A program made the translations under genes and the position numbers. From the NCBI GenBank assembly GCA_024102795.1, contig JAGFJK010000453.1, positions 1 to 64,000 on the forward strand: a stretch of 64,000 nucleotides of DNA, written 5' to 3'. The DNA comes from Pirellulaceae bacterium. Lineage in GTDB: Bacteria > Planctomycetota > Planctomycetia > Pirellulales > Pirellulaceae. The notes under the pieces are model-generated. The model was not told where the DNA came from. It did no database searches and saw only the letters and a list, made by a program, of their open reading frames with translations. The stretch's first letter is position 1; each line of letters opens with the position of its first letter. Of the stretch, positions 1 through 64,000 are shown in pieces.

Positions 1-947
1 CCCCCTGCCCTGCCCTGGTCCGGCCGAACGGGCCGTTTGCCGCCCTTAACCCCTGCGCCACTCTTGGCCCCTGCGACGCCGGCCGAACTTGGACGCGGAG
101 CGGCCGCACTGGTCTGGCTGCCAACACTGGCCGCGCCGCTTGCGCCCGCCGCGCGCGAGATGCTGTCCCGCAGTCGGCGCACCTCGTCCGGAGTCAGTCG
201 GCGCGAGGCTCCCGGCGGCAGTTGTCCCAACCGCAATGGACCGATGGCGATTCGCCGGAGCTGCAGCACTTTATGTCCGATCCGAGCCAGCAGGCGGCGA
301 ATCTCGCGGTTGCGGCCCTCGTTCAGCACGATCTCCAGTTCCGTGGCCGTCTTCCGCCGCCGCCGGACCTTGAACGAGGCGATCCGAGCCCAGCCCTCGG
401 CCAGGTGGACGCCTTGCTTGAGCTGCTGCAACTGCTGTGGCTCCGGGCTGCCCGCGACCACCACCAGGTACGTTTTCGGGACGCCGAACCTGGGGTGCGT
501 CAGTCGGTAAGCCAGGTCGCCGTCGTTCGTGACCAGCATCAAACCTTCGCTGGTCCGATCCAGGCGGCCGACGGAAAACAACCGCTCCTCGGTGTCGATC
601 AAATCGATCACCCGCTGCCGGCCGGCCGGATCGCTGTTGGTCGACAACACACCGACGGGCTTGTTCACGATCACGTACGATCGTTTGCGTTGCCGCAGCG
701 GCTCGCCATCGACACGAATCTCCTGCGACTCGGGGTCCACGCGCGTCCCCAGTTCGGTGACCGTCCGGCGATCCACCTCCACGCGCCCCTCCACAATCAG
801 CTCCTCGCACTGCCGCCGGCTGCCGATGCCGGCTGCGGCGAGCACCTTCTGCAGGCGTTCACCGGCCGGAGGCGAACTGGACTGCTGGGCGGAGCGGCGG
901 CTGGGTGCTTGTCGCGCCGCGGTACGTGGTTTTCGTTGCGAAGACAT
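1..947 (-). CDS. rRNA pseudouridine synthase, RsuA/RluB family (3' end cut by window edge)
   Basis: Isomerises a specific uridine in ribosomal RNA to pseudouridine. Reading the minus strand from ATG at 947, an S4 RNA-binding domain comes first (about residues 25-75, GERLQKVLAAAGIGSRRQ), then the RsuA/RluB catalytic domain. The catalytic motif GRLDRTSEGLMLVTNDG carries the nucleophilic Asp. A later segment (NEGRNREIRRLLARIGHKV) is typical of the family. After about residue 260 comes an Ala/Gly/Ser-rich tail that is still open at base 1, so the C-terminus is missing; such low-complexity tails are usual in the RluB branch. Whether the target is 16S or 23S rRNA cannot be told. Family call is secure; the exact paralogue is not. 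Confidence 0.9.
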   Translation of the reverse strand, partial: MSSQRKPRTAARQAPSRRSAQQSSSPPAGERLQKVLAAAGIGSRRQCEELIVEGRVEVDRRTVTELGTRVDPESQEIRVDGEPLRQRKRSYVIVNKPVGVLSTNSDPAGRQRVIDLIDTEERLFSVGRLDRTSEGLMLVTNDGDLAYRLTHPRFGVPKTYLVVVAGSPEPQQLQQLKQGVHLAEGWARIASFKVRRRRKTATELEIVLNEGRNREIRRLLARIGHKVLQLRRIAIGPLRLGQLPPGASRRLTPDEVRRLRDSISRAAGASGAASVGSQTSAAAPRPSSAGVAGAKSGAGVKGGKRPVRPDQGRAG

Positions 948-1056
948 GGGTGCTCAGGCCGCGCGGGACTTGCGTGCTGGAGGAACGCTTGCAGTATATC
1001 CGCGGTGCCTCTCATCTCCCAGGACCCTCGACCGGCGGCGCTGGGCCTGCGGCCTG

Positions 1057-1320
1057 TCAGTTGCCGCCCGCTTGCCGGCTCCACCAGGCATCGCGCAGCC
1101 AGCGGTTCCGGACCGGTTCGGCCAGCGGCTTCTGAAAGTCCCGTGGCCGGCCACCGACGACTTCCGGCCCCAGGTCGTTGTCGAAGTACGGGTCGTGCAG
1201 GCTGGCATTCTGTTGCTGCAGGGCCTGTGGCCCCGGAGGTCCGACGAAGGGCCGGTAACCACATCCGCTGGTGGCGGCCAGGGCCGGCAGAACCGCCACG
1301 ATCCAGAGCGCGGCACGCAT
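1057..1320 (-). CDS. small predicted lipoprotein, unknown function
   Basis: An 87-residue protein with an N-terminal hydrophobic signal (MRAALWIVAVLPALAATSGC) ending in a lipobox-like ATSGC, so Cys20 is probably lipidated and the mature protein membrane-anchored. The mature part begins GYRPFVGPPGPQALQQQNAS and is rich in Pro, Gln and Trp, with no recognisable domain. I recall similar short 'membrane or secreted' proteins from planctomycetes, but no function is known to me. It sits alone between the pseudouridine synthase and manA, about 110 bp upstream of the former on the same strand, so the two may be cotranscribed. The ATG at 1320 is preceded on its strand by an AGGAG-like sequence. Confidence 0.65.
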   Translation of the reverse strand: MRAALWIVAVLPALAATSGCGYRPFVGPPGPQALQQQNASLHDPYFDNDLGPEVVGGRPRDFQKPLAEPVRNRWLRDAWWSRQAGGN

Positions 1321-1460
1321 GACGATCCTCCTGCCGATGATGAATCCTGGAGCGGCGAGCGTTTCCGCGCCGCGGGCGGGCGATTATAGGGCTGGGGTCC
1401 CCAAGTCCCAAGAGCAGCCGGCGGGATTTCGACACCCTCACCATTGCCCCCATCTCCCCC

Positions 1461-1548
1461 TCTCGCCCTCTCGCCCTGTCGCCCTCTCGCCCCCTCGCCC
1501 CCTCGCCCTCTCGCCCTGTCGCCCCCTCGCCCTGTCGCCCCCTCGCCC
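1461..1548. repeat. 8-bp tandem array, TSTCGCCC x 11
   Basis: Eleven head-to-tail octamers: TCTCGCCC, TGTCGCCC and CCTCGCCC in mixed order, varying only at the first two bases. The array lies in the spacer between manA (stop at 1570, minus strand) and the lipoprotein gene. The period of 8 is not a multiple of 3, so it is not a coding repeat. It reads as a slippage-prone microsatellite; on the minus strand it is a G-rich GGGCGAGA tract. Confidence 0.9.
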
Positions 1549-1569
1549 CGCCTTGTGGAACGTGCCCGC

Positions 1570-2538
1570 TCACGGCAGGCACATGTCCAGCAATTCCACC
1601 CGCGGATCGGGCGCCAGGCAAGTTGGCGGCTGGCAGGCGGGCAGCAGGATGGTCTGTCCCGTCGTCAGCACGGTTGACGACTCCCACTGCAACGTCGCTC
1701 GACCGCCCACGACGCTCAGGATGTGGAACCGCCGGTCGCCGCCCCAGGTTCGCGGCCGGTCCAATCGCCAGCGGGTCAATTCGAACTTGTCGCATGTCAC
1801 CAGCGTCTCGGCGTCGGGATCCGCGGCTGGCCGCGGCGTTTGGGGAAGCACGGGTCCGCGACCGTAGTCGATGGCGTCCAGCGCCGCTTCGACATGCAGG
1901 GGACGCGGCTTGCCGTCCGCCCCGACCCGGTTCCAATCGAACAGGCGAAAGGTGGCGTCGCTGGCTTGCTGAATTTCGGCCACCACCAGCCCGGCACCCA
2001 GGGCGTGAACCGTCCCGGCCGGGAGGAAGACGCACTGCCCGACCCGTGGTTCGAACCAATGCAGGCACTGCTCGGTCGTTCCCCGCAGCAGCTCGCGCTG
2101 CACCGCCGGACGATCGAAACCCGGCTTCAGTCCCGCATAGATGCGGCTGCCGGGATCGGCGTGCAGGACGACCCAGGCCTCGGTCTTGCCCAGGTCGGGT
2201 GGATTCAGGCGGGCCGCCGCCGCGTCGTCCGGATGGACCTGGACGGAAAGCGACCGGTGCGCGTCCAGGAACTTGAACAGCAGGGGAAACCGCGGCTGCG
2301 GATGATGCCGACCCAGCAGTTGTTCACCGTATTCGGCGACCAGTCGGCCGAGCGTCTGCCCGCGGAGCGGTCCGTCCGCCACCTCGCTCTGATCGGCCCC
2401 GTGATCGACCAGCTCCCAGCTCTCGGCGTAATCGTCCCCGGCCGGCAACGGCTTGTTCAGCATCCGTTCCAGCCGGCGGCCACCCCACAGATACCGCCGC
2501 AGCAGCGGTCGAAAGCAAAGCGGGTACAGGTCGGGCAT
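1570..2538 (-). CDS. manA: mannose-6-phosphate isomerase, class I (cupin)
   Basis: Interconverts fructose-6-phosphate and mannose-6-phosphate in the cytoplasm, feeding GDP-mannose and polysaccharide synthesis. Length 322 residues, the short form of type I phosphomannose isomerase. Zinc-site motifs are visible: QVHPDD (about 100-105), KTEAW (118-122) and the GTVHALGAG segment (about 175-183), followed by EIQQASDATFRLFDW, a typical family signature. The N-terminal YLWGGRRLERML also matches the family. The C-terminal third is a second cupin-like barrel. Start is ATG 2538. It is a single gene, with an octamer array downstream and about 250 bp to tatC upstream in which I see no further gene. Confidence 0.92.
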   Translation of the reverse strand: MPDLYPLCFRPLLRRYLWGGRRLERMLNKPLPAGDDYAESWELVDHGADQSEVADGPLRGQTLGRLVAEYGEQLLGRHHPQPRFPLLFKFLDAHRSLSVQVHPDDAAAARLNPPDLGKTEAWVVLHADPGSRIYAGLKPGFDRPAVQRELLRGTTEQCLHWFEPRVGQCVFLPAGTVHALGAGLVVAEIQQASDATFRLFDWNRVGADGKPRPLHVEAALDAIDYGRGPVLPQTPRPAADPDAETLVTCDKFELTRWRLDRPRTWGGDRRFHILSVVGGRATLQWESSTVLTTGQTILLPACQPPTCLAPDPRVELLDMCLP

Positions 2539-2794
2539 GGCGGGTGGTCCAGGATTCGTCCAGCTTGTACGGCCTCTTGCCGAATGGTATCATGTGGGCT
2601 CAGGTTGAGTACCTGGAAAGGGCGCGAACCGGCGAACTTCCAGCAACCTGCCTCACCTGGTACGGCAGCTTCCATCCGTACGTCTCTGTAGGTCTCTCCG
2701 TGCCAGCTTTCCCGGCCACGGGATCGTCCGGAAGGCTCGACCTGGCACGCCTCCCAGCCCTCCCTTTTTGACCCTGGTTGCACGAGGTGGTACG

Positions 2795-3877
2795 ATGGCG
2801 AAGCGTCCAGCCGATGACCTGTTTGCCGACAGCACCATGACGTTCGGCGAACACCTGGAAGAGCTGCGGGTCATCTTATTTCGCGCTCTGATTGGCCTGT
2901 TTGCGGGATTTCTGATCGGCCTGCTGTTGGCCAATTATGTGGTCCGGTGGATCGAGGTGCCGCTGCAGAAAGCCTTGCTGAAGTACAACCTGGCATTCGA
3001 CATGCAGCGGCTGAAGGAGTCCACCGAAGGCGAATTGCCGGCGGGGATCGAGGCGTTCATGAAGAGGCACGCCTTGACCTACGAGGACGTGTATATCGAA
3101 CCGGACGAGGTGCAGCGGTTGAGCGGCCTGATGGCGGAATGGTCCGAGACGTCTCCGGGTCAGCGGGAGGCGACCGAAGGCGAGGCCCAACCGGGCTTTC
3201 ACGAGGAGACCGCCGACCAGACGGTGGGAGCCATCCTGCCGCCACCCCGCTCGCTGCCGCTGCGCACCCGGCTCTGGAAACCGCTCCGCACCCGGATCAC
3301 CAGCCTCAGCGCGCACGAAGCGTTCATGATCTGGCTCAAGGCCGGCTTCGTGTCGGGGCTGGTCGTGGCCAGCCCCTGGATCTTCTGGCAGATCTGGATC
3401 TTTGTCGGCGCGGGATTGTATCCGCATGAAAAGCGGTACGTGTACGTGTTCCTGCCGCTGAGCATCTTTCTGTTTCTGCTGGGCGCGGCGACGGCGTTTT
3501 TCTTCGTGTTCGAGCCGGTGCTGGATTTTCTGTTCAGCTTCAACGCGGCGATGAACATCTATCCGGACCTGCGGATCAGCGAGTGGATCAGCTTCGTGCT
3601 GTTCCTGCCGCTGGGCTTTGGCATCGCCTTCCAGTTGCCGCTGGTCATGTTGTTCCTCAACCGGATCGGCATCGTGTCGCTCGACCTTTACGTTCAGAAG
3701 TGGCGAATCGCGATCCTGGTGATCTTCGTGCTGTCGATGTTCCTGACGCCCGCCGATCCAATCAGCATGCTGCTGATGGCTTGCCCGCTGACCGTGCTGT
3801 ATTTCCTGGGGATCGCCCTCTGCCGGTGGATGCCCAAGTGGCGCAATCCATTCGAAGAGGGCTACGATCCGGCGTGA
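2795..3877 (+). CDS. tatC: twin-arginine translocase subunit TatC with long first-loop insertion
   Basis: Polytopic core of the Tat pathway, which exports folded proteins and recognises RR signal peptides. The start is ATG 2795 (MAKRPADDLF) with GAGG seven bases upstream, rather than the open extension back to 2768. Conserved features: HLEELR before TM1 (the signal-peptide-binding Glu), YPHEKRY in the second cytoplasmic loop, and six hydrophobic spans. At 360 residues it is about 100 longer than Escherichia coli TatC. The extra residues, roughly 60-155, lie between TM1 and TM2 in the first periplasmic loop and are charged and Pro-rich. Likely substrates exist locally: the Gfo/Idh/MocA oxidoreductase at 24626-25957 has an RR signal. 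No tatA/B is adjacent. Confidence 0.95.
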   Translation: MAKRPADDLFADSTMTFGEHLEELRVILFRALIGLFAGFLIGLLLANYVVRWIEVPLQKALLKYNLAFDMQRLKESTEGELPAGIEAFMKRHALTYEDVYIEPDEVQRLSGLMAEWSETSPGQREATEGEAQPGFHEETADQTVGAILPPPRSLPLRTRLWKPLRTRITSLSAHEAFMIWLKAGFVSGLVVASPWIFWQIWIFVGAGLYPHEKRYVYVFLPLSIFLFLLGAATAFFFVFEPVLDFLFSFNAAMNIYPDLRISEWISFVLFLPLGFGIAFQLPLVMLFLNRIGIVSLDLYVQKWRIAILVIFVLSMFLTPADPISMLLMACPLTVLYFLGIALCRWMPKWRNPFEEGYDPA

Positions 3878-3881
3878 AGTT

Positions 3882-3958
3882 GTCATTAGTCATTAGTCAT
3901 TAGTCAGTGGTCAGTAGTCAGTGGTCAGTGGTCGATATTCAATTTGCAATTTGCAATC
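3882..3958. repeat. composite repeat: seven GTCAKTR heptamers plus CAATTTGCAATTTGC core
   Basis: Seven heptamers (GTCATTA x3, then GTCAGTG and GTCAGTA variants) run from 3882 to 3930. A short link follows, then the constant core CAATTTGCAATTTGCAATC at 3940-3958. The element begins right after the tatC stop. The same two-part structure recurs at 6481-6570 and, inverted, at 8559-8590. Heptameric short tandem repeats are known from cyanobacteria; the constant core attached here is what makes this a family. Confidence 0.85.
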
Positions 3959-4078
3959 GGCAATTCGTACCACGCACGATCGTTCCAAAGAACCGGCCGG
4001 GCCACGCCGTCTGCCTGGAAGACTGACGGGGCCAGGGCGCGGCGTCGCGACGCGTGTCAGGCGAGGCGTCGGAGAGAA

Positions 4079-4426
4079 CTAGATCGCGTCCCGGCCGCGT
4101 TCGCCGGTCCGGATGCGGATGCAATCGTCCAGCGGCAGCACGAAAATCTTGCCGTCGCCAATCTCGCCCTTGTCACCCGTGCGTCCGCCCTTGATGATGG
4201 CGTCGATCGTCGGTTGCACGAAGTCTTCGTTGACGGCGATCTGCAACTGGACTTTGCGGAGCAGATTGACCGTGAATTCGTGTCCCCGATAGACTTCGGT
4301 GTGGCCCTTCTGCCGGCCAAAGCCCTGGCAGTCCATGACCGTCAGCCGAAACACCTCCACGTCCGTCAATGCCGCTTTGACGGCTTCCAATTTGCTGGGC
4401 TGGATGATGGCGATAATCAGCTTCAT
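4079..4426 (-). CDS. glnB: PII nitrogen-signalling protein, T-loop variant (Phe51)
   Basis: A 115-residue PII protein, the trimeric sensor of ATP/ADP and 2-oxoglutarate that binds targets such as AmtB. Visible signatures are GFGRQKGHTEVYRGHEF (T-loop, residues 35-51), IGDGKIFVLPLDDCIRIRTGERG (C-terminal signature with the ATP site) and Gln39. Residue 51, the uridylylated Tyr of enterobacterial GlnB/GlnK, is Phe (codon TTC), and residue 49, the phosphorylated Ser of cyanobacteria, is His. Tyr46 remains. It lies downstream of amtB on the same strand, separated by 237 bp containing a terminator-like hairpin. ATG 4426 is preferred over the TTG at 4435. GlnK is an equally good name given the amtB link. 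Confidence 0.93.
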   Translation of the reverse strand: MKLIIAIIQPSKLEAVKAALTDVEVFRLTVMDCQGFGRQKGHTEVYRGHEFTVNLLRKVQLQIAVNEDFVQPTIDAIIKGGRTGDKGEIGDGKIFVLPLDDCIRIRTGERGRDAI

Positions 4427-4569
4427 GGTTGGCAAGCTCTCCTGCGGTCCAGCCTCAATCTAATTGGCGTCCGCAGCCGCGGCAAGGCGGGCTCAGTCGC
4501 CGGAGCGTCGGGGGGACACGACCGAGAGCCCCGCGGGCCGAGGACTCCAGCCAGGCTCAGCTCAAGAAA

Positions 4570-4621
4570 ATACCCCGGCTCGGGCAGGCGAGGCGGACGC
4601 CCACCCGAGCCATTGGGGTAT
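4570..4621 (-). terminator. strong hairpin with U-rich tail between amtB and glnB
   Basis: Read on the minus strand, arms ATACCCC + GGCTCGGG pair with CCCGAGCC + GGGGTAT (15 base pairs, one 3-nt bulge) around a 19-nt loop. The stem runs directly into ATTTTCTT. This is the form of an intrinsic terminator and sits about 40 bp after the amtB stop. It may end amtB transcription or attenuate read-through into glnB. Confidence 0.75.
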
Positions 4622-4663
4622 CCTTCAGGCCCAGGCAAGAGCCGAAGTGCTTCCGTGTGAACC

Positions 4664-6193
4664 TTAGTGGGCGGATGCCTCCAGGGCCTTGGCGGCCACG
4701 GTGACCGGTGCCGCCGGCGCCCCGGTGTGAGCGCCCGGATACGAGTCGGTGACCATCGACGGCGGGTAGGCGTGCATCCCGTGCTCGGAAATGTCCAACC
4801 CGGCCACTTCGTCCGCCGCGCTGACCCGCAGCATTCCCAACGCCTTGAGTGCGAAGAATACGGCCAGCATGGTGCCAAACGCCCAGGCACAGATAATGGC
4901 CGTCGACATCGCCTGGACGCCGATGTACTGGATGCGGGTCAGCGTCTCGCCGCCCACCTCCGGCAAGCTCGTGCCCAGCAACCCCGTTGCCAGGCCGCCC
5001 CACACTCCGCACATCCCGTGCACGGGGAAAGCCCCCACCGGGTCGTCAATCTTCAGCTTGTCCAGCAAGATCACGCCAGCCACGACCAGCATGCCGGCGA
5101 CACCGCCAATGATCAAAGCGCCTACCTGCGTTACCTGGTCGCAGTTGGCCGTGATGCCGACCAGGCCGGCCAGCGCGCCGTTCAACGCCATCGTCACGTC
5201 CGGCTTGCCGAACATCACCCAGGCGACGATCATTGCCGCCACGGCACCGATGGCCGCGGCGATCGTCGTGGTCAGCGCGATATAGGTCGTGGCCTCCGCG
5301 TTGGAGGCGCCGAAGTACGTCAACTGGCTGCCGGGATTGAAGCCGTACCATCCTACCCAGAGAATGAACACGCCCAGGGCCGCGAACGCGATGTTGTGAC
5401 CCGGCATCGGAAGCGACTTGCCGTCCTTGAAGCGGCCCAGCCGCGGACCCAGTACCAGGGCCCCGGCCAGACCCGCGAACCCGCCCACCGCGTGCACGAC
5501 CACCGAACCGGCGAAGTCGGCGAAGCCCATCGCCGCCAACGCTCCGCCACCCCATTTCCACATGCCGCTGATCGGGTAGACCAGCCCCGTGATCACCGCG
5601 CTGTACACCAGGTACGCACCGAATTTCATCCGCCCCGCCACCGCGCCGGAAACGATTGTGGCCGCGGTGGCCGCGAAGGCCACCTGAAACAGGAAATCGG
5701 CGCTGTTGCTGAAGGTCGTGTCCATGTTCGGCGACTCGCTGTCGCGGGTCACCATCGGGCTGCCCGAATAGCCGAACCACTTGCCTTCGAACGCCGATCC
5801 GGGATACATCAGGCCATAGCCGATGAACAGGAACAGCAGCACGCCGATCGACAGGTCCATCACGTTCTTGAACAGGATGTTGATCGTGTTCTTGGCCGCG
5901 TTGAGCCCCACTTCCAGCATGGCGAAACCGGCCTGCATGAACAGCACGAGCACCGCGCACACGAACATGATCAACGTGTTGATCGTGTACGTCACCTCAT
6001 CCGTGGCACTCAACGTGGCCGCCGCCGCCTCCTCCACCGCCGCCTGGCCCTCCGGCGCCACGGCCTCCGCCACCGCTTCATCCACAGCTTCGCCCGCCGC
6101 GGCCGCCGGTTCCTGAGCGACCACGGTCGTCGCGCAGATCAGAGCCGGCAGGCCCAACAAAAGAAAGACACTCAGAACCCGATGCCAATTCAC
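4664..6193 (-). CDS. amtB: ammonium transporter AmtB with N-terminal signal peptide
   Basis: Inner-membrane channel for ammonium/ammonia. The reading frame is open up to a GTG at 6226, but GTG 6193 has GAGG six bases upstream and gives a clean signal peptide (VNWHRVLSVFLLLGLPALIC...VVAQ), so it is chosen: 509 residues. A Glu/Ala-rich link (about 28-60) precedes eleven membrane spans. The twin-His pore is present: VVVHAVGGFAGLAGA holds the first His and VHGMCGVWGG the second. FMQAGFAMLEVG in TM1 and KNTINILFKN are family signatures. The C-terminal tail (DEVAGLDISEHGMHAYP) is the region that contacts PII in homologues. It is led by a sigma-54 promoter at 6305-6321, which indicates nitrogen-limitation control. 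Confidence 0.95.
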   Translation of the reverse strand: MNWHRVLSVFLLLGLPALICATTVVAQEPAAAAGEAVDEAVAEAVAPEGQAAVEEAAAATLSATDEVTYTINTLIMFVCAVLVLFMQAGFAMLEVGLNAAKNTINILFKNVMDLSIGVLLFLFIGYGLMYPGSAFEGKWFGYSGSPMVTRDSESPNMDTTFSNSADFLFQVAFAATAATIVSGAVAGRMKFGAYLVYSAVITGLVYPISGMWKWGGGALAAMGFADFAGSVVVHAVGGFAGLAGALVLGPRLGRFKDGKSLPMPGHNIAFAALGVFILWVGWYGFNPGSQLTYFGASNAEATTYIALTTTIAAAIGAVAAMIVAWVMFGKPDVTMALNGALAGLVGITANCDQVTQVGALIIGGVAGMLVVAGVILLDKLKIDDPVGAFPVHGMCGVWGGLATGLLGTSLPEVGGETLTRIQYIGVQAMSTAIICAWAFGTMLAVFFALKALGMLRVSAADEVAGLDISEHGMHAYPPSMVTDSYPGAHTGAPAAPVTVAAKALEASAH

Positions 6194-6304
6194 TTGCCAC
6201 CTCGCTTTCTTGCCTGTTTCGGACACTGCTCCGAATGCTGATTGCCTGTGGGCCGCCGGCAGACACGCCGCCGACCCGCTCTCGGAAGGATGAGGCGGCC
6301 CGGA

Positions 6305-6321
6305 CGCAAGCGACGTGCCAA
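6305..6321 (-). promoter_or_regulatory. sigma-54 (-24/-12) promoter of amtB
   Basis: Minus strand reads TTGGCACGTCGCTTGCG, matching the established sigma-54 consensus TTGGCACG-N4-TTGCW at every position but the last. The invariant GG (6319-6318) and GC (6307-6306) are 12 bases apart, as required. The predicted start site is near 6295, leaving a leader of about 100 nt to GTG 6193. A palindrome CTGCCTG-T-CAGGCAG (6334-6348) lies just upstream, closer than a usual enhancer site. The spacing and the gene it serves make chance unlikely. Confidence 0.85.
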
Positions 6322-6480
6322 TCCAGTTCCAAGCTGCCTGTCAGGCAGGCTGGCCAGACGGCGCAGGTGTTTAGGTCGCATGAGCTTAGCGTTCAGAAAC
6401 CAGTTTCCGCGGAGGGTCCTGAGCGAACTGGGCCTGCCCGATGTCGAGGCACTGTGTGTCGCGAGAATGGGCAGTGGTTG

Positions 6481-6570
6481 TCATTGGTCATTGGTCATTG
6501 GTCATTGGTCATTGGTCATTGGTCATTGGTCATTGGTCATTGGTCATTGGTCAATTTGCAATTTGCGATC
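6481..6570. repeat. composite repeat: ten exact TCATTGG heptamers plus CAATTTGCAATTTGC core
   Basis: Ten identical TCATTGG heptamers occupy 6481-6550 without a mismatch, then TCAATTTGCAATTTGCGATC follows. The perfect identity suggests recent expansion. It has the same structure as the element at 3882-3958, although the heptamer differs at two positions. Confidence 0.92.
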
Positions 6571-6657
6571 AGCAGGTGGCGGGACCAGTGGCAGGCGGCC
6601 GGGAGCAATGCGTTAGCACGCAACCCGCGGTGAGGGGGCAATGGTGGATAAAGAAAG

Positions 6658-6710
6658 ACGGGCTGGAAGCCCATGCTACCTGGGGACACGGGCTGGAAGC
6701 CCATGCTACC
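6658..6710. repeat. two copies of a GGCTGGAAGCCCATGCTACC repeat
   Basis: Copies at 6658-6680 and 6688-6710, each a 23-mer beginning ACGGGCTGGAAGCCC; the pairable arms are GGGCT and AGCCC. The same core, with CATCCTAC in place of CATGCTAC, occurs twice in the 80-bp repeats at 36878-37041. Open reading frames crossing these repeats are spurious. Confidence 0.85.
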
Positions 6711-6751
6711 AAAAGAGAAACGCCGCCCACGTTGCGTGAGCGGCGTTCTCT
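6711..6751 (-). terminator. intrinsic terminator of the porin gene
   Basis: On the minus strand, AGAGAACGCCGC pairs with GCGGCGTTTCTCT across a loop of about 13 nt and is followed by TTTTGG. It lies about 70 bp past the porin stop codon. The stem is 12 bp with one offset. Confidence 0.85.
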
Positions 6752-6819
6752 GGGGGGGTGAGCCGGGGGTGAACCCGGTTCGGGGGCAGGTGTACCTGGC
6801 AGCCGGATTCCCGGCAGCA

Positions 6820-8199
6820 CTAGAATGTCAGGATCATGTCCATGCCAAAGCCCAACTGGTCATTGTCCCTGGCGGGAACGATGAAGCCGTCGTTATCCTG
6901 GTCCCAGCGAACCTCCGGCCGGAAGATCAGGTTCGGATGCGGCTTGTAGTTCAGGCCCACCGTCACTTCGTACAGGTCGGCCCGGTCGCCGATGTCCAGC
7001 TTGGTGTTGAACCACTCGAACCTCGCGCCGGCGGACCAGCAGTCGTTGATCTCATAGAACAGATAGTTGGCCACGCTGTAGCGGTTGACGAACGCGTCGA
7101 CGAACGGCGCCTCGATCAGGGCCCCGTTGTAGTCCACGTAGTCGCTCAGCAGCACGTAGTTCAGCTTTTCGGTCACGGCCACGTTCAGCACGACGCTGTG
7201 CGAGTAGCCGGTGGCCGACGTGCCGAAGCCGATCTTGCCGAACGTCGTGGTGTAGGTCAGCGCCACATCCTCGGTCAGTTGCAGCGTGAAGCCGCCCAGG
7301 AAGTTGTCGCCGCCGTTGGTGTCGAAGCCCGTGTCCCAGCCTTTCGACCAGCCGCCGTACAGCGTGACGTTGTCGTCCAGCATCTTGTAGGTGGCCAGCG
7401 CGCCGCTGTGAGTGAACGGTTCGGCGTTGTACATCGTAAAGGCGTGCGAATAGAAGAAGTTGCCCGTGGCGGGAACCACTTCGTAGCCGCAGATGGTGTA
7501 GAAGTGCCCGGCCTTGATCGACAGGTCGCCGTAGGCCACTTCGGCATACAACTGCGGGATCGCGTGGCCATAGAAACCACCCGCGTCCCAGCCTTCGTCC
7601 CAGCTCCCCGGCGGATTGCCGAACGCCTGAGTGTCCGGGCCGTCGGTGCCGTACACGTAGTCGAACCGGAAACCCCAGTCCCAGCCGCAACTGCCGTCGG
7701 CTTCCTTGCCGATGTAGCCGTAGGCCTGGTGCAACTGCACGGTGTCCGGGTAGTTGTTGAACATCCCCGTGTTGTACGTGTGATAGCCGACCTGGAACCA
7801 GCCGCCCACGTCCAGCTTGGAATCGTGGCAGGGTCCCATGATCCGGTCCCACAGATTGATCGGGTCGCCCGTGGCGCAGGGCAGAATGCTTCGGCCGCAA
7901 CCGCACGAATCGCAGCCCGAATCACAGGCTCCGTCGCAAACGCCGTCACAGGCGGCTCCATCACAGGAGGGCCCATCACAGGCGGCTCCATCACAGGAGG
8001 GCAGCCCCTGCGGGGCGACGTCCACGTCGCCTGCTTCCGCCATCGGCATCGGCGGCAGGTCGCTGGGCGACGACTCGGCCGCCGGCTGATAGTAATCGTA
8101 GGTCGTGCGCGAGGTGGGCTGGATGGTCTGGCCCAGTGCCAGATCGGCCAGAAACAGCCCGGCCACCGCCGCGGCGAACATGGCTTTGGTGATCTTCAT
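6820..8199 (-). CDS. outer-membrane beta-barrel porin, BBP2-like
   Basis: Predicted outer-membrane porin of 459 residues. ATG 8199 follows GGGAG and opens with a signal peptide (MKITKAMFAAAVAGLFLADLALGQ). Residues 25-75 are low complexity, and residues 69-103 form a Cys-rich run of SCDGAACDGP-type repeats, an unusual linker that could be disulfide-rich or metal-binding. From GDPINLWDRIMGPCHDSKLDVGGWFQVG onward the protein alternates aromatic and polar residues as a beta barrel does, ending in a C-terminal Phe (MDMILTF), the usual recognition end for barrel assembly. This matches the putative beta-barrel porin-2 family common in planctomycetes. Substrate unknown. It is a single transcription unit with its own terminator and a strong leader hairpin. 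Confidence 0.85.
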   Translation of the reverse strand: MKITKAMFAAAVAGLFLADLALGQTIQPTSRTTYDYYQPAAESSPSDLPPMPMAEAGDVDVAPQGLPSCDGAACDGPSCDGAACDGVCDGACDSGCDSCGCGRSILPCATGDPINLWDRIMGPCHDSKLDVGGWFQVGYHTYNTGMFNNYPDTVQLHQAYGYIGKEADGSCGWDWGFRFDYVYGTDGPDTQAFGNPPGSWDEGWDAGGFYGHAIPQLYAEVAYGDLSIKAGHFYTICGYEVVPATGNFFYSHAFTMYNAEPFTHSGALATYKMLDDNVTLYGGWSKGWDTGFDTNGGDNFLGGFTLQLTEDVALTYTTTFGKIGFGTSATGYSHSVVLNVAVTEKLNYVLLSDYVDYNGALIEAPFVDAFVNRYSVANYLFYEINDCWSAGARFEWFNTKLDIGDRADLYEVTVGLNYKPHPNLIFRPEVRWDQDNDGFIVPARDNDQLGFGMDMILTF

Positions 8200-8239
8200 G
8201 ATCGGTGTCTCCCAATCCGTTGGCAGCATTTCGTGATTG

Positions 8240-8270
8240 CTCGTGCGCGGGTAGCGGGCCCGCGCACGAG
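8240..8270 (-). other. 12-bp perfect hairpin in the porin leader
   Basis: Arms CTCGTGCGCGGG and CCCGCGCACGAG flank a 7-nt loop, 41-71 bases upstream of the porin ATG. There is no U-run on either side, so it is not a simple terminator. It could stabilise the mRNA leader or be part of a regulatory structure. Confidence 0.7.
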
Positions 8271-8558
8271 TTGCAAGGTGAGCCTGGTAGCGGGCACTGC
8301 GGAGAGGGGCGCGGCGAACCGTGCCTCAGTCCCGCGGCTGGTTATCAGTTCGTATCGGCCATCCCACGCGAACCGATTGATGGGAACACGCCGCCGAAAC
8401 TGGTTGTAGCCCGGGTTTTCAGGCCGAAAACGCCAAACCTTGCCGGTTGTACGAGTTACCGGACCGGGAAGCCGACCGGCCCGGGGCCCGGGGCCAGCGG
8501 CGTCGCTGGAAAGGAGCGCCCGCTGCTACGCTGGGGATTCCAGACTGAAGACGCCAAA

Positions 8559-8590
8559 TTGCAAATTGGAGATTGGAGATTGGAGATTGG
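8559..8590. repeat. composite repeat, inverted copy: CAAATTGCAAATTG core plus TTGGAGA heptamers
   Basis: CAAATTGCAAATTG is the reverse complement of the core seen at 3940 and 6552. It is followed by three TTGGAGA heptamers and a partial fourth. The arrangement is therefore the same element in the opposite orientation, with a third heptamer type. Confidence 0.8.
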
Positions 8591-8611
8591 AAAGTCACAG
8601 CTCAGCTTCGC

Positions 8612-9691
8612 TCAGCGATCCGACGACGCGGGCAGCATGGCGGCCACAAACCGCTCGACGTCAAAATCCGCAAAATCCGCCGGCTTTTCCCCAGTGCCGA
8701 CGAACTTCACGGGGATCTGAAACTGCTGCCGGATCGGAATCACGACTCCCCCTTTGGCCGTGCCGTCCAGCTTGGCCAGGACGATGCCCGTACAACCGGC
8801 AGCTTCGGAAAACCCGCGAGCCTGGCTGATTCCGTTCTGACCGGCCGTGGCGTCCAGCACCAGCAGCACTTCGTGCGGCGCGCCAGGCACCTGGTTGCCG
8901 ACGACGCGGCGGATCTTGTCGAGCTGTTTCATCAGATTGACCTGGGTCTGCAGACGGCCGGCCGTATCGACGATGCAGACGTCCGCTCGCGACTCCGCCG
9001 CGCGGCTGACCGCCTGATGAGCGACCGCGGCCGGATCCCCGCCCGGCGGTCCCTTGACGATCTCGGCCCCAATCCGCTCGGCCCAGATCGTCAGTTGCTC
9101 CACCGCCGCCGCCCGAAACGTGTCCCCCGCGCCCAAGACCACCTTCCGCCCTTCCGCCACCAGGCGATACGCCAGCTTGGCGATGGACGTTGTCTTGCCC
9201 GATCCGTTGACGCCCACCACCAGAATCACGGTGGGTCCCTCGGCGGCGAAGGCAATCGGCTCGTCCTGCTGAGCCATGAGTTCCCGGATCCCCTGCCGCA
9301 CGGTCTGCAGCACGTCGTCCATCTGCACGACTCGACCGCGATAATCTCTCTGGACCCGGTCCCGGATCTCGCCGGCCGGACCCACGCCCATGTCGGTCTT
9401 GATCAGGATCGCGAACAGCTCGCGCAGGAATTCGTCGTCCACCAGCCGACCCTGCTTCTTGAACAGGTCGCGGATGTCCGTGTTCAACAGGTCGGCCGTC
9501 TTTTTCAGGCCCCGCCGCAAACTGGCCAGCCAACCTCCGCCCTGCCCGCCTGGTGCGCCTGGTGCGTCATGTGCGTCTGGCGATCCCTCTCCGGCCAGCG
9601 GCACATGGCCCTGGCTGGCCGCTGCCGGCTGCCCATCCTCGGCCCGCTCGCTGGTGGCGGGCCGATCCTTGCGGCGATTGAATAATCCCAT
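8612..9691 (-). CDS. ftsY: signal recognition particle receptor FtsY
   Basis: SRP-type GTPase at the cytoplasmic membrane that receives the ribosome-SRP complex for cotranslational insertion. It is 359 residues from ATG 9691 ([10 protein letters not shown]), which leaves 22 bp to the nusB stop; an open extension to 9724 would overlap nusB. After a short Pro/Gly-rich acidic-poor N-terminus (to about 55), the four-helix N domain spans roughly 60-145 and the G domain follows. GTPase motifs are G1 GVNGSGKT (160-167), the DTFRAAA loop, DTAGRLQTQ and [10 protein letters not shown]. The absence of a long acidic A domain is common outside enterobacteria. It ends the polA-to-ftsY run. Confidence 0.95.
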
Positions 9692-9713
9692 GGTTCCCAT
9701 TCCTGCAAATCTG

Positions 9714-10121
9714 TCAGCGCCCACGATCCTGGAGCAGACGGTCGAGAATCCCGTTGACGAATTGAGGCGACTGCTTCGCGCCGAACCGCTTGGCCAGCTC
9801 CACCGCCTCGTTGATCGCCACCCGGCCCGGCGTGTCGCTGAACAGGATCTCGAACGCGCCCAGCCGAAGGATGTTGCGGTCGGTCGCCGCCATCCGCTCC
9901 AGACTCCAGTTCTGAGCCCGCTCGGCCAGCATCTGATCCAGTTCCTGGCGATTGCGACGGACGCCGGAGAGCAGCCCGCGAGCGAACTCCACCAGCGGTT
10001 CGTCCTGCCGCAGTCGGTTGCACAAAAAGCGGTCGGCAGCCGCCAGGTTGCGGTCGGGATTCAGGTCGTCCTCGTAGAGGATCTGCAGAACCACTTCCCG
10101 GGCTCGACTTCGGCGTGACAT
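9714..10121 (-). CDS. nusB: transcription antitermination factor NusB
   Basis: Small all-helical RNA-binding protein that, with NusE/S10, assembles the antitermination complex on rRNA operons. Length is 135 residues from ATG 10121 (MSRRSRAREVVLQILYEDD); the longer open frame upstream runs through the ribH tail and is not used. Conserved positions include the N-terminal R-AR--VLQ-LY motif, the WSLERMAATDRNILRLGAFEIL segment and PGRVAINEAVELAKRFG with the RNA-contact face. Its position between ribH and ftsY is typical, since ribH-nusB pairs are widespread. Confidence 0.95.
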   Translation of the reverse strand: MSRRSRAREVVLQILYEDDLNPDRNLAAADRFLCNRLRQDEPLVEFARGLLSGVRRNRQELDQMLAERAQNWSLERMAATDRNILRLGAFEILFSDTPGRVAINEAVELAKRFGAKQSPQFVNGILDRLLQDRGR

Positions 10122-10165
10122 GCTCGACTCGGTTGGCAATTTGCCGCTAAAACTCTCCGCCCCCG

Positions 10166-10648
10166 CTAACCCGGCGGCAACTGGTCCAGTTGGGCCAGCA
10201 AACCGGCCATTTCCAGCGCGGCGGCAGCACACTCTTGTCCCTTGTTCCCCGCATTCCCTCCGGATCGCTGCAGAGCCTGCTCCAGCGATTCGCAGGTCAG
10301 CACGCCGAACAGCACGGGCACGCCGGTATCCAGAGCCAGTTGTCCCAGGTTCAGGCTCACCTGCCGGTTGATATGCTGGTCGTGCGTCGTCTCGCCGCGG
10401 ATCACCGCCCCCAGGCAGCATACCGCCCGGTACTGGCCCGAGGCGGCGAAGCGCTGAGCCACCAGCGGCAGTTCCCAGGCACCGGGAACCCAGGCCACAT
10501 CGATCGACTCCTCCGCCACGCCCCGCTCGCCAAAGCAGGCCAAGGCGCCCGCCAGCAACTTCCCCGTGATCGTGTCATTATAGCGGGAGACAACGACTGC
10601 GAACCGGCCCGGCACCGCCTGGCCGGTCCCTTCAAACACGCGCGGCAT
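10166..10648 (-). CDS. ribH: 6,7-dimethyl-8-ribityllumazine synthase
   Basis: Penultimate step of riboflavin synthesis: condenses 5-amino-6-ribitylaminouracil with dihydroxybutanone phosphate. It is 160 residues, the usual size. Motifs are VVVSRYND near the start, WVPGAWELPLVAQ (substrate loop), GAVIRGETTHDQHIN (phosphate and catalytic His region) and VLFGVLTCES. The C-terminal GNKGQECAAAALEM is the conserved Lys-containing helix. The gene is 44 bp upstream of nusB on the same strand, and no FMN riboswitch is visible ahead of it, so it is probably expressed with the housekeeping run. Confidence 0.96.
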   Translation of the reverse strand: MPRVFEGTGQAVPGRFAVVVSRYNDTITGKLLAGALACFGERGVAEESIDVAWVPGAWELPLVAQRFAASGQYRAVCCLGAVIRGETTHDQHINRQVSLNLGQLALDTGVPVLFGVLTCESLEQALQRSGGNAGNKGQECAAAALEMAGLLAQLDQLPPG

Positions 10649-10738
10649 CGTTCACCCTTCCCGCCCGGCCGTGTGGATCTGGCGACTTCGGGAGGCTGAG
10701 TGACCGGGGTCCCACCCGAAGCTCGATTCCAAAAAAAA

Positions 10739-11518
10739 CTAGAAAAAATCCAGCGGGCTCATCGGCCGCGCGGCGGGCACCAGCAGCGTATGGGTGCTGG
10801 TCGGGCAATCCTCGAGCATCTTGCCGGGCGCTCCGCGAACCACGGTCACGTCCACCGACTGCCCCCGGTTCTCGTTGAGCATCCGGAACCATTCGGCCGG
10901 AGTCAGTTCGGTCAGCACCGCGTCGCCGCTGCGCAACAGGGACTGTTCCACCGCTCCGCCTGGTTCGACCACCGCCAGGAACAACGTTGCTTGCGACGAC
11001 CCGTCACGGCGGAACAAATAGCCCGGCACCGTCTTGAAACCAAGATCCTGTTGCAGTTGGCGTTCCAGCCTCCAGCGCGTAAACCAGCCGTAGCCGATCT
11101 GGGCGCCACCCGCCAGATACGCACTCAAGCCCAGCACGAAGATATAAATCAGTAACCAGCCAAACAGCTCGCGGCTCTTCAACTGCGGGCCAAGCTGTCC
11201 CAGCCGCCAGGCGTACAGTTCTCCCACCAATACGGCCAGCACCAGGAAGCCGCAGACGACGGGCGGAATCGCCATCGCCGCGATCGGTCCCAGGTAGTTG
11301 ATCAGCGCGTACTGGAAGGCCAATACCGTGACCAGCACCATCAGCCCGCCAATCCCAAACCGCAACGGGTGCCGGCCGGTCACCGCTTTGACCTCGACGG
11401 CGGCCGGGCCGACCGCGATGGCGTCGAAGACTTCATCCGGGGACTCGCCGGCCAGCGGTCCGGCACCGCGGGCCGGAGCCTCGGCGCCACCGGCGCGGTC
11501 CTGTTCGTCGGCAGGCAT
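10739..11518 (-). CDS. membrane protein with C-terminal PDZ-like region, downstream of rho
   Basis: A 259-residue protein of unknown function. Residues 1-50 are acidic/Ala-rich and probably cytoplasmic. Then come about four hydrophobic segments ([52 protein letters not shown]). The C-terminal part ([20 protein letters not shown]...[15 protein letters not shown]) resembles a PDZ domain, with the 'GxAxxSLLRxGDxVL' pattern. ATG 11518 lies 8 bp after the rho stop, so it is very likely cotranscribed with rho. Bases just after the stop are T-rich (TTTTTTTT on the minus strand) but no stem precedes them. PDZ assignment is moderate; the role is unknown. Confidence 0.65.
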
Positions 11519-11526
11519 CAGGCACC

Positions 11527-13002
11527 CTACTTCATGTTCATGCTCATCAGAAACTCCGCGTTGGTCCGCGTCTTCTGCAGCCGCGTGACCAGCAGCTCCA
11601 TGGCATCCGGCGGGTTCATGTCGTTCAGCACGCGCCGCAGCACGCAGATGCGGCGGTACTCTTCCGGATCCAGCAGCTTCTCCTCGCGCCGCGTCCCGCT
11701 GCGGTTGATGTCGATCGCCGGCCAAATGCGGCGGTCGACCAGTTTGCGATCCAGGACGATCTCCAGGTTGCCGGTTCCCTTGAACTCCTCGAAGATCACC
11801 TCGTCCATCTTGCTGCCCGTGTCGATCAGAGCCGTCGCCAGAATGGTCAGCGAACCGCCCTCCTCGACCTTGCGGGCCGAGCCGAAGAACCGCTTGGGGT
11901 TCTGCAGGGCGTTGGCGTCCAGACCGCCCGAAAGGATCTTGCCCGACTGCGGGCATTCGGCGTTCCAGGCCCGGGCCAGGCGGGTGATCGAATCCAGGAA
12001 AATCACCACGTCCACCCCGTACTCGACCATCCGCTTGGCCTTTTCGATCACCATCTCCGACACCTGCACGTGCCGCGAGGACGGCTCGTCGAACGTCGAG
12101 CTGATCACTTCGCAGTTGTGGCCCTTGACCTCCCGCTCCATGTCGGTCACTTCCTCCGGCCGTTCGTCAATCAGCAGCATGATGACGTACGCTTCGGGGT
12201 AGTTCTTCAGGACGGCGCGGGCCATCTTCTGCAGCAGGATCGTCTTGCCGGCGCGCGGCGGACTGACGATTAGCCCTCGCTGGCCGAAGCCGATCGGCGT
12301 CATCATGTCGACCACCCGCGTGCAACAGTCCTGCGAGTCGTGCTCCATCACGATCCGCTGGGCCGGGTGCAGCGGCGTCAGATCGTCGAACTGCACCTTG
12401 TCGGCCAGCAGGTTCGGATCCTGGTAGTTGATCGCCTCGACGCGCAGCAGGGCGAAGTACCGCTCGTTCTCCTTCGGCGGCCGGATCTGGCCGGAAACCG
12501 TGGCCCCGGTTTGCAAACCGAAGCGGCGGATCTGGCTGGGCGAGACGTAAATGTCGTCCGGGCACGAGAGGTAGTGGTAGTCGGGGCTGCGGAGGAACCC
12601 GAAGCCGTCGGGCAGGATCTCCAGGGTGCCTTCCCCGTACATCAGCCCGTTCATCTTCACCCGCTCTTTGAGGATCCTGAAGATCAGGTCCTGCTTCTTC
12701 AACCCGGCCACGTCCGCGACGTTGTCCTTGCGGGCCTCTTCGATCAACTGCCCCATGCTCATTTTCTGCAGCTCGGCGATGTGAATCTCGCCCTGCTTGA
12801 TCTTCTCGTACCGCTGCTGCGTCTCGTCGCCGCCGCGTTCCACCTCGGCCGCGATCTCCTCGGCCAGCGACAGCGGTTCGCGCATGTTCTTTTCGTCGTC
12901 CGTCGTCGACTCGGCCGGGCGGCTGTGGCGCCGCACGCCGCCCACCGGCTTCTTGCGGTCGTCTCGAGGGCGAGATACACGCGATTGGGATGATTGGGAC
13001 AT
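11527..13002 (-). CDS. rho: transcription termination factor Rho
   Basis: Hexameric RNA helicase that releases transcripts. Length is 491 residues, with about 80 extra polar, charged residues before the Rho N-terminal core ([15 protein letters not shown]). The RNA-binding cold-shock-like domain follows ([21 protein letters not shown]), then the RecA-type ATPase with Walker [13 protein letters not shown] (247-258), the catalytic region [13 protein letters not shown], Walker [17 protein letters not shown] and the arginine-finger stretch. [20 protein letters not shown] is the bicyclomycin-contact region. High-GC bacteria with N-terminal Rho extensions are common. It lies between coaE and a PDZ-like membrane gene. 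Confidence 0.97.
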
Positions 13003-13206
13003 GGCTTGTCCGACTCCTGATGAGAGAAAGGGGGCGCCGCTGCTCGGAGGGCATTGGCGGGTGGGGGTAAATCGCCGCCTGCCAGGAGACGACCAGCAGA
13101 ACAGCCAGTCGCCGCGCGAGCCGCGTGTGCGACTCGTCCTGCCGGCGGCAATGCACTCAGTAAACTGTTCCGGTTTCCGCTCGGGCAGCCAGGCCGGCTG
13201 CCCGAT

Positions 13207-13836
13207 CTAGGGGTTTGCCTCAGGGGAATTCGCTGTCTGAGCGACCCAGGAATGCCACAGGCGACGCACCTGCTCGACCGTCTCGGCGGCCGAACCCGAA
13301 TTGTCGATCGTCTGGGATGCCCGGCTCTGCTTCTCCTCCAACGACATCTGCGCCGCTTCGCGAGCGGCAAACTGCTGCTCCGTCCAACCTCGCCGCAACG
13401 ACCGCTCCAGTCGAGCCGTCCGGGGAGCGGCCACGAAGACAATCACGTCACACAGCCGGTCCCAACCGGCCTCCAACAACAACGCCGCATCCAACACCAC
13501 CGCCGGCAATCCTGATTCGCGGGCCACGACCGCCTCGTCCTGCAAACGGCCGCGGATGCGAGGATGGGTCAAGCCCTCCAGGAACCTCCGCTCCGGCGGC
13601 CCGTCCGGCGGCGGAGCGAAGACGATCCGCGCAATCGCCTCGCGATCCACCTTTCCCTGCCGGTCGAACACGGCAGCGCCCCAGCGGTCGCGCAGAGCCT
13701 GCCGCACTGGCTCCTCCTCCAACACTTCGTGTCCCGCCCGGTCCGCGTCCAGCACGCGGGCGCCCAGCCTGCGGAACTCGGCCGACACCAGGCTCTTGCC
13801 GCTGGCCACGCCGCCCACAATGCCAATCACCCGCAT
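13207..13836 (-). CDS. coaE: dephospho-CoA kinase
   Basis: Last step of coenzyme A synthesis: phosphorylates the 3'-OH of dephospho-CoA using ATP. The start is ATG 13836 (MRVIGIVGGVASGKS), giving 209 residues; the open frame further upstream consists of repeat sequence in the polA-coaE gap. The P-loop GGVASGKS is at 8-15. Other family features are LGARVLDADRAGHEVL, LTHPRIRGRL and VVLDAALLLEAGWDRLCDVIVFVAAP. The polA-coaE-rho order on one strand suggests a shared transcript; the gap to polA is 89 bp and holds a dispersed repeat. Confidence 0.95.
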   Translation of the reverse strand: MRVIGIVGGVASGKSLVSAEFRRLGARVLDADRAGHEVLEEEPVRQALRDRWGAAVFDRQGKVDREAIARIVFAPPPDGPPERRFLEGLTHPRIRGRLQDEAVVARESGLPAVVLDAALLLEAGWDRLCDVIVFVAAPRTARLERSLRRGWTEQQFAAREAAQMSLEEKQSRASQTIDNSGSAAETVEQVRRLWHSWVAQTANSPEANP

Positions 13837-13887
13837 GCCTGCCGTCCATTCGTCCTGATTCGCTTCCGTTGGCGGCTTCTTGCCACC

Positions 13888-13924
13888 TCTTAACGCCGTC
13901 CCTCGCTGACGCTTCGGGCTACAT
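13888..13924. repeat. dispersed repeat, CCCGAAGCGTCAGCGAGGGA type
   Basis: On the minus strand, directly after the polA stop, the sequence reads GTAGCCCGAAGCGTCAGCG followed by AGGGACGGCG. Three further copies with CGACGCG in place of CGAAGCG stand in tandem at 40680-40808. I recognise this string as a repeat common in planctomycete genomes; its function is unknown to me. Confidence 0.75.
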
Positions 13925-13925
13925 T

Positions 13926-16835
13926 TCAATCTAAATTGATGCTGTCCAGGCCGACATCCATGGCCAACCGCTCGCAGGCGGCCCAGTTGGGACCCGCCTT
14001 CAGGTCGATCCGCAAAGGTACCGCCAGACAGCCCACGCCTGTCATCTCCTGGTGGAGCATCTTGGCCAGCGAGTTCAATTCGTCGGGGGGAGCTTCGAAG
14101 ACCAGTTCGTCATGTATCTGCAACAACATCCGTGTTCGCAGCCGTTCGCGTTTCAGGCAACCGTGGACGCGGATCATCGCTTGCTTGATCAGATCCGCCG
14201 CGGTCCCCTGAATCACCGTGTTGATCGCAATTCGCTCAGGCAGGTTTCGTTGGCGCGAATCGCCGCGTCGTGATGGGTCACGGACTCCCTGGACCGCGCG
14301 ACGGCGGCCCAAGATAGTACTAACATAACCCTTCTGGCGGCATTCCGCCAGTGTCCTTACGATAAACTCATCCACCCCCCGGTAACGTTCGAAGTAGGCG
14401 TCGATAAACTTCCCCGCTTCGTCCTGCTCGATGTCCAGCGTCCGAGCCAATCCGAAGGGGCTTTGCCCGTAAATCACGCCGAAATTCACCGCCTTGGCCC
14501 GCCGCCGCATTTCCCCCGTCACCTCCTCCAGAGGGACCCCGAACACCTGGCTGGCCACCTGAGCATGAATGTCCCGCTCCTCGGCAAACGCGGCCTGCAG
14601 CGCCGGATCGCCCGAAAAGTGGGCCAGCACCCGCAGTTCGATCTGTGAATAGTCCGCGGCTACCAGCAGCCAATCCGGTTCTCCGGGCAGGAACGCCGCC
14701 CGGATTTCCCGCCCTTCCTCGGTCCGCACCGGAATGTTCTGCAGATTCGGCTCCGTGGAACTCAGCCGGCCCGTGGCCGCCACGTCCTGCTTGAACGACG
14801 TGTGCACCCGCCCCGTGCCCGGATGGACCAGCTCCCGCAGCCCGTCCACGTAGGTGCTGTTCAGCTTGGCGAACTGCCGATACTCGCTTACCCGGCGCGG
14901 CAGGGGATGGACCTTGGCCAGTTGTTCCAGCACCTCCACGTCCGTGCTGGGCCCGGTCTTGGTGCGCTTGACGACCGGCAGACCCAGCCGCTGAAAAAGC
15001 ACCTCGGCCAGTTGCCTGGGGGAGTCGATCAGAAACTCGCCGCCCGCCAGTTCGTAAATCTCGCCCCGCAGCGTCTCCATGCGCTCGCGAAACCGTTGCC
15101 CCAGCCGGTCCAGGTGAGCGGCGTCCACGCGGATCCCGGTGAATTCCAGCTCCGCCAGCACCTCGATCAACGGCAGTTCCAACTGACCGAACAGCGCTTC
15201 CAGCCCCTCGTCGGCCAGCCGCTGACGCAGCAACGGCAGCAACCGCAGCGGCAGGTCGGCATCCTCGGCCGCGTAGTGGGCCACTTGCTGAACATCCACC
15301 TGGTCCATGGTCCTCTGCTGTTTGCCGCTGCCGATCAGGTCTTCGATCGGAGTCGGCACATGCTGCAGGTACCGCTGCGAAAGGTCGTCCAGGCTGTGAT
15401 TCCGTTCACCGGGCGACAGCAGGTAGTCGGCCACCATCGTGTCGAAGCACAGCCCCTGCAGCTCGATCCCGACCGTTCGCAGCACGATCAGGTCGTACTT
15501 CAGGTTCTGGCCGATCTTGCGGATTCGCGGGTTTTCCAGGACCTCCCGCAGCCGGTCCCGCACCAGCAGCGGGTCCAGACTGGGCTGGCCCGCCGGGGAG
15601 CGGACCGGGATGTAGACCGCCTGGTCCGGCGTCCAGGCAAAGGAGTACCCGACGATTTCCGCCCAGCGGGGGCGCGTGGAAGTGGTTTCGGTATCCACCG
15701 AAATCAGTTCCTGGCCGTTCAGCTCGGCCACCAGTTCGTCCAACTCCCGCGGCGTGGCGATCAGCCGGTAGTCGGCTTGCCAGGCAGGCGGCGGCTCCGA
15801 TCCGGTCAGGTTGGCCAGCCGTTCCGCCAGCCGGCGGAACCCCAGTTCCTCGCACAGCGTCTGGACAAGCCGCGGATCGGCTCCCCCCACCGCGCCCGCC
15901 CGCCAGCAGATCTCGATCGGCACGTCATCGACCAACCGCACCAGGTCGCGGCTGAGCAGCGCCTGGTCGCGGTACGTCTTGAGGTTCTCGCGCCGCTTCT
16001 GCCCGCTGACCTCGTCCGCATGATCCAACACGGCTTCCAAAGTGCCGTATTGCCGCAACAGATCCCGCGCCAACTTGGGGCCGATCAGCGGCACGCCGGG
16101 GACGTTGTCCACCGGATCGCCGACCAGTGCCTGGAAGTCCACGACCTGGTCCGGCCGGATGCCCCACTCGGCCTGCAATTCCTCCGCCCGGAAGTCGGCG
16201 TCCTTGCGGATGTTGTAGATCCGCACCCGATCGGTGAGCAACTGCCGGCAATCCTTGTCCGAGGTGACCAGGTAGCAGGTTCCACCCCGCTCGCGAACCA
16301 GGCGGGCGACGGTGGCCAGGATATCGTCGGCTTCGTAGCCGGGCGCTTCGAGCGTGGCGACTCCCAGCGCCGCCAGCATCTGGCGGATCAGCGGGATCTG
16401 CAGGCGCAGGTCCAGCGGCATCTCCTCGCGGTGCACCTTGTAATCGGCGTAGCGTTCAGTTCGGAATGTCCGTTCCGAATGGTCGAACGCGCAGAACAGA
16501 AAGTCGGGGCGTTTCTTCTCGATCAGATCGAGCACGTCGCGGGTGAAACCGTGCACGGCCGCCACGGGCTGACCGGCCGGACCGGTCATTTCGGGCATCG
16601 CGTGAAACACCTGGTAGATCAGCGAATGCGAATCGACCACATAAACCAGCGGCCGGTCGGGCCCCAAACTGGCGGACGAATCAAGCTCCTCTGGCTGGCT
16701 GTCGCCGGCGAGCGGCTCGTCACGAATCGCGTCACCTCCGGGGGACGAACTGGCGGCCGCCGGGCGCTGGGGCGGATCCGGATCGCGATCGAAGTCGAAT
16801 CCCGCAAGGGACTGCTGGCGGAGGGGCCTGGTCAT
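13926..16835 (-). CDS. polA: DNA polymerase I, three-domain with intact proofreading motifs
   Basis: Repair and Okazaki-fragment polymerase. ATG 16835 (MTRPLRQQSL) is preferred to a TTG at 16889, giving 969 residues. An N-terminal Pro/Ser-rich stretch precedes the 5'-3' exonuclease (about 60-330: EAPGYEADDILATVA, VTSDKDCRQLL, GDPVDNVPGVPLIGPK). The 3'-5' exonuclease keeps its acidic residues (SVDTETTS, GQNLKYDLI, HYAAEDADLPL), so proofreading is expected. Polymerase motifs are A DYSQIELRVLAHFSGD, B RRRAKAVNFGVIYGQ and C LQIHDELVFEAP. The O-helix aromatic is Phe, as in E. coli. It heads the run polA-coaE-rho and is divergent from the membrane gene at 17105. Confidence 0.97.
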   Translation of the reverse strand: MTRPLRQQSLAGFDFDRDPDPPQRPAAASSSPGGDAIRDEPLAGDSQPEELDSSASLGPDRPLVYVVDSHSLIYQVFHAMPEMTGPAGQPVAAVHGFTRDVLDLIEKKRPDFLFCAFDHSERTFRTERYADYKVHREEMPLDLRLQIPLIRQMLAALGVATLEAPGYEADDILATVARLVRERGGTCYLVTSDKDCRQLLTDRVRIYNIRKDADFRAEELQAEWGIRPDQVVDFQALVGDPVDNVPGVPLIGPKLARDLLRQYGTLEAVLDHADEVSGQKRRENLKTYRDQALLSRDLVRLVDDVPIEICWRAGAVGGADPRLVQTLCEELGFRRLAERLANLTGSEPPPAWQADYRLIATPRELDELVAELNGQELISVDTETTSTRPRWAEIVGYSFAWTPDQAVYIPVRSPAGQPSLDPLLVRDRLREVLENPRIRKIGQNLKYDLIVLRTVGIELQGLCFDTMVADYLLSPGERNHSLDDLSQRYLQHVPTPIEDLIGSGKQQRTMDQVDVQQVAHYAAEDADLPLRLLPLLRQRLADEGLEALFGQLELPLIEVLAELEFTGIRVDAAHLDRLGQRFRERMETLRGEIYELAGGEFLIDSPRQLAEVLFQRLGLPVVKRTKTGPSTDVEVLEQLAKVHPLPRRVSEYRQFAKLNSTYVDGLRELVHPGTGRVHTSFKQDVAATGRLSSTEPNLQNIPVRTEEGREIRAAFLPGEPDWLLVAADYSQIELRVLAHFSGDPALQAAFAEERDIHAQVASQVFGVPLEEVTGEMRRRAKAVNFGVIYGQSPFGLARTLDIEQDEAGKFIDAYFERYRGVDEFIVRTLAECRQKGYVSTILGRRRAVQGVRDPSRRGDSRQRNLPERIAINTVIQGTAADLIKQAMIRVHGCLKRERLRTRMLLQIHDELVFEAPPDELNSLAKMLHQEMTGVGCLAVPLRIDLKAGPNWAACERLAMDVGLDSINLD

Positions 16836-17104
16836 CGAAACCTGCTCGTTCTCGGTCCCGCGATCCCCACGCGGACTCGACCCGTTCAATCCTAGGTCCG
16901 CCGCCTTGCGGATGTCAACCTTGACTCAACCTTGCCGGCGACGATCGGAGCCGAGCGGAATGCGGGCGCGGCGCTTGTCGAGCGGGCGTGGAGAATGGAA
17001 AATGGTCGCTGCAGGAAAACGGTCGCTGCCGGAAAGATCGCCGGCCGCCGGAATTATTCGTGGGCGAACAGGCGGGTCCGCGGGTATCGGGAGTACTGAA
17101 AATC

Positions 17105-17572
17105 ATGTCCGAGACAACTGCACAAACGACGAACGTTTCTTCCCAGGGCATCTTGGGTGGCGTCCTGGCCACCACGGCCCTGGGGGGGCTGGTCGGGATT
17201 CTTTGGTCGGCGGCAAGCTGGCCGCGGCCAGTAACTTTGGACGGTGCGGCCGCGTTTGCCTGGATGGTGTTTGCCGGCCTGGTGGTGGGAGGTGGTGTGG
17301 GAGGCGTGCTGTCGCTGGTGCTGGCCTGGCAGGGAGCGGCCACGGGGGCCAACCCGGAAAGCCCGCCGGCGGCACCGTTGTGGGGCGTGGCCACGTCGCT
17401 GGTCTGCGGCCTGTTGCTGGGTCCGCTGGTGGGATTCGTGCTGGGGCTGGCCGTGGGCCAGATGGCGGGGGGAGCCCAACTGGGGCTGGTCTGCGGCCCG
17501 TTGCTGGCGATCCTGGGCTGGCAGTCGGGATACTGGACTCCCCGCTGCCTGGACCGGTGGCGCGGCGCGTGA
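17105..17572 (+). CDS. hypothetical four-span membrane protein
   Basis: A 155-residue hydrophobic protein starting at ATG 17105 (MSETTAQTTNVSSQG), rich in Gly, Ala, Leu and Val. Four likely transmembrane segments are seen: GGVLATTALGGLVGILW, AAAFAWMVFAGLVVGGGVGG, TSLVCGLLLGPLVGFVLGLAVG and LGLVCGPLLAILGW. There are no catalytic or binding motifs. It is divergent from polA and about 150 bp upstream of the coiled-coil protein, which has its own promoter. I do not recognise the family; the Gly-zipper-like spans might oligomerise, but that is speculation. Confidence 0.6.
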   Translation: MSETTAQTTNVSSQGILGGVLATTALGGLVGILWSAASWPRPVTLDGAAAFAWMVFAGLVVGGGVGGVLSLVLAWQGAATGANPESPPAAPLWGVATSLVCGLLLGPLVGFVLGLAVGQMAGGAQLGLVCGPLLAILGWQSGYWTPRCLDRWRGA

Positions 17573-17624
17573 CGGAAATGGCATCCCCGTCGGGGTTTTC
17601 GTCGGTCGGGTCGAGCGGCTTTCG

Positions 17625-17653
17625 TTGACATGCCGCGGCGCCCGATTTAGACT
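17625..17653 (+). promoter_or_regulatory. sigma-70-type promoter, TTGACA-N17-TAGACT
   Basis: A perfect -35 (TTGACA, 17625-17630), a 17-bp spacer and a 4/6 -10 (TAGACT, 17648-17653). Predicted start near 17660, with a leader of about 67 nt to ATG 17727, which has CGGAGAAT as ribosome-binding site. This is the clearest housekeeping promoter in the window. Confidence 0.75.
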
Positions 17654-17726
17654 CACTTTAGGTTTTGTCGGCACAGTCGCCTGCCGTTGATTGGTTTCCT
17701 GCCGCCGCCGCTCGGAGAATATTCAA

Positions 17727-19178
17727 ATGGCAACACGCGAAAGCCAGGGCCTGCAAATTGCCCTGATCGTGTTCGTGTTGATCACGGTCGCGTTGGCCGT
17801 GACCTCCTATCTGTACTTCCGCAAGTCGGAAGAAAAGATCAAGGAGGCCGTTGCCGCTCGCCAGGCCGAAAACCAGGCCAAGCAGACGAGCACCCAGGCG
17901 ATCTTTCAGGTCCAGGCGCTGAAGGCGATGGTTGGCTGGGGCGAAGCCGATCTGGACAACATGCCGGGCATGGACCAGCAGATGCAGGAGATCATCGCGG
18001 CGTTCAAGGAAGACATGCAGATGTACGGCGAAGGCCTGCCGGACGAGGACCGCAACTATCGCAACTTGCCCCGCAACATGGAAACGGCGATCCGCGAACG
18101 GAACGCCAACCTGGTCGAGGCGAATGTTCGCGAACAGACCTTGATTGTGGACAAACAGAACGTCGAGGACCGCGAGATCAAGCGGGCGGATGCGGCCGAG
18201 ACGGCGGCCAAGACCGATTCGGATAAGTACATCACCGAGCGGCAGGAGTTCGTCAATTACAAGCAGACGATGAAGGCCGACTTTGACAAGATGGTGGCCG
18301 ACAACGAGCAGGTGGTCGATCGTTACAAGACCGAGCAGACCAAGCTGACCAACGAGAAGTCGACGCTGGCCAAGGAAGTCGGCACGCTGACCAACCTGTT
18401 GTCGGGGGCTCGCGAGCGGCTGGAGCAGTTGCGGACCACGAACTTTGAAACCCCCGACGGCCGAGTGACCTGGGTGAACCAGGGATCGCGAGTCGTCTGG
18501 ATCAACGTGGGAATGGCCGACGGCCTGCGGCCTCAGACTACGTTCGCCGTCTACGACCGGGACGAGGCCGGCGTGATGAAGCCCGAGCGGAAAGGGGCGA
18601 TCGAGGTGATCCGCGTCCTGGACCAGCACTTGGCCGAGGCCAACATTCTGGAGGACGATCTAAAGAATCCGATCTTGCCGGGCGACGTGATTCATTCGCC
18701 AGCCTGGCGGCCGGGGCGCCGGGTACACTTCGCGCTGGCCGGTTTCATGGATATCGACGGCGACGGCGAAAGCGACCGCGATTTGCTGCGAAACCTGATC
18801 ACCATGTCCGGCGGCGTGATCGACTCCGAAGTGCATGACGATGGCCAGCGGACGGGCGCGCTGACCAACAACACGCGGTACCTGATTCGCGGCGAACGGC
18901 CCAGCGAGACATCGGGACCGGCCGCCATTCAGGGCTACTCGCAAATGGACCGCGACGCGAAGAACATGAGCGTCGAGACGATCAACCTGGACGAGTTCCT
19001 GACCTACATCGGCTGGAAGGGCGAGGTCCGCACGGTGCAGTTGGGCAGCGGCGCCCGCTCTGACGATTTCAAGGCGACGCCCGCCGGCGGTGTGAATCGC
19101 CAATCCACCGGCGCCACTTCCGAAGTCTTCCGCTCGCGACAACCGCCGGCCCGCGGAGCGAACGGCGCTTTCCCCTAA
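17727..19178 (+). CDS. membrane-anchored coiled-coil protein, unknown function
   Basis: A 483-residue protein with one N-terminal membrane span (LQIALIVFVLITVALAVTSYLYF, about 8-30), then a long charged helical region (about 33-235; many E, K, Q heptads) that should form a coiled coil. A compact C-terminal region follows: RVTWVNQGSRVVWINVGMADGLRPQTTFAVYD resembles a small beta domain, and PGRRVHFALAGFMDIDGDGESDRDLL contains an acidic D-D-D-E-D-D run like a calcium-binding loop. Residues about 440-483 are a disordered Ser/Gly/Arg tail. ATG 17727 is set by CGGAGAAT. I recall relatives only in planctomycetes and no function. Strong expression is suggested by its promoter; an envelope structural role is a guess. 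Confidence 0.7.
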   Translation: MATRESQGLQIALIVFVLITVALAVTSYLYFRKSEEKIKEAVAARQAENQAKQTSTQAIFQVQALKAMVGWGEADLDNMPGMDQQMQEIIAAFKEDMQMYGEGLPDEDRNYRNLPRNMETAIRERNANLVEANVREQTLIVDKQNVEDREIKRADAAETAAKTDSDKYITERQEFVNYKQTMKADFDKMVADNEQVVDRYKTEQTKLTNEKSTLAKEVGTLTNLLSGARERLEQLRTTNFETPDGRVTWVNQGSRVVWINVGMADGLRPQTTFAVYDRDEAGVMKPERKGAIEVIRVLDQHLAEANILEDDLKNPILPGDVIHSPAWRPGRRVHFALAGFMDIDGDGESDRDLLRNLITMSGGVIDSEVHDDGQRTGALTNNTRYLIRGERPSETSGPAAIQGYSQMDRDAKNMSVETINLDEFLTYIGWKGEVRTVQLGSGARSDDFKATPAGGVNRQSTGATSEVFRSRQPPARGANGAFP

Positions 19179-19244
19179 CAGGAATCACACGCTGGCCCCA
19201 GTCACGCTGGGGCCCAGCGACGCTTGGGCCCGAGGGAACAAGGC

Positions 19245-19520
19245 ATGTCCCTGCCGATGACCGCCGCGCAAGTGCTGGACCGCGAGTATCTCGAGCTGCG
19301 AGCCAAGGTCCTGGAACTGGCCGCCTCGCTGGACCGGCTCGACCGCGGCGACGGCTCGGTGGTCGATGACCCTCGCCTGCGCAAAGTCCGCGCCGGGCTG
19401 GAACTGCTGCTGCGGGATGACGCGTCGCGGGCCGAGCGAATCCAGTTGTTGTTCTCTCGAGATTATGACGCCGGTTGGCGCCAGGCCTTCGGATTGCCTC
19501 CCGCCGAACCCGGCGGCTAG
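19245..19520 (+). CDS. small conserved protein preceding the TatD-family gene
   Basis: 91 residues from ATG 19245 (MSLPMTAAQVLDREYLELRAK), preceded by GAGGGAACAAGG. The sequence is mostly helical and charged (ILELAASLDRLDRGDG-like, then RLRKVRAGLELLLRDDASRAERIQLLFSRDYD) with no signal or membrane span. It lies 91 bp ahead of the TatD-family hydrolase on the same strand, and the pair probably forms one transcript; a link to its function is likely but undefined. I believe this small protein recurs beside TatD-like genes in planctomycetes, but cannot verify that here. Confidence 0.65.
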   Translation: MSLPMTAAQVLDREYLELRAKVLELAASLDRLDRGDGSVVDDPRLRKVRAGLELLLRDDASRAERIQLLFSRDYDAGWRQAFGLPPAEPGG

Positions 19521-19611
19521 ACTGGCCCATGTGCCGTCGCCGCCAGGGTGCTTCGAGTCGGCGGACTGGCACAGGCCTTCCCGCCAGCGCCCGATCAAGG
19601 ACCGCCGCCGC

Positions 19612-20427
19612 ATGGACTACATCGACCCGCATATCCACATGGTGTCGCGGACCACCGACGACTACGAAACGCTGGCCAAAATGGGCTGCGTGGCGCTCAG
19701 CGAGCCAGCGTTCTGGGCCGGCTTCGATCGTGGCAGCGCCGAGAGTTTCCGGGACTACTTCCGCCAGTTGACCGAGTTCGAACCGAAGCGCGCCGCGCAG
19801 TTCGGCATCCAGCATTTCACCTGGCTGTGCATCAACGCCAAGGAAGCCGAGAACGTCAGCCTGTCGCGGGAAGTGATTGCCATGATCCCCGAATTCCTCG
19901 CCGCGCCCAACGTCCTGGGCATCGGCGAGATCGGGCTCAACAAGAACACTCGCAACGAGTCGATCATCTTCCTCGAACATCTGGACCTGGCCGTCAAACA
20001 TTCGCAACAGATCCTGATCCACACGCCGCACCTGGAAGACAAGTACCAGGGCACGCGGATGATCCTCGACATGCTCTGCGGCGACAGCCGAATCGAGCGG
20101 CACAGGGTGCTGGTGGACCACGTGGAGGAGCACACGGTGCGGCCCGTGCTGGAGGCCGGCTTCTGGGCCGGCATGACGCTGTACCCGGTCACCAAGTGCA
20201 CGCCCCAGCGGGCGGCCGACATCATCGAGATGTACGGTCCCGAACGCCTGATGGCCAACTCCGCGGGTGACTGGGGCCCCAGCAAGCCCACGGCGGTCCC
20301 CGACTTGATTCTGGAATTGCGCCGCCGCGGCCATTCCGAGAGTCTCATCCGGCGCGTGGTCTACGACAACCCGCTGGAATTCTTCCGCCAGAGCCGGCAG
20401 TTCGCCTTCACGCCCCGGAGCGGATAG
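19612..20427 (+). CDS. TatD-family metal-dependent hydrolase (EboB-like)
   Basis: Amidohydrolase-superfamily TIM barrel of 271 residues from ATG 19612 (MDYIDPHIHMVSRTTDDY). The DPHIHM motif supplies the first metal-binding His pair, GIGEIGLNKNT carries the bridging Glu, ILIHTPHLE and VDHVEEHTV the later His residues, and MANSAGDWGPS the catalytic Asp. These positions match TatD-type nucleases/hydrolases. The spacing and DPHIHMVSRTTDDY start look more like the TatD relative of the ebo cluster than like the classical DNase. No other ebo genes are nearby. Substrate unknown. Confidence 0.8.
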   Translation: MDYIDPHIHMVSRTTDDYETLAKMGCVALSEPAFWAGFDRGSAESFRDYFRQLTEFEPKRAAQFGIQHFTWLCINAKEAENVSLSREVIAMIPEFLAAPNVLGIGEIGLNKNTRNESIIFLEHLDLAVKHSQQILIHTPHLEDKYQGTRMILDMLCGDSRIERHRVLVDHVEEHTVRPVLEAGFWAGMTLYPVTKCTPQRAADIIEMYGPERLMANSAGDWGPSKPTAVPDLILELRRRGHSESLIRRVVYDNPLEFFRQSRQFAFTPRSG

Positions 20428-20495
20428 AGGCGGGAAGGCCAGCCGTGCGAGTGGTTCGCCAGTTGGCCGCGGGCCGCTCAGTGCGCGTGAGTCGC

Positions 20496-21641
20496 TCAGT
20501 GCGCGTGGGAAGCGCCCGACTTGAGGCCCATGCCGGGCGAACGGCGGTCGAGGGCCCCTTTGATCAGGCTGCTGGGATCGCGGGCCACCTTGTCGGTGAA
20601 GATCCGCACGTCCGCGGCGATCGGCCGCAACTGCCGGCTGACCTCCTCCACGTTGGCCACCGCCCGGTTCAACCGGTCATACAGTTCGCGATCGTGCACC
20701 AGCTTGCCGACCGTGCTGTCCTCGTCGTTCAGCGCGCGGCTGAACTGCGTCAACTGGATCAGCAGGGCATCGACGTTGTTCAGCGTGTCGCTGACGTCCG
20801 CCAGCAACTGCGGCCCCTGCTCGGCCAGCGGCTGCGTGAAACCCTCCAGGTTCCGCAGGTTCGTGTGCGCGCTGTCGGCCACCCGCTGGAAACTGTCCAG
20901 CGTGGTCTGCGTCTTGTCCAGGGTCCGCTGCGCGCTTTCGAACATCCGGGGCAAGTCTTCCATCGAGCGCCGCAGACCGTCCTTGATCTGCGGGTCGTCG
21001 AATACCTCCCGGACGCCGTCCATGCTGGCCTGCAGACTGTCCAGCGACAGCTCGGCCTTCTGCAGGATCCGCCGCATCTGCTCCTCGTTGTTCCCGACGG
21101 CCGTATTCAGATTGCGGACCATCAACGCCACCTCGCCGCCGGCGACTTCGATCGATCCGGCCGCCGATTGAATCGAGTCAAACGTGGTCAGCATCTGCTG
21201 TTCCACCCGGACCAGCACCTGGAAGGGATCGGTCGACACCTCGCCATTGGCCAGAAACTCGCCGTCGGTCAGCAGCTCCGTGGACAGTTCCCGGTCCTCG
21301 GCGTTGACCCATTCCAGCACGGCGTCGCCCGTCACCAGGGAGTCGCTGCCGATGCGGCAGACTTCGTTGCGGCGGAGCGGGAACCGCTTGTCCACCCTCA
21401 TGCTGATCACCACGCCGCCCTGCTCGAGCAGCTTGACGTTCGAGACGCGGCCGATCTGCACGCCGCTCTTGCGCACCGGGCTGTCGATGGTCACGCCCGG
21501 AGCTTCGGGAAAACGGATGTGCAGCGTGTAGCGGGGACGCAGCGTGGGCAGGGCCCCGAACAGCATCACCAGAATCAAGGTGATGCTGGCCGCGGCCACG
21601 ACCACGACCCCCACTCGGAACTGAATCACTCGTTCGTCCAT
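20496..21641 (-). CDS. mlaD: MlaD-family (MCE domain) lipid-transport protein
   Basis: Substrate-binding, membrane-anchored component of an MCE-type phospholipid transporter. ATG 21641 (MDERVIQFRVG); 381 residues. There is an N-terminal span (VVVVAAASITLILVMLFGAL), one MCE domain (about 40-115: YTLHIRFPEAPGVTIDSPVRKSGVQIGRVSNVKL), then a long helical region to the C-terminus, longer than E. coli MlaD (183 residues). That region would suit a periplasm-spanning helical tube as in the longer MCE proteins. It follows mlaF by 7 bp and mlaE precedes both, the usual E-F-D order. mlaA, mlaB and mlaC are not in the window. Confidence 0.88.
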   Translation of the reverse strand: MDERVIQFRVGVVVVAAASITLILVMLFGALPTLRPRYTLHIRFPEAPGVTIDSPVRKSGVQIGRVSNVKLLEQGGVVISMRVDKRFPLRRNEVCRIGSDSLVTGDAVLEWVNAEDRELSTELLTDGEFLANGEVSTDPFQVLVRVEQQMLTTFDSIQSAAGSIEVAGGEVALMVRNLNTAVGNNEEQMRRILQKAELSLDSLQASMDGVREVFDDPQIKDGLRRSMEDLPRMFESAQRTLDKTQTTLDSFQRVADSAHTNLRNLEGFTQPLAEQGPQLLADVSDTLNNVDALLIQLTQFSRALNDEDSTVGKLVHDRELYDRLNRAVANVEEVSRQLRPIAADVRIFTDKVARDPSSLIKGALDRRSPGMGLKSGASHAH

Positions 21642-21648
21642 GCCCAAC

Positions 21649-22485
21649 CTATTCCAAGGCTTCCGCCGCCAGGCGCATCTCCATCAACCGCTCGCCAGCC
21701 TCGCCCCGCACGAATTGCAGGACGCGGCGGTCGTCCGTCCGGTCCAGCTCGCTGGGCGGCCCGTCGAAAATTATCTGCGACTCGCCCGGCTCCAGGCGGC
21801 TGGCCGGATAGATCATCACCACCCGATCCGCCACCTTGCGGGCTGTCCGCATGTCGTGAGTCACCACGATGCTGGTCACCGGATAGGTCCGCCGAGTGCG
21901 CAGAATCAACTCGTTAATCACGTCCGCCACGATTGGATCGAGTCCCGTCGTCGGCTCGTCGTACAGCACCAGCTCCGGCTCCATGATCAGGGCCCGGGCC
22001 AACCCCACCCGTTTGCGCATCCCGCCCGACAGCTCCGCCGGCCGCTTGGCGACCACCGCGTCGGGCAGACCCACCTCGGCCAGCCGCCGCATCACCAGAC
22101 GCTCGATCTCGGCCGGGCCGAGCCGCGAGTGCTGCCGCAACGGGAAGGCCACGTTCTGCCCCACGGTCATGCTGTCGAACAAGGCCGCGTTCTGAAACAC
22201 GTACCCCATGCGCACTCGCGTGCGGGTCAACTCCTGCTCGCTCAACGTCGCCAGATCCTGCTGGTCGAACCGCACCTGACCCCGGCTCGGCTGAACCAGT
22301 CCGATCAGGGACTTCATCAGCACCGTCTTGCCGCAACCACTTTCGCCAATCACGGCCAGTGTCTGGCCGCGGGGCACTTCCAGCGTGACGTTCCGCAGCA
22401 CTTCCTGCCGGCCGAACGTCACGTGCAACTGCCGCACCGAAACCAGCGGCGGATCGGTCGCGTTGTTCGTTTGCGGTCGGTCCAT
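21649..22485 (-). CDS. mlaF: ABC transporter ATPase of the Mla lipid-transport system
   Basis: Cytoplasmic ATPase partner of MlaE. ATG 22485 (MDRPQTNNATDPPLVS) gives 278 residues. Walker A is GESGCGKT, the signature motif LSGGMRKRVGLARAL (the MRKR form typical of MlaF/Mkl rather than the usual GQQQR), and Walker B ELVLYDEPTTGLDP with the following switch His in VTHDMRTA. A longer open frame upstream overlaps mlaE and is not used. The gene is sandwiched between mlaE (41 bp) and mlaD (7 bp), so all three should be one operon. Confidence 0.92.
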   Translation of the reverse strand: MDRPQTNNATDPPLVSVRQLHVTFGRQEVLRNVTLEVPRGQTLAVIGESGCGKTVLMKSLIGLVQPSRGQVRFDQQDLATLSEQELTRTRVRMGYVFQNAALFDSMTVGQNVAFPLRQHSRLGPAEIERLVMRRLAEVGLPDAVVAKRPAELSGGMRKRVGLARALIMEPELVLYDEPTTGLDPIVADVINELILRTRRTYPVTSIVVTHDMRTARKVADRVVMIYPASRLEPGESQIIFDGPPSELDRTDDRRVLQFVRGEAGERLMEMRLAAEALE

Positions 22486-22526
22486 TCGTGCAACTCGCGA
22501 AGCGAATGCCGGTGGCTGGGAACTGG

Positions 22527-23399
22527 TTAAAACAAGGACGCCCGCCGCTGCCAGACCGCGTTGCGAAAGGCGTCGATCAAGATGTCCAACGACAAATCGA
22601 TCACCAGAATCAGCACGAACGAGTACACAAACGCCGCGGTCGCCGCACGGCCCACGCCTTCGGCCCCCGGCGTGCAATTGAAACCCCGGTAGCAACTGAC
22701 CACCGCGATCGCGGCCCCGAAAAACAGGCTCTTGAAGATGCCGCTGAACAGATCGTACCCGTCCACGTACATCTCCGAATTGTACCAGTAGTGGTGCTTG
22801 TCGATCCCCAGGATGCCGACGCTGTAGAAATATCCTCCCACCACACCCATGAAGTCGGCCATCACGGTCAGCGTCGGGATCAGGAACAAGCAGGCCAGAA
22901 ACCGCGGCACCACCAGGTAGTGGATCGGATTGGCGCCCATGCTGGCCAGGGCGTCAATCTGCTCGGTCACCCGCATCGTGCCCAGCTCGGCCGCCATGGC
23001 ACTGCCCACCCGTCCAGCCAGCATCGTGGCCGCCAGCACCGGTCCCAGCTCGCGGACCAGCGTCACGTTGATCACCGCCCCCAACTGCGTCTCCAGCCCC
23101 AGTTGGCTGAACTGGGAGTAGCTCTGCACCGCCAGCACCATGCCGATGAACGTGCCCGTCAACGCCACGACTGGCAGGCTTAATACTCCCACCTGATAGA
23201 AATTCGGCAGCAGCGTTTCCTTCCGCGGCAACCGAGTCAGCATCCACTGAAAAGTCCGCCAGGCGAACAGCGTCATGTCCCCGACGTTCACCACGCCGTC
23301 CATCACCACCTCGCCCCAGTCCGCCACCCAATTGGCCAGCGCAGGTTGCGAACGGTCCTCGCCCGCCGGTTCGTCCAGGTTGTCCGCTGCCGAGGCCAT
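22527..23399 (-). CDS. mlaE: MlaE-family ABC transporter permease
   Basis: Inner-membrane permease of the MCE transporter. Length is 290 residues, somewhat longer than usual (about 260) because of an N-terminal extension ([20 protein letters not shown]). Family signatures are [27 protein letters not shown] and [38 protein letters not shown], which contains the EQIDAL motif contacting the ATPase. There are five to six membrane spans. It opens the mlaE-mlaF-mlaD operon; upstream 175 bp to the alcohol dehydrogenase gene hold no gene. Confidence 0.92.
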
Positions 23400-23574
23400 G
23401 TCCCGTCCCTCTCCCGGTCCGCGCGCGGTCCCGCTGCCGTGTCACGCTCACTTGCTTGTCGTCCAGACCAGCCTTGCCGCTTGAGATAACCTTGACGATT
23501 GGCAAGACCTGCACGCGCAGGCAAACTAGGAAAGCAGAGTTGGAGGCAGCGACTCTCTCCCTGCACGGCACGGG

Positions 23575-24585
23575 CTACTGGGAGCTGGAATCGATTGCCA
23601 ATACGATTTTGCCGAATTGGCGTGAATCACGCATCTTCTCCAGCGCCTCGTTTGCCTTTTCCAACGGCACCACCTGATCGACCACCGGGCGAATCGTCTG
23701 CCGCTGAACCAGTTCCAGCATCGACCGAAAATCGTCCGGCGTACCCATCGTCGAACCGGTCACATGAAGCTGCTTCCAGAACACCTTGAACAGATCCAGG
23801 TTGCCCGGCTTCCCGGCGGTCGAGCCGTAGCTGACGATCCGGCCCCCTGGGGCGGCCAGTTCCAGCAGGTCGGCGTACCCTTCGCCGCCGGCGCTGTCGA
23901 TGATCAAGTCCACTCGGCCGTGGTCGGCGATCAGTTGCCGAGCCCATCCGGCCTGGCGATAGTTGTAGCCGGCGTCCGCTCCGAGTTCGCCCGCTCGTTG
24001 CAGTTTTTCGTCCGACGACGACGTGACCAGCACTCGGCCGGCCGCATGCCTGGCCAGTTGCATCGCGCAGGTCGCCACTCCGCCACCGATCCCCGTAATC
24101 AGCACGGACTGTCCAGATCGCAACTGGCCTTGAGTGAACAGGGCGCGGTAGGCAGTCAGACCTCCCAGCGGCAAGGCGGCCGCTTCGGTCCACGTGAGGT
24201 GGTCGGGGCGCGCGTGCAGGTACTCGGCCGGCACCACGACCTCCTCGGCATATGTCCCGTCGGCCGGCATGCCCAGGATGCGAAACTCACCCGACTGCGC
24301 GCGCGGGTCGTCGCCCCAGTTCCAGCCCGGATTGATTACCACCGGCTGCCGCGACCAGTGGTGCGGCACGCCGTCGCCGATGCGGACCACGGTCCCGGCG
24401 CCATCGGAACCGAGCACCACGGGCAGGCGAATGCCGGGATACATGCCCTGGGTGATCCAGTAATCGCGGCGATTGAGGGCCGCCGCGTGCAAACGGACTA
24501 CCGCCTGGCCCTCGGCCGGTTGCAACGGCTCCCGCTGTTCGGCCACCAGCGGATTCTTCAATTCCCGCAAGACCATGCAGCGCAT
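23575..24585 (-). CDS. zinc-less medium-chain alcohol dehydrogenase / quinone reductase
   Basis: MDR-superfamily NADPH-dependent oxidoreductase, 336 residues from ATG 24585, which is preceded by GGGGGAG. N-terminal GroES-like fold (LHAAALNRRDYWITQG, VLGSDGAGTVVRIGDGV) and Rossmann fold with nucleotide motif ITGIGGGVATCAMQLA. The catalytic zinc Cys/His set of classical alcohol dehydrogenases is replaced (ALNRRDYW instead of C-x-H), and the four-Cys structural zinc site is absent, which points to the quinone oxidoreductase/crotonyl-reductase-like branch. Substrate unknown. The Gfo/Idh/MocA gene ends 40 bp upstream on the same strand, so they may be cotranscribed. Confidence 0.85.
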   Translation of the reverse strand: MRCMVLRELKNPLVAEQREPLQPAEGQAVVRLHAAALNRRDYWITQGMYPGIRLPVVLGSDGAGTVVRIGDGVPHHWSRQPVVINPGWNWGDDPRAQSGEFRILGMPADGTYAEEVVVPAEYLHARPDHLTWTEAAALPLGGLTAYRALFTQGQLRSGQSVLITGIGGGVATCAMQLARHAAGRVLVTSSSDEKLQRAGELGADAGYNYRQAGWARQLIADHGRVDLIIDSAGGEGYADLLELAAPGGRIVSYGSTAGKPGNLDLFKVFWKQLHVTGSTMGTPDDFRSMLELVQRQTIRPVVDQVVPLEKANEALEKMRDSRQFGKIVLAIDSSSQ

Positions 24586-24625
24586 CGGATTCAACTCCCC
24601 CGCCGTGAATGCTCCGCTTGCCTCC

Positions 24626-25957
24626 TCAGGACGACTTCCCCGACTGTTCCCAGCCCGGCCGGTACGCTCGACGCACAAACTCGCCGGCCTCCGGCACTCC
24701 CTTGGCGGCCAGCGCCTGGCTGTCCCAGTGGATCGTCTTGCCGGTGCGATAGGCCACGTTGCCCAGCAGCACGGTTTCGGTCAGCGGTCCCGAGTATTCA
24801 AACGGGCAGGAGGTGGTTCCCTGGCCCAGGATGGCGGCGGTCCACTGCGTGTAATGGTTGTCCTCGGTGGCCCGCGGCATTTCATAATCGGCGAAGCGGG
24901 CCGCAGGAAACAGTTGTGCCGGTTCCGGGAAGCCGACGAACAGGTTCCCCTTGGCCCCGACGAACAGCACGCCGTTCAGCGAGCCGGGCCAGTCATCGGG
25001 CGCTTGAAACATCTCGCGGTCGGGCTGCTTGCCCGCTTCGTACCAGACCACCTTGACGCGGTCGGTCGTGTGCCGCGTGCCGGGAAACTCGTACGACACG
25101 ATGCACCACAGCGGACCGCTTTCGGCATGCGGCGGAGGCCCTTCGGCGGCGATCGTACTGGGAGGTCCCAACTGCAGCGCGTGCACGACGGGGTCCAGCA
25201 GGTGGCAACCCATGTCGCCGAGCGCGCCGGTGCCGAAATCCCACCAGCCGCGCCAGTGGAACGGGTGGTAGAGACCGTTGACGTACGGCCGCTGTGGAGC
25301 GACTCCCAGCCACAAGTCCCAGTCCAGGTGCGCGGGAACCGAATCGGTCGTGGCCGGACGCTCCAGGCCTTGCTTCCAGTAGCTGCCCGGCCGATCGGTC
25401 CAGACATGCACTTCGCTCACCGGTCCGATCGTGCCTTGCCGGATCACTTCGACCGCCGTCTTGAGCCGGGCGGACGAGTGATGTTGGATGCCCATTTGCG
25501 TGACCACCTTCTGCTCGGCCGCGGCCCGCGTGAGCTGGCGGGCTTCGAACACCGAGTGCGTGAGCGGCTTCTGCGTGTAGACATGCTTGCCCAGGCTGAT
25601 CGCGGCCAGCGACACCGGCGCGTGCGTGTGATCGGGCGTGGAGACCGTCAGCGCGTCGATGTCTTTCTGTTCCAGCAGCTTGCGCCAATCGGTGTAGGTC
25701 TTGGCCTGGGGAAACCGTTCGGCCGCCTTCGCCAGCCGCTGCTGATCGACGTCGCAGAGGGCCACCACGTGCTGGCCGACGGACGTTTCGAGCATATCGG
25801 ACCAGCCCTTGCCGCCCACGCCCACGCACGCCAGGTGCAGCCGGTCGCTGGGCGCCGCCGCACGGCTCCAGCCCGCCGAGGCCCCGGCCAACGGAATGCA
25901 GGCGGCCGCCGTGGTGAGCTGCGTGAGGAACGTACGTCGATTCAATCCGCGTGGCAT
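24626..25957 (-). CDS. Tat-exported Gfo/Idh/MocA-family oxidoreductase
   Basis: NAD(P)-dependent sugar or inositol oxidoreductase family, greatly expanded in planctomycetes. The N-terminus (MPRGLNRRTFLTQLTTAAACIPLAG) is a textbook twin-arginine signal, so export through TatC is expected. The Rossmann fold follows (LHLACVGVGGKGWSDML, VVALCDVDQQRL). The catalytic-region EKP motif is here QKP (HVYTQKPLTH), a frequent variant, and GGHLLD is GCHLLDPVVHAL. Length 443 residues. ATG 25957 has AGGAG eight bases upstream. A weak -10 (TATACT on the minus strand at 26074-26079) may mark its promoter. Substrate unknown. Confidence 0.9.
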   Translation of the reverse strand: MPRGLNRRTFLTQLTTAAACIPLAGASAGWSRAAAPSDRLHLACVGVGGKGWSDMLETSVGQHVVALCDVDQQRLAKAAERFPQAKTYTDWRKLLEQKDIDALTVSTPDHTHAPVSLAAISLGKHVYTQKPLTHSVFEARQLTRAAAEQKVVTQMGIQHHSSARLKTAVEVIRQGTIGPVSEVHVWTDRPGSYWKQGLERPATTDSVPAHLDWDLWLGVAPQRPYVNGLYHPFHWRGWWDFGTGALGDMGCHLLDPVVHALQLGPPSTIAAEGPPPHAESGPLWCIVSYEFPGTRHTTDRVKVVWYEAGKQPDREMFQAPDDWPGSLNGVLFVGAKGNLFVGFPEPAQLFPAARFADYEMPRATEDNHYTQWTAAILGQGTTSCPFEYSGPLTETVLLGNVAYRTGKTIHWDSQALAAKGVPEAGEFVRRAYRPGWEQSGKSS

Positions 25958-26316
25958 GAAGGTGCTCCTTTGCAGCTCGGTGTCGGGTCAGCGCCGTGGC
26001 GTTCCCAGCGGCCAGTTTGGGGCGGCCGGTTTGGGGCCACCCGGTCCGCCTGGGTCCGGTTACGATACGAATCAGTATACTGCCTGCGGCCGGTGCCGAA
26101 TCTGGCCTTCAATATGGCAGGCCGGCGAGAGCAACGCCACAACCTGCCGGATCGCCAGGTCATCGGCTTCAATGGTCATCGCATCCCGCTGCGAGCGCTT
26201 CACCGAGATTGCATAGGTTTGCATCGCATGGAATGATAAATAACCAGGGCCCGCGCGTGGTCGCGCGGGCCCTGAGTTGGCACGGCTTGTGATGACGGAC
26301 CGCGGCCGCCGCCGGT
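25958..26316. other. clpC-to-oxidoreductase spacer
   Basis: A 359-bp spacer with no credible gene. It contains the clpC terminator at 26246-26273 and a possible -10 box (TATACT on the minus strand, 26079-26074) for the oxidoreductase; no convincing -35 goes with it. Nothing else recognised. Confidence 0.6.
26246..26273 (-). terminator. intrinsic terminator of clpC
   Basis: Minus strand: AGGGCCCGCGCG pairs perfectly with CGCGCGGGCCCT around a 4-nt loop, then GGTTATTTATCATT. A 12-bp GC-rich stem with a U-rich tail, 44 bp after the clpC stop. Confidence 0.82.
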
Positions 26317-28851
26317 CTATGCTCCGGACTTGCCGCCGGCGGCGGCGGCGACCGGTTCCGGTTTCTCGACGATCTGGCCGGCGAATTGCAGCCGCACGGT
26401 CTTGCCGTCGCTGTCCTTGAAGGCGTCCACCACGATCTTGTCCTTGCCCTGGAATTCGCCCCGCAGCAGTTCCTCCGACAGCGGATCCTCGACGAAATTC
26501 TCGATCGCGCGCCGCAACGGCCGGGCGCCGTAGTCCAGGTTGGCCCCCTTCTTGATCAGGAACTCCTTGGCCGCGTCGGTCAGTTCCAGCGCGAAACCAC
26601 GCTCCTCCAACCGGTGACGCACCTTGGCCAGCTCCATGTCGATGACGTGCTTCAAGTCGTCGTTGTTCAGGTGGCGGAAGACGATGATGTCGTCCAGCCG
26701 GTTGAGGAACTCCGGCCGGAATACCCGCTCGATCTGCTCCGTCACGCGGTCCTTCATGCTGTCGTACGACGCATCGTCATCCGGCTTCTGGAAGCCAAAC
26801 GCCGACTCGTTCTTGATCGCCTCGGCGCCGGCGTTGGTGGTCATGATCAGGATCACGTTGCGGAAATCGACGTTGCGGCCGAAGCTGTCCGTCAACCGCC
26901 CTTCCTCCATGACCTGCAACAGCATGTTGAACACGTCGGGATGGGCCTTTTCAATTTCGTCCAGCAGCACGACGGCATACGGCCGACGGCGGATCTTCTC
27001 GGTCAACTGGCCGCCTTCCTCATAGCCGACGTATCCCGGAGGCGCGCCGATCAGCCGGCTGACGTTGTGCTTCTCCATGTACTCCGACATGTCGATATGG
27101 ATCAGCGCGTCGCTGTCGCCGAACATGAATTCGGCCACCGCCTTGGCCAGCAGCGTCTTGCCGACGCCCGTGGGTCCGGCGAACACGAAGCAGCCGGTCG
27201 GCCGCTTGGGGTCCTTCAGTCCGCTGCGGCTGCGGCGGACCGCCTTGGCCACGGCCTTCACCGCCGCGTCCTGGCTGACGACCCGCCGATGCAGTTCATC
27301 CTCCATCTTCATCAGCCGCAGGCTGTCCTCGGTCGACAGGCGGGTCAGCGGGATGCCGGTCATCTTCGACACGACTTCGGCGATCACTTCCTCATCGACC
27401 ACGCCGTCCGATTCGCGGGACTTCTCCCGCCACTCGCGGGTGATCGAATCCTTCTTCTTCCGCAGTTTGTCGGCCTGGTCGCGCAGGGCGGCCGCCTTCT
27501 CGAAGTCCTGGTTGGCGACCGCCTCCTCTTTCTCCTTGTTCAGCCGCTCGACCTCCTCGTCGATCTCCTTCAGATCCGGCGGCCGGGTCATCGCCCGCAA
27601 GCGAACGCGAGCGCCCGCCTCGTCGATCACGTCGATCGCCTTATCGGGCAGGCAACGAGCCGTGATGTACCGTTCGGACATCTCCACGGCGGCCTTGATC
27701 GCGTCGTCGGTGATCTGCACCCGGTGATGCTCCTCGTACCGTTCGCGGAGCCCCTTGAGAATCTCGACCGTCTCGTCCTTGTTGGTGGGTTCGACGATGA
27801 TCTCCTGGAACCGGCGAGCCAGCGCGCTGTCTTTCTCGATGTACTTGCGGTACTCGTCCAGCGTCGTGGCGCCGATGCACTGGATCTCGCCGCGGGCCAG
27901 GGCCGGCTTGAGCACGTTGGCGGCGTCGATCGCCCCTTCCGCACCACCCGCGCCGACCAGCGTGTGCAGCTCGTCGATGAACAGGATCGTGTTGCGAGCC
28001 CGGCGGACCTCGTTCATCACCGCCTTGATCCGTTCCTCGAACTGTCCGCGGTACTTGGTGCCGGCCACCATCATCGCCAGGTCCAGCACCACAATCCGCT
28101 TGTCGGCCAGCAGTTCCGGCACGTTGCCGCTGATCACCCGCTGGGCGAACCCCTCGACGATCGCCGTCTTGCCGACACCGGCCTCGCCCAGCAGCACGGG
28201 GTTGTTCTTGGTGCGTCGGCAGAGCACCTGGATCGAACGTTCGATTTCCCGCTCGCGCCCAATCACCGGATCCAGCTTGTTCTGGCGAGCCAATTCAGTC
28301 AGGTCGCGGCCGAAGCTGTCCAGGGCCGGCGTCTTGGACTTGCCGGCCTTGGCGGATCCGCCCTCGCCGCTCGCCGCCTCGCGCCCGCCGCGTTCTCCCT
28401 CGCTCCCCTCCAGGCCGTGCCCCAGCAGGTTCAGCACCTCCTCGCGCACATCGTCCAGCTTCAGGCCGAGGTTCATCAGCACCTGCGCGGCCACCCCCTC
28501 CTGCTCGCGGAGCAACCCCAGCAGGATATGTTCCGTGCCGACATAGTTGTGGTTCAGGTTGCGGGCTTCCTCCATCGAGTACTCGATGACCTTCTTGGCC
28601 CGCGGCGTCTGGGGCAACTTGCCCATGGTCACCATTTCCGGACCGCTCTGCACCAGCTTCTCCACCTCCAGGCGGATCTTGCGCAGGTCCACGTCCAGGT
28701 TCTTCAGCACATTGGCGGCCACGCCGCTGCCTTCCTTGACCAGGCCCAGCAGGATGTGTTCGGTGCCGATGTATTCGTGGTTGAACCGCTGCGCTTCCTG
28801 ATTCGCAAGCTGCATGACCTTCCGAGCGCGATCCGTAAATCGTTCGTACAT
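26317..28851 (-). CDS. clpC: ATP-dependent Clp protease ATPase subunit ClpC
   Basis: AAA+ unfoldase that feeds proteins to ClpP. 844 residues. Order: double Clp-N repeat (about 1-145, [15 protein letters not shown] and [15 protein letters not shown]), first ATPase with Walker A GEAGVGKT (222-229) and [14 protein letters not shown], a middle domain containing a UVR-like stretch ([20 protein letters not shown]) that marks ClpC rather than ClpB, then the second ATPase ([30 protein letters not shown]) and the C-terminal domain. The start is ATG 28851 after AGGGGAAG. The gene stands alone with its own terminator; no ctsR, mcsA or mcsB neighbour, unlike Firmicutes. Confidence 0.97.
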
Positions 28852-29098
28852 GGAATCTTCCCCTCGTTTCGCGGCCGAGTGCCTGGGCCGGCGCTACGCG
28901 CGCCACGCCCTGCCACACCCCGCCGGTATCGTTTCCGCCGTCCCGGTTCTCAGCAGCCCCGTTCCCTCAACCTCCGTTCCCGTCAACCCGCGCCGGCAGC
29001 TTCCTGGCCAGTGCGTACACTCCCGCCCCCCAAGTCCATTCCAGCGTGCCGGCCCCAAGCCGCTCATAGCGTCTTGGATGCCGTACGGCCTGAGCAAG

Positions 29099-29647
29099 TT
29101 ACGCCGCCGCGCTGGCCTCCGCGGAAGTTCCCAACCGGGCGAGTAGTTTCCGCTCCTGCATGATTTCCAACTGCCACTTCGACGACCGCTCCAGTCGTTG
29201 CAGCCGGTCCAACTGCCGCGAAGCTTCGTCCCATCGCCGAGTATGGCGATATATACTGGCCAGCATCAAGCGCCCGTCGACGTCATCGGGAAACGACCGT
29301 AACAGACGCTCCAGCAACGCTTCCGCCTCGAACCAGTGGCCTCTTAAGTATTCGCCCTGAGCCTGAATAAACAAGTCCTGTTCCAGCGCCCGCGCCGGTT
29401 CCGCCGCGCCCTGACGCAGTAGTCGAATCGCCCACCACAGGCCCCCGCACCAGACTCCCGCCACGGCCAGCCACAACGATCCCAGCACCGATGGGTGCCA
29501 CGGTTGCCTCGAGGCGAACTGGGCCAGCAGGCTGGCGTTGAGCAACATGCCGAAGGCGATCGCGGTCCCCAGACCCGACCACCGCCCGCGCAGCCAAAGC
29601 GCGGCCAAGCCCGGCCAAACACAGAGTATCCACGCGCTGGCTCGCAT
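29099..29647 (-). CDS. membrane protein with TPR-like C-terminal helices
   Basis: A 182-residue protein from ATG 29647 (MRASAWILCVWPGLAALWL). Three hydrophobic segments lie in the first 85 residues (WILCVWPGLAALWL, TAIAFGMLLNASLLA, LGSLWLAVAGVWCGGLWWAI). The rest is helical with the tetratricopeptide-like pattern GHWFEAEALLERLLRSFPDDVDGRLMLASIYRHTRRWDEASRQLDRL, about two repeats, suggesting a protein-interaction role at the membrane. I do not recognise the family. Upstream frames to 29860 are low-complexity and not used. It is on the same strand as clpC, 250 bp upstream of it. Confidence 0.65.
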   Translation of the reverse strand: MRASAWILCVWPGLAALWLRGRWSGLGTAIAFGMLLNASLLAQFASRQPWHPSVLGSLWLAVAGVWCGGLWWAIRLLRQGAAEPARALEQDLFIQAQGEYLRGHWFEAEALLERLLRSFPDDVDGRLMLASIYRHTRRWDEASRQLDRLQRLERSSKWQLEIMQERKLLARLGTSAEASAAA

Positions 29648-29974
29648 GCCACCCGGACTCCGGCTTCCCTTCCGATCCCAGCCCGTCCTCCGCCAACCCC
29701 TTCGACCGGATTCTAGCCCTCCCCGGCAGAAGCGGCAAGGCAAGTAACCAGCCGCCCCTTCCCCCCTTCCCCCCCTACCCCGCTGCGCGGCCTGTCCACC
29801 GGCCTGTCCGCCAACGGGCCAATCGCCGGGGAGCCGCCAATTGACTACAACTGACGACAACCAGGGAAACCGGTTTTAGGGGCCTCAGGCCCCAGGCACT
29901 GATGCAGACGGCCGTCAAATGGAGGCGAGTCCCGCCGCCTCGGCTGGACCCGCTTTCTGTCGCGTGAGGTTCCC
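29648..29974. other. divergent spacer before thiE
   Basis: A 327-bp spacer between the TPR-like gene (minus) and thiE (plus). It contains a C-rich pyrimidine tract (about 29755-29782) and a palindrome, GGGGCCT-C-AGGCCCC (29879-29893). I looked for a TPP riboswitch ahead of thiE and did not find its conserved CTGAGA or ACCTGA blocks. Confidence 0.6.
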
Positions 29975-31180
29975 GTGTCCCGTTCCGACCCGTTCGCTCA
30001 ACCCCCTAAAGATTTTCACGGCGAATCCCCGGCAGACGAATTGTCCGCGCGGTCCGGGGCTCCCCAAGCAGCCCCGTCCCCGGAGGCACAGTCCCCCGCG
30101 GCAGACCGCTTGTCCGGCCCAGCGCCCTCGCCCGGCGAGCCGCTCGTGGCCGCCGGGCGCCAAGCGGTGTGGCGAATCATTGACGCCAACGCGAATCGGG
30201 CCAGCGAGGGGTTGCGGGTGGCCGAGGAGTATGCCCGGTTCGTGCTCGACGATGCCCATTTGACCGGCTGGTGCAAGCAGTTGCGTCACGACCTGCAAAC
30301 GGTCCTGGCGCCTTGGAGTGCCGAATTGCTCCTGGCCCGCGACACCATGGGTGATGTGGGAACGAGACTCACCACGGCACAGGAGTATCAGAGGTCGACG
30401 CTCCGCGACGTGGCCCAGGCGAACCTGAATCGAGTCGAACAGTCGCTGCGCTGCCTGGAGGAATACGCCAAGCTGCTGCAGGCGGAGCGGGCGGCCCAAC
30501 TGGAGTCTCTCCGCTACCGGGTCTACACGCTGGCCCAGATGCTGCACGCCACCGATCGCGGCCTGACCCGCTTGCAGGCCACGCGGCTGTACGTGCTGCT
30601 GGACGGCGGCAGCGACCAGGAATCGTTCGAGCGGTTGCTGGCGGCCATCCTGCCCAGCGTGGACATGATTCAGTTGCGCGACAAGCGGCTGGACGACCGG
30701 CAATTGCTGGAGCGAGCCCGTGCCGCCCGCTCACTGACCCAAGCGGCCGGAGTGCTGCTGGTACTAAACGATCGTCCGGACCTGGCACTGCTGGCGGCCG
30801 CCGATGGCGTGCACCTGGGCCAGGAGGACCTGCCCGTCCGCGACGTACGGCGGCTGGTTGGAACCGACCTGTTGCTGGGAGTTTCCACGCATACAATGCA
30901 GCAGGCGCGGCAAGCGGTCGTCGACGGAGCGGACTATCTTGGCTGCGGGCCCACGTTTCCGTCCCGGACGAAGCGATTCGACCAGTTTCCGGGACTCGAA
31001 TTCCTGCGGTCGGTCCACCTGGAAATCCGTTTGCCGGCGTTCGCCATCGGAGGCGTGGAGCCGGACAACGTGCCGCAGGTGCTGGCAGCGGGGCTGCCGC
31101 GCGTGGCGGTCAGCGGCTGCGTGCAGCGTGCGCCGGATCCGGCGTCCGTCGCCCGGCACTTGCGCCAACTTCTGAGTTGA
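29975..31180 (+). CDS. thiE: thiamine phosphate synthase with N-terminal extension domain
   Basis: Joins hydroxymethylpyrimidine diphosphate and thiazole phosphate to thiamine phosphate. 401 residues from GTG 29975, with GAGG just upstream; about twice a minimal ThiE. Residues 1-60 are low-complexity. Residues 65-195 form a helical domain (WRIIDANANRASEGLRVAEEYARFVLDD, LEEYAKLLQ) seen attached to ThiE in cyanobacteria and planctomycetes, which I recall being named ThiD2. The ThiE barrel fills about 200-401: DMIQLRDKRLDDRQL, LVLNDRPDLA, DGVHLGQEDLP, GVSTHT and YLGCGPTFPSRTK. The CYTH gene follows by about 85 bp. Confidence 0.92.
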   Translation: MSRSDPFAQPPKDFHGESPADELSARSGAPQAAPSPEAQSPAADRLSGPAPSPGEPLVAAGRQAVWRIIDANANRASEGLRVAEEYARFVLDDAHLTGWCKQLRHDLQTVLAPWSAELLLARDTMGDVGTRLTTAQEYQRSTLRDVAQANLNRVEQSLRCLEEYAKLLQAERAAQLESLRYRVYTLAQMLHATDRGLTRLQATRLYVLLDGGSDQESFERLLAAILPSVDMIQLRDKRLDDRQLLERARAARSLTQAAGVLLVLNDRPDLALLAAADGVHLGQEDLPVRDVRRLVGTDLLLGVSTHTMQQARQAVVDGADYLGCGPTFPSRTKRFDQFPGLEFLRSVHLEIRLPAFAIGGVEPDNVPQVLAAGLPRVAVSGCVQRAPDPASVARHLRQLLS

Positions 31181-31202
31181 TTCTGAGTTGCTTCTGAGTT
31201 GA
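31170..31202 (+). repeat. 11-bp tandem triplet across the thiE stop codon
   Basis: TTCTGAGTTGA, TTCTGAGTTGC and TTCTGAGTTGA follow each other without gaps. The first copy contains the last codons and TGA stop of thiE, and the third copy repeats in-frame-like stop sequence. A small local duplication at the gene end. Confidence 0.85.
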
Positions 31203-31264
31203 GTCGGTTCGATCGCCACCCTGTGAATGGCAACGGCAACGCGAGACGCCGGGAGAAACCTCCG

Positions 31265-31825
31265 ATGGTATATGAAGTCGAGCAGAAGTTTCGCGTGCCG
31301 AACGTGGTTGAACTGACCGCGAAGCTGGCGGCGCTGGGCGTCAAGCTGGGGCCAGCGGTCGAGCAGATCGACCGCTACTTCAATCATCCCGGACGCGACT
31401 TCGCGGCGACCGACGAGGCCCTGCGGCTGCGGACCGTGGGGACCGTCAACCGGATCACCTACAAGGGTCCGCGGCACGAGAACGCGGTCAAGACGCGGCG
31501 CGAGATGGAATTGCCGCTAGCCGACGGAAACGAGGCCTTGCTGGGTTTCGCGGAGTTGCTGCAGGCGCTGGGATTCTCCGCCGTGCGCGAGGTGCGCAAG
31601 TGGCGCCGCTCGGCCGCCTGGACCTGGCAGGGTGCCGCCGTGGAAATCGCTCTGGACGAAGTCGATGGCCTGGGCAATTATGTGGAACTGGAACAGACCG
31701 CCGGAGCAGACGAAGTGGCCCGGGCACAACGGCAAATCGAGACGCTGGCCGCTGAACTCGGACTGAACCAGCCCGAATCCCGCGGCTACCTGGAGTTGTT
31801 GCTGGCGTCGAGTTCCGCGGTCTGA
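31265..31825 (+). CDS. CYTH-domain protein (class IV adenylate cyclase / triphosphatase)
   Basis: 186 residues from ATG 31265 with GGGAG upstream. The N-terminal ExExK signature of the CYTH tunnel fold is seen as YEVEQKF, followed by QIDRYFNHPGRDF, EALRLRT, ITYKGPR, REMELPL, KWRRSAAW and LDEVDGLGNYVELE, which line the triphosphate tunnel with Arg/Lys and Glu. The pattern with D-x-Y-F and LGxxVELE is that of class IV adenylate cyclase (CyaB-like) or thiamine triphosphatase. The neighbour is thiE, which makes a thiamine-related role attractive but unproven. Start choice is good. Confidence 0.85.
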   Translation: MVYEVEQKFRVPNVVELTAKLAALGVKLGPAVEQIDRYFNHPGRDFAATDEALRLRTVGTVNRITYKGPRHENAVKTRREMELPLADGNEALLGFAELLQALGFSAVREVRKWRRSAAWTWQGAAVEIALDEVDGLGNYVELEQTAGADEVARAQRQIETLAAELGLNQPESRGYLELLLASSSAV

Positions 31826-31888
31826 GTGCCGAACCGCCGCTACGGCCGTTGGGGCCTGGCCGGTGGCGCGCAGAAACCGAAACGCACC

Positions 31889-33247
31889 ATGCAACTCAGA
31901 ATAAAGGAACCGTCCGAAACGATATTGGACGACGCGCGGGCCGCGGTGGGCGATGCGCCGCCGGCCCTGCCCGCGGAGATCCCGGCGGCGGCCGAGCGGT
32001 CCGAGACGCGGAATTTCCTCGTGCTGGCCGCCTACCAGGTGGCGATGCGGGCCGGTTGGATTTTCAAGACCGAAAGCGTCGTCATGCCGTTCGTCCTGGA
32101 CTCATTGGGCGGAGCCGCGTGGCTGCGGGGAATGCTGCCGCTGATCAACCGCTTGGGGCAAAGCGTCCCGCCCCTGCTGGCCGCTCGGCGCGTGACCGTC
32201 TGGCCGCAAAAGAAATGGTTGCTGCTGGGTTCCAGTTCCCTGATGGCGGCCAGCTTTCTGGCGCTGGCGGCAATCTGGGCGGTCGCTCCGGGAACTCACT
32301 GGTGGATGGCCGGAGCCTTCCTGGCGATCTACGCGGTGTTCTTCGTCTGCACGGGCATCAATCAACTGGTGCTCAACACGCTGCAAGGCAAGCTGATCGA
32401 GGCCACGCATCGCGGCCGGCTGATGCTGGTGGCCAACCTCGTGGGCGCGGCGGTGGCGATCGGGCTGGTGCTCTGCCTGCTGCCGCGTTGGCTGCGCGCG
32501 GACGGGGCCGACTTCGTCTGGATCTTTCTGTTCACGGGCATCTGTTTCAGCTTGACGGCGGCCAGTTCGCTGCTGCTGGTGGAATCGAGCGACTCGCACC
32601 AGCAGGCGCCGCTGCGCGTTCGCCAGATGTTCGCCGCCGCCGGACGAACCCTGCGCAACGACCCCAACTTCCTCCGGCTGGCCGTGGTCGCCGCCGCGTT
32701 CAGCTCCACCATGATGCTGTTTCCACAGTACCAGGCCCTGGGGTTGGGGCCGCGCGTGGGACTCGACGCCACGCACCTCATCTGGTGGATCATCCTGCAG
32801 AACGTGGGTACCGGCTTGTTCAGCCTGATTGCGGGACCGCTGGCCGATGCCCGGGGCAATCGTCTCGTGCTGCAGGTGCTGCTGCTGGCTCTTTGTCTGG
32901 CGCCGCCGGCCGCCCTGCTGATCGCCCACTTCGGAACCGCCGCGCCGGAAAGCTACTCCTGCGTGTTCCTGCTGATCGGTCTGACGCCGGTCACGGTTCG
33001 CGTGCTGAACAACTACACGCTGGAGGTCGCGCCGCCAGCCGACCAACCACGATACTTGAGTACGTTAAGCGTCTGCATGGCCGCGCCGATTCCGCTGTCG
33101 CCACTGGTCGGATGGTTGATTGACCTGGCCGGTTTCGAGCCCGTGTTTCTGGCCATCACCGGCCTGCTGCTGGCCGGCTGGCTGCTCACGTTCACGCTGC
33201 GGGAACCTCGGCACCCTGGGGCGCGGCCGGCGCATGTCCGGCCGTGA
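31889..33247 (+). CDS. major facilitator superfamily transporter
   Basis: A 452-residue polytopic membrane protein with about twelve hydrophobic spans after a 45-residue cytoplasmic N-terminus (MQLRIKEPSETILDDARAAVG). Between spans 2 and 3 there is only a partial MFS signature, but the two six-helix halves, the central hydrophilic link (SSDSHQQAPLRVRQMFAAAGRTLRNDPNF) and GPLADARGNRLVLQVLLL after span 8 fit the superfamily. Substrate unknown. ATG 31889 is chosen over a GTG at 31826 that abuts the CYTH stop; neither has a strong ribosome-binding site. It lies downstream of thiE and CYTH on the same strand. Confidence 0.82.
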   Translation: MQLRIKEPSETILDDARAAVGDAPPALPAEIPAAAERSETRNFLVLAAYQVAMRAGWIFKTESVVMPFVLDSLGGAAWLRGMLPLINRLGQSVPPLLAARRVTVWPQKKWLLLGSSSLMAASFLALAAIWAVAPGTHWWMAGAFLAIYAVFFVCTGINQLVLNTLQGKLIEATHRGRLMLVANLVGAAVAIGLVLCLLPRWLRADGADFVWIFLFTGICFSLTAASSLLLVESSDSHQQAPLRVRQMFAAAGRTLRNDPNFLRLAVVAAAFSSTMMLFPQYQALGLGPRVGLDATHLIWWIILQNVGTGLFSLIAGPLADARGNRLVLQVLLLALCLAPPAALLIAHFGTAAPESYSCVFLLIGLTPVTVRVLNNYTLEVAPPADQPRYLSTLSVCMAAPIPLSPLVGWLIDLAGFEPVFLAITGLLLAGWLLTFTLREPRHPGARPAHVRP

Positions 33248-33405
33248 ATGCGGGGCCCGCGGCCCATGGCGGTTCGACCGGGCCACTGCTGGGAGGGCCT
33301 GCGGTGCCAGCCGCGATTTGCTAAGCTGAGGGGGAAAGTGCAACCGGCCGCGCAGTCCGGCAGCCGCGCCGCCGATAACCTGCCTGGCAAGGGGGAGCAA
33401 ATTCT

Positions 33406-34875
33406 ATGAGCACCTGGCGCCTGCTGACCGCGGAACTCTGGCATCGCAAGTCGAATTTCGCCTTGAGCCTGCTGGCGGTGGTGGCGGCCGCCACGATGTT
33501 CGTCGCCGGCCCGGCGCTGATCCTGGGGTATCGCCAGGAGTCGGACCGGCAGTTGCTGGCGATGCGGCAGGAAACCCAGCGGCAACTGGAAGCCCGCCAA
33601 CTGCAAAACGACAGGCAGTTGTCCGCCATGCGGGAGGAAACGGACAGCCAGTTGGCCGAAATGCAGACTCAAGCCGAACGCGACTTGCAGGAACTGGACA
33701 CTCGCACCAAGCGGATCATGCGCGATCTGGGCTTCAACCTGCGGATCGTGCACCGCAACACCGATACCAGTGAGCTGCTGGCCAACTTCGTGGCGTTCGA
33801 CATGCCCGAAGAGTACGTGCAGCGGCTGGCCGAATCGCCCGAACTGACCAAGGTCGCCCACCTGGTCGCTCGGCTGGAACAGATGATCCAGTGGGAAGGC
33901 AAGCCGCGGTTGCTGGTCGGCTTCGCTCCTGAAACGGTGCAGACGCACGTCGAGAAGAAACCGCCCATGGGGTTCAACATCGAGCTCGGCACGGTCTTCC
34001 TGGGCCACGAAGCAGGCGTGGGGCGCGAGGTGGGCCAGCAGGTGGAAATCCTGGGCAAGTCGTTCCAAGTGGCTCGCATCCTGCCGCCGCATGGGAATCG
34101 CGACGAAGATATCGCCCTGATCATGCACCTGCGGGACGCGCAGGAAGTGCTGGAGAAGCCGGGCAAGATCAGCGAGATCCTGGCCCTGGGGTGCAAGTGC
34201 AAGACGGTCAATCGCGTGGAGGAGATCAGCCAGCAGTTGGAGGCCGTCCTGCCGGAGGCCCGCGTCATGGAACTGCGGCTCAGCGCCATCGCCCGCGAAG
34301 ACCAGCGGAAGCTTGTGGAGGAACACCATCGGCAACGGATGGCCGATCATCAGCAGCGGCGGCAGGAGATTCTGGTGCGGGCCGAGGCCGATCAACAACA
34401 ACTGCTGGCCGACGAAGCCCGAGATCACCAGCGGATGCGCGAAGCCGAACAGGCCGGGCACGCCAAGATTCTGGCCATGCTGGGCGCGGTCAACTCCTAC
34501 TTCACGCCGCTGGTGGTGCTGGTCTGCGCGGTATGGGTCGGACTGCTGGCCTGGTCCAACGTCCGCGAGCGGCGGACGGAAATCGGACTGCTGCGAGCGC
34601 TCGGCAGGGGCTCCCTGGACATTGCCAGGCTGTTTCTGGGCAAGGCCGTGGTGCTGGGCCTGCTGGGAGGCCTGCTGGGATGTGTCAGCGGCTGCTGGCT
34701 GGCCTACTGGCTGGCGACGCGAATCCTGGAAGTGGGCTCCGGCAGTTTTGTTCCGCCCTACGCATTCCTGGCGGCGGCCCTGCTGGGAGGTCCGCTGGTC
34801 GCTGCGACTGCCAGCTATCTGCCCACTCTGAAAGCGATCACCCAGGATCCGGCCGTCGTGCTGCTGGAAGACTGA
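33406..34875 (+). CDS. FtsX/MacB-type permease with long periplasmic coiled coil
   Basis: A 489-residue ABC-type permease of the FtsX family. There is one span near the N-terminus (LSLLAVVAAATMFVAGPALIL), then a large extracytoplasmic part with Gln/Glu/Arg-rich helices (about 45-105 and 305-350, such as RQLLAMRQETQRQLEARQ), likely a coiled-coil hairpin. Three C-terminal spans hold the FtsX signature NVRERRTEIGLLRALGRGSLDIARLFLGKAVVLG. It has the MacB-type topology (1 + 3 spans). No ATPase or fusion protein gene is adjacent. ATG 33406 follows GGGGGAG. Possible roles are mechanotransmission or lipoprotein/lipid export; nothing here decides. Confidence 0.82.
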   Translation: MSTWRLLTAELWHRKSNFALSLLAVVAAATMFVAGPALILGYRQESDRQLLAMRQETQRQLEARQLQNDRQLSAMREETDSQLAEMQTQAERDLQELDTRTKRIMRDLGFNLRIVHRNTDTSELLANFVAFDMPEEYVQRLAESPELTKVAHLVARLEQMIQWEGKPRLLVGFAPETVQTHVEKKPPMGFNIELGTVFLGHEAGVGREVGQQVEILGKSFQVARILPPHGNRDEDIALIMHLRDAQEVLEKPGKISEILALGCKCKTVNRVEEISQQLEAVLPEARVMELRLSAIAREDQRKLVEEHHRQRMADHQQRRQEILVRAEADQQQLLADEARDHQRMREAEQAGHAKILAMLGAVNSYFTPLVVLVCAVWVGLLAWSNVRERRTEIGLLRALGRGSLDIARLFLGKAVVLGLLGGLLGCVSGCWLAYWLATRILEVGSGSFVPPYAFLAAALLGGPLVAATASYLPTLKAITQDPAVVLLED

Positions 34876-34886
34876 ACGTTTCCAGA

Positions 34887-35060
34887 GTCGCCATTGTCGC
34901 CTTTCGCTCCGCGAAAGTAGCGAGCGCTACGCCAAGGCTGGCACCGGAGGCTTGGATGCCGCTGCCCGCTACTTTCGCGGAGCGAAAGGCGACAATGACG
35001 CTACTTTCGCGGAGCGAAAGGCGACAATGACGCTACTTTCGCGGAGCGAAAGGCGACTAT
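34887..35060. repeat. hairpin repeat CTTTCGC-GGA-GCGAAAG: three tandem copies plus one inverted
   Basis: Three direct 32-bp units beginning CTACTTTCGCGGAGCGAAAG start at 34969, 35001 and 35033, the last slightly diverged and truncated. An inverted copy stands at 34888-34920. Each unit contains the palindromic arms CTTTCGC and GCGAAAG around GGA. They fill the convergent gap between the FtsX gene and the symporter. Confidence 0.9.
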
Positions 35061-35089
35061 GCGGCACACTCGCGGAGCCAATGGCGGCA

Positions 35090-36037
35090 CTAGCTACCCT
35101 CTGGTGGCCGGCCGCGCGACCAGACAGCGGCCAACAGCGTGCCGGTCAGCATGCAGCCGAACGTATACAAGGCCGGCGCGATCGCGGTCGCTGGTTCGTC
35201 CGGAAAAAGTTGGCTGGCCAAGGTCGCTCCCAGGCCCGCATTCTGCATGCCGATCTCCAACGTCAGAGCTCGCCGCATGCTTTCCGGAAGCCGCAGCCCC
35301 CAGCCACCCAGATAACCCGCCAGATAGCCTCCCAGGTTGATCAGCAACAGGGCCGCCACCAGCACCAGGTCGGCTTGCTCCAGTTCCTGGCGCCCTCGGC
35401 CCACGACGGCCGCGATGATCCATAGGATGGCCAGGTTGGCCACGATCGACCCGACTCGCGCGGACCAGGCTCGCGAAGCCGGCCAGAGTCGCGCCAGCAG
35501 GTGGCCGCCGCCCACCGGCAGAACCACCATCCAGACCAGTTGCCAACCGGTCGCCAGCAGCAGCGATGCGTTGAGCTGTTTGTTCAGGCCCAGGCACAGA
35601 CCCAATGCCAGCGGAACCGCCAGTGGCGACAACAAGGTGGCCGTGGTCGTCAGGCTGACCGAGTAACTGGTGTTGCCCCGGGCGTTCAAGGTCAACACGT
35701 TCGACGCCATCGCGCCGGGCACGCAGCCCACCATGACCACACCGACCAGGTGCGGGCCCGTGAAACCGAACCAGCGGGCGGCCAGGTACGCCAGCAGGGG
35801 CATGGTGGCGTACTGCAGCGCGGTCCCGGCCAGCACGCTGGGCCAGCGCCGAGCGACTTGCGCTATCTCGTCTCGTGGCAGCATCCAGCCGATGGCGAAC
35901 ATGGTCAGCACGATCAGCCAGCTCAGCAGCGGACGGCTGGCCACGAACGGATCGAACCAGCCGGGAAACCAGGCGGTCCAGTAGAAGGCCAGCAGCGACA
36001 AGCCGCACAGCCAGATCAGAAGTCCACGCTGCAGCAT
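35090..36037 (-). CDS. bile acid:sodium symporter family transporter
   Basis: A 315-residue BASS-family membrane protein with about ten hydrophobic spans. ATG 36037 follows GGGGGGAG; further upstream frames are low-complexity. Family landmarks are FAIGWMLPRDEIAQVARRW near the first crossing, MVGCVPGAMASNVLTLNARGNTSYSVSLTTTATLLSP (the sodium-site crossover with its GxxAS-N and TT-T residues) and LEIGMQNAGLGATLASQLFP (the second crossover). Members move bile acids, pyruvate, pantothenate or other organic anions with sodium; the substrate here is unknown. It is divergent from the small TRASH/YHS-like gene at 36281. Confidence 0.9.
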   Translation of the reverse strand: MLQRGLLIWLCGLSLLAFYWTAWFPGWFDPFVASRPLLSWLIVLTMFAIGWMLPRDEIAQVARRWPSVLAGTALQYATMPLLAYLAARWFGFTGPHLVGVVMVGCVPGAMASNVLTLNARGNTSYSVSLTTTATLLSPLAVPLALGLCLGLNKQLNASLLLATGWQLVWMVVLPVGGGHLLARLWPASRAWSARVGSIVANLAILWIIAAVVGRGRQELEQADLVLVAALLLINLGGYLAGYLGGWGLRLPESMRRALTLEIGMQNAGLGATLASQLFPDEPATAIAPALYTFGCMLTGTLLAAVWSRGRPPEGS

Positions 36038-36155
36038 GATTCGCTCAACTCCCCCCGGCCCTGGCACCGGCCTGGCCCCCACCCCCTGAATCCGGCTTCG
36101 TCCCCGCCCCCCAACTCGTCCCCCGGACCGCATCGAGTGACCACCCCGCGAGTGG

Positions 36156-36184
36156 TTGACGCGGGCCGCGCGACCGTTAATACT
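36156..36184 (+). promoter_or_regulatory. candidate promoter, TTGACG-N17-AATACT
   Basis: The -35 TTGACG (5/6) at 36156-36161 and a -10 AATACT (4/6) at 36179-36184 with a 17-bp spacer. The predicted start lies about 90 nt before ATG 36281 of the two-motif Cys protein. Confidence 0.5.
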
Positions 36185-36280
36185 GGGCATTTCCAGGTTG
36201 GAGGCAACCGGGCATCGTGCCGAGGGCCTCCCGACATCATGCCGCACTTTGTGGCTTCCGTATTCCATGGAGACCTTGTG

Positions 36281-36745
36281 ATGAACCGCTCGCGCAACTG
36301 GCTGGTGGCCGCCGTCTCGGTGTTTGTGCTGGCCGCGACCCTGGTCGCCGCCGACAAGATCGATCTGAAGGACATCAAGTGCGTGGTCAACCCGAAAGGC
36401 CCGGCCAAGGCTGGGACCGAAGTCGCCTACAAGGGTGGCCAGGTATTCTTCTGCTGCAACAACTGCCCCAAGGCGTTCCAGGCCGACACGGCCAAGTTTG
36501 CCACGCGAGCGAACCATCAGCTAGTGGCCACGAAGCAGGTGGTGCAGGGCGCCTGCCCGCTGAGCGGTGGCAAGCTGAACGCGGACGCCACGGTCAAGGT
36601 GGCCGGCGCGACGGTCGCCTTCTGCTGCGAGAACTGCCAGGGCAAGGTCGCCAAGGCCGAGGGTGACGCGCAGTTGGAGCTGGTGTTCAGCGACGCGGCC
36701 TTCAAGAAGGCCAAGTTCGAAGCGCCCAAGAAGGACAAGGAGTAG
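36281..36745 (+). CDS. secreted protein with two TRASH/YHS-like metal-binding motifs
   Basis: 154 residues. ATG 36281, with GGAGA upstream, opens a signal peptide (MNRSRNWLVAAVSVFVLAATLVAA). The mature protein has two related halves. In the first, IKCVVNPKGPAK...VFFCCNNCPKAF; in the second, GACPLSGGKLNADATVKVAGATVAFCCENCQGKV. Each combines an upstream Cys with a CC-x-x-C cluster, as in YHS/TRASH domains that bind soft metals. The C-terminus is Lys-rich. A periplasmic metal-binding or metal-sensing role is inferred. It has its own promoter and a strong terminator, so it is a single-gene unit. No metal-resistance genes are adjacent. Confidence 0.75.
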   Translation: MNRSRNWLVAAVSVFVLAATLVAADKIDLKDIKCVVNPKGPAKAGTEVAYKGGQVFFCCNNCPKAFQADTAKFATRANHQLVATKQVVQGACPLSGGKLNADATVKVAGATVAFCCENCQGKVAKAEGDAQLELVFSDAAFKKAKFEAPKKDKE

Positions 36746-36790
36746 TTGCCGTTCTTCCGCCGCCAGGCGGGAGACGACCGCGACCTGTTC

Positions 36791-36830
36791 CAGGACGCCG
36801 GCTCATGGGTCGGCGTCCTGTTTTTTTTTC
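36791..36830 (+). terminator. intrinsic terminator after the TRASH/YHS-like gene
   Basis: Perfect 10-bp arms CAGGACGCCG and CGGCGTCCTG around a 10-nt loop, followed by nine T residues. It lies 45 bp past the stop and is the strongest terminator in the window. Confidence 0.95.
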
Positions 36831-36877
36831 TTGTGGCGCGAAGGGACGTCTGAGGGCGTTTCGCGGTATGGGGACGT

Positions 36878-37041
36878 TGCGCGAACGTGGGATCGTGGGT
36901 CTGAGCGGATGCCGTGAGACGGGCGTGAGACGGGCTGGAAGCCCATCCTACTACGGGAAGGTGCGCGAACGTGGGATCGTGGGCGTTTGCGGATGCCGTG
37001 AGACGGGCGTGAGACGGGCTGGAAGCCCATCCTACGACGGG
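36878..37041. repeat. two 80-bp direct repeats carrying the GGCTGGAAGCC hairpin
   Basis: Copies at 36878-36957 and 36962-37041, almost identical except for about six bases. Each begins TGCGCGAACGTGGGATCGTG and ends with the GGGCTGGAAGCCCATCCTAC repeat shared with 6658-6710. They lie between the terminator at 36830 and lpxB. The rest of the 36746-37158 spacer holds no gene. Confidence 0.9.
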
Positions 37042-37158
37042 CCTGGAAAAAAAGTCCCCTACCACGGCGGGCGGCATTCTGCGATACTCCGCCCCGCGCC
37101 CGCCGCGCGATCAACGATTGCCCATTTTGTCCAGACGTCAAGGAAGGCGAGGGACTGG

Positions 37159-38388
37159 ATGAAGATCTTCTTCTCGGTGGGGGAGCCCAGCGGCGATTTG
37201 CACGGGGCGAATCTGATTCGGGATCTGCGGGAGCGGCGGCCCGATCTGCAAGCGGTGGGTTACGGCGGTCCGTTGATGCAAGCGGCCGGCTGCGACCTGC
37301 ACGCGGACCTGACCGAGCTGGCCGTGATGTGGATCGGCCGCGTGTTGTCGAACCTGCGGACCTTTCGCCGCTTGGTGCTGCGGGCCGGCCAGTACATGCG
37401 TCGCGAGCGGCCGGATGCCGTGGTGCTGATTGACTATCCGGGATTCAACTGGTGGATCGCCCGGCAAGCTCGCGCGGAGGGGATTCCCGTGATCTACTAC
37501 GGTCCGCCGCAGATGTGGGCCTGGGCCGGCTGGCGCGTGCGCAAGCTGCGGAGGCTGGTGGATCATGTGCTCTGCAAGCTGCCGTTCGAGGCCGCCTGGT
37601 ACGCACAGCGCGACTGCCCGGCGCATTACGTGGGTCATCCGTACTTCGATCAGATGCAGCGGCAGGTGCTGGACGCCGAGTTCCTCCGTCGACTGTCCGA
37701 CTCGCCGCAACCGCTGGTGACGATCTTGCCCGGATCTCGCAACCAGGAAGTCGAAACGCAGTTGCCCTGGTTCCTCCGCGCCGCTCGCCTGGTACTGGAC
37801 GAACTGCCGGAGACTCGGCTGGCGATTGCCAGCTTCAATCAACGGCAGGCCGAGACGGCTCGGCGGCTGGTGGCCGCCAGCGGAGTTCCGGCCGAGGTAC
37901 ACGTGGGCCGCACGCCGGAGTTGATCCAGGCCGCCCGGTGCTGCATGGCCTGTTCCGGATCGGTGTCGCTGGAACTGCTGCACCACGAGAAGCCGACGGT
38001 GATTCTGTACTATGTCAGCCGCCTGTTCTATCGCGTCGTGTGGAATCTGATCACGGTCAAGTATGTGACGCTGGTCAACCTGCTGGCCGTGGAGGAGCCG
38101 TTTGGCCGGAGTCGCGTGCCGTATGATCCGGACGCGGAGGGGGCGCCGGACCTGCCGTTTCCGGAGTATCCCACGTACGAGGACAAGTCGCGGCAACTGG
38201 CCGACCACGTTTGCCGGTGGCTATCCGATCCGGCGGCCCATGCGGCCAAGGTGTCCCAGTTGCGGGCACTCAAGCAGCGGTACGGCCAACCGGGTGCTTC
38301 GCGGCGAGCGGCCGAGTATATCCTGGCCGCACTCAACGTGGCCGCAGTCTGCGGCCGGGCGGACTCGCGGGCAGCGCGGGCGGCTTGA
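37159..38388 (+). CDS. lpxB: lipid-A-disaccharide synthase
   Basis: GT19-family glycosyltransferase: joins UDP-2,3-diacylglucosamine and lipid X to give the lipid A disaccharide at the inner membrane. 409 residues from ATG 37159 (MKIFFSVGEPSGDLHGANLI), which starts with the family signature GEPSGD-HGA. Others are GYGGPLMQAAGCDL, VLIDYPGFNWWIARQAR, YYGPPQMWAWAGWR and LPGSRNQEVETQLPW, plus MACSGSVSLELLHHEKPTVILY near the sugar-nucleotide site. Its presence supports a lipid A-type outer membrane. Other lpx genes are not in the window. The C-terminal 15 residues are Ala/Arg-rich and variable. Confidence 0.95.
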   Translation: MKIFFSVGEPSGDLHGANLIRDLRERRPDLQAVGYGGPLMQAAGCDLHADLTELAVMWIGRVLSNLRTFRRLVLRAGQYMRRERPDAVVLIDYPGFNWWIARQARAEGIPVIYYGPPQMWAWAGWRVRKLRRLVDHVLCKLPFEAAWYAQRDCPAHYVGHPYFDQMQRQVLDAEFLRRLSDSPQPLVTILPGSRNQEVETQLPWFLRAARLVLDELPETRLAIASFNQRQAETARRLVAASGVPAEVHVGRTPELIQAARCCMACSGSVSLELLHHEKPTVILYYVSRLFYRVVWNLITVKYVTLVNLLAVEEPFGRSRVPYDPDAEGAPDLPFPEYPTYEDKSRQLADHVCRWLSDPAAHAAKVSQLRALKQRYGQPGASRRAAEYILAALNVAAVCGRADSRAARAA

Positions 38389-38392
38389 GCGC

Positions 38393-38421
38393 CTGACCTG
38401 CCACCGGCAATCTGGTAAGAT
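38393..38421 (+). promoter_or_regulatory. weak candidate promoter, CTGACC-N17-TAAGAT
   Basis: The -35 (4/6) at 38393-38398 and -10 (4/6) at 38416-38421 are correctly spaced, just after the lpxB stop and about 70 nt before the start of the M50 protease. Each box alone is weak. Confidence 0.4.
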
Positions 38422-38495
38422 TCACAGGCGGCGCGATTCGCGCGGATCGCCACCGCGCTGCCCAGGTCGGTTGGTCCCCAGCGGAGAGTTTGTTT

Positions 38496-39311
38496 GTGTT
38501 GCTCAGTGAACCCGCCCGCACGCAGTTCGATTTGAATTTCACGCTGGCCGGCTTTCCCGTGCGCGTGCATCCGCTGTTCTGGCTGGTCACGGTGATCCTG
38601 GGCGCCGATCTGATGCGCCAGCCCGCGCAAGTCAATGGCGGCGTGTTGCTGCTGATCTGGATCGGGTCGCTGTTCGTTTCGATTCTGGTCCACGAGCTGG
38701 GGCATGCCCTGGCGATGCGTTACTACGGGCAACGGTCGCGGATCGTGTTGTACATGCTGGGCGGATTGGCGATCCCCGATTCGTCCCCCTACTCGCTGGG
38801 CTACGGCCGCGAGGCCAACAGTTCGCTCAGCCGGATCGCCATCTCGGCGGCTGGGCCCGCCGCCGGATTCATGCTGGCGCTGCTGGTGATCGCGCTGGTC
38901 TACCTGTCGGGCGGCGAGGTGGTGCCGCGGCGCGACTTTCCGGTGTTCTGGAGCGTCCATCTGGGCGAGAACTCGAACATCCAGGTGGAGTTCATGGTTC
39001 GTGCGTTGCTGTGGATCAACATCCTCTGGGGGCTGGTCAATCTGCTGCCGGTGTTCCCGTTGGACGGAGGGCAGATCTCCCGCGAGCTGTGCATTCTGTA
39101 CGACGCCTACACGGGCGTGCTGCGCAGCGTGTGGCTCTCGCTGATCGTGGCGATCCTGATGGTGGTCGCGGCGATTTCCCTGCGGGAATGGTATGTCGGC
39201 TTGCTGTTCGGTTCGCTGGCCTTTTCCAGCTACATGATGCTGCAGCAGTTCCAGGGTGGCGGATTCGGCGGGGGTTTCGGTGGCGGGCCGCGTGGCGGTC
39301 GGCCGTGGTAG
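38496..39311 (+). CDS. site-2 protease family (M50) membrane metalloprotease
   Basis: An intramembrane zinc protease of 271 residues. GTG 38496 lies nine bases after GGAG; a TTG at 38490 is too close to it. The zinc motif HELGH is in SILVHELGHALAMRYYG (about 69-86), and the second motif NLLPVFPLDGGQ supplies the Asp ligand. Six hydrophobic spans are present. There is no PDZ domain, so it is the compact rhomboid-independent type rather than RseP. The C-terminus is a Gly/Phe-rich tail (GGGFGGGFGGGPRGGRPW), a possible extracytoplasmic flexible end. The SGNH gene starts 2 bp after its stop, so they are one transcript. Confidence 0.9.
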   Translation: MLLSEPARTQFDLNFTLAGFPVRVHPLFWLVTVILGADLMRQPAQVNGGVLLLIWIGSLFVSILVHELGHALAMRYYGQRSRIVLYMLGGLAIPDSSPYSLGYGREANSSLSRIAISAAGPAAGFMLALLVIALVYLSGGEVVPRRDFPVFWSVHLGENSNIQVEFMVRALLWINILWGLVNLLPVFPLDGGQISRELCILYDAYTGVLRSVWLSLIVAILMVVAAISLREWYVGLLFGSLAFSSYMMLQQFQGGGFGGGFGGGPRGGRPW

Positions 39312-39313
39312 GC

Positions 39314-40114
39314 ATGGCGGGGCAAGCGGAAACCGCGGCGCCCGCGCGGCGCGTGATCCTGCTGGGGGCCAGCAACGTGGCCCGCGGCTTCTCGACGATC
39401 GTCGCCACCGCCAGAGAGCTCTGGGACGAACCACTGGATATCGTGGCGGCTCTGGGCCATGGCCGCTCCTTCGGCCAGTCGAACAACGTGCTGGGCCGAA
39501 CCTTGCCGGGCATTCTGCCCTGCGGTCTCTGGCAGGCACTCGAACAGCGTCCTCGTTTACCGGCCGTGGCCGTGGTGACCGACATCGGCAACGATCTGTT
39601 GTATGGGGTGCCCGCGGCCCGCGTGCTGCAGTGGGTCGGCGAGGTCACGTTACGGCTGGAAACCACGTGCCAGCGAGTCGTGGTCACGCAGTTGCCGCTG
39701 GACAGTATCCGGCAGATGCGGCGCGAACGGTTCCTGCTGATGCGGTCCATCTTCTTTCCGCGTTCGCGACTGGGATACGACCAGGCGCTGCTGGCCGCCG
39801 AGGAGCTCGGCGCCGGCTTGCGAGAACTGGTGGAACAGCGTGGCGGCACGTTGCTGGAGCCCGCGGCCGAGTGGTACGGCTGGGATCCGATTCACATCCG
39901 GCGCACGTTGTTTGCCGATGCCTGGCGGAGTGTGCTGGCGAATTGCGTAGGCGCGCCCGCCCAGTCCGCAACGCGCGCGCCGCGCATCGCGTGGCACGTC
40001 TGGTGGCGCTTGCATACGCTGCGCCCCGAGCAGCGGCGGATGTTCGGCATCGAGCAAACGCGAACGCAACCGGCGCACTACTTCGCCGACGGGACGCGCA
40101 TCTCGTTGTATTGA
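39314..40114 (+). CDS. SGNH/GDSL-like hydrolase
   Basis: 266 residues from ATG 39314, 2 bp after the M50 stop. Block I is RVILLGASNVARGFSTIV, with the nucleophile Ser in GASN rather than GDSL. The oxyanion Gly and Asn occur in LGHGRSFGQSN and TDIGNDLLYG, and the catalytic Asp-His pair in WYGWDPIHIRR. This arrangement matches SGNH esterase/acetylhydrolases. There is no signal peptide, so a cytoplasmic enzyme is likely. The substrate is unknown; the Arg-rich C-terminal third is not typical. Linkage to the protease suggests shared regulation only. Confidence 0.75.
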   Translation: MAGQAETAAPARRVILLGASNVARGFSTIVATARELWDEPLDIVAALGHGRSFGQSNNVLGRTLPGILPCGLWQALEQRPRLPAVAVVTDIGNDLLYGVPAARVLQWVGEVTLRLETTCQRVVVTQLPLDSIRQMRRERFLLMRSIFFPRSRLGYDQALLAAEELGAGLRELVEQRGGTLLEPAAEWYGWDPIHIRRTLFADAWRSVLANCVGAPAQSATRAPRIAWHVWWRLHTLRPEQRRMFGIEQTRTQPAHYFADGTRISLY

Positions 40115-40392
40115 GTCGGCGCACGCGCGGCGCCGCGCGAAAAGTGCAAAAGTTTTTGTGGAAAACGTGTTGCATAAATTCCAATCATTCGTACAACTAC
40201 AGACTATTGTCAGCGTAACCACTTCTTGTTCGCCGGTTGATGTCCCGCATGGCGAGCTGGAAGCAGCCGGATGGAACAGCGTGTGGAAGTGGTTCACGGT
40301 TTTCGTTGGTGGGGCTGACTCGTCGGCTCTTGGGCAACCTGGAAGCCTCGAGAAGGAACTCGCCAAGACCCTTGTTTAACGGAGGACGTGCA

Positions 40393-40560
40393 GTGGCCAA
40401 GAAGAAGGCAACGAAGAAGAAGGCGGCCAAGAAGGTGGCCAAGAAGAAGGCTGCCAAGAAGAAGGGCGCGAAGAAGGCCGCCAAGAAGGGTGCCAAGAAG
40501 AAGGGCGCCAAGAAGAAGGCAACCAAGAAGAAGGCAACCAAGAAGGCCGCCCCCATGTAG
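40393..40560 (+). CDS. Lys/Ala-rich histone H1-like protein
   Basis: A 55-residue, extremely basic protein made of AKKK, AAKK and GAKK repeats, ending APM. GTG 40393 has GGAGG with seven bases between; the frame is open back to 40237 but that extension has no ribosome-binding site. The composition equals the C-terminal tail of histone H1 and chlamydial Hc1/Hc2-type DNA-compacting proteins, so DNA or RNA binding is expected. The codons are nearly all AAG and GCC. It is monocistronic, with an AT-rich upstream region (40141-40200) and a strong terminator. The repeat nature makes length variation likely. Confidence 0.8.
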   Translation: MAKKKATKKKAAKKVAKKKAAKKKGAKKAAKKGAKKKGAKKKATKKKATKKAAPM

Positions 40561-40616
40561 TGCGGCCCAAGCCGCTTCGCGGCGGGCGCGAAGCGCCTTG
40601 CGGACTACGACGAGAA

Positions 40617-40657
40617 AGAGCCGCCGGAGACACGTGTTCCGGCGGCTCTGTTTTTTT
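40617..40657 (+). terminator. intrinsic terminator of the histone-like gene
   Basis: Perfect 12-bp arms AGAGCCGCCGGA and TCCGGCGGCTCT around a 9-nt loop, then G and seven T residues. It lies 57 bp past the stop. Confidence 0.93.
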
Positions 40658-40679
40658 GGCTCCTACCGACGGCACACTC

Positions 40680-40808
40680 GGTTATCGCCCGGTTGTAACC
40701 CGACGCGTCAGCGAGGGAGAACCTGGTTATCGCCCGGTTGTAGCCCGACGCGTCAGCGAGGGAGAACCCGGTTGTCGCCCAATGTCGCCCGACGCGTCAG
40801 CGAGGGAG
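40680..40808. repeat. three tandem copies of a CCCGACGCGTCAGCGAGGGA repeat
   Basis: Units of about 45 bp at 40680-40722, 40725-40767 and 40770-40808; the first two differ by one base in their shared part, the third has a shorter, diverged left end. The same core, with one base change, follows polA at 13888-13924. The array fills the convergent gap between the histone-like gene and mrp. Confidence 0.88.
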
Positions 40809-40817
40809 CCGCGGCGC

Positions 40818-41906
40818 TCAACTCAGCACGGGCAACTGCGGCATCGGTGGTTGCCGGCGAGCCTGATCGGCCAGGTTGCGGACCAGTTGATACGCGATCC
40901 GATCGAAGTACACGGCCGTCGCCGACTCGTCAAACAGCCGGGCGGTCGTTCCCGCGTCGCCATGCTCGCGAACCTGCATTGTGATCGGCACGTCGCCCAG
41001 AAACGGCACGGCCAGCTCCTCCGCCCTCTCGCGCGCTCCCCCGCGACCGAAGATGTCGTAGCGCTTCTGGCAGCCTGGGCATTCAAACCCGCTCATGTTC
41101 TCGACCATGCCCAGCACGGGAATATTGACCTTGCGGAACATGGCAATCGCCTTGACCGCGTCCAGCAGTGCCACGTCCTGCGGAGTGCAGACGACCACGG
41201 CGCCGGTTAACGGCAGCATCTGCGACAGCGTCAGGGCGATGTCGCCCGTGCCGGGCGGCATGTCAATTACCAGGTAGTCCAGGTTGCCCCACCGCGTATC
41301 GCGGAGGAACTGCGTGATTGCGCCGTGCAACATCGGCCCGCGCCACACGACCGCTTCGCCCGGCGGAACCAGGAAGCCCATCGACATCACGGGCATGCCG
41401 TCGGCCAGAATGGGCTGGATCTTGTTGTCGACGATCTCCGGGCGGCCGGCGCCGGTCAGACCGAGCAGATGGGGGATGCTCGGCCCATAGACGTCGGCAT
41501 CCATCAAGCCGACCAGCGAACCGGCTCGCTTCAGCGCCAGCGCCAGGCACGCGGCGATTGTACTCTTGCCGACGCCCCCCTTGCCGGAACCAACCGCAAT
41601 CACGCTCTTGCTCGTCAGTCCGATTTCGCCGAGCGGCTGCGCGGGCCGCGAATGAAGCTCCCGCTCCACTCGCAGTTGGGTCGCGGCCGGCAACCTGGCT
41701 CGCAAGTGCTGCTCGAACTCCTCCCGCACTTCAGCCCACAACGGCGCCGAATGCGTGGTCAGACCCAGACGCACCGTGACCTGCTGGCCAGCAATCGAGA
41801 CTCCCATGAACTGGCCCATCTCGACGATTCCTCGCCCCGTTTCCGAATCCTTGAAATCCCGGGCGGCGGCCTGCACGACCGCGGCGTCCAACGGCTTATC
41901 ACTCAT
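40818..41906 (-). CDS. mrp: Mrp/NBP35-family iron-sulfur cluster carrier ATPase
   Basis: Cytoplasmic P-loop ATPase that carries and transfers Fe-S clusters. 362 residues from ATG 41906. The N-terminal MIP18/DUF59 domain spans about 1-95 (DAAVVQAAARDFKDSETGRGIVEMGQ), and the ATPase has the deviant Walker A SGKGGVGKST, VGLMDADVYGPSIPHLLG, and VIDMPPGTGDIALT. The cluster-binding CxxC is in FECPGCQKRYDIFG. Its start overlaps the stop of the upstream receiver-like gene by 4 bp (ATGA), so translation is coupled. Being close to nuo, it might supply clusters to complex I; that is inference. Mrp-type proteins that mature complex I are known (Ind1/NUBPL). Confidence 0.95.
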   Translation of the reverse strand: MSDKPLDAAVVQAAARDFKDSETGRGIVEMGQFMGVSIAGQQVTVRLGLTTHSAPLWAEVREEFEQHLRARLPAATQLRVERELHSRPAQPLGEIGLTSKSVIAVGSGKGGVGKSTIAACLALALKRAGSLVGLMDADVYGPSIPHLLGLTGAGRPEIVDNKIQPILADGMPVMSMGFLVPPGEAVVWRGPMLHGAITQFLRDTRWGNLDYLVIDMPPGTGDIALTLSQMLPLTGAVVVCTPQDVALLDAVKAIAMFRKVNIPVLGMVENMSGFECPGCQKRYDIFGRGGARERAEELAVPFLGDVPITMQVREHGDAGTTARLFDESATAVYFDRIAYQLVRNLADQARRQPPMPQLPVLS

Positions 41907-42352
41907 GTCGACAGGTTCCCTTCGAACCAAGGTAAACGGTTCCAGATCACTCGCAGCGGATCCGGCTCGGTCTCCTCCGCCGCGTACTGCTGCTGATAAC
42001 GTCGCGCCAACGTCAGCAGCTCGCCGGCCTGCCGGGGTGTCGTCGCGAAATGCACCGCACCGGCCTCCCGGACCAGCCATTGGCAGGCCGAACCCTCGGG
42101 CTCGCAGACCACCACGGCGCGGGCCTGGGGAAACGTCTCGCCCAGGCCGCGCATCTTCGCCAGTAACGGATCCAGGTTGCGCGGCGTCAGTTCCAACAGC
42201 AACAGGCTGCGGCGATGCCGCGACAATTCTTCCCAGCATTCTCTCAGGCTGCGCGTTTCGACCAGTGGCAGGTCGTCCGGATCCCGCAGGCGCCGCAAGG
42301 CCAAGGCCCAGCGCCCCGTTTTCTCGCACACGATCAACCTGCCAAGCGCCAT
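41903..42352 (-). CDS. small protein coupled to mrp, receiver-like fold possible
   Basis: 149 residues from ATG 42352 (MALGRLIVCEKTGRWALAL). The pattern of alternating hydrophobic strands and helices (RSLLLLELTPRNLDPLLAKMRGLGETFPQARAVVVCEPEGSACQWLVREAGAVHFATTPRQAGELL) resembles a response-regulator receiver, but the phosphoacceptor Asp and the acidic pair are not in place (LLLLELTP has Glu). No signal or membrane segment. Its stop overlaps the mrp start by 4 bp, and an NtrC-like gene lies 142 bp upstream. It is likely a non-phosphorylated pseudo-receiver; function unknown. Confidence 0.6.
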   Translation of the reverse strand: MALGRLIVCEKTGRWALALRRLRDPDDLPLVETRSLRECWEELSRHRRSLLLLELTPRNLDPLLAKMRGLGETFPQARAVVVCEPEGSACQWLVREAGAVHFATTPRQAGELLTLARRYQQQYAAEETEPDPLRVIWNRLPWFEGNLST

Positions 42353-42494
42353 CGTCCTACCGTCTCACTTTCTTCGCGGGCCACCAACCTCCGCGGACGT
42401 CGACAAGCCGGTGTGCCGCGGCGCTGCCGAGCCTGCTCGGCCATCCTAGAGCGGTGGTCCCAGGCTGGCAAGCGCCGGGCAAACGGAGCGGCGC

Positions 42495-43862
42495 TCAACC
42501 ATCCAGTCCCAGTTGCTGCAGGCGACGGTGGAATCGCGCCCGGTTCAATCCCAGCAACTGAGCGGCCTTGGTCTTGTTCCCCTTGGCTTGACGCAGCGCG
42601 CGGCGAAACAGTTCCGTTTCCACTCGCGCCAGGTATCCATCCAGTTCGATCGACTCGACTGGCCGCGGCTGACGAGCGGCGGCGTGCGGCGCCAGCCGGA
42701 CGTCTTCGGGCAGGTCGTCCACCGCCACCCACGGTCCACGCGCCGTGCGACACGCTCGTTCCACCGCCTCTGCCAGCTCGTCCACGTTCCCCGGCCAGTC
42801 ACCGGCCGACAGCACGTCCAGCGCCTCGCTCGACAGACCGCTCAGTTGCCGTCCGCCCTCGGCATTGTGCCGTTCGACAAACAACTGGGCCAGCAGCGGG
42901 ATGTCTTCGCGCCGCTGGTCCAGCGGCGGCAGCTCAATCACCAGGGTGCTCAGCGCATACGCCAGTTCGGTCAGGAACCGCCCCGCCGCGCAAAGTTCCT
43001 CCAGCCGCACGGACGACGTCGCCAGCACGCGCAGCCCCAGCTCGCGCGGACCGAGCAGTTCCAGCAACGCGGCCTGAGCCTGCGACGCGAGTTGATCGAC
43101 GTTCAACAGCAGCAGAGTTCCGGTCCGCGCCGCTTCGAACGCCGCCACATGCCGCGCGAAGGCGGCGATCGTGGAATCCAACTGTTCGGCGTCCAGCAGG
43201 CTGCAATCCAGCGGAAGCAGGGGACCATCCGCCAAATCCCGCGCGTGGTGGATCGAGCGGGCGACTTGTTCCTTGCCGGTTCCGGCCGAGCCCACCAGCA
43301 GGACCCTCGCCGCGGCTTGCACCGCAATCCGCATCTGCTCGCGGACGCGCAGCATGACCGGGGTCTGCCCCAAGGTCTGGTGTCCCAGGTGCCGTTTCCA
43401 CTCGACTTCGCGCAGCGCTCGCAGCCGGGCGTGCAACTGGTCCGATTCCGCCTCGCGCCAGCCGCCCAGCGGCCCGGCCTCCGATGGCCGTTCCAACCAG
43501 CCGACCCAGGCCAGCACGCTGACTGGCTGCGTCCCGGCTGGTCCCAGCGGCAGGAACTCGGCCCACCGGGCCAGCTCCGGCGCCTGTCCCGGCAGTCGCA
43601 TCTCGGCGCGCGCCGCTTGCCCCAAAAACGTTTCAGGCGGCGGGCAGAGAAAGGCCGCCCACTCCTCGATCGGCTGGCGCGCTGCCGCGGAGTGATACTC
43701 GCAGCGCTGGCCCAGCATTTGACGTTCGTCAAACCCGGCCCAGGCTCCGCAGGCCGGATTGCAGAACACAATCTGCCGCTGCTCGTCGACCACGTACACC
43801 GGCACGGGCGCGGAACTGAGCACGCGGTGCAGCAACGTCCGGGGTGAGAGCTTGCGTGCCAT
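42495..43862 (-). CDS. degenerate NtrC-type regulator: PAS, AAA+ without GAFTGA, Fis HTH
   Basis: 455 residues. An N-terminal PAS domain (about 10-60: APVPVYVVDEQRQIVFCNPACGAWAGFDERQMLGQ) senses a ligand or redox state. The AAA+ core has an altered Walker A (VGSAGTGKEQVARSIHHAR). The GAFTGA loop that contacts sigma-54 is missing. Walker B reads LLLLNVDQL instead of LFLDE, and the sensor II Arg of WPGNVREL is Asp (DWPGNVDELAEA). The C-terminal Fis-type helix-turn-helix (GNKTKAAQLLGLNRARFHRRLQQLG) is intact. It probably binds DNA without activating sigma-54. It lies directly downstream of nuoN (38 bp) on the same strand, with mrp below it. Confidence 0.88.
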   Translation of the reverse strand: MARKLSPRTLLHRVLSSAPVPVYVVDEQRQIVFCNPACGAWAGFDERQMLGQRCEYHSAAARQPIEEWAAFLCPPPETFLGQAARAEMRLPGQAPELARWAEFLPLGPAGTQPVSVLAWVGWLERPSEAGPLGGWREAESDQLHARLRALREVEWKRHLGHQTLGQTPVMLRVREQMRIAVQAAARVLLVGSAGTGKEQVARSIHHARDLADGPLLPLDCSLLDAEQLDSTIAAFARHVAAFEAARTGTLLLLNVDQLASQAQAALLELLGPRELGLRVLATSSVRLEELCAAGRFLTELAYALSTLVIELPPLDQRREDIPLLAQLFVERHNAEGGRQLSGLSSEALDVLSAGDWPGNVDELAEAVERACRTARGPWVAVDDLPEDVRLAPHAAARQPRPVESIELDGYLARVETELFRRALRQAKGNKTKAAQLLGLNRARFHRRLQQLGLDG

Positions 43863-43900
43863 CCGGGAACCGCTTCCTGGCGTTGCCGCCGGCCGGTGGT

Positions 43901-45520
43901 CTACTGAAGCCTGGCGGGCCGCGCTGGCTCGCGCTGGCCAATGCTCGCGGCCCGCGGCGTCTCGACGCGCTGTCCGACCAGCCCTCGGCCCGCGTTGGCC
44001 GCGGTCTGCGCCAAAGGCGTGGGCAGCAGGCCCGCCGCCACGACCAGGACGGCACAGACCAGCATGGCCGTCAACGGACCTTGACCACTGCCCCGAATCT
44101 CAGCAGCCGGCGGACGAAAATACATCACGCCCACCACGCGCAGATAATAAGCCGCCGCGATCGCCGCGTTCAAGGCGGCCAGCACCGCCAAGGCCAGGAA
44201 CCACACCCAGGCGGTCGAGTCGGTGCGGCCCGACAGGCGCACGGCGCCGGCAAACAGTTCGAACTTGCCCCAGAAGCCAGCCAGCGGCGGGATGCCGGCC
44301 ATGGAGAACAGGAATACCGAAATGGCCAGGGCGATTTCCGGCCGGGTGCGACCCAGGCCCGAAAGCTCCTCCAGGTCGTTCACCTCACCCCGCTCGCTTC
44401 CCAGATAACTGAGCGCGGCGAATACTCCCACCGCGGCCAGGACGTACACGACCAGGTACAGCAGCACGGCTGCCACCCCGTCCGCCGCCCCTGCCGGCTC
44501 GGAGCCCGCGGCGGCCAGCGCGACCGCAAAGCCGATCAGCATGTAGCCGGCATGCGCGATCGACGAATACGCCAGCAGCCGGCGGACATTGTGTTGCCAC
44601 AGCGCGGAGACATTGCCGATCGTCATGGTCAGGATGGCCACGACCAGCATGACCTGCCAGGCGTATTGGAACGTGGCCGGAACCGCCACCACCAGCAGGC
44701 GCGTCATCGCCAGCACGCCGGCCATCTTGGGCACCGTGGCCAGCAGGCCCGCGTTGACGTTGGTCGTCCCTTGATACACGTCCGGGGCGTAGAACTGGAA
44801 CGGCACGGCCGCGATCTTGAATGCCAGCCCACCAAAGGTCAGGACCAGCCCCAGCAGCAGCAGCACGTTGCTCCCGGCCGCTTCCGGCGTGGCCGCCAGC
44901 GCCGCCAGCGCCTCGCGGATGCCCACCACCTGAGTTCCGCTTTGTCCCGCCGTAATCAGCGTCACGCCGGCCAGCCCGTACAGAAAACTCAGCCCGTACA
45001 GCAGCATCGCCGAGGAGAGAATGCTGAGAAAAAAATACTTGGCGGCGGCTTCCGCCGACGCCCGGTCCGCGCGGCCCAGATACAGCAGCACGTAGGTGGG
45101 GATCGAAATCAGCTCCAGCGACAAGAACAGCAGCACCAGGCTGTTCGCCCGGCAGACCAGCATCAAGCCGACGGTCAGCAGCATCACGGTCGCGCACGTT
45201 TCGCTGGCCAGTTCCCGCGACGCGGACTTGGCCAGCAGCAGCGTGAACAGCAGACCCAGCCCCAGCGCCAGGACGCGGCCCGTTTGACCCAAAGGGTCCA
45301 GGATCAAGGGGCCCGACAGGCTGCCCGACGCGAACAACTCGGCCGCCGCCGCGTTGCCGCGCAGCAGGATCAGGCCGGTCGCCAGGTAAGTCGCCAGCGC
45401 GAACAAGACCCACCAGGTGCGGCTGCGGGTGATCGTCCCTCCCACGTAGATCCACGTCGCCATGGCGACCAGGATCAACTCCGGCAACAGCAGCACGACC
45501 GTATTGCGATCAGCGAGCAC
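43901..45520 (-). CDS. nuoN: NADH-quinone oxidoreductase subunit N
   Basis: Antiporter-like proton-pumping membrane subunit of complex I. 539 residues from GTG 45520, overlapping the nuoM stop by 11 bp. About fourteen hydrophobic spans. Features include LVLLFLSLELISIPTYVLLYLG, FGGLAFKIAAVPFQFYAPDVYQGTTNVNAG (the conserved Lys plus Pro kink), WQHNVRRLLAYSSIAHAGYMLIG and MAGIPPLAGFWGKFELF, all antiporter-family signatures. It has an Ala/Arg-rich C-terminal tail. It is the last nuo gene, followed after 38 bp by the degenerate regulator. Confidence 0.95.
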   Translation of the reverse strand: MLADRNTVVLLLPELILVAMATWIYVGGTITRSRTWWVLFALATYLATGLILLRGNAAAAELFASGSLSGPLILDPLGQTGRVLALGLGLLFTLLLAKSASRELASETCATVMLLTVGLMLVCRANSLVLLFLSLELISIPTYVLLYLGRADRASAEAAAKYFFLSILSSAMLLYGLSFLYGLAGVTLITAGQSGTQVVGIREALAALAATPEAAGSNVLLLLGLVLTFGGLAFKIAAVPFQFYAPDVYQGTTNVNAGLLATVPKMAGVLAMTRLLVVAVPATFQYAWQVMLVVAILTMTIGNVSALWQHNVRRLLAYSSIAHAGYMLIGFAVALAAAGSEPAGAADGVAAVLLYLVVYVLAAVGVFAALSYLGSERGEVNDLEELSGLGRTRPEIALAISVFLFSMAGIPPLAGFWGKFELFAGAVRLSGRTDSTAWVWFLALAVLAALNAAIAAAYYLRVVGVMYFRPPAAEIRGSGQGPLTAMLVCAVLVVAAGLLPTPLAQTAANAGRGLVGQRVETPRAASIGQREPARPARLQ

Positions 45521-47159
45521 GAGTTAGATTCTCCAGCCCGGTTTGCGGACGCTTTTCGGCCACGGGCTCGCGATTCTGCAAGCCTTCCTGCAGCGGCCGG
45601 GCCACCGCCGCTTCCACTTCGCGGAGCGGACCGTCCATCGGCCGCAGAAAAAAGTTCGGGGCGACGCCGATCCAGACCATCACCACCGCCAGTGGCGCCA
45701 GGGCCAGAATCTCGCGCGGCGCCAGGTCCCGAGGCGGAGCCCCGTCGTGACCGCCGGACGGATGCTTCAGCGGCCCGAAGAACACGCGCTGCACCAGCCA
45801 CAACATGTACCAGGCGCCCAACACCACGCCGAACACGGCCAGCACCGAGATCGCCTTCAGATGCAGCCCCCATCCCGGCAACGGCTCCTGCCAGGCCCGC
45901 TGGAACATCGCCAGCAGGACCAGGAATTCGCCCACGAACCCGTTCAGTCCCGGCAGCCCGATGCTGGACAGCGTGAACACCAGCATGAAAAACGCCAGCC
46001 TGGGAACTTGCCGGGCCAGGCCGCTCAACTGCTGGATGTCCCGCGTGTGATACCGTTCGTACAACATGCCGACCAGGGCGAACAGCCCGCCGGTGGACAG
46101 CCCGTGGTTGACCATCTGCAACGTGCCACCCTGCAGCCCCAACGGATTCAGGGCAAACACGCCCAGCAGGCAGTAACCCAGGTGGCTGACGCTGGAGTAG
46201 GCAATCAGCCGCTTGAGATCGTGCTGCGCCAGGGCTATCAGCGCGCCGTACAGAATGCCGATCACGGCGATCCACAAGATCCAGGGCGCGAACAGGTACG
46301 TGGCATCAGGCAACAGCGGCAGGCAGAAGCGGACGAAACCGTAGGAACCCAGCTTGAGCAAGATGCCGGCCAGGAACACGCTGCCCGCCGTCGGTGCCTG
46401 GACGTGGGCCAGCGGCAGCCAGGTGTGCAGCGGGAACAGGGGGACCTTGATGGCGAAACCCGCGAACAACGCGGCGAATAACACCGCCTGGAACCCAGGC
46501 GACATGGCCCGCGGCGTGCCGGCCGCCTGCTGCACCGCGGCCGCCAGTTCCGCGATCGAGAACGTCAGCTCGCCGCCCGCGACGTACGCCGCCTTCCACC
46601 ACACGATCGATAACAGACCCAGAAAGGTCAGCAGGCTGCCGGCCAGCGTGAACAGGAAAAACTTGCTGGCCGCGTATTTCCGGTCCTCGCTGCCCCAGAT
46701 CCCGATCAGGAAGTACAGCGGGATCAGCGTGAATTCAAAGAACACGTAGAACATGATCAGGTCCCGGGCCGCGAACACGCCCAGGCACCCGCACTCCAGC
46801 AACAACAGCAGAGCATAGAACTGGGGCACCTGGTCGTCGATCGCTTCCCAACTGACCAGCACCGCCGTGACCATCAGCAGCGCCGAAAGCGCGAACAGCC
46901 AGACCGAAATCCCATCCAGCCCGATCCCGAACTGGATCTGCTCGCCCGCGCCCAGCCACGTCCACTCCCGCTCGGTGCTGGCGACGTGGTCCGGATAGAA
47001 ATCCCAGATCACCAGCACCGTCAGCAGCAGCGTGGCCAGCGTCACGGCCAGGGCCGTCCAGCGGACGGCCCGTGTCCCCAACGCCGCCACGGGCCACAGC
47101 GCCACGGCGCCGGCCAGCGGCAGCAGGATCGTCACCAGCAGCAATGTGGCGGTGTCCAT
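45510..47159 (-). CDS. nuoM: NADH-quinone oxidoreductase subunit M
   Basis: Antiporter-like membrane subunit of complex I. ATG 47159 with GAGGAG six bases upstream gives 549 residues; the frame is open to 47234 but that extension is not used. Signatures: FYVFFEFTLIPLYFLIGIWG (with the conserved Glu of TM5), KVPLFPLHTWLPLAHVQAPTAGSVFLAGILLKLG, LAQHDLKRLIAYSSVSHLGYCLLG and LSSIGLPGLNGFVGEFLVL. The hydrophilic tail from about 480 (HPSGGHDGAPPRDLAPREIL) carries extra residues and the C-terminal part overlaps nuoN by 11 bp. Confidence 0.96.
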   Translation of the reverse strand: MDTATLLLVTILLPLAGAVALWPVAALGTRAVRWTALAVTLATLLLTVLVIWDFYPDHVASTEREWTWLGAGEQIQFGIGLDGISVWLFALSALLMVTAVLVSWEAIDDQVPQFYALLLLLECGCLGVFAARDLIMFYVFFEFTLIPLYFLIGIWGSEDRKYAASKFFLFTLAGSLLTFLGLLSIVWWKAAYVAGGELTFSIAELAAAVQQAAGTPRAMSPGFQAVLFAALFAGFAIKVPLFPLHTWLPLAHVQAPTAGSVFLAGILLKLGSYGFVRFCLPLLPDATYLFAPWILWIAVIGILYGALIALAQHDLKRLIAYSSVSHLGYCLLGVFALNPLGLQGGTLQMVNHGLSTGGLFALVGMLYERYHTRDIQQLSGLARQVPRLAFFMLVFTLSSIGLPGLNGFVGEFLVLLAMFQRAWQEPLPGWGLHLKAISVLAVFGVVLGAWYMLWLVQRVFFGPLKHPSGGHDGAPPRDLAPREILALAPLAVVMVWIGVAPNFFLRPMDGPLREVEAAVARPLQEGLQNREPVAEKRPQTGLENLTRAR

Positions 47160-47248
47160 CAAGCTCCTCGTCATCCCGCCCGGCCTGGTTTCCGCAGGTT
47201 CCCGGACAGGCTTCGCTTCCCAACTCGACTCCAAACCAGCAACCGGGC

Positions 47249-49801
47249 CTATCCCAGCAACTGGACGGCCAGCAGAATCAGCAGTCCCAACACCATGGCC
47301 AGCGCGTAGAACGGCACCAGCCCCATCTGCAGCGAACGCATCACGTCGCCGATCTGCCGGGGCACACGTCCCACGAAGTTCACCGTGCCATCAATCAGCC
47401 AGCGGTCGATGCCGTAGCACAGCCGGGCCAGGCCCCGCAGCGGCCTGACCAGCACCAGTTCATACAGCTCGTCCAGGTAAAACCGGTGATACGACAGCTT
47501 GTAGGGCGAGACGTAATACAACAGCAGCAGCGGCGCCGAGAGGACCAGCACCACTAGCAGCAAGGCGCCCACCACCAACCGCAGCAGCCACTCAAGACCC
47601 ACGGCCGCGCTGCACTCCCGCACCCAACGGGCCACGCGCCACTGGCGCATCCTGGCAAACGACTCCACGTCACTCCAACCCGAAACCCAGGCCAGGTCGA
47701 AGAACTGGCGGATGCCGTGGATCTCGTGCCGGCTGCCCAGGTACAGATAGGAACTCAGCCCGATCCCGCCCAGCGCCATCAAAGTGCTCCAGCCCGCCAC
47801 CGACAAGTGAAACTCGCCCGGCAACGTGGTCCGCATCGCCGCGGGAAAGCCCAGCGAGGGCGTCCATAACAGCCAGTTGGCGAAGCTGTTCGTGCCGTCC
47901 AGGTACGAGCGGTCCAGCAGCAGCCCGACCAGCGCCGAACAGACTGCCAGGATCCCCAGCGGCACGGTCATCGACGCCGGCGACTCGTGGGCGTGACGCC
48001 CCGCTTCGGGCGGGATCAGCTCCGGCCCGTGAAACGTCAGGTAAAACGCCCGGAACGTGTAGAACGCCGTCAGGAACGAGGTCATCAGGCCCAGCAGATA
48101 CAGCCAATGGAAGATCTGCCCCCGCAGCAGGTTCGAGAGCCCGAAGACGGGCGTCACATCGTCGTCGGCCGAAGATTCCGGTCGCTCCACGGCCTGGGTC
48201 CCGCCGCCTTCTGCCGAACCGTGAGGGGACGAATCGTGAGGCGCCGGGCCGTGAGGCGCCGGGCCGTGAGGCGCCGGGCCGTGGGAATCCGAATCGTGCG
48301 GCTCCAACTCGTGCACTTTGTCATGCACCGCGCCCAGCACGGCGTCCTTGCTCCAGAAACCAGCCAGCGGAAACACACCGGCCAGCGCCAGGCAGCCCAC
48401 CGCAAACGTGATGTACGTGACGGGCATCACCCTTCGCAAACCGCCGAACCGCCGCATGTCGATCACGTTACCCATGGCGTGCATCACGCTGCCGGCCCCC
48501 AGGAACAGCAGGGCCTTGAAGAAGGCATGGGTGAACAGGTGGAACATGCCGGCCGTGACTCCAGCCAGGCTGCCCACGCCCAGGGCCAGGAACATGTAGC
48601 CCAACTGGCTGACCGTGGAGTAGGCCAGGACCCGCTTCAGATCGTATTGAGTCAAGGCGATCAGCGCGGCCAGCAGCGCCGTGAAACCACCCACGACCGA
48701 GACCACCAGTTGCGCGTCGGGCGAGACCAGGAACAGCGGCGTGCAGCGCGCGATCATGTAGATGCCGGCCGTGACCATGGTCGCCGCGTGGATCAGCGCG
48801 CTGACCGGAGTCGGGCCCTCCATCGCGTCCGGCAGCCAGACGTGCAGCGGAAACTGGGCGCTCTTGCCGCAGGCTCCCAGCAGCAGCAGCAGGCAGATGG
48901 CCAGCGAGATCATGGCCGAAGTCCGCGGTTGACCGGCGGGGCGCAATTCGTTGTCGGCCAGCCGCAGCGGGCCGAACACACCGGCCACCGGTTCCTGCTC
49001 CGCCGGCACCACCTCGCCCGCCCGCTCGGCCGCCACCGCCTGCTGGATCCTGGCCGGCTCCAGCTCGCCGCCGCGCAGCGAGTCGTGAAAGTTCAGCGTG
49101 CCGTAGGTGGTCCAGATCAGGAAGACTCCCAGTGCGAAACCGAAGTCGCCCACGCGGTTCACCAGGAACGCCTTCTTGCCGGCCGCCGCGGCGGCCGGCT
49201 TCTGGTACCAGAAGCCGATCAGCAGATAGCTGCACAGACCGACCGCCTCCCAGAACACGTACAGCAGCACGAAATTGCTGACCGAGACCAGCATCGTCAT
49301 CGAGAACACGAACAGGCCGAAATAGGCGAAGAATCGCCAGTATCCCGGGTCGCCATGCATGTAGCCGGCCGAGTAGATGGCGACCAGCGTGGCGATCAGC
49401 GTGACCATGACCAGCATCATGCAGGTCAGGCTGTCGGCGCGGAGCACGATGTCGATGCGGAAGTCTCGCGAGCCGCCTCCGACCAGCGACTCCCGCGACT
49501 CGCCGGGTGGCGTCCGCGGCTGCTGGTAGGCGTCGGCCACGTCGGTCCACGTCCACAGCCTGCGCACTTCCTCGTAGCCGATCCCCAAGGCCACCTCGCC
49601 GCCCGCTCCCGCGGCCCGCTGCAGAAAGCTCAACTCGCGCATCAACAGCAGACTGCAGAGGAACGACGCCAGCACCGCGGCAATCGCCAGCCAATGACTC
49701 TGCTGCCGCAACACGCGCGGCCCCAGCAGGCCGATCAGCACGGCGGCCGCCAGCGGCAGGGCTGGAATCAGGATCAGCAACAGGCGAATCGGATCGTCCA
49801 T
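47249..49801 (-). CDS. nuoL: NADH-quinone oxidoreductase subunit L
   Basis: Distal antiporter-like subunit of complex I with the long lateral helix. 850 residues from ATG 49801, larger than E. coli NuoL (613). The extra length is in two places: a loop after TM2-3 (about 75-115) and around 250-310, and a His-rich loop near 510-560 with short repeats (HDSDSHGPAPHGPAPHGP, encoded by a GGCGCCGGGCCGTGA-type minisatellite). Conserved parts include FWEAVGLCSYLLIGFWYQKP, KSAQFPLHVWLPDAMEGPTPVSALIHAATMV, LTQYDLKRVLAYSTVSQLGYMFLALG and LAGFWSKDAVLG. The C-terminal hydrophobic anchor is retained. Confidence 0.96.
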   Translation of the reverse strand: MDDPIRLLLILIPALPLAAAVLIGLLGPRVLRQQSHWLAIAAVLASFLCSLLLMRELSFLQRAAGAGGEVALGIGYEEVRRLWTWTDVADAYQQPRTPPGESRESLVGGGSRDFRIDIVLRADSLTCMMLVMVTLIATLVAIYSAGYMHGDPGYWRFFAYFGLFVFSMTMLVSVSNFVLLYVFWEAVGLCSYLLIGFWYQKPAAAAAGKKAFLVNRVGDFGFALGVFLIWTTYGTLNFHDSLRGGELEPARIQQAVAAERAGEVVPAEQEPVAGVFGPLRLADNELRPAGQPRTSAMISLAICLLLLLGACGKSAQFPLHVWLPDAMEGPTPVSALIHAATMVTAGIYMIARCTPLFLVSPDAQLVVSVVGGFTALLAALIALTQYDLKRVLAYSTVSQLGYMFLALGVGSLAGVTAGMFHLFTHAFFKALLFLGAGSVMHAMGNVIDMRRFGGLRRVMPVTYITFAVGCLALAGVFPLAGFWSKDAVLGAVHDKVHELEPHDSDSHGPAPHGPAPHGPAPHDSSPHGSAEGGGTQAVERPESSADDDVTPVFGLSNLLRGQIFHWLYLLGLMTSFLTAFYTFRAFYLTFHGPELIPPEAGRHAHESPASMTVPLGILAVCSALVGLLLDRSYLDGTNSFANWLLWTPSLGFPAAMRTTLPGEFHLSVAGWSTLMALGGIGLSSYLYLGSRHEIHGIRQFFDLAWVSGWSDVESFARMRQWRVARWVRECSAAVGLEWLLRLVVGALLLVVLVLSAPLLLLYYVSPYKLSYHRFYLDELYELVLVRPLRGLARLCYGIDRWLIDGTVNFVGRVPRQIGDVMRSLQMGLVPFYALAMVLGLLILLAVQLLG

Positions 49802-49802
49802 A

Positions 49803-50246
49803 TCACACGCGGCTGCGGTGCAGTTCCTCTTCGGGGTCCACTTCCGGTTCAATGCCCGCCGGCGTCAGCGTGGGCCACACCTGATCCTCCTCGCGCTCCT
49901 CCGGCACTTCGCGGTCCACGTACGCGGGTTGCCCCTCTTCCCGCAGATCCTGCCAGAGCACAATGTCCAGGCGGCCGGTCTGTTTGGCCAGCATCAGGAC
50001 CAGCGCCAGCGCGATCGCCGCCTCGCAGGCCGCCACGGCGATGATGAAGACGACCAGCATCTGGCCGCCCCAGTCGTTGTGATAGCGGCCCCAGGCCACC
50101 AGGCTGACCGAGATGCCCTGCAGCATGATCTCGGCGCTGAGGAACATCACGATCATGTTGCGGCGGACCAGAAAGCCCGCCAGCCCGATGGCAAACAGCA
50201 GCCCGCCGACCAGCAGGTAATTCTGCAGCAGCGCCAGTTCGTTCAT
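49803..50246 (-). CDS. nuoK: NADH-quinone oxidoreductase subunit K
   Basis: Small three-span subunit in the proton-pumping membrane arm. 147 residues, about 45 longer than usual, because of an acidic C-terminal tail (REVPEEREEDQVWPTLTPAGIEPEVDPEEEL). The two conserved Glu residues within spans are in VMFLSAEIMLQGISVSLV and AVAACEAAIALALVLMLAK. ATG 50246 overlaps the nuoJ stop by 4 bp (ATGA), and the nuoL start follows its stop directly, so the three genes are translationally coupled. Confidence 0.95.
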   Translation of the reverse strand: MNELALLQNYLLVGGLLFAIGLAGFLVRRNMIVMFLSAEIMLQGISVSLVAWGRYHNDWGGQMLVVFIIAVAACEAAIALALVLMLAKQTGRLDIVLWQDLREEGQPAYVDREVPEEREEDQVWPTLTPAGIEPEVDPEEELHRSRV

Positions 50247-51097
50247 CGGGCCGACTCCTCCGCCTGGGCCTGCCGGCGCCCCTGAATCATGATCGCGATC
50301 GCGCCTACCAGGGCGACCAGCAGCAGCGTGCCCGCCACCTCGACCGAGACCAGCTCGCGGCTGAACAGCTCGGCACCGAAACGGGCCATGTGAGACGGGT
50401 GCAGCACCCCGGCGGACCGCTCCACCGCCCCGCTTTCGCCCAGCGCCGCCAAGGCGTCGATCTGTCGGATCCCCGGCAAGGCCGTCGTCAGCACGGCCAC
50501 CATCAGGGCGGCGGCCAGCACCGAAACCGGCTTGGCATACCAGCCCCAGGTCAGGCGATCGTACGTGGCGTGTCCTTCGGGCTGAGCCAGCATGATCACG
50601 AACAGGAAGGTGACCACGATCGCGCCGGCGTAGACCACCACCGTGGCCACACCCAGGAAGCTGGCACCTTGCAGCAGAAACAAGCTGCCCGTCCCCAGCA
50701 ACGACATGGCGAACCAGACCGCCGCGTACACGGCACTGCGCATCGCCACCGCCGCCGCGGCGCTCAGCACCGTCACTCCCGCCAGAATCCAGAACAGCCC
50801 CTGCGCCAGCCAGTCGCTCAACAACGGCTGCCCGGCCGCCAGCAGGCCCAGCGCGACCAGGCCCACGACGCCCCCCAGCACCCGCGCCACCGCCGAGCCG
50901 CGCGGCAACATCAACACCAACGCCACCGCCCCGCAGACCAGACCCCAGGTGGTCGGCGATTGCACCAGCACTCGCCAGTCGGGCAGGGCCGCCAGCAGAC
51001 CGCTCCCCGCGACCGCGGACAACCCACCGCCACCCGCCAACTCCGGCCAGAGACCCGCCACCGCCTGCCCGATGTGCGCCGCACCCGACAAGTACAT
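50243..51097 (-). CDS. nuoJ: NADH-quinone oxidoreductase subunit J, extended N-terminus
   Basis: Five-span membrane subunit of complex I. 284 residues from ATG 51097, whose A is also the last base of the nuoI stop (TGATG). Canonical NuoJ is about 170-180 residues; here some 100 additional N-terminal residues carry two or three hydrophobic segments (about 30-110: LVCGAVALVLMLPRG, VLGGVVGLVALGLLAAG). The core is recognised by LFWILAGVTVLSAAAAVAMRSAVYAAVWFAMSLLGTGSLFLLQGASFLGVATVVVYAGAIVVTFLFVIML. The Tyr-Ala-Gly-Ala turn of helix 3, involved in coupling, is present. An N-terminal extension of this size is uncommon. Confidence 0.92.
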   Translation of the reverse strand: MYLSGAAHIGQAVAGLWPELAGGGGLSAVAGSGLLAALPDWRVLVQSPTTWGLVCGAVALVLMLPRGSAVARVLGGVVGLVALGLLAAGQPLLSDWLAQGLFWILAGVTVLSAAAAVAMRSAVYAAVWFAMSLLGTGSLFLLQGASFLGVATVVVYAGAIVVTFLFVIMLAQPEGHATYDRLTWGWYAKPVSVLAAALMVAVLTTALPGIRQIDALAALGESGAVERSAGVLHPSHMARFGAELFSRELVSVEVAGTLLLVALVGAIAIMIQGRRQAQAEESAR

Positions 51098-51642
51098 CAC
51101 AACGTGCCTCCCAGCCGGGTCGACTGCATCGGCTCCTTGTCCTTCGTGGCGTCGTACACGCTGAGCAGCTTCTCCTTGTCGAAGATCATCTCCTCGCGGC
51201 TGCGACCCGTCAGATTGTACAAGCTGGTCAGCTCGATCGCGTCCACCGGGCAGGCTTCCTCGCACATCCCGCAGTAGATGCAACGCAGCTCGTCGATCGT
51301 GAAACTTTCCGGATACTTCTCCCGGTCCGGCCAGGGACTCTCCACACCGATAATGTCGATGCAGTGCGCCGGGCAGGCCGTCGCGCACAGGAAACAGGCC
51401 ACGCACTTGACCCGACCCTGCTCGTCGCGGTTCAGCCGGTGCACGCCGCGGTAAATCAGCGGGTTGCCCAGTTGCGGCTCCTCGTCCGGGTAACTGACCG
51501 TCACCTGCTTGCCCCGCAGCGAACCAGCCAGATGCTTCAGCGTGGTCGACAGGCCCTGGACGAACATCGGCATGTACATCCGGCCGGCCAGCCCCAGCTC
51601 GGGCTCCTGCACCCACAGAATATCGGGATCGTCGGGTTTCAT
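51097..51642 (-). CDS. nuoI: NADH-quinone oxidoreductase subunit I
   Basis: Ferredoxin-like subunit holding clusters N6a and N6b on the hydrophilic arm of complex I. 181 residues. Two complete 4Fe-4S motifs are seen: CVACFLCATACPAHCI and CIYCGMCEEACPVDAI, both in C-x2-C-x2-C-x3-CP order. LTSLYNLTGRSREEMIFDKEKLL is the usual C-terminal helix. The start is ATG 51642, 18 bp from the nuoH stop. The stop shares a base with the nuoJ start. Confidence 0.96.
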   Translation of the reverse strand: MKPDDPDILWVQEPELGLAGRMYMPMFVQGLSTTLKHLAGSLRGKQVTVSYPDEEPQLGNPLIYRGVHRLNRDEQGRVKCVACFLCATACPAHCIDIIGVESPWPDREKYPESFTIDELRCIYCGMCEEACPVDAIELTSLYNLTGRSREEMIFDKEKLLSVYDATKDKEPMQSTRLGGTL

Positions 51643-51660
51643 CGCGCTCGCACCTGGGCC

Positions 51661-52893
51661 TTAGACCTGCGGGTCCACGTCGTACAGTTCGAGTTCCTGC
51701 TGGGGACGGTTGTCGGCGATCAGCGGTTGCGCGTAGGCGACCACGATCCAGGCCAGCAGGCAGATGCCCCAGTTGGCCGCGATCAACAACGGATTCGACC
51801 ACCAGGCGTCCAACTGCCAGGCAGTCCGAAGTTGATCCAGGATAGCGACGCTGACCAGATTCACCAGCCCCAGCGGCAGCATCACCTTCCAGGCCAAGGC
51901 CATCAGTTGGTCGAAGCGGAAGCGGGGCCAGCTCCAGCGGATCAGCATGAACAGCAAGATCACCAGAAACACCTTGCCGCTCAGGACCATCACTCGCAGC
52001 ACCGCCTGGACCAGGCCCACCTGCTCCCCCGCGCCCGTCAGTCCCCAGAAGTGCCAGCCACCCAGGAACAGGATCACGATCAAGAATGCGGCCGTGATCA
52101 TGTGCAGGAACTCAGCCACCAGAAACAACAGCAGCTTGATCCCGGAATACTCGGTGTGGTAGCCGCCGATCAACTCCTGCTCGCATTCGGGCAGGTCGAA
52201 CGGCAGCCGCGCCGCCTCGGCAAACGCCGCCACCACAAACACCACGCAGCCCAGCGGCTGAGCCAGGATGAACCACCAGCCCGACGTGGCCTGCGCGCTG
52301 ATGATCGCTTCCAGGTCCAACGACCCGGCGGCCACCACCACGCCCAGAATCCCCAGCCCCAACGGCAGCTCGTAGGCAATCAGTTGGGCGCTCGACCGCA
52401 AAGCGCCCAGGAAACTGTACTTGTTGTTGCTCGCCCAGCCGCCCAGAATCACGCCGTACACGGCGATGCTGGACAGGCCGAAAATCACAAACACCGCCAC
52501 GTCCATGCCCGGAGCGACCACCAGCCGGATCGGCTCGCTCAGCCCCTCAATACCCAGATCCACCGGCAGCACGCTGCCAAACGGAATCACGGCGAACACG
52601 GTCAAGGCGGCCACCAGGATCACGATCGGCGCCAGCACATACATCCGCTTGTCCACGTGCGCCGGCGTGTATTCCTCCTTCATGATGAACTTCACGCCGT
52701 CGGCCAGCGGCTGCCCCAACCCGAATATCCGGATCCGCGTCAGCGGAATGCCGACCCGGTTCGGCCCCACCCGGTCCTGGACCCAGGCGGCCATCCGGCG
52801 CTCCAGCAACACGAAATACGCCGCGGCCGTCATCACCCCGCCCAGTAACAGGATCACTTTGACCAGGATTTCGATCAGCGCAGCGGTTGTCAT
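51661..52893 (-). CDS. nuoH: NADH-quinone oxidoreductase subunit H
   Basis: Eight-span subunit forming part of the quinone tunnel and the E-channel. 410 residues from ATG 52893. Signatures are YFVLLERRMAAWVQDRVGPNRVG, QPLADGVKFIMKEEYTPAHVDK and AEAARLPFDLPECEQELIGGYHTEYSG, the last holding the acidic residues of the quinone site loop. The C-terminus is extended with a hydrophobic segment (LLIAANWGICLLAWIVVAYAQPLIADN). It is preceded by a 675-bp repeat-filled gap separating it from nuoG, so its expression depends on read-through or on a secondary promoter. Confidence 0.96.
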   Translation of the reverse strand: MTTAALIEILVKVILLLGGVMTAAAYFVLLERRMAAWVQDRVGPNRVGIPLTRIRIFGLGQPLADGVKFIMKEEYTPAHVDKRMYVLAPIVILVAALTVFAVIPFGSVLPVDLGIEGLSEPIRLVVAPGMDVAVFVIFGLSSIAVYGVILGGWASNNKYSFLGALRSSAQLIAYELPLGLGILGVVVAAGSLDLEAIISAQATSGWWFILAQPLGCVVFVVAAFAEAARLPFDLPECEQELIGGYHTEYSGIKLLLFLVAEFLHMITAAFLIVILFLGGWHFWGLTGAGEQVGLVQAVLRVMVLSGKVFLVILLFMLIRWSWPRFRFDQLMALAWKVMLPLGLVNLVSVAILDQLRTAWQLDAWWSNPLLIAANWGICLLAWIVVAYAQPLIADNRPQQELELYDVDPQV

Positions 52894-52924
52894 GGATCGG
52901 CTTCCCGTGGGACGGGGGTAAGAG

Positions 52925-52959
52925 TTATCAGTTGTCAGTTGTCAGTTATCAGTTATCAG
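52925..52959. repeat. five TTRTCAG heptamers
   Basis: TTATCAG, TTGTCAG, TTGTCAG, TTATCAG, TTATCAG without gaps, in the spacer just upstream of nuoH. The same heptamer type occurs at the right end of the window (63961-63995). The constant CAATTTGC core is absent here. Confidence 0.85.
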
Positions 52960-53034
52960 TTAGTCCGACGCGTCAATTCTTAAGTTGCGGTTTTCATGGA
53001 CTCCGCTTCGCCAGCCGCGCCTACAAATCACTTC

Positions 53035-53514
53035 TGGCTCCCTCCCCGCTTCGAGATCGAGCAGCTTATAAGTTGTTTTTCCGAGGGGATTTTGCGTTAT
53101 GACCCAGGGAAAACGTGGATGGTCTCCGCGTCGGCAATCGTCCCCCTTGATATCCCTCTGGCCCCCTCCCCGGCTTCCGGGGAGGGCTGGGGAGGGGCTC
53201 CTGTGCATCTTGTTTTGACGCACCTGGCACCCGATGGAATCACCCAACACCTTTCGCACTCAAGAATTCAGATCCTAAATTGATGTTCGACTCGTCCGAA
53301 ATCTGCGTCCCGCGAGTAGCCGTGTGCGAATTGAGCGAATCCCTTTGCTCCATAGTCCCGCAGGCCCCTCCCCAACCCTCCCCGAAGCGGGGAGGGGGCC
53401 AAAGGTATTGTGAGATGGGGCTCGGCGAATTCGAGCTGACCATTGGTTCGTCATCCCAAGTTTCATACCCAAAAAAACTCAAAAGCTGCACGATCTCGAA
53501 GCGGGGAGGGGCTC
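53035..53514. mobile_element. MITE-like element with inverted-repeat ends inside the nuo run
   Basis: The left end (53035-53080) and right end (53471-53514) are imperfect inverted copies about 45 bp long; both contain CTCCCCGCTTCGAGATCG and, after one mismatch, GCAGCTT and then a T-rich stretch. Total length about 480 bp, no coding capacity. Two palindromes of CCCCTCCCC type lie inside. No target duplication was identified, so a transposon-derived origin is inferred. Confidence 0.55.
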
Positions 53515-53568
53515 CTGGCACTCGTTCCCATCTCAACCCACCGCCGCCGCATCGGCACCAAATTTCAG

Positions 53569-55176
53569 TTACGCCAGGCTCAAGACCTTCAAGTCCACGC
53601 CAACCTCCGGGACCGGCTGCACGGCGGCCGCGAAATAGGCCACTCGGCGAGCCACCTCCAGCAGCACTTCGTCCGCCTGGTACATGCCGCGCCGCCCGGC
53701 CAGCCGCCAGAACAGCCGACCTTCGGTCTGCACACCGGCCGGCGGCCGGATGGCCCAGCGGAACGACTGCAGGCGGTCGTCAAAGTTCACGTACGATCCC
53801 TCGCGTTCGGCGAACACCGCGCCGGGCAATTGGTAACCGGCCTGCTCCCACAGCGGCGACGGGAAAATGTCCTGCACGATCCGCAGCGGAATCGCGGCCA
53901 ACTGCTCCGCCTCCGACTCGCCGTGCCACGCCGCTGGATAACCGCCGCTGATCCAGACCGCGCCGAACCCTTCGCCGGCCGCCCGCTCCAGGAACTGCTC
54001 CCAGGTGATCAGCTCGTCGCTCAGCGCCGACACGACCGCCTGCACGCCCCGGCGGTTGGGGCACTTCTCCGCATGAATCGTGAAGCCTCCGCCAAATGTT
54101 TCGTCCTGGCCGACCACCGGGACGGGACCCGGGACAAGCCAGGCTTGCGGATCGATCGCACGGATGTAGCTGGCCAGCAGCCAGGCTTCCTCCACGGTCA
54201 AGTGCGGCGAGAGCACGGCGGCCAGGCGCCCGGCGGCCCGCAGGTCGGCATCCAGTTGCGGGATCAGCTCGCCCCACTCCTCCACTCGCAGTTGCTCTCC
54301 GTCGCGGCGCCGCGGCGCGGTCTGCCGCCGCTCGTCGTGCGCGTGCTTCCAGCCATAGCGGCCTTCGTCGCACATCCACCACTGGTTGACGTGCGGGTTG
54401 GGCCGCGGGCGGAGGCGGTAGATGCGGTCCTGGTTCTCGTCGACGTGGATCGAGCAGCCGGTCGAGCAGCCGGCGCAGATCTGGTCGTGGTTCTGCATGA
54501 ACCAGACGCGCTGCGAGTACAGAAAGTCGCGGTCGCCCAGCGCGCCGACCGGGCACAGGTCCACCACGTTGCCCGCCATCTTGTTGGCCAGCGGGAAGCC
54601 GGGAAAGACGTCGATCTCCTCGTGCGCGCCGCGGTTGGTCACCATCAATTCGCTGGTGCCGGGAATCTCGCGGCAGAAGCGCACGCAGCGACTGCACATC
54701 ACGCAGCGGTCGACGAACAGGGTGACCGAGTCGCCCAGCGGGCGGCGGCGGCTGGTGAACGGCTTGATGTCCGCTCGCCGCTGCTCCCGGCCATGCTGGA
54801 AATGATAATCCTGCAGGTGGCACTCGCCCGCCTTATCGCAGATCGGGCAATCAATCGGGTGGCGGATCAGCAGGTCCTCCTCGACCATCGCCCGGGCGTC
54901 GGTGACCTGCTGGCTGTTGGTCACGAACACCGTGCCGTCGCGGGCCGGCGTCTGGCAGGCGGGAACCAGCTTGGGCATCATCGAGATCGCGCCGCTGGCC
55001 GGGTCCCTGCGACCCGTCTCGACCAGGCACATGCGGCAACTGGCCACCACGGTCAGGCCGGGGTGCCAGCAATAGTGTGGGATTTCGATGCCGGCCCGCT
55101 GAGCGGCCTGGATGCCGTTCAGCCGCTCGCCGTCGCCGATTTCGATCTCCTGCCCGTCAACAATCACAATCGCCAT
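53569..55176 (-). CDS. nuoG: NADH-quinone oxidoreductase subunit G, short form
   Basis: Iron-sulfur subunit of the electron-input module. ATG 55176 (MAIVIVDGQEIEI); 535 residues, against about 780-910 in E. coli and Thermus, so the molybdopterin-fold part is reduced. The N-terminal 2Fe-2S motif (HYCWHPGL...SCRMCLVE), the H-x3-C motif (HPIDCPICDKAGECHL), the 4Fe-4S motif (CVMCSRCVRFCRE...CPVGAL) and a further CAGCSTGC...MC set (like N7) are intact. The C-terminal half (from about 250) is weakly conserved. It is 32 bp after nuoF. The gap to nuoH is unusually long. Confidence 0.93.
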   Translation of the reverse strand: MAIVIVDGQEIEIGDGERLNGIQAAQRAGIEIPHYCWHPGLTVVASCRMCLVETGRRDPASGAISMMPKLVPACQTPARDGTVFVTNSQQVTDARAMVEEDLLIRHPIDCPICDKAGECHLQDYHFQHGREQRRADIKPFTSRRRPLGDSVTLFVDRCVMCSRCVRFCREIPGTSELMVTNRGAHEEIDVFPGFPLANKMAGNVVDLCPVGALGDRDFLYSQRVWFMQNHDQICAGCSTGCSIHVDENQDRIYRLRPRPNPHVNQWWMCDEGRYGWKHAHDERRQTAPRRRDGEQLRVEEWGELIPQLDADLRAAGRLAAVLSPHLTVEEAWLLASYIRAIDPQAWLVPGPVPVVGQDETFGGGFTIHAEKCPNRRGVQAVVSALSDELITWEQFLERAAGEGFGAVWISGGYPAAWHGESEAEQLAAIPLRIVQDIFPSPLWEQAGYQLPGAVFAEREGSYVNFDDRLQSFRWAIRPPAGVQTEGRLFWRLAGRRGMYQADEVLLEVARRVAYFAAAVQPVPEVGVDLKVLSLA

Positions 55177-55208
55177 GAACGCCTCGCGGCTGGTTACGGT
55201 ACTCGGAC

Positions 55209-56573
55209 TCAGTGAAGGGCCACCAGATCCAGGGCCGGAACCGGCGCTGTTTCGTGGCAGCCTTGGGGATTGGTCCGCCGGATATACTCTTCGAACTCGC
55301 CGCGGAACTTGCGGATCGCGTTCTTGATCGGCCAGGCGGCGCCGTCGGCCAGGCCGCAGATCGTGGTGCCGGGCATGATGCCGATCGAGTCGGCGATTTC
55401 CAGCAGCAGGTCCAGGTCGATCAGCCGCCCGCGGCCCGCCTTGATCCGCCGCATCATTTTCAAGGCCCAGGAGGTGCCTTCGCGGCAGGGAGTGCACTGG
55501 CCGCAGCTTTCGTGTTCGAAGAACTGGCAGGAGTTCTCCAGGAAGTCGATCATCGAGACGGTTTCGTCCATCACGACGACGGCGGCCGTGCCCAGCCCCA
55601 GGCAGCCGTAGCGTCCCGGCCCGGCGAAATCCAGCGGGCAATCCAGCTCGTCAGCCGTCAGCAGGCCCATGCTGATCCCGCCCGGGATGGCGGCCTTGGC
55701 CCGGCGTCCGCCGCGGATGCCCCCGCCAAACTGGTCGATCAACTGCCGCACCGTGATGCCCAGCGGCGCCTCGTAGCAGCCCGGCCGCTCCACGTGCCCG
55801 CTAAGACAGTACAGCTTGGGGCCGAAGCTGCCGGGATCCCGCGGATTGTTGGGGTCCGGGGGCACGCCGATCGACCGGAACCAGTCGGCGCCGCGGTCCA
55901 CGATATGCTTGACGCAGGCCACCGTTTCGATGTTGTTCACCACGGTCGGTTTGTGGAACAGGCCTTCCACGGCGGGAAACGGCGGCTTGATCCGCGGCCA
56001 GGCCCGCTTGCCTTCCAGGCTTTCAATCAACCCCGTCTCTTCCCCGCAGATGTAGGCCGCCGCGCCGCGATGCAGGTAAACATCGAGCGAGAACTGGCTG
56101 CCCAGCACATTCCGGCCCAGGTATCCGGCCGCGTAACACTCATCCACCGCCGCCTGCATCCGCTGCCAGGCCAGCGGATACTCGTACCGCATGTAGATGT
56201 AGGCGGTCGTGGCCCGAGTCGCATAGCAACTCAGGATCAGGCCTTCGAGCACCTGGTGGGGGTCGTCTTCCATCAGGATGCGGTTGTTGAACGTGCCCGG
56301 CTCGCTCTCGTCGGCATTCAGGCAAAAATAGATCGGCCCCGGATGATCCTGGGGCAGGAACGTCCATTTCAGGCCGGTGGGAAAGCCGGCTCCGCCCCGC
56401 CCGCGCAGGCCGCTCGACTTGACCAGTTCGCGGACGTTTTCCGGCGCCAGCTCGCCCACCGCGCGGCGCAGGGCCTGGTAGCCGCCCGCCTGCTCGTAGA
56501 CGGCTCGCGTGTGGCTGTCGGGCCGGCCGACCAGGGCCAGCAGCACAGGCTCGGTTGCACCCACGTCTGGCAT
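55209..56573 (-). CDS. nuoF: NADH-quinone oxidoreductase subunit F
   Basis: NADH-oxidising flavoprotein of complex I (FMN and cluster N3). 454 residues from ATG 56573. NADH/FMN site: SSGLRGRGGAGFPTGLKW and LNADESEPGTFNNRILMEDDPH. Cluster N3 ligands: SCGQCTPCREG and, 40 residues later, TICGLADGAAWP. The ICGEETGLIESLEGKRAWPR motif is typical. The C-terminus has a short extra tail (PAPALDLVALH-like). It lies 75 bp after nuoE and 32 bp before nuoG in the usual E-F-G order. Confidence 0.96.
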   Translation of the reverse strand: MPDVGATEPVLLALVGRPDSHTRAVYEQAGGYQALRRAVGELAPENVRELVKSSGLRGRGGAGFPTGLKWTFLPQDHPGPIYFCLNADESEPGTFNNRILMEDDPHQVLEGLILSCYATRATTAYIYMRYEYPLAWQRMQAAVDECYAAGYLGRNVLGSQFSLDVYLHRGAAAYICGEETGLIESLEGKRAWPRIKPPFPAVEGLFHKPTVVNNIETVACVKHIVDRGADWFRSIGVPPDPNNPRDPGSFGPKLYCLSGHVERPGCYEAPLGITVRQLIDQFGGGIRGGRRAKAAIPGGISMGLLTADELDCPLDFAGPGRYGCLGLGTAAVVVMDETVSMIDFLENSCQFFEHESCGQCTPCREGTSWALKMMRRIKAGRGRLIDLDLLLEIADSIGIMPGTTICGLADGAAWPIKNAIRKFRGEFEEYIRRTNPQGCHETAPVPALDLVALH

Positions 56574-56648
56574 GCTTTCGTCGCGCTCCCTTCGCGGCTC
56601 GCGGCCGCAACGACTCGACTATTCAAGACTACGACTCAGGAAGTCCTC

Positions 56649-57161
56649 TCAGGGCAACCCATCCAGGAACTGGTCCGCCTTGTGCGTGGTGAGATTCTTG
56701 TGCAGCGTGTCGCCGGCCAGCATGCACGGCGCCGCTTCGCAGGCCCCCAGGCACTCGGCGAACTCCAGCGTCAACTTCCCGTCGGGCGTGGTCTGGCCGG
56801 GCTGAATGCCGGCCCGGCGGCACATGTGCCGCAGCAGGTCGTCGCCCCCCAGCAGCGCGCAACTGATGCTCCGGCAGACCCAGGCCCGCGTCCGGCCGTG
56901 CGGCGCATCCTGCTTGAAGAAACCGTAGAACGTCAGCGTATCCTGCACCTGGGCCGGAGCCAGCTCCAGCAACTCGGCGACTTCCACCACCGCCTGCAAC
57001 GGCACGTGCCGCAATTCGCGGTTGACCACGTGCAAGGCGGGCAAGGTAACCGCCTGCCGAGTCGGATAGCGGGGAAAGTACCCGCGGATCTCCTCGATCA
57101 TCGCCTCGCTCAGGACGCGCGCCGCGGCGCCGCCCGCCGGTTGTTCCCGCACGCTGCTCAT
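56649..57161 (-). CDS. nuoE: NADH-quinone oxidoreductase subunit E
   Basis: 2Fe-2S (N1a) subunit of the NADH-dehydrogenase module. 170 residues. The thioredoxin-fold core is marked by VCRSISCALLGGDDLL, supplying two Cys, and by LEFAECLGACEAAPCMLAGDTLHKNLT, supplying the other two. The N-terminal helix bundle contains ALHVVNRELRHVPLQAVVEVAELLELAPAQVQDTLTFYGFF. The ATG at 57161 is 36 bp after the nuoD stop. Confidence 0.95.
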   Translation of the reverse strand: MSSVREQPAGGAAARVLSEAMIEEIRGYFPRYPTRQAVTLPALHVVNRELRHVPLQAVVEVAELLELAPAQVQDTLTFYGFFKQDAPHGRTRAWVCRSISCALLGGDDLLRHMCRRAGIQPGQTTPDGKLTLEFAECLGACEAAPCMLAGDTLHKNLTTHKADQFLDGLP

Positions 57162-57197
57162 CGTCCACTCGCTCCCCTTCGTCCCGCGATGATCGCC

Positions 57198-58418
57198 CTA
57201 TCGATCCAGTTCGGCCGCGATAATGTTCAAGCTGCCCAGCACGGCCACCACGTCGCTCAGCGTGTGCCCGCGGATCAAGTGCGGGAACAGGGCGAAGTGC
57301 ACGAAGGACGGCGGCCGGCAGCGGGCCCGGTAGGCCACGTCCCCGCCGTCGCCCACCAGGTAGAATCCCAATTCGCCGTTGGGCGCCTCGATCGCCGTGT
57401 ACAGCTCGTCGCATGGCACGACGAACCCGCGGTTGCTCATCACCAGTTCGAAGTGCGTGATCGTGCCTTCGATCGTCTGGTACACCTGCTGCTTGCTGGG
57501 CAGCGTCGTCCGCTCGTCCACGCCCACGTTGACGGGCCCGGCCGGCAGGTTGTCGACCGCCTGCCGCACGATCCGCAGGCTTTCCCGCATCTCGGCCATC
57601 CGGACGTAGTAGCGAGCGAAGCAGTCGCCGGCCTGGGCGCAGCAGACCTGGAAGTCGAAGTCCGCGTAGCTCAGGTACGGTTCGTCCTTCCGCAGGTCGC
57701 GCGTCACGCCGCTGGCCCGGGCGATCGGTCCGCTGGCGCCTCGCTGGATCGCCTCCTCGCGGCTCAGCAGACCCACGCCCTTGGTGCGGTCGACAAAGAT
57801 CCGGTTGCGATTCAACAACCGCTCCATGTCCTCCAGCGTGTGGGGAAAGTCCTCCAGGAACGCGCGGATCCGGTCGATCGCCGCCGGCGTGATATCGTGC
57901 ATCAGGCCGCCCACGCGGGTATAGCTGTTGGTGAAACGGGCTCCGCACAGCGTCTCGAAGATGTCGTAAATCCGCTCCCGCTGGTAAAACGCATAGAGAA
58001 AAAACGTGAAGGCGCCCGTGTCCAGCCCCATGGCGCCGACGCACAGCAGGTGGTCGCTGATCCGCGCCAGCTCGGCCACGATCACGCGAATGTACTGGCA
58101 GCGGCGAGTCAGTTCGATCCCCAGCAACCGCTCGACCGCCTCGTGCCAGGCCACGTTGTTGGCCATCGGCGAGATATAATTCATGCGGTCTGTCACCGTG
58201 ACATACTGGTTGTAGTCCAGGTGCTCGCCAATCTTCTCGAAGCCCGAATGCAGGTAGCCGATGTCGGGCACCGCGTCCACCACCCGCTCGCCGTCCAACT
58301 GCAGCAGCAACCGCAGCGTGGTGTGCGTGGCCGGATGCTGGGGCCCGAAATTCAGCGTCCAGAGGTAGTCGCGCGAGGCTTGCCGCGGGCGAGCGTCGGA
58401 GATGGGAGTCAACGGCAT
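57198..58418 (-). CDS. nuoD: NADH-quinone oxidoreductase subunit D
   Basis: 49-kDa-type subunit that forms the quinone-binding cavity with NuoB. 406 residues. Signatures: NFGPQHPATHTTLRLLLQLDGERV (with the quinone-cavity His), IGYLHSGFEKIGEHLDYNQYVTVTDRMNYISPM, and near the C-terminus SFVHFALFPHLIRGHTLSDVVAVLGSLNIIAAELDR. Here it is separate from nuoC, unlike the fused nuoCD of enterobacteria. ATG 58418. Confidence 0.96.
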   Translation of the reverse strand: MPLTPISDARPRQASRDYLWTLNFGPQHPATHTTLRLLLQLDGERVVDAVPDIGYLHSGFEKIGEHLDYNQYVTVTDRMNYISPMANNVAWHEAVERLLGIELTRRCQYIRVIVAELARISDHLLCVGAMGLDTGAFTFFLYAFYQRERIYDIFETLCGARFTNSYTRVGGLMHDITPAAIDRIRAFLEDFPHTLEDMERLLNRNRIFVDRTKGVGLLSREEAIQRGASGPIARASGVTRDLRKDEPYLSYADFDFQVCCAQAGDCFARYYVRMAEMRESLRIVRQAVDNLPAGPVNVGVDERTTLPSKQQVYQTIEGTITHFELVMSNRGFVVPCDELYTAIEAPNGELGFYLVGDGGDVAYRARCRPPSFVHFALFPHLIRGHTLSDVVAVLGSLNIIAAELDR

Positions 58419-58519
58419 GTCGGTTTCTTGTCTTCTGGGTTCAAGGCCCGCCGCGCCCGGTTCGCCCTGCCGGGGCCAGGTGCCGCATCAGGCCGGCGGC
58501 CCGGCAGCCCGGCGGCGCG

Positions 58520-59020
58520 TCAGGCGTCGCGCCGGCGAAGCACCGGGAAATTGTGGCGCTCCCCGCGACCCTGCAGTGGATAGTCCTTGCGCAACGGATG
58601 CGCCGTGAATTCTTCCGGCAACAGAATCCGCCGCGGGTCCGGATGGCCCTCGAAGCGAATTCCAAACATGTCCCACACCTCGCGCTCCAGCCAGTTCGCG
58701 GCCTCCCACAAGCCGGTTGCCGAGGGCACCACCAGGTCGGGCTCGTTCAGCGGCACCCGCAGCACCAACCGCTCGTTGCTGGCCAGCGATGCGAGCTGGT
58801 ACACGAGTCCAAAACGGTCGCGAGCGCCGCGATAGTTCAGGTAGTCGACACAGGTGATGTCCGCCAGGAAGTCAAAGCCGCACTCGTCCCGCAACAGCCG
58901 CAAGGCGTCCAGCAAACGGCCGGCCGGCACCACGACGCGCGTCCGCCCGCGAAACTCGCTGAACTCCAGGCCCTCGATGCGGGCCCGCAACACCTCGCTC
59001 ACCGCTTCACGAATCGGCAC
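58520..59020 (-). CDS. nuoC: NADH-quinone oxidoreductase subunit C
   Basis: 30-kDa-type hydrophilic subunit of complex I. 166 residues from GTG 59020 with GGGAG six bases upstream. The signature near the C-terminus is [48 protein letters not shown], and [12 protein letters not shown] is conserved earlier. nuoD starts 101 bp downstream. The upstream 198-bp gap to nuoB contains three tandem hairpins. Confidence 0.95.
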
Positions 59021-59106
59021 GCCGCGCTCCCTGCTGATCGTCGTTCATCACCAGCCCGCCTCTCCGACTCGGCCCTCAGTCGCTGATCGATACTGGGCCG
59101 CCTGGC

Positions 59107-59190
59107 GAGCGATTGGGGACAATCGCTCCATACTCCTGAGCGATTGGGGACAATCGCTCCACATTCCTGAGCGATTGGGGACAATCGCTC
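59107..59190. repeat. three tandem perfect hairpins between nuoC and nuoB
   Basis: Units of 22 bp, with arms GAGCGATTG and CAATCGCTC around GGGA, start at 59107, 59138 and 59169, exactly 31 bp apart. The 9-bp linkers (CATACTCCT, CACATTCCT) are similar to each other. On the minus-strand transcript each would fold independently. No U-run follows. Confidence 0.93.
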
Positions 59191-59218
59191 CACACTGCCT
59201 GGCCCGGCCCGCGGTCGC

Positions 59219-59773
59219 TCACCGATACTGGGGTGTCTGGCCGAGAATCGGCAGCTCCAACAACGCCCGCTTGGGTTGCTGGCGCTGGCTGAGCTCGAAT
59301 TCCGCTCCCGTCAACGTCCCCTCACGCTGGATCTTGTCCTGCAGGTCGATGATCGCCTGAATCAACTGTTCGGGGCGCGGCGGGCAACCCGGCACGTACA
59401 TGTCGACCGGGATGAAACGGTCGATGCCCTGCACCACGCAATAGGTGTCGAACACACCGCCAGTCGACGCACACGCGCCCATCGAAATGCACCACTTCGG
59501 CTCGTGCATCTGTTGCCAGATCCGCTGCAACACGGGCAGCATCTTCATCACCACCCGCCCGGCCACGATCATCAGATCGCATTGCCGGGGGCTGAAACGA
59601 AACACCTCGGCGCCGAACCGAGCCAGGTCGTGGCGGCTGGCACCGGTCGCCATCAACTCAATGCCGCAACAGGCCGTGGCGAACGGCATCGGCCAAAGGC
59701 TGTTCTTGCGGCACCAACTGGCCAGCTCGTCCAACTTGCTGACGACGACGTTCTCCGGCAGCTCTATCGCCAT
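59219..59773 (-). CDS. nuoB: NADH-quinone oxidoreductase subunit B
   Basis: Carries the terminal cluster N2 next to the quinone site. 184 residues. N2 ligands are visible as the adjacent Cys pair in [13 protein letters not shown], the Cys in [18 protein letters not shown] and the Cys in [50 protein letters not shown] is typical. ATG 59773 overlaps the nuoA stop by 10 bp. The C-terminal 25 residues ([23 protein letters not shown]) vary between species. Confidence 0.97.
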
Positions 59774-60171
59774 CGAAACACCCCCTTGCGCCAGGCGTAA
59801 ACGAACCCCATCGCCAGCAGGGCCACGAAGAACAACACTTCGGCGAACACCAGACCCCCGCTGAAGCCACCCCCCTGCCCCACCTGTTCGGCGATCCGGG
59901 GCAGGCCCTGCGGATCCTTGTTGGCAACCGCCCAGGGATAGAGGAATAACAGCTCGACATCGAACACCAGGAACACGATCGCCACCAGGTGGAACCGCAC
60001 GTCGAAGCGCCGCCGAGCGTCGTGGATCGGGTCCATGCCGCTCTCGTACGGCATCTGCTTGACGCGGCCGAACCGCCGGGGCCCCAGCAGGCTGCCGAGG
60101 GCCAGCATGCCGACCGCCAGCGCCAGCGAAGCCGCCGCCAGGATCAGGATCGGAATCAGGCCTGGTTCCAT
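59764..60171 (-). CDS. nuoA: NADH-quinone oxidoreductase subunit A
   Basis: Three-span membrane subunit of complex I, first gene of the locus. 135 residues from ATG 60171. The conserved acidic loop is [41 protein letters not shown], holding the Glu and Asp near the quinone channel. A Gly-rich link and a third span follow. Upstream lies an AT-rich promoter region with a 22-bp palindrome (60209-60230). The ribosome-binding site is weak. Confidence 0.96.
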
Positions 60172-60208
60172 AAGGTAAATCAGTCGTTCAATTTACAAAC
60201 TGGCCGCA

Positions 60209-60230
60209 CTTTGTGAATAATATCACAAAG
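60209..60230 (-). promoter_or_regulatory. perfect inverted repeat at the nuo promoter: Rex- or CRP-type operator
   Basis: Arms CTTTGTGA and TCACAAAG flank ATAATA. The inner 18 bases, TTGTGAATAATATCACAA, match the Rex consensus TTGTGAA-N4-TTCACAA with one mismatch, and also TGTGA-N6-TCACA, the CRP-type pair, with none. On the minus strand the centre is TATTAT, a possible -10 box, which would place a bound protein on the promoter. It is 38-59 bp upstream of the nuoA ATG. Confidence 0.75.
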
Positions 60231-60425
60231 CCAGTCCAAAAGAAAACCCGACGCGATCGTCGAGTGGGTCGTGGGTATGCTAGCGGCCCCCCGCCGGCCG
60301 GTCAACCGGTGGCGGAAACGGGGCCTGGTTCGAAATAATTGGCCCCAGCCCCGCCGCGGGCCAGCCCAAGTGGTATCCTGGGCCGCGGCTGACTTGAGTT
60401 TCCTCCAGCGAAGGACTTACCCTCC

Positions 60426-61637
60426 ATGGCACCGACCGTGATCGATACCCTCTGCGACCTGGTGCGGATTCCGAGCGTCAATCCGATGGGGCGCGATGTG
60501 CAGGGACCGGAGTACCTGGAAACCCGCATGACCGAGTACTTGCGGCGTTTCTTCGAGCAGTTGGGGGTGCCGTACGAAATCCAGGAGGTCGAGCCGGGCC
60601 GGACGAACATCCTGGCGCGACTGGACGCTGAGCGGTCGTCCGGGCAAACGCCTGGCCAGCCGGGGGAAAAAGTGCTGGTCTTCGAAGCTCACCAGGACAC
60701 GGTGCCAGTCGATGGCATGACGATTCCCCCCTGGGAGGCGGCGGTCCGCGACGGGCGGGTCTGGGGCCGCGGCGCGTGTGACATCAAAGGCGGCATGGCC
60801 TGCATGCTGACCGCCTTCGCCCGGCTGGCCGCCGAACGGCCGCCGCACCGCCCCACGCTGCTCATGGCCTGCTCGGTGAACGAAGAGCACGGCTTCACCG
60901 GAGCCCAGCGGATGGCTCAGCACTTCCGCGACGGAACCTGCTCGCTGCTGCCGCGCCTGCCCGACGCCGTGATCGTGGCCGAACCGACGCTGCTGAACGT
61001 CGTCGTCACGCACAAGGGCGTGGTCCGCTGGTACAGCCACACGCGGGGGCGAGCGGCTCACAGCAGCCGGCCCGAACAGGGCGAAAACGCCATCTATCGC
61101 ATGGGCCGGGCGCTGCAAGTTCTGGAAACCTACGCCCAGCGGCACGTGCCCCGGTTGGGACACCATCCGCTGCTCGGCACGCCCACCTTGAGCGTGGGGC
61201 GGATTGCCGGCGGCATCAGCGTCAACACGGTGCCCGACCATTGCAGCATCGAAATCGACCGCCGGTTGCTGCCCGGCGACGACCCGGAGGAAGCGTTCGC
61301 GGGCGTCGCGAGGTACCTGACCGAACAGCTATCCGAAGTCGCGGTCGAGCACGAGCGGCCGTACCTGGCCAGCACGGGCCTGCGCGACGACGTGAACCGC
61401 GGATTGGCCGAACATGTCGCTCAGATCACTCGTAAACACGGCGGACCGGGCGAACTGATCGGAGTCCCCTACGGCACCGACGCACCAGCCTTCTCCCGTT
61501 GGTCCGTGCCCACCATCGTCTTCGGCCCCGGCTCCATCGAGCAGGCTCATACGGCCGACGAGTGGATCGAGACCAGCCAGTTGGAGCTGGCCACCCGCAT
61601 CCTCGTGCAAATCGGCTCGACACCCCTTCCGGCGTGA
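60426..61637 (+). CDS. M20-family metallopeptidase (ArgE/DapE-like)
   Basis: Zinc-dependent aminoacylase/deacetylase or peptidase family, cytoplasmic, 403 residues from ATG 60426. Metal-site motifs: VFEAHQDTVPVDG (first His-x-Asp), WGRGACDIKGGMACML (bridging Asp), CSVNEEHGFTGAQRM (catalytic and ligand Glu pair), VAEPTLL and, at the end, FGPGSIEQAHTADEWIE (last His). A dimerisation domain fills about 185-300 (HKGVVRWYSHTRGRAAHSSRPEQGENAIYRM). The substrate could be acetylornithine, succinyl-diaminopimelate or a dipeptide; neighbours give no hint. It is divergent from nuoA. Confidence 0.9.
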   Translation: MAPTVIDTLCDLVRIPSVNPMGRDVQGPEYLETRMTEYLRRFFEQLGVPYEIQEVEPGRTNILARLDAERSSGQTPGQPGEKVLVFEAHQDTVPVDGMTIPPWEAAVRDGRVWGRGACDIKGGMACMLTAFARLAAERPPHRPTLLMACSVNEEHGFTGAQRMAQHFRDGTCSLLPRLPDAVIVAEPTLLNVVVTHKGVVRWYSHTRGRAAHSSRPEQGENAIYRMGRALQVLETYAQRHVPRLGHHPLLGTPTLSVGRIAGGISVNTVPDHCSIEIDRRLLPGDDPEEAFAGVARYLTEQLSEVAVEHERPYLASTGLRDDVNRGLAEHVAQITRKHGGPGELIGVPYGTDAPAFSRWSVPTIVFGPGSIEQAHTADEWIETSQLELATRILVQIGSTPLPA

Positions 61638-61638
61638 A

Positions 61639-61971
61639 TCAAAACACGTCCAGGATGAAGTGGTGGCCCGAGTGGTAGCGGCGGCCGAACGGGTACGAGT
61701 TGTGCCATTTCTTGTTGTAGACCGGTACCCGCATTTCCGGCGGATAGCGGTAGTACAGGCTCTCGCTGCTGCGATAGTACTCGTTGCCCCAGAAGTTCTG
61801 CGGGTAGAACACGTACGGGTAGTGGTAGAACCGCTCCCAATCGTGCGGCCCGTAGGCGCCTCCCCACACCCGGCCGAACGCCCGTTCCTGGCTCTGGGCC
61901 TGGGCGACCGAGTGGCTGCAAACGCTTAAAACCAACGTGCATAGCACGATCAAGAGCATGCGGCGAATCAT
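61639..61971 (-). CDS. small secreted Tyr/Trp-rich protein, unknown function
   Basis: 110 residues from ATG 61971 with GGGGGG upstream. The signal peptide is MIRRMLLIVLCTLVLSVCSHSVAQAQ. The mature 85 residues are rich in Tyr, Trp, Phe and His (RVWGGAYGPHDWERFYHYPYVFYPQNFWGNEYYRSSESLYYRYPPEMRVPVYNKKWHNSYPFGRRYHSGHHFILDVF). I recall similar small exported proteins from several planctomycetes, sometimes with an unsupported 'calmodulin-binding' label; no function is known to me. The stop is adjacent to the M20 stop (convergent, 1-bp gap). Confidence 0.75.
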   Translation of the reverse strand: MIRRMLLIVLCTLVLSVCSHSVAQAQSQERAFGRVWGGAYGPHDWERFYHYPYVFYPQNFWGNEYYRSSESLYYRYPPEMRVPVYNKKWHNSYPFGRRYHSGHHFILDVF

Positions 61972-62114
61972 CGCGGCCCCCCTGCAATGCGACCTGTTGC
62001 CGGTCCTCGGACGCCACGGCCTGTCCTGGCCATACGATCCGGACTATCAGTACGGATCGGCTGCCCCGCTTGTCGACATTGAAAGAATATTCGCCAAAAC
62101 CGGCACGGAGATAA

Positions 62115-62897
62115 CTACTTCGGCATCTTCCCGTCGGCCAGTTCCTGCTCCCACTGGTCCATCAGCGGCCAGTCCACGGCGCAGGTGCCGAAGTCGGCCA
62201 TGTGCCGGTAGCCATCCAGCCGGGCGATGGTGCGGTCCAGGAGCTGGTTGTCCTTGCGGAAGATCGGGCCGTGGCTGGGCAGCAGCCACTTGATGTCGCT
62301 CTCCCGGATCCGCTGCAACGACGTCACGAAGTCGTCCAGGTCGCTGCCATGGTGAGCGTCGATGGCGCCGACGCAGCCGTCCCGGTAGATGTTGTCGCCG
62401 CTGAACAGCAGGTCGCCCAGCCGAAAGCTGAGCTGGCTGTCCGTATGTCCGGGTGTCAACCAGACCTGCAGCTCCAGTTGACCCACGCGGATCACGTCGC
62501 CGTCGTCCACCAGTTGCTCCACTTCGACCGGCGGCATCTCCATGTCGATGCCCTGAGCTTCAATCTGGGCGAACGTCTTGAGCTTATCGCCCATCTGCAG
62601 CGACCTGGCGGCCAGCGGATGCGCGGTCACCGTGGTGCGGAGCAACTGCTTGGCCTTGGCCAGCCCCTGGATATGATCGACGTCGGCGTGCGTGGCGATC
62701 AACGTCTTGCACTGGGCGAACGGAAAGTCGAGCAGTCGGACCAGCTCGATGATCTCATCCACCGTCTCCTCGTAGCCGACGTCGATCAGCAACCACTCAT
62801 CCCCGTCGAACACCAGGTACACGTTGCACCCGATGACCCGGCCGAGCTGATAGTTGACTTCGATCACGTGGGGGAAAACCGGTTTCCGCTTCATCAT
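62115..62897 (-). CDS. metallo-beta-lactamase-fold hydrolase with altered HxHxDH motif
   Basis: 260 residues from ATG 62897 (a second ATG follows directly). The fold shows VIGCNVYLVFDGDEWLLIDVGYEE, then the metal motif THADVDHIQGL, then VWLTPGHTDSQLSFRLGDLLFSGDNI and LLPSHGPIF. The usual H-x-H-x-D-H is here H-A-D-V-D-H, with Asp in place of the second His; the other ligands are retained. Variation at that position also occurs among nucleases of the superfamily. Substrate unknown. There is no signal peptide. It stands alone on the minus strand. Confidence 0.85.
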   Translation of the reverse strand: MMKRKPVFPHVIEVNYQLGRVIGCNVYLVFDGDEWLLIDVGYEETVDEIIELVRLLDFPFAQCKTLIATHADVDHIQGLAKAKQLLRTTVTAHPLAARSLQMGDKLKTFAQIEAQGIDMEMPPVEVEQLVDDGDVIRVGQLELQVWLTPGHTDSQLSFRLGDLLFSGDNIYRDGCVGAIDAHHGSDLDDFVTSLQRIRESDIKWLLPSHGPIFRKDNQLLDRTIARLDGYRHMADFGTCAVDWPLMDQWEQELADGKMPK

Positions 62898-63023
62898 GGT
62901 AAGTTCCTTGCCTGGACGAGCGGACAGCAGCCCGGTGCGATACTGGAATCACCCTCCCGCGAATTCTCACTCCCTCGGCCAGCACGCCGGCTTGCAGGAT
63001 TCTAGTAAGCCACCCGGTCCCGT

Positions 63024-63944
63024 TCAACTCCCGCCGGGAGCGTCCGCGGCGTCTTCCGACGCACGGCGACTTGCTTCGGCGGCGAGCGACGCGGCCAGGC
63101 CCTGGCGATAGGAGGGATACCGCAGTTCGACTCCCAACCGCTCCCGCAACTTGCGATTCGAGATCCGCTTGTCCGCCAGCGCTCGGACCGCGCGCGGGTC
63201 ATCGGCAGCGGGTAGTTCAAACCGCGGCGGTTCGACGTGCAGCAGTCGAGCCAGCTCAAGGAAGTAATCCACCCGGACCACGGGCGCACCGTCCGCGACC
63301 AGGAACAATTCGGGCGGCTCCGCGCGAGCTTCGGCCGCCAGCACCACCTGCACGGCATCATCCACATGGATCAGATTCAGAAAGCCGCCGGTCGGCACGG
63401 TCAACGGCTGGTCGCCCAGCAGCTCCTGGCGGCGCGGCAAACGACCAGGACCATAGATCCCCGCCAGTCGCAGGATGATCGCTCGCTGGCCCAGCCGATG
63501 GTGCGTCAAGCAGCGCTCGGCCTCCAGGCATACGCGCCCCCCTTCCCGCGTTGGCTCGCACACACTTCGCTCATCAACCCATTGGCCGTCGTCCTGGCCG
63601 AACACGCCCGTCGAACTGACGTAGATGATCCGCCTGGTATCCTCCGGCAGGCAGTCCAGCCCGCGCCGGAAACCGTCGACGTACACGTCGCTCATCCGCA
63701 CGCCCGCTCGACGATCGTAGCCCACCGCCCACAACACGGTGTCGAGCGGCGGCAGTTCCCAGCCCAGTCGCGGGCTGGTCACGTCGCCCAGCAGGGGTTC
63801 GATGCCGGCCTGGACGAACTCCGCCGCCCGCTCAGCGGACCGTGTCACTGCCAGCACGCGATGCCCCTGGCTGAGCCACTGCGCGGCCACGCGACGCCCT
63901 AGGTAGCCGCAGCCGAAGATGAGCTTGGTTTGGCGGGAAGTCAT
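63024..63944 (-). CDS. SDR-family NAD(P)-dependent epimerase/dehydratase
   Basis: Extended short-chain dehydrogenase, atypical branch (like YeeZ), 306 residues from ATG 63944. The Rossmann nucleotide motif is LIFGCGYLGRRVAAQWLSQG; LLGDVTS binds the adenine side; VLWAVGYDR and YVSSTGVFGQ carry the catalytic-site residues, with Tyr-x3-Lys replaced, as in many atypical members. LRLAGIYGPGR and NLIHVDDAVQVVLAA are extended-SDR signatures. The substrate is unknown. The MBL-fold gene lies 126 bp downstream on the same strand. Confidence 0.85.
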   Translation of the reverse strand: MTSRQTKLIFGCGYLGRRVAAQWLSQGHRVLAVTRSAERAAEFVQAGIEPLLGDVTSPRLGWELPPLDTVLWAVGYDRRAGVRMSDVYVDGFRRGLDCLPEDTRRIIYVSSTGVFGQDDGQWVDERSVCEPTREGGRVCLEAERCLTHHRLGQRAIILRLAGIYGPGRLPRRQELLGDQPLTVPTGGFLNLIHVDDAVQVVLAAEARAEPPELFLVADGAPVVRVDYFLELARLLHVEPPRFELPAADDPRAVRALADKRISNRKLRERLGVELRYPSYRQGLAASLAAEASRRASEDAADAPGGS

Positions 63945-63960
63945 GGGAGTTGTCAGGGGG

Positions 63961-63995
63961 TCAGTTGTCAGTTATCAGTTATCAGTTATCAGTAG
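63961..63995. repeat. TCAGTTR heptamer array at the window end
   Basis: TCAGTTG and three TCAGTTA units, then TCAGTAG, continuing to the window end region. The same type as 52925-52959. The array may extend beyond base 64000. Confidence 0.8.
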
Positions 63996-64000
63996 CAGCA

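Follow-up and report, generated by a model that had tools for sequence, protein, structure and literature searches.

Which regulator recognizes the palindrome that stands ahead of nuoA in a Pirellulaceae bacterium, and how could it act from within the leader of the nuo cluster? In the window, i.e., the whole stretch of 64,000 nucleotides analyzed here, the Rex consensus TTGTGAANNNNTTCACAA finds a single match at up to 3 mismatches, while shuffles predict 0.01. This site (positions 60209-60230) reads CTTTGTGATATTATTCACAAAG on the nuoA strand and is built as CTTTGTGA-ATAATA-TCACAAAG, two 8-bp arms being perfectly paired around a 6-bp center; a gap of 37 bases separates it from the ATG of nuoA (60171, minus strand). 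A preliminary description of this DNA had reported a perfect palindrome, which stands for the 8-bp arms and fails for the central ATAATA, as the latter is not self-complementary: the site is a perfect inverted repeat with an asymmetric center. Its sequence, coordinates and distance to nuoA were confirmed by direct reading, as were the single mismatch from TTGTGAANNNNTTCACAA and, in the letters of the site, the exact TGTGA-N6-TCACA form that had been claimed. The features of the locus are collected in Table 1.

Table 1. Annotated features around the nuoA leader (positions in the window)
Feature	Coordinates	Strand	Remarks
M20-family peptidase, divergent	60426..61637	+	beside nuoA
Promoter P1, TTGACC-N17-TAGCAT	60277..60305	-	sequence scan; TTGACC-N16/18-TAnnnT conserved in relatives
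Terminator-like hairpin, ACTCGACG-ATCG-CGTCGGGT	60246..60265	-	8 pairs, about -10 kcal/mol; covarying stems
T-tract after stem, TTTCTTTT	60238..60245	-	ends 9 nt ahead of operator core
Predicted Rex operator	60209..60230	-	core 60211-60228 = TTGTGATATTATTCACAA on nuoA strand
nuoA	59764..60171	-	PF00507; first gene of nuo cluster
nuoB	59219..59773	-	PF01058; next gene, further nuo genes downstream

Rex as the predicted regulator

In the genome, which measures 8.56 Mb and is 97.6% complete, a single gene (G000:C189:5671-6339) codes for Rex, a repressor that senses NAD(H). The protein contains both the Put_DNA-bind_N winged helix (PF06971) and the Rossmann CoA_binding domain (PF02629), and its closest solved structure is a Rex (E 2e-49), with similarity extending over nearly the whole length. 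The search for regulator genes, which the preliminary description had advised, thus retrieved rex and failed to retrieve a CRP/FNR-type protein. The same description had also regarded the palindrome as a CRP-type site, on the grounds that TGTGA-N6-TCACA is matched exactly. Binding by a CRP/FNR-family protein is nevertheless very improbable: no protein combining PF00027 with a CRP-type HTH was found in the 97.6% complete genome, in which the cNMP proteins have other partner domains or none and the HTH matches, as read from their sequences, are MarR-like and DtxR-like proteins. In addition, the bases conserved in relatives are those of Rex, and the presence of the site tracks rex. In the absence of such a gene, the CRP/FNR identity was rejected. 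As for a chance origin of the palindrome, its short length is the sole point in favor and the probability is negligible, given the 0.01 matches expected in the window and a position kept across three orders.

Conservation of the site was followed in the relatives named by a NuoA search, which belong to Pirellulales, Gemmataceae and Isosphaeraceae. In Pirellulales, the operator (at most 2 mismatches) is found upstream of nearly all nuoA genes, often at about 40 bp from the start, and an upstream operator likewise precedes nuoA in Gemmataceae and Isosphaeraceae. Of 60 relatives, 45 carry TTGTGANNNNNTTCACAA exactly, a pattern that outnumbers its reversed control many times over; the genome under study has it only at 60209-60230 and at C52:3136. 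Across the class Planctomycetia, the nuoA operator was found in 61/64 Rex-positive genomes versus 1/28 Rex-negative ones (Fisher 8e-19), a statistic which overstates independence since the sampled genomes are kin. A comparable distribution was obtained for Gemmataceae alone (24/25 versus 0/7) and for assemblies of 10 contigs or fewer (17/17 versus 0/6). The operator has been lost in several families, as exemplified by the one-contig genome G052, which has neither rex nor the site. The exceptions are four fragmented MAGs (G015, G038, G058 and G046) which bear the operator and have no detected rex. When the bare pattern was counted over the whole phylum, its association with rex was only moderate (22/46 versus 18/102), as many Rex genomes outside the class are devoid of the exact pattern; the test anchored at nuoA gives a much clearer result. 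Near rex itself, no Rex site was found in the genome under study, where only about 130 bp of contig precede rex, or in 8 relatives.

Further copies of the motif at respiratory genes, another check that had been suggested, do exist. The nqrA gene bears the operator in 24 of 27 cases, mostly in genomes without nuo, in most of which nqrA is present. A conserved site also stands before genes for a Rieske protein (11 loci, among them C170:16775 in the genome under study) and for a CBS-domain protein (6 loci, among them C94:19434). In this genome, where regulon sites were read from search matches and retrieved stretches, Rex-like sites also precede adk (C52:3136, L022) and fbp (C265:4018, L026). Collectively, the presence of rex, the conservation of the nuoA operator, its co-occurrence with rex in the class, and the same operator at nqrA and at the Rieske gene strongly support the Rex-type site initially proposed, and conservation upstream of nuoA, on which that proposal had been made to depend, speaks for it as well. 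Judged from sequence, the palindrome is almost certainly a Rex operator.

Several side observations were made on these loci. In genomes G000-G059, complex I and Na+-NQR are nearly mutually exclusive (both occur in G004 and G040), and both have a Rex operator. Relatives of the M20 peptidase and of a small secreted ORF (61639-61971) adjoin nqrA in L156, L160 and L162, so that nuo may here occupy the spot which nqr holds in relatives. A weak Rex-like site (3 mismatches) precedes a nuoH at C130 (L028 4909) in the genome under study. Paired Rex-like sites lie close together at two loci, upstream of nqrA in G020 (L227) and of the CBS gene in G015 (L147). In G021, a perfect Rex-like site, TTGTGAAACTTTTCACAA, occurs four times (L128, L129, L130 and L131) in similar repeated contexts that are not promoter-like. 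Finally, the stretch between nuoC and nuoB (58999-59193) has repetitive-looking translations (IVPNRSGVWSDCPQS etc.) and is possibly an intergenic tandem repeat.

Promoter, hairpin and operator in nuoA leaders

In the leader under study, the conserved, sigma-70-like promoter P1 lies about 50 bp upstream of the operator, with the hairpin and T-tract in between, and transcription would start near 60270. The end of the hairpin stem is 17 nt ahead of the operator. This hairpin has the sequence attributes of an intrinsic terminator, that is, a GC-rich stem of at least 5 pairs with a T-rich tract directly after. An Rfam search of the leader returned no family matches, and a known riboswitch or leader RNA was rejected on this basis.

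The order promoter, hairpin, T-tract and operator recurs in the nuoA leaders of relatives. In a first set of 52 leaders, 34 have a strong terminator-like hairpin with a loop of at most 10 nt (36 if loops up to 16 nt are allowed), while dinucleotide shuffles average 0.8. All 34 standard-spacing hairpins differ in sequence, and several standard pair types are seen at every position of the stem, indicative of compensation; the mean hairpin score, 15.6 for the native stems, was 10.5 after the 5' arms had been exchanged between loci. The combined set comprises 100 distinct nuoA leaders with an operator. Of these, 70 have a hairpin within 130 nt, the other 30 having none by the scoring used, and 89 have a T-rich stretch at the module position. 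The stem ends 14-19 nt ahead of the operator in 68 of these 70 hairpins, and 16-17 nt ahead in 51.

The hairpin-operator spacing has a standard deviation of 0.8 nt when taken over hairpins at 13-19 nt (only one lay outside in the search of the whole 130 nt), as compared with 9 nt for promoter to hairpin and 30 nt for operator to nuoA start. In Isosphaeraceae, a recurrent TTGACG-N-TACAAT lies more than 100 nt further upstream and the hairpin-operator spacing is unchanged. Of 30 nuoA leaders without an operator, only 5 have a hairpin within 250 nt, and several operator-less nuoA genes (L179, L190, L192 and L194) keep a TTGACC promoter directly in front. As the module faces nuoA in relatives, the divergent M20 peptidase is thought to be outside operator control.

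A scan of 71 other Rex-site loci in both directions found the module oriented towards the gene at 5 nqrA loci and nowhere else; a single additional match, located at a Rieske locus, is antisense. When the scan of nqrA leaders was anchored at the gene start, a strong hairpin was seen in 6 of 24, at a spacing of 15-18 nt. None of the 11 Rieske loci and none of the 6 CBS loci carries the module before the gene. Where a promoter is clear, the Rieske operators lie about 9-14 bp after a TTGACA-N17-TACAAC-type sequence, which is the classic occlusion layout.

A putative repressor-gated terminator and its alternatives

In the mechanism that we infer, Rex of this lineage would bind the operator and respond to NADH. 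Transcription would begin at P1, yield a short hairpin and U-tract, and then reach the operator. With NADH low, bound Rex would block the polymerase on the T-tract and the hairpin would help to release it; transcription would in this state yield nothing beyond a leader RNA some 35 nt long. With NADH high, Rex would leave and the polymerase would read through the weak terminator into nuoA. Rising NADH removing the Rex block, complex I would be made when NADH needs oxidizing. A hairpin-operator spacing fixed regardless of the distance to the promoter is what is expected if the polymerase touches both elements.

Bacterial terminators usually release an RNA whose 3' end is about 8 nt beyond the stem. 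Here the canonical release point falls about 9 nt ahead of the operator, and a polymerase held by a roadblock would be expected closer to 15. Since this fit between release point and roadblock is plausible and inexact, our confidence in the mechanism is about evenly balanced. Related observations exist: RNA polymerase I, on reaching a T-rich stretch about 15 bp short of its roadblock protein, pauses, and an RNA hairpin lying upstream then releases it (PMC12366685); LacI roadblocks leak near the promoter (PMC4132739), and roadblock-stalled polymerase is otherwise removed by Mfd (PMC10310618).

An alternative is that a promoter overlaps the operator, with TGn-TAnnnT inside it, that Rex occludes the polymerase there, and that the hairpin is a terminator insulating this promoter from upstream transcription. 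A8 and T12 are strongly conserved on the nuoA strand, and the center of the operator under study, TGATATTAT, reads as an extended -10. Moreover, the Rieske Rex operators directly follow their TTGACA-N17-TACAAC promoter, and the Streptomyces Rex site at nuoA1 is located between -35 and -10 (PMC5355995). The asymmetric A8/T12 had raised the possibility that the operator is a -10 box, and the preliminary description had tentatively assigned this role to the central TATTAT. As a general feature, this was discarded: no more than 12 of 52 leaders have T at position 7, the center is AACCCT or AATCCT in other families, hence not -10-like, and a conserved TTGACC-N17-TAnnnT lies upstream. This upstream promoter reads into the hairpin and is retained where operator and hairpin have been lost, and insulation alone does not account for a hairpin-operator spacing fixed to about 1 nt. 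Occlusion from an overlapping promoter is thus unlikely at nuoA.

Alternatively, the hairpin could be an attenuator responding to another signal, with Rex acting as a separate roadblock alongside. Hairpin and operator are indeed distinct elements, and L035, L171 and L191 retain the hairpin beside a degenerate operator. Against this, the Rfam search gave no family match, the part of the leader preceding the hairpin is too short here for a leader peptide, the hairpin-operator spacing is fixed, and hairpins are rare where the operator is absent. We consider such an independent attenuator quite improbable.

A Rex operator in the nuo leader, acting by roadblock and hairpin-assisted release, is probably the best explanation for this locus. 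That Rex, placed 16-17 nt behind the hairpin and T-tract, makes an otherwise leaky terminator efficient, and does so widely in Planctomycetia, at nuo or partly at nqr, may equally well prove right or wrong.

Comparison with known systems

Control of nuo by Rex is already known. In Streptomyces avermitilis, Rex represses nuoA1-N1 from an operator located between -35 and -10, and NADH reduces its binding (PMC5355995). Repressor family, operator consensus and target operon are the same in both cases, whereas the operator lies within the promoter in Streptomyces and in the leader, behind the hairpin and T-tract, in the present locus. It is this predicted pairing of terminator and operator that is new. 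A literature search, outside of which most subscription journals fell, returned no description of Rex in planctomycetes and no repressor-gated leader terminator in bacteria. If the reading is true, this would be the first Rex regulon for planctomycetes. Similarly, operator sequence and Rex fold are shared with Staphylococcus aureus, whose Rex operator is TTGTGAAWWWWTTCACAA (PMC2883068), and with Rex regulons in general; these comprise mainly fermentation genes, unlike the nuo, nqr and Rieske targets found here.

Regarding the proposed mode of action, LacI, CcpA and CodY also stop elongation as DNA-bound repressors downstream of a promoter (PMC10310618, PMC4132739). In those roadblocks, it is mainly Mfd that clears the polymerase, while here a built-in hairpin would do so. 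The mechanism would thereby explain tight control by a leader repressor close to a promoter, a position in which roadblocks are otherwise leaky (PMC4132739). Intrinsic-terminator attenuators likewise possess a hairpin and U-tract in the 5' leader; however, it would here be a DNA-bound repressor that acts as the gate, a role played in attenuators by refolding of the RNA or by a ribosome.

The closest resemblance in working is to termination by RNA polymerase I at Reb1, Nsi1 or TTF1 (PMC12366685), in which a hairpin, a T-rich stretch and a roadblock site follow in the same order, Pol I pausing about 15 bp ahead of that site. That system is eukaryotic, operates at rRNA gene ends and has no metabolite switch, and the likeness is one of working, not of membership. 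If true, the nuoA leader would represent a bacterial case of the roadblock-plus-hairpin termination recently shown for eukaryotic Pol I.
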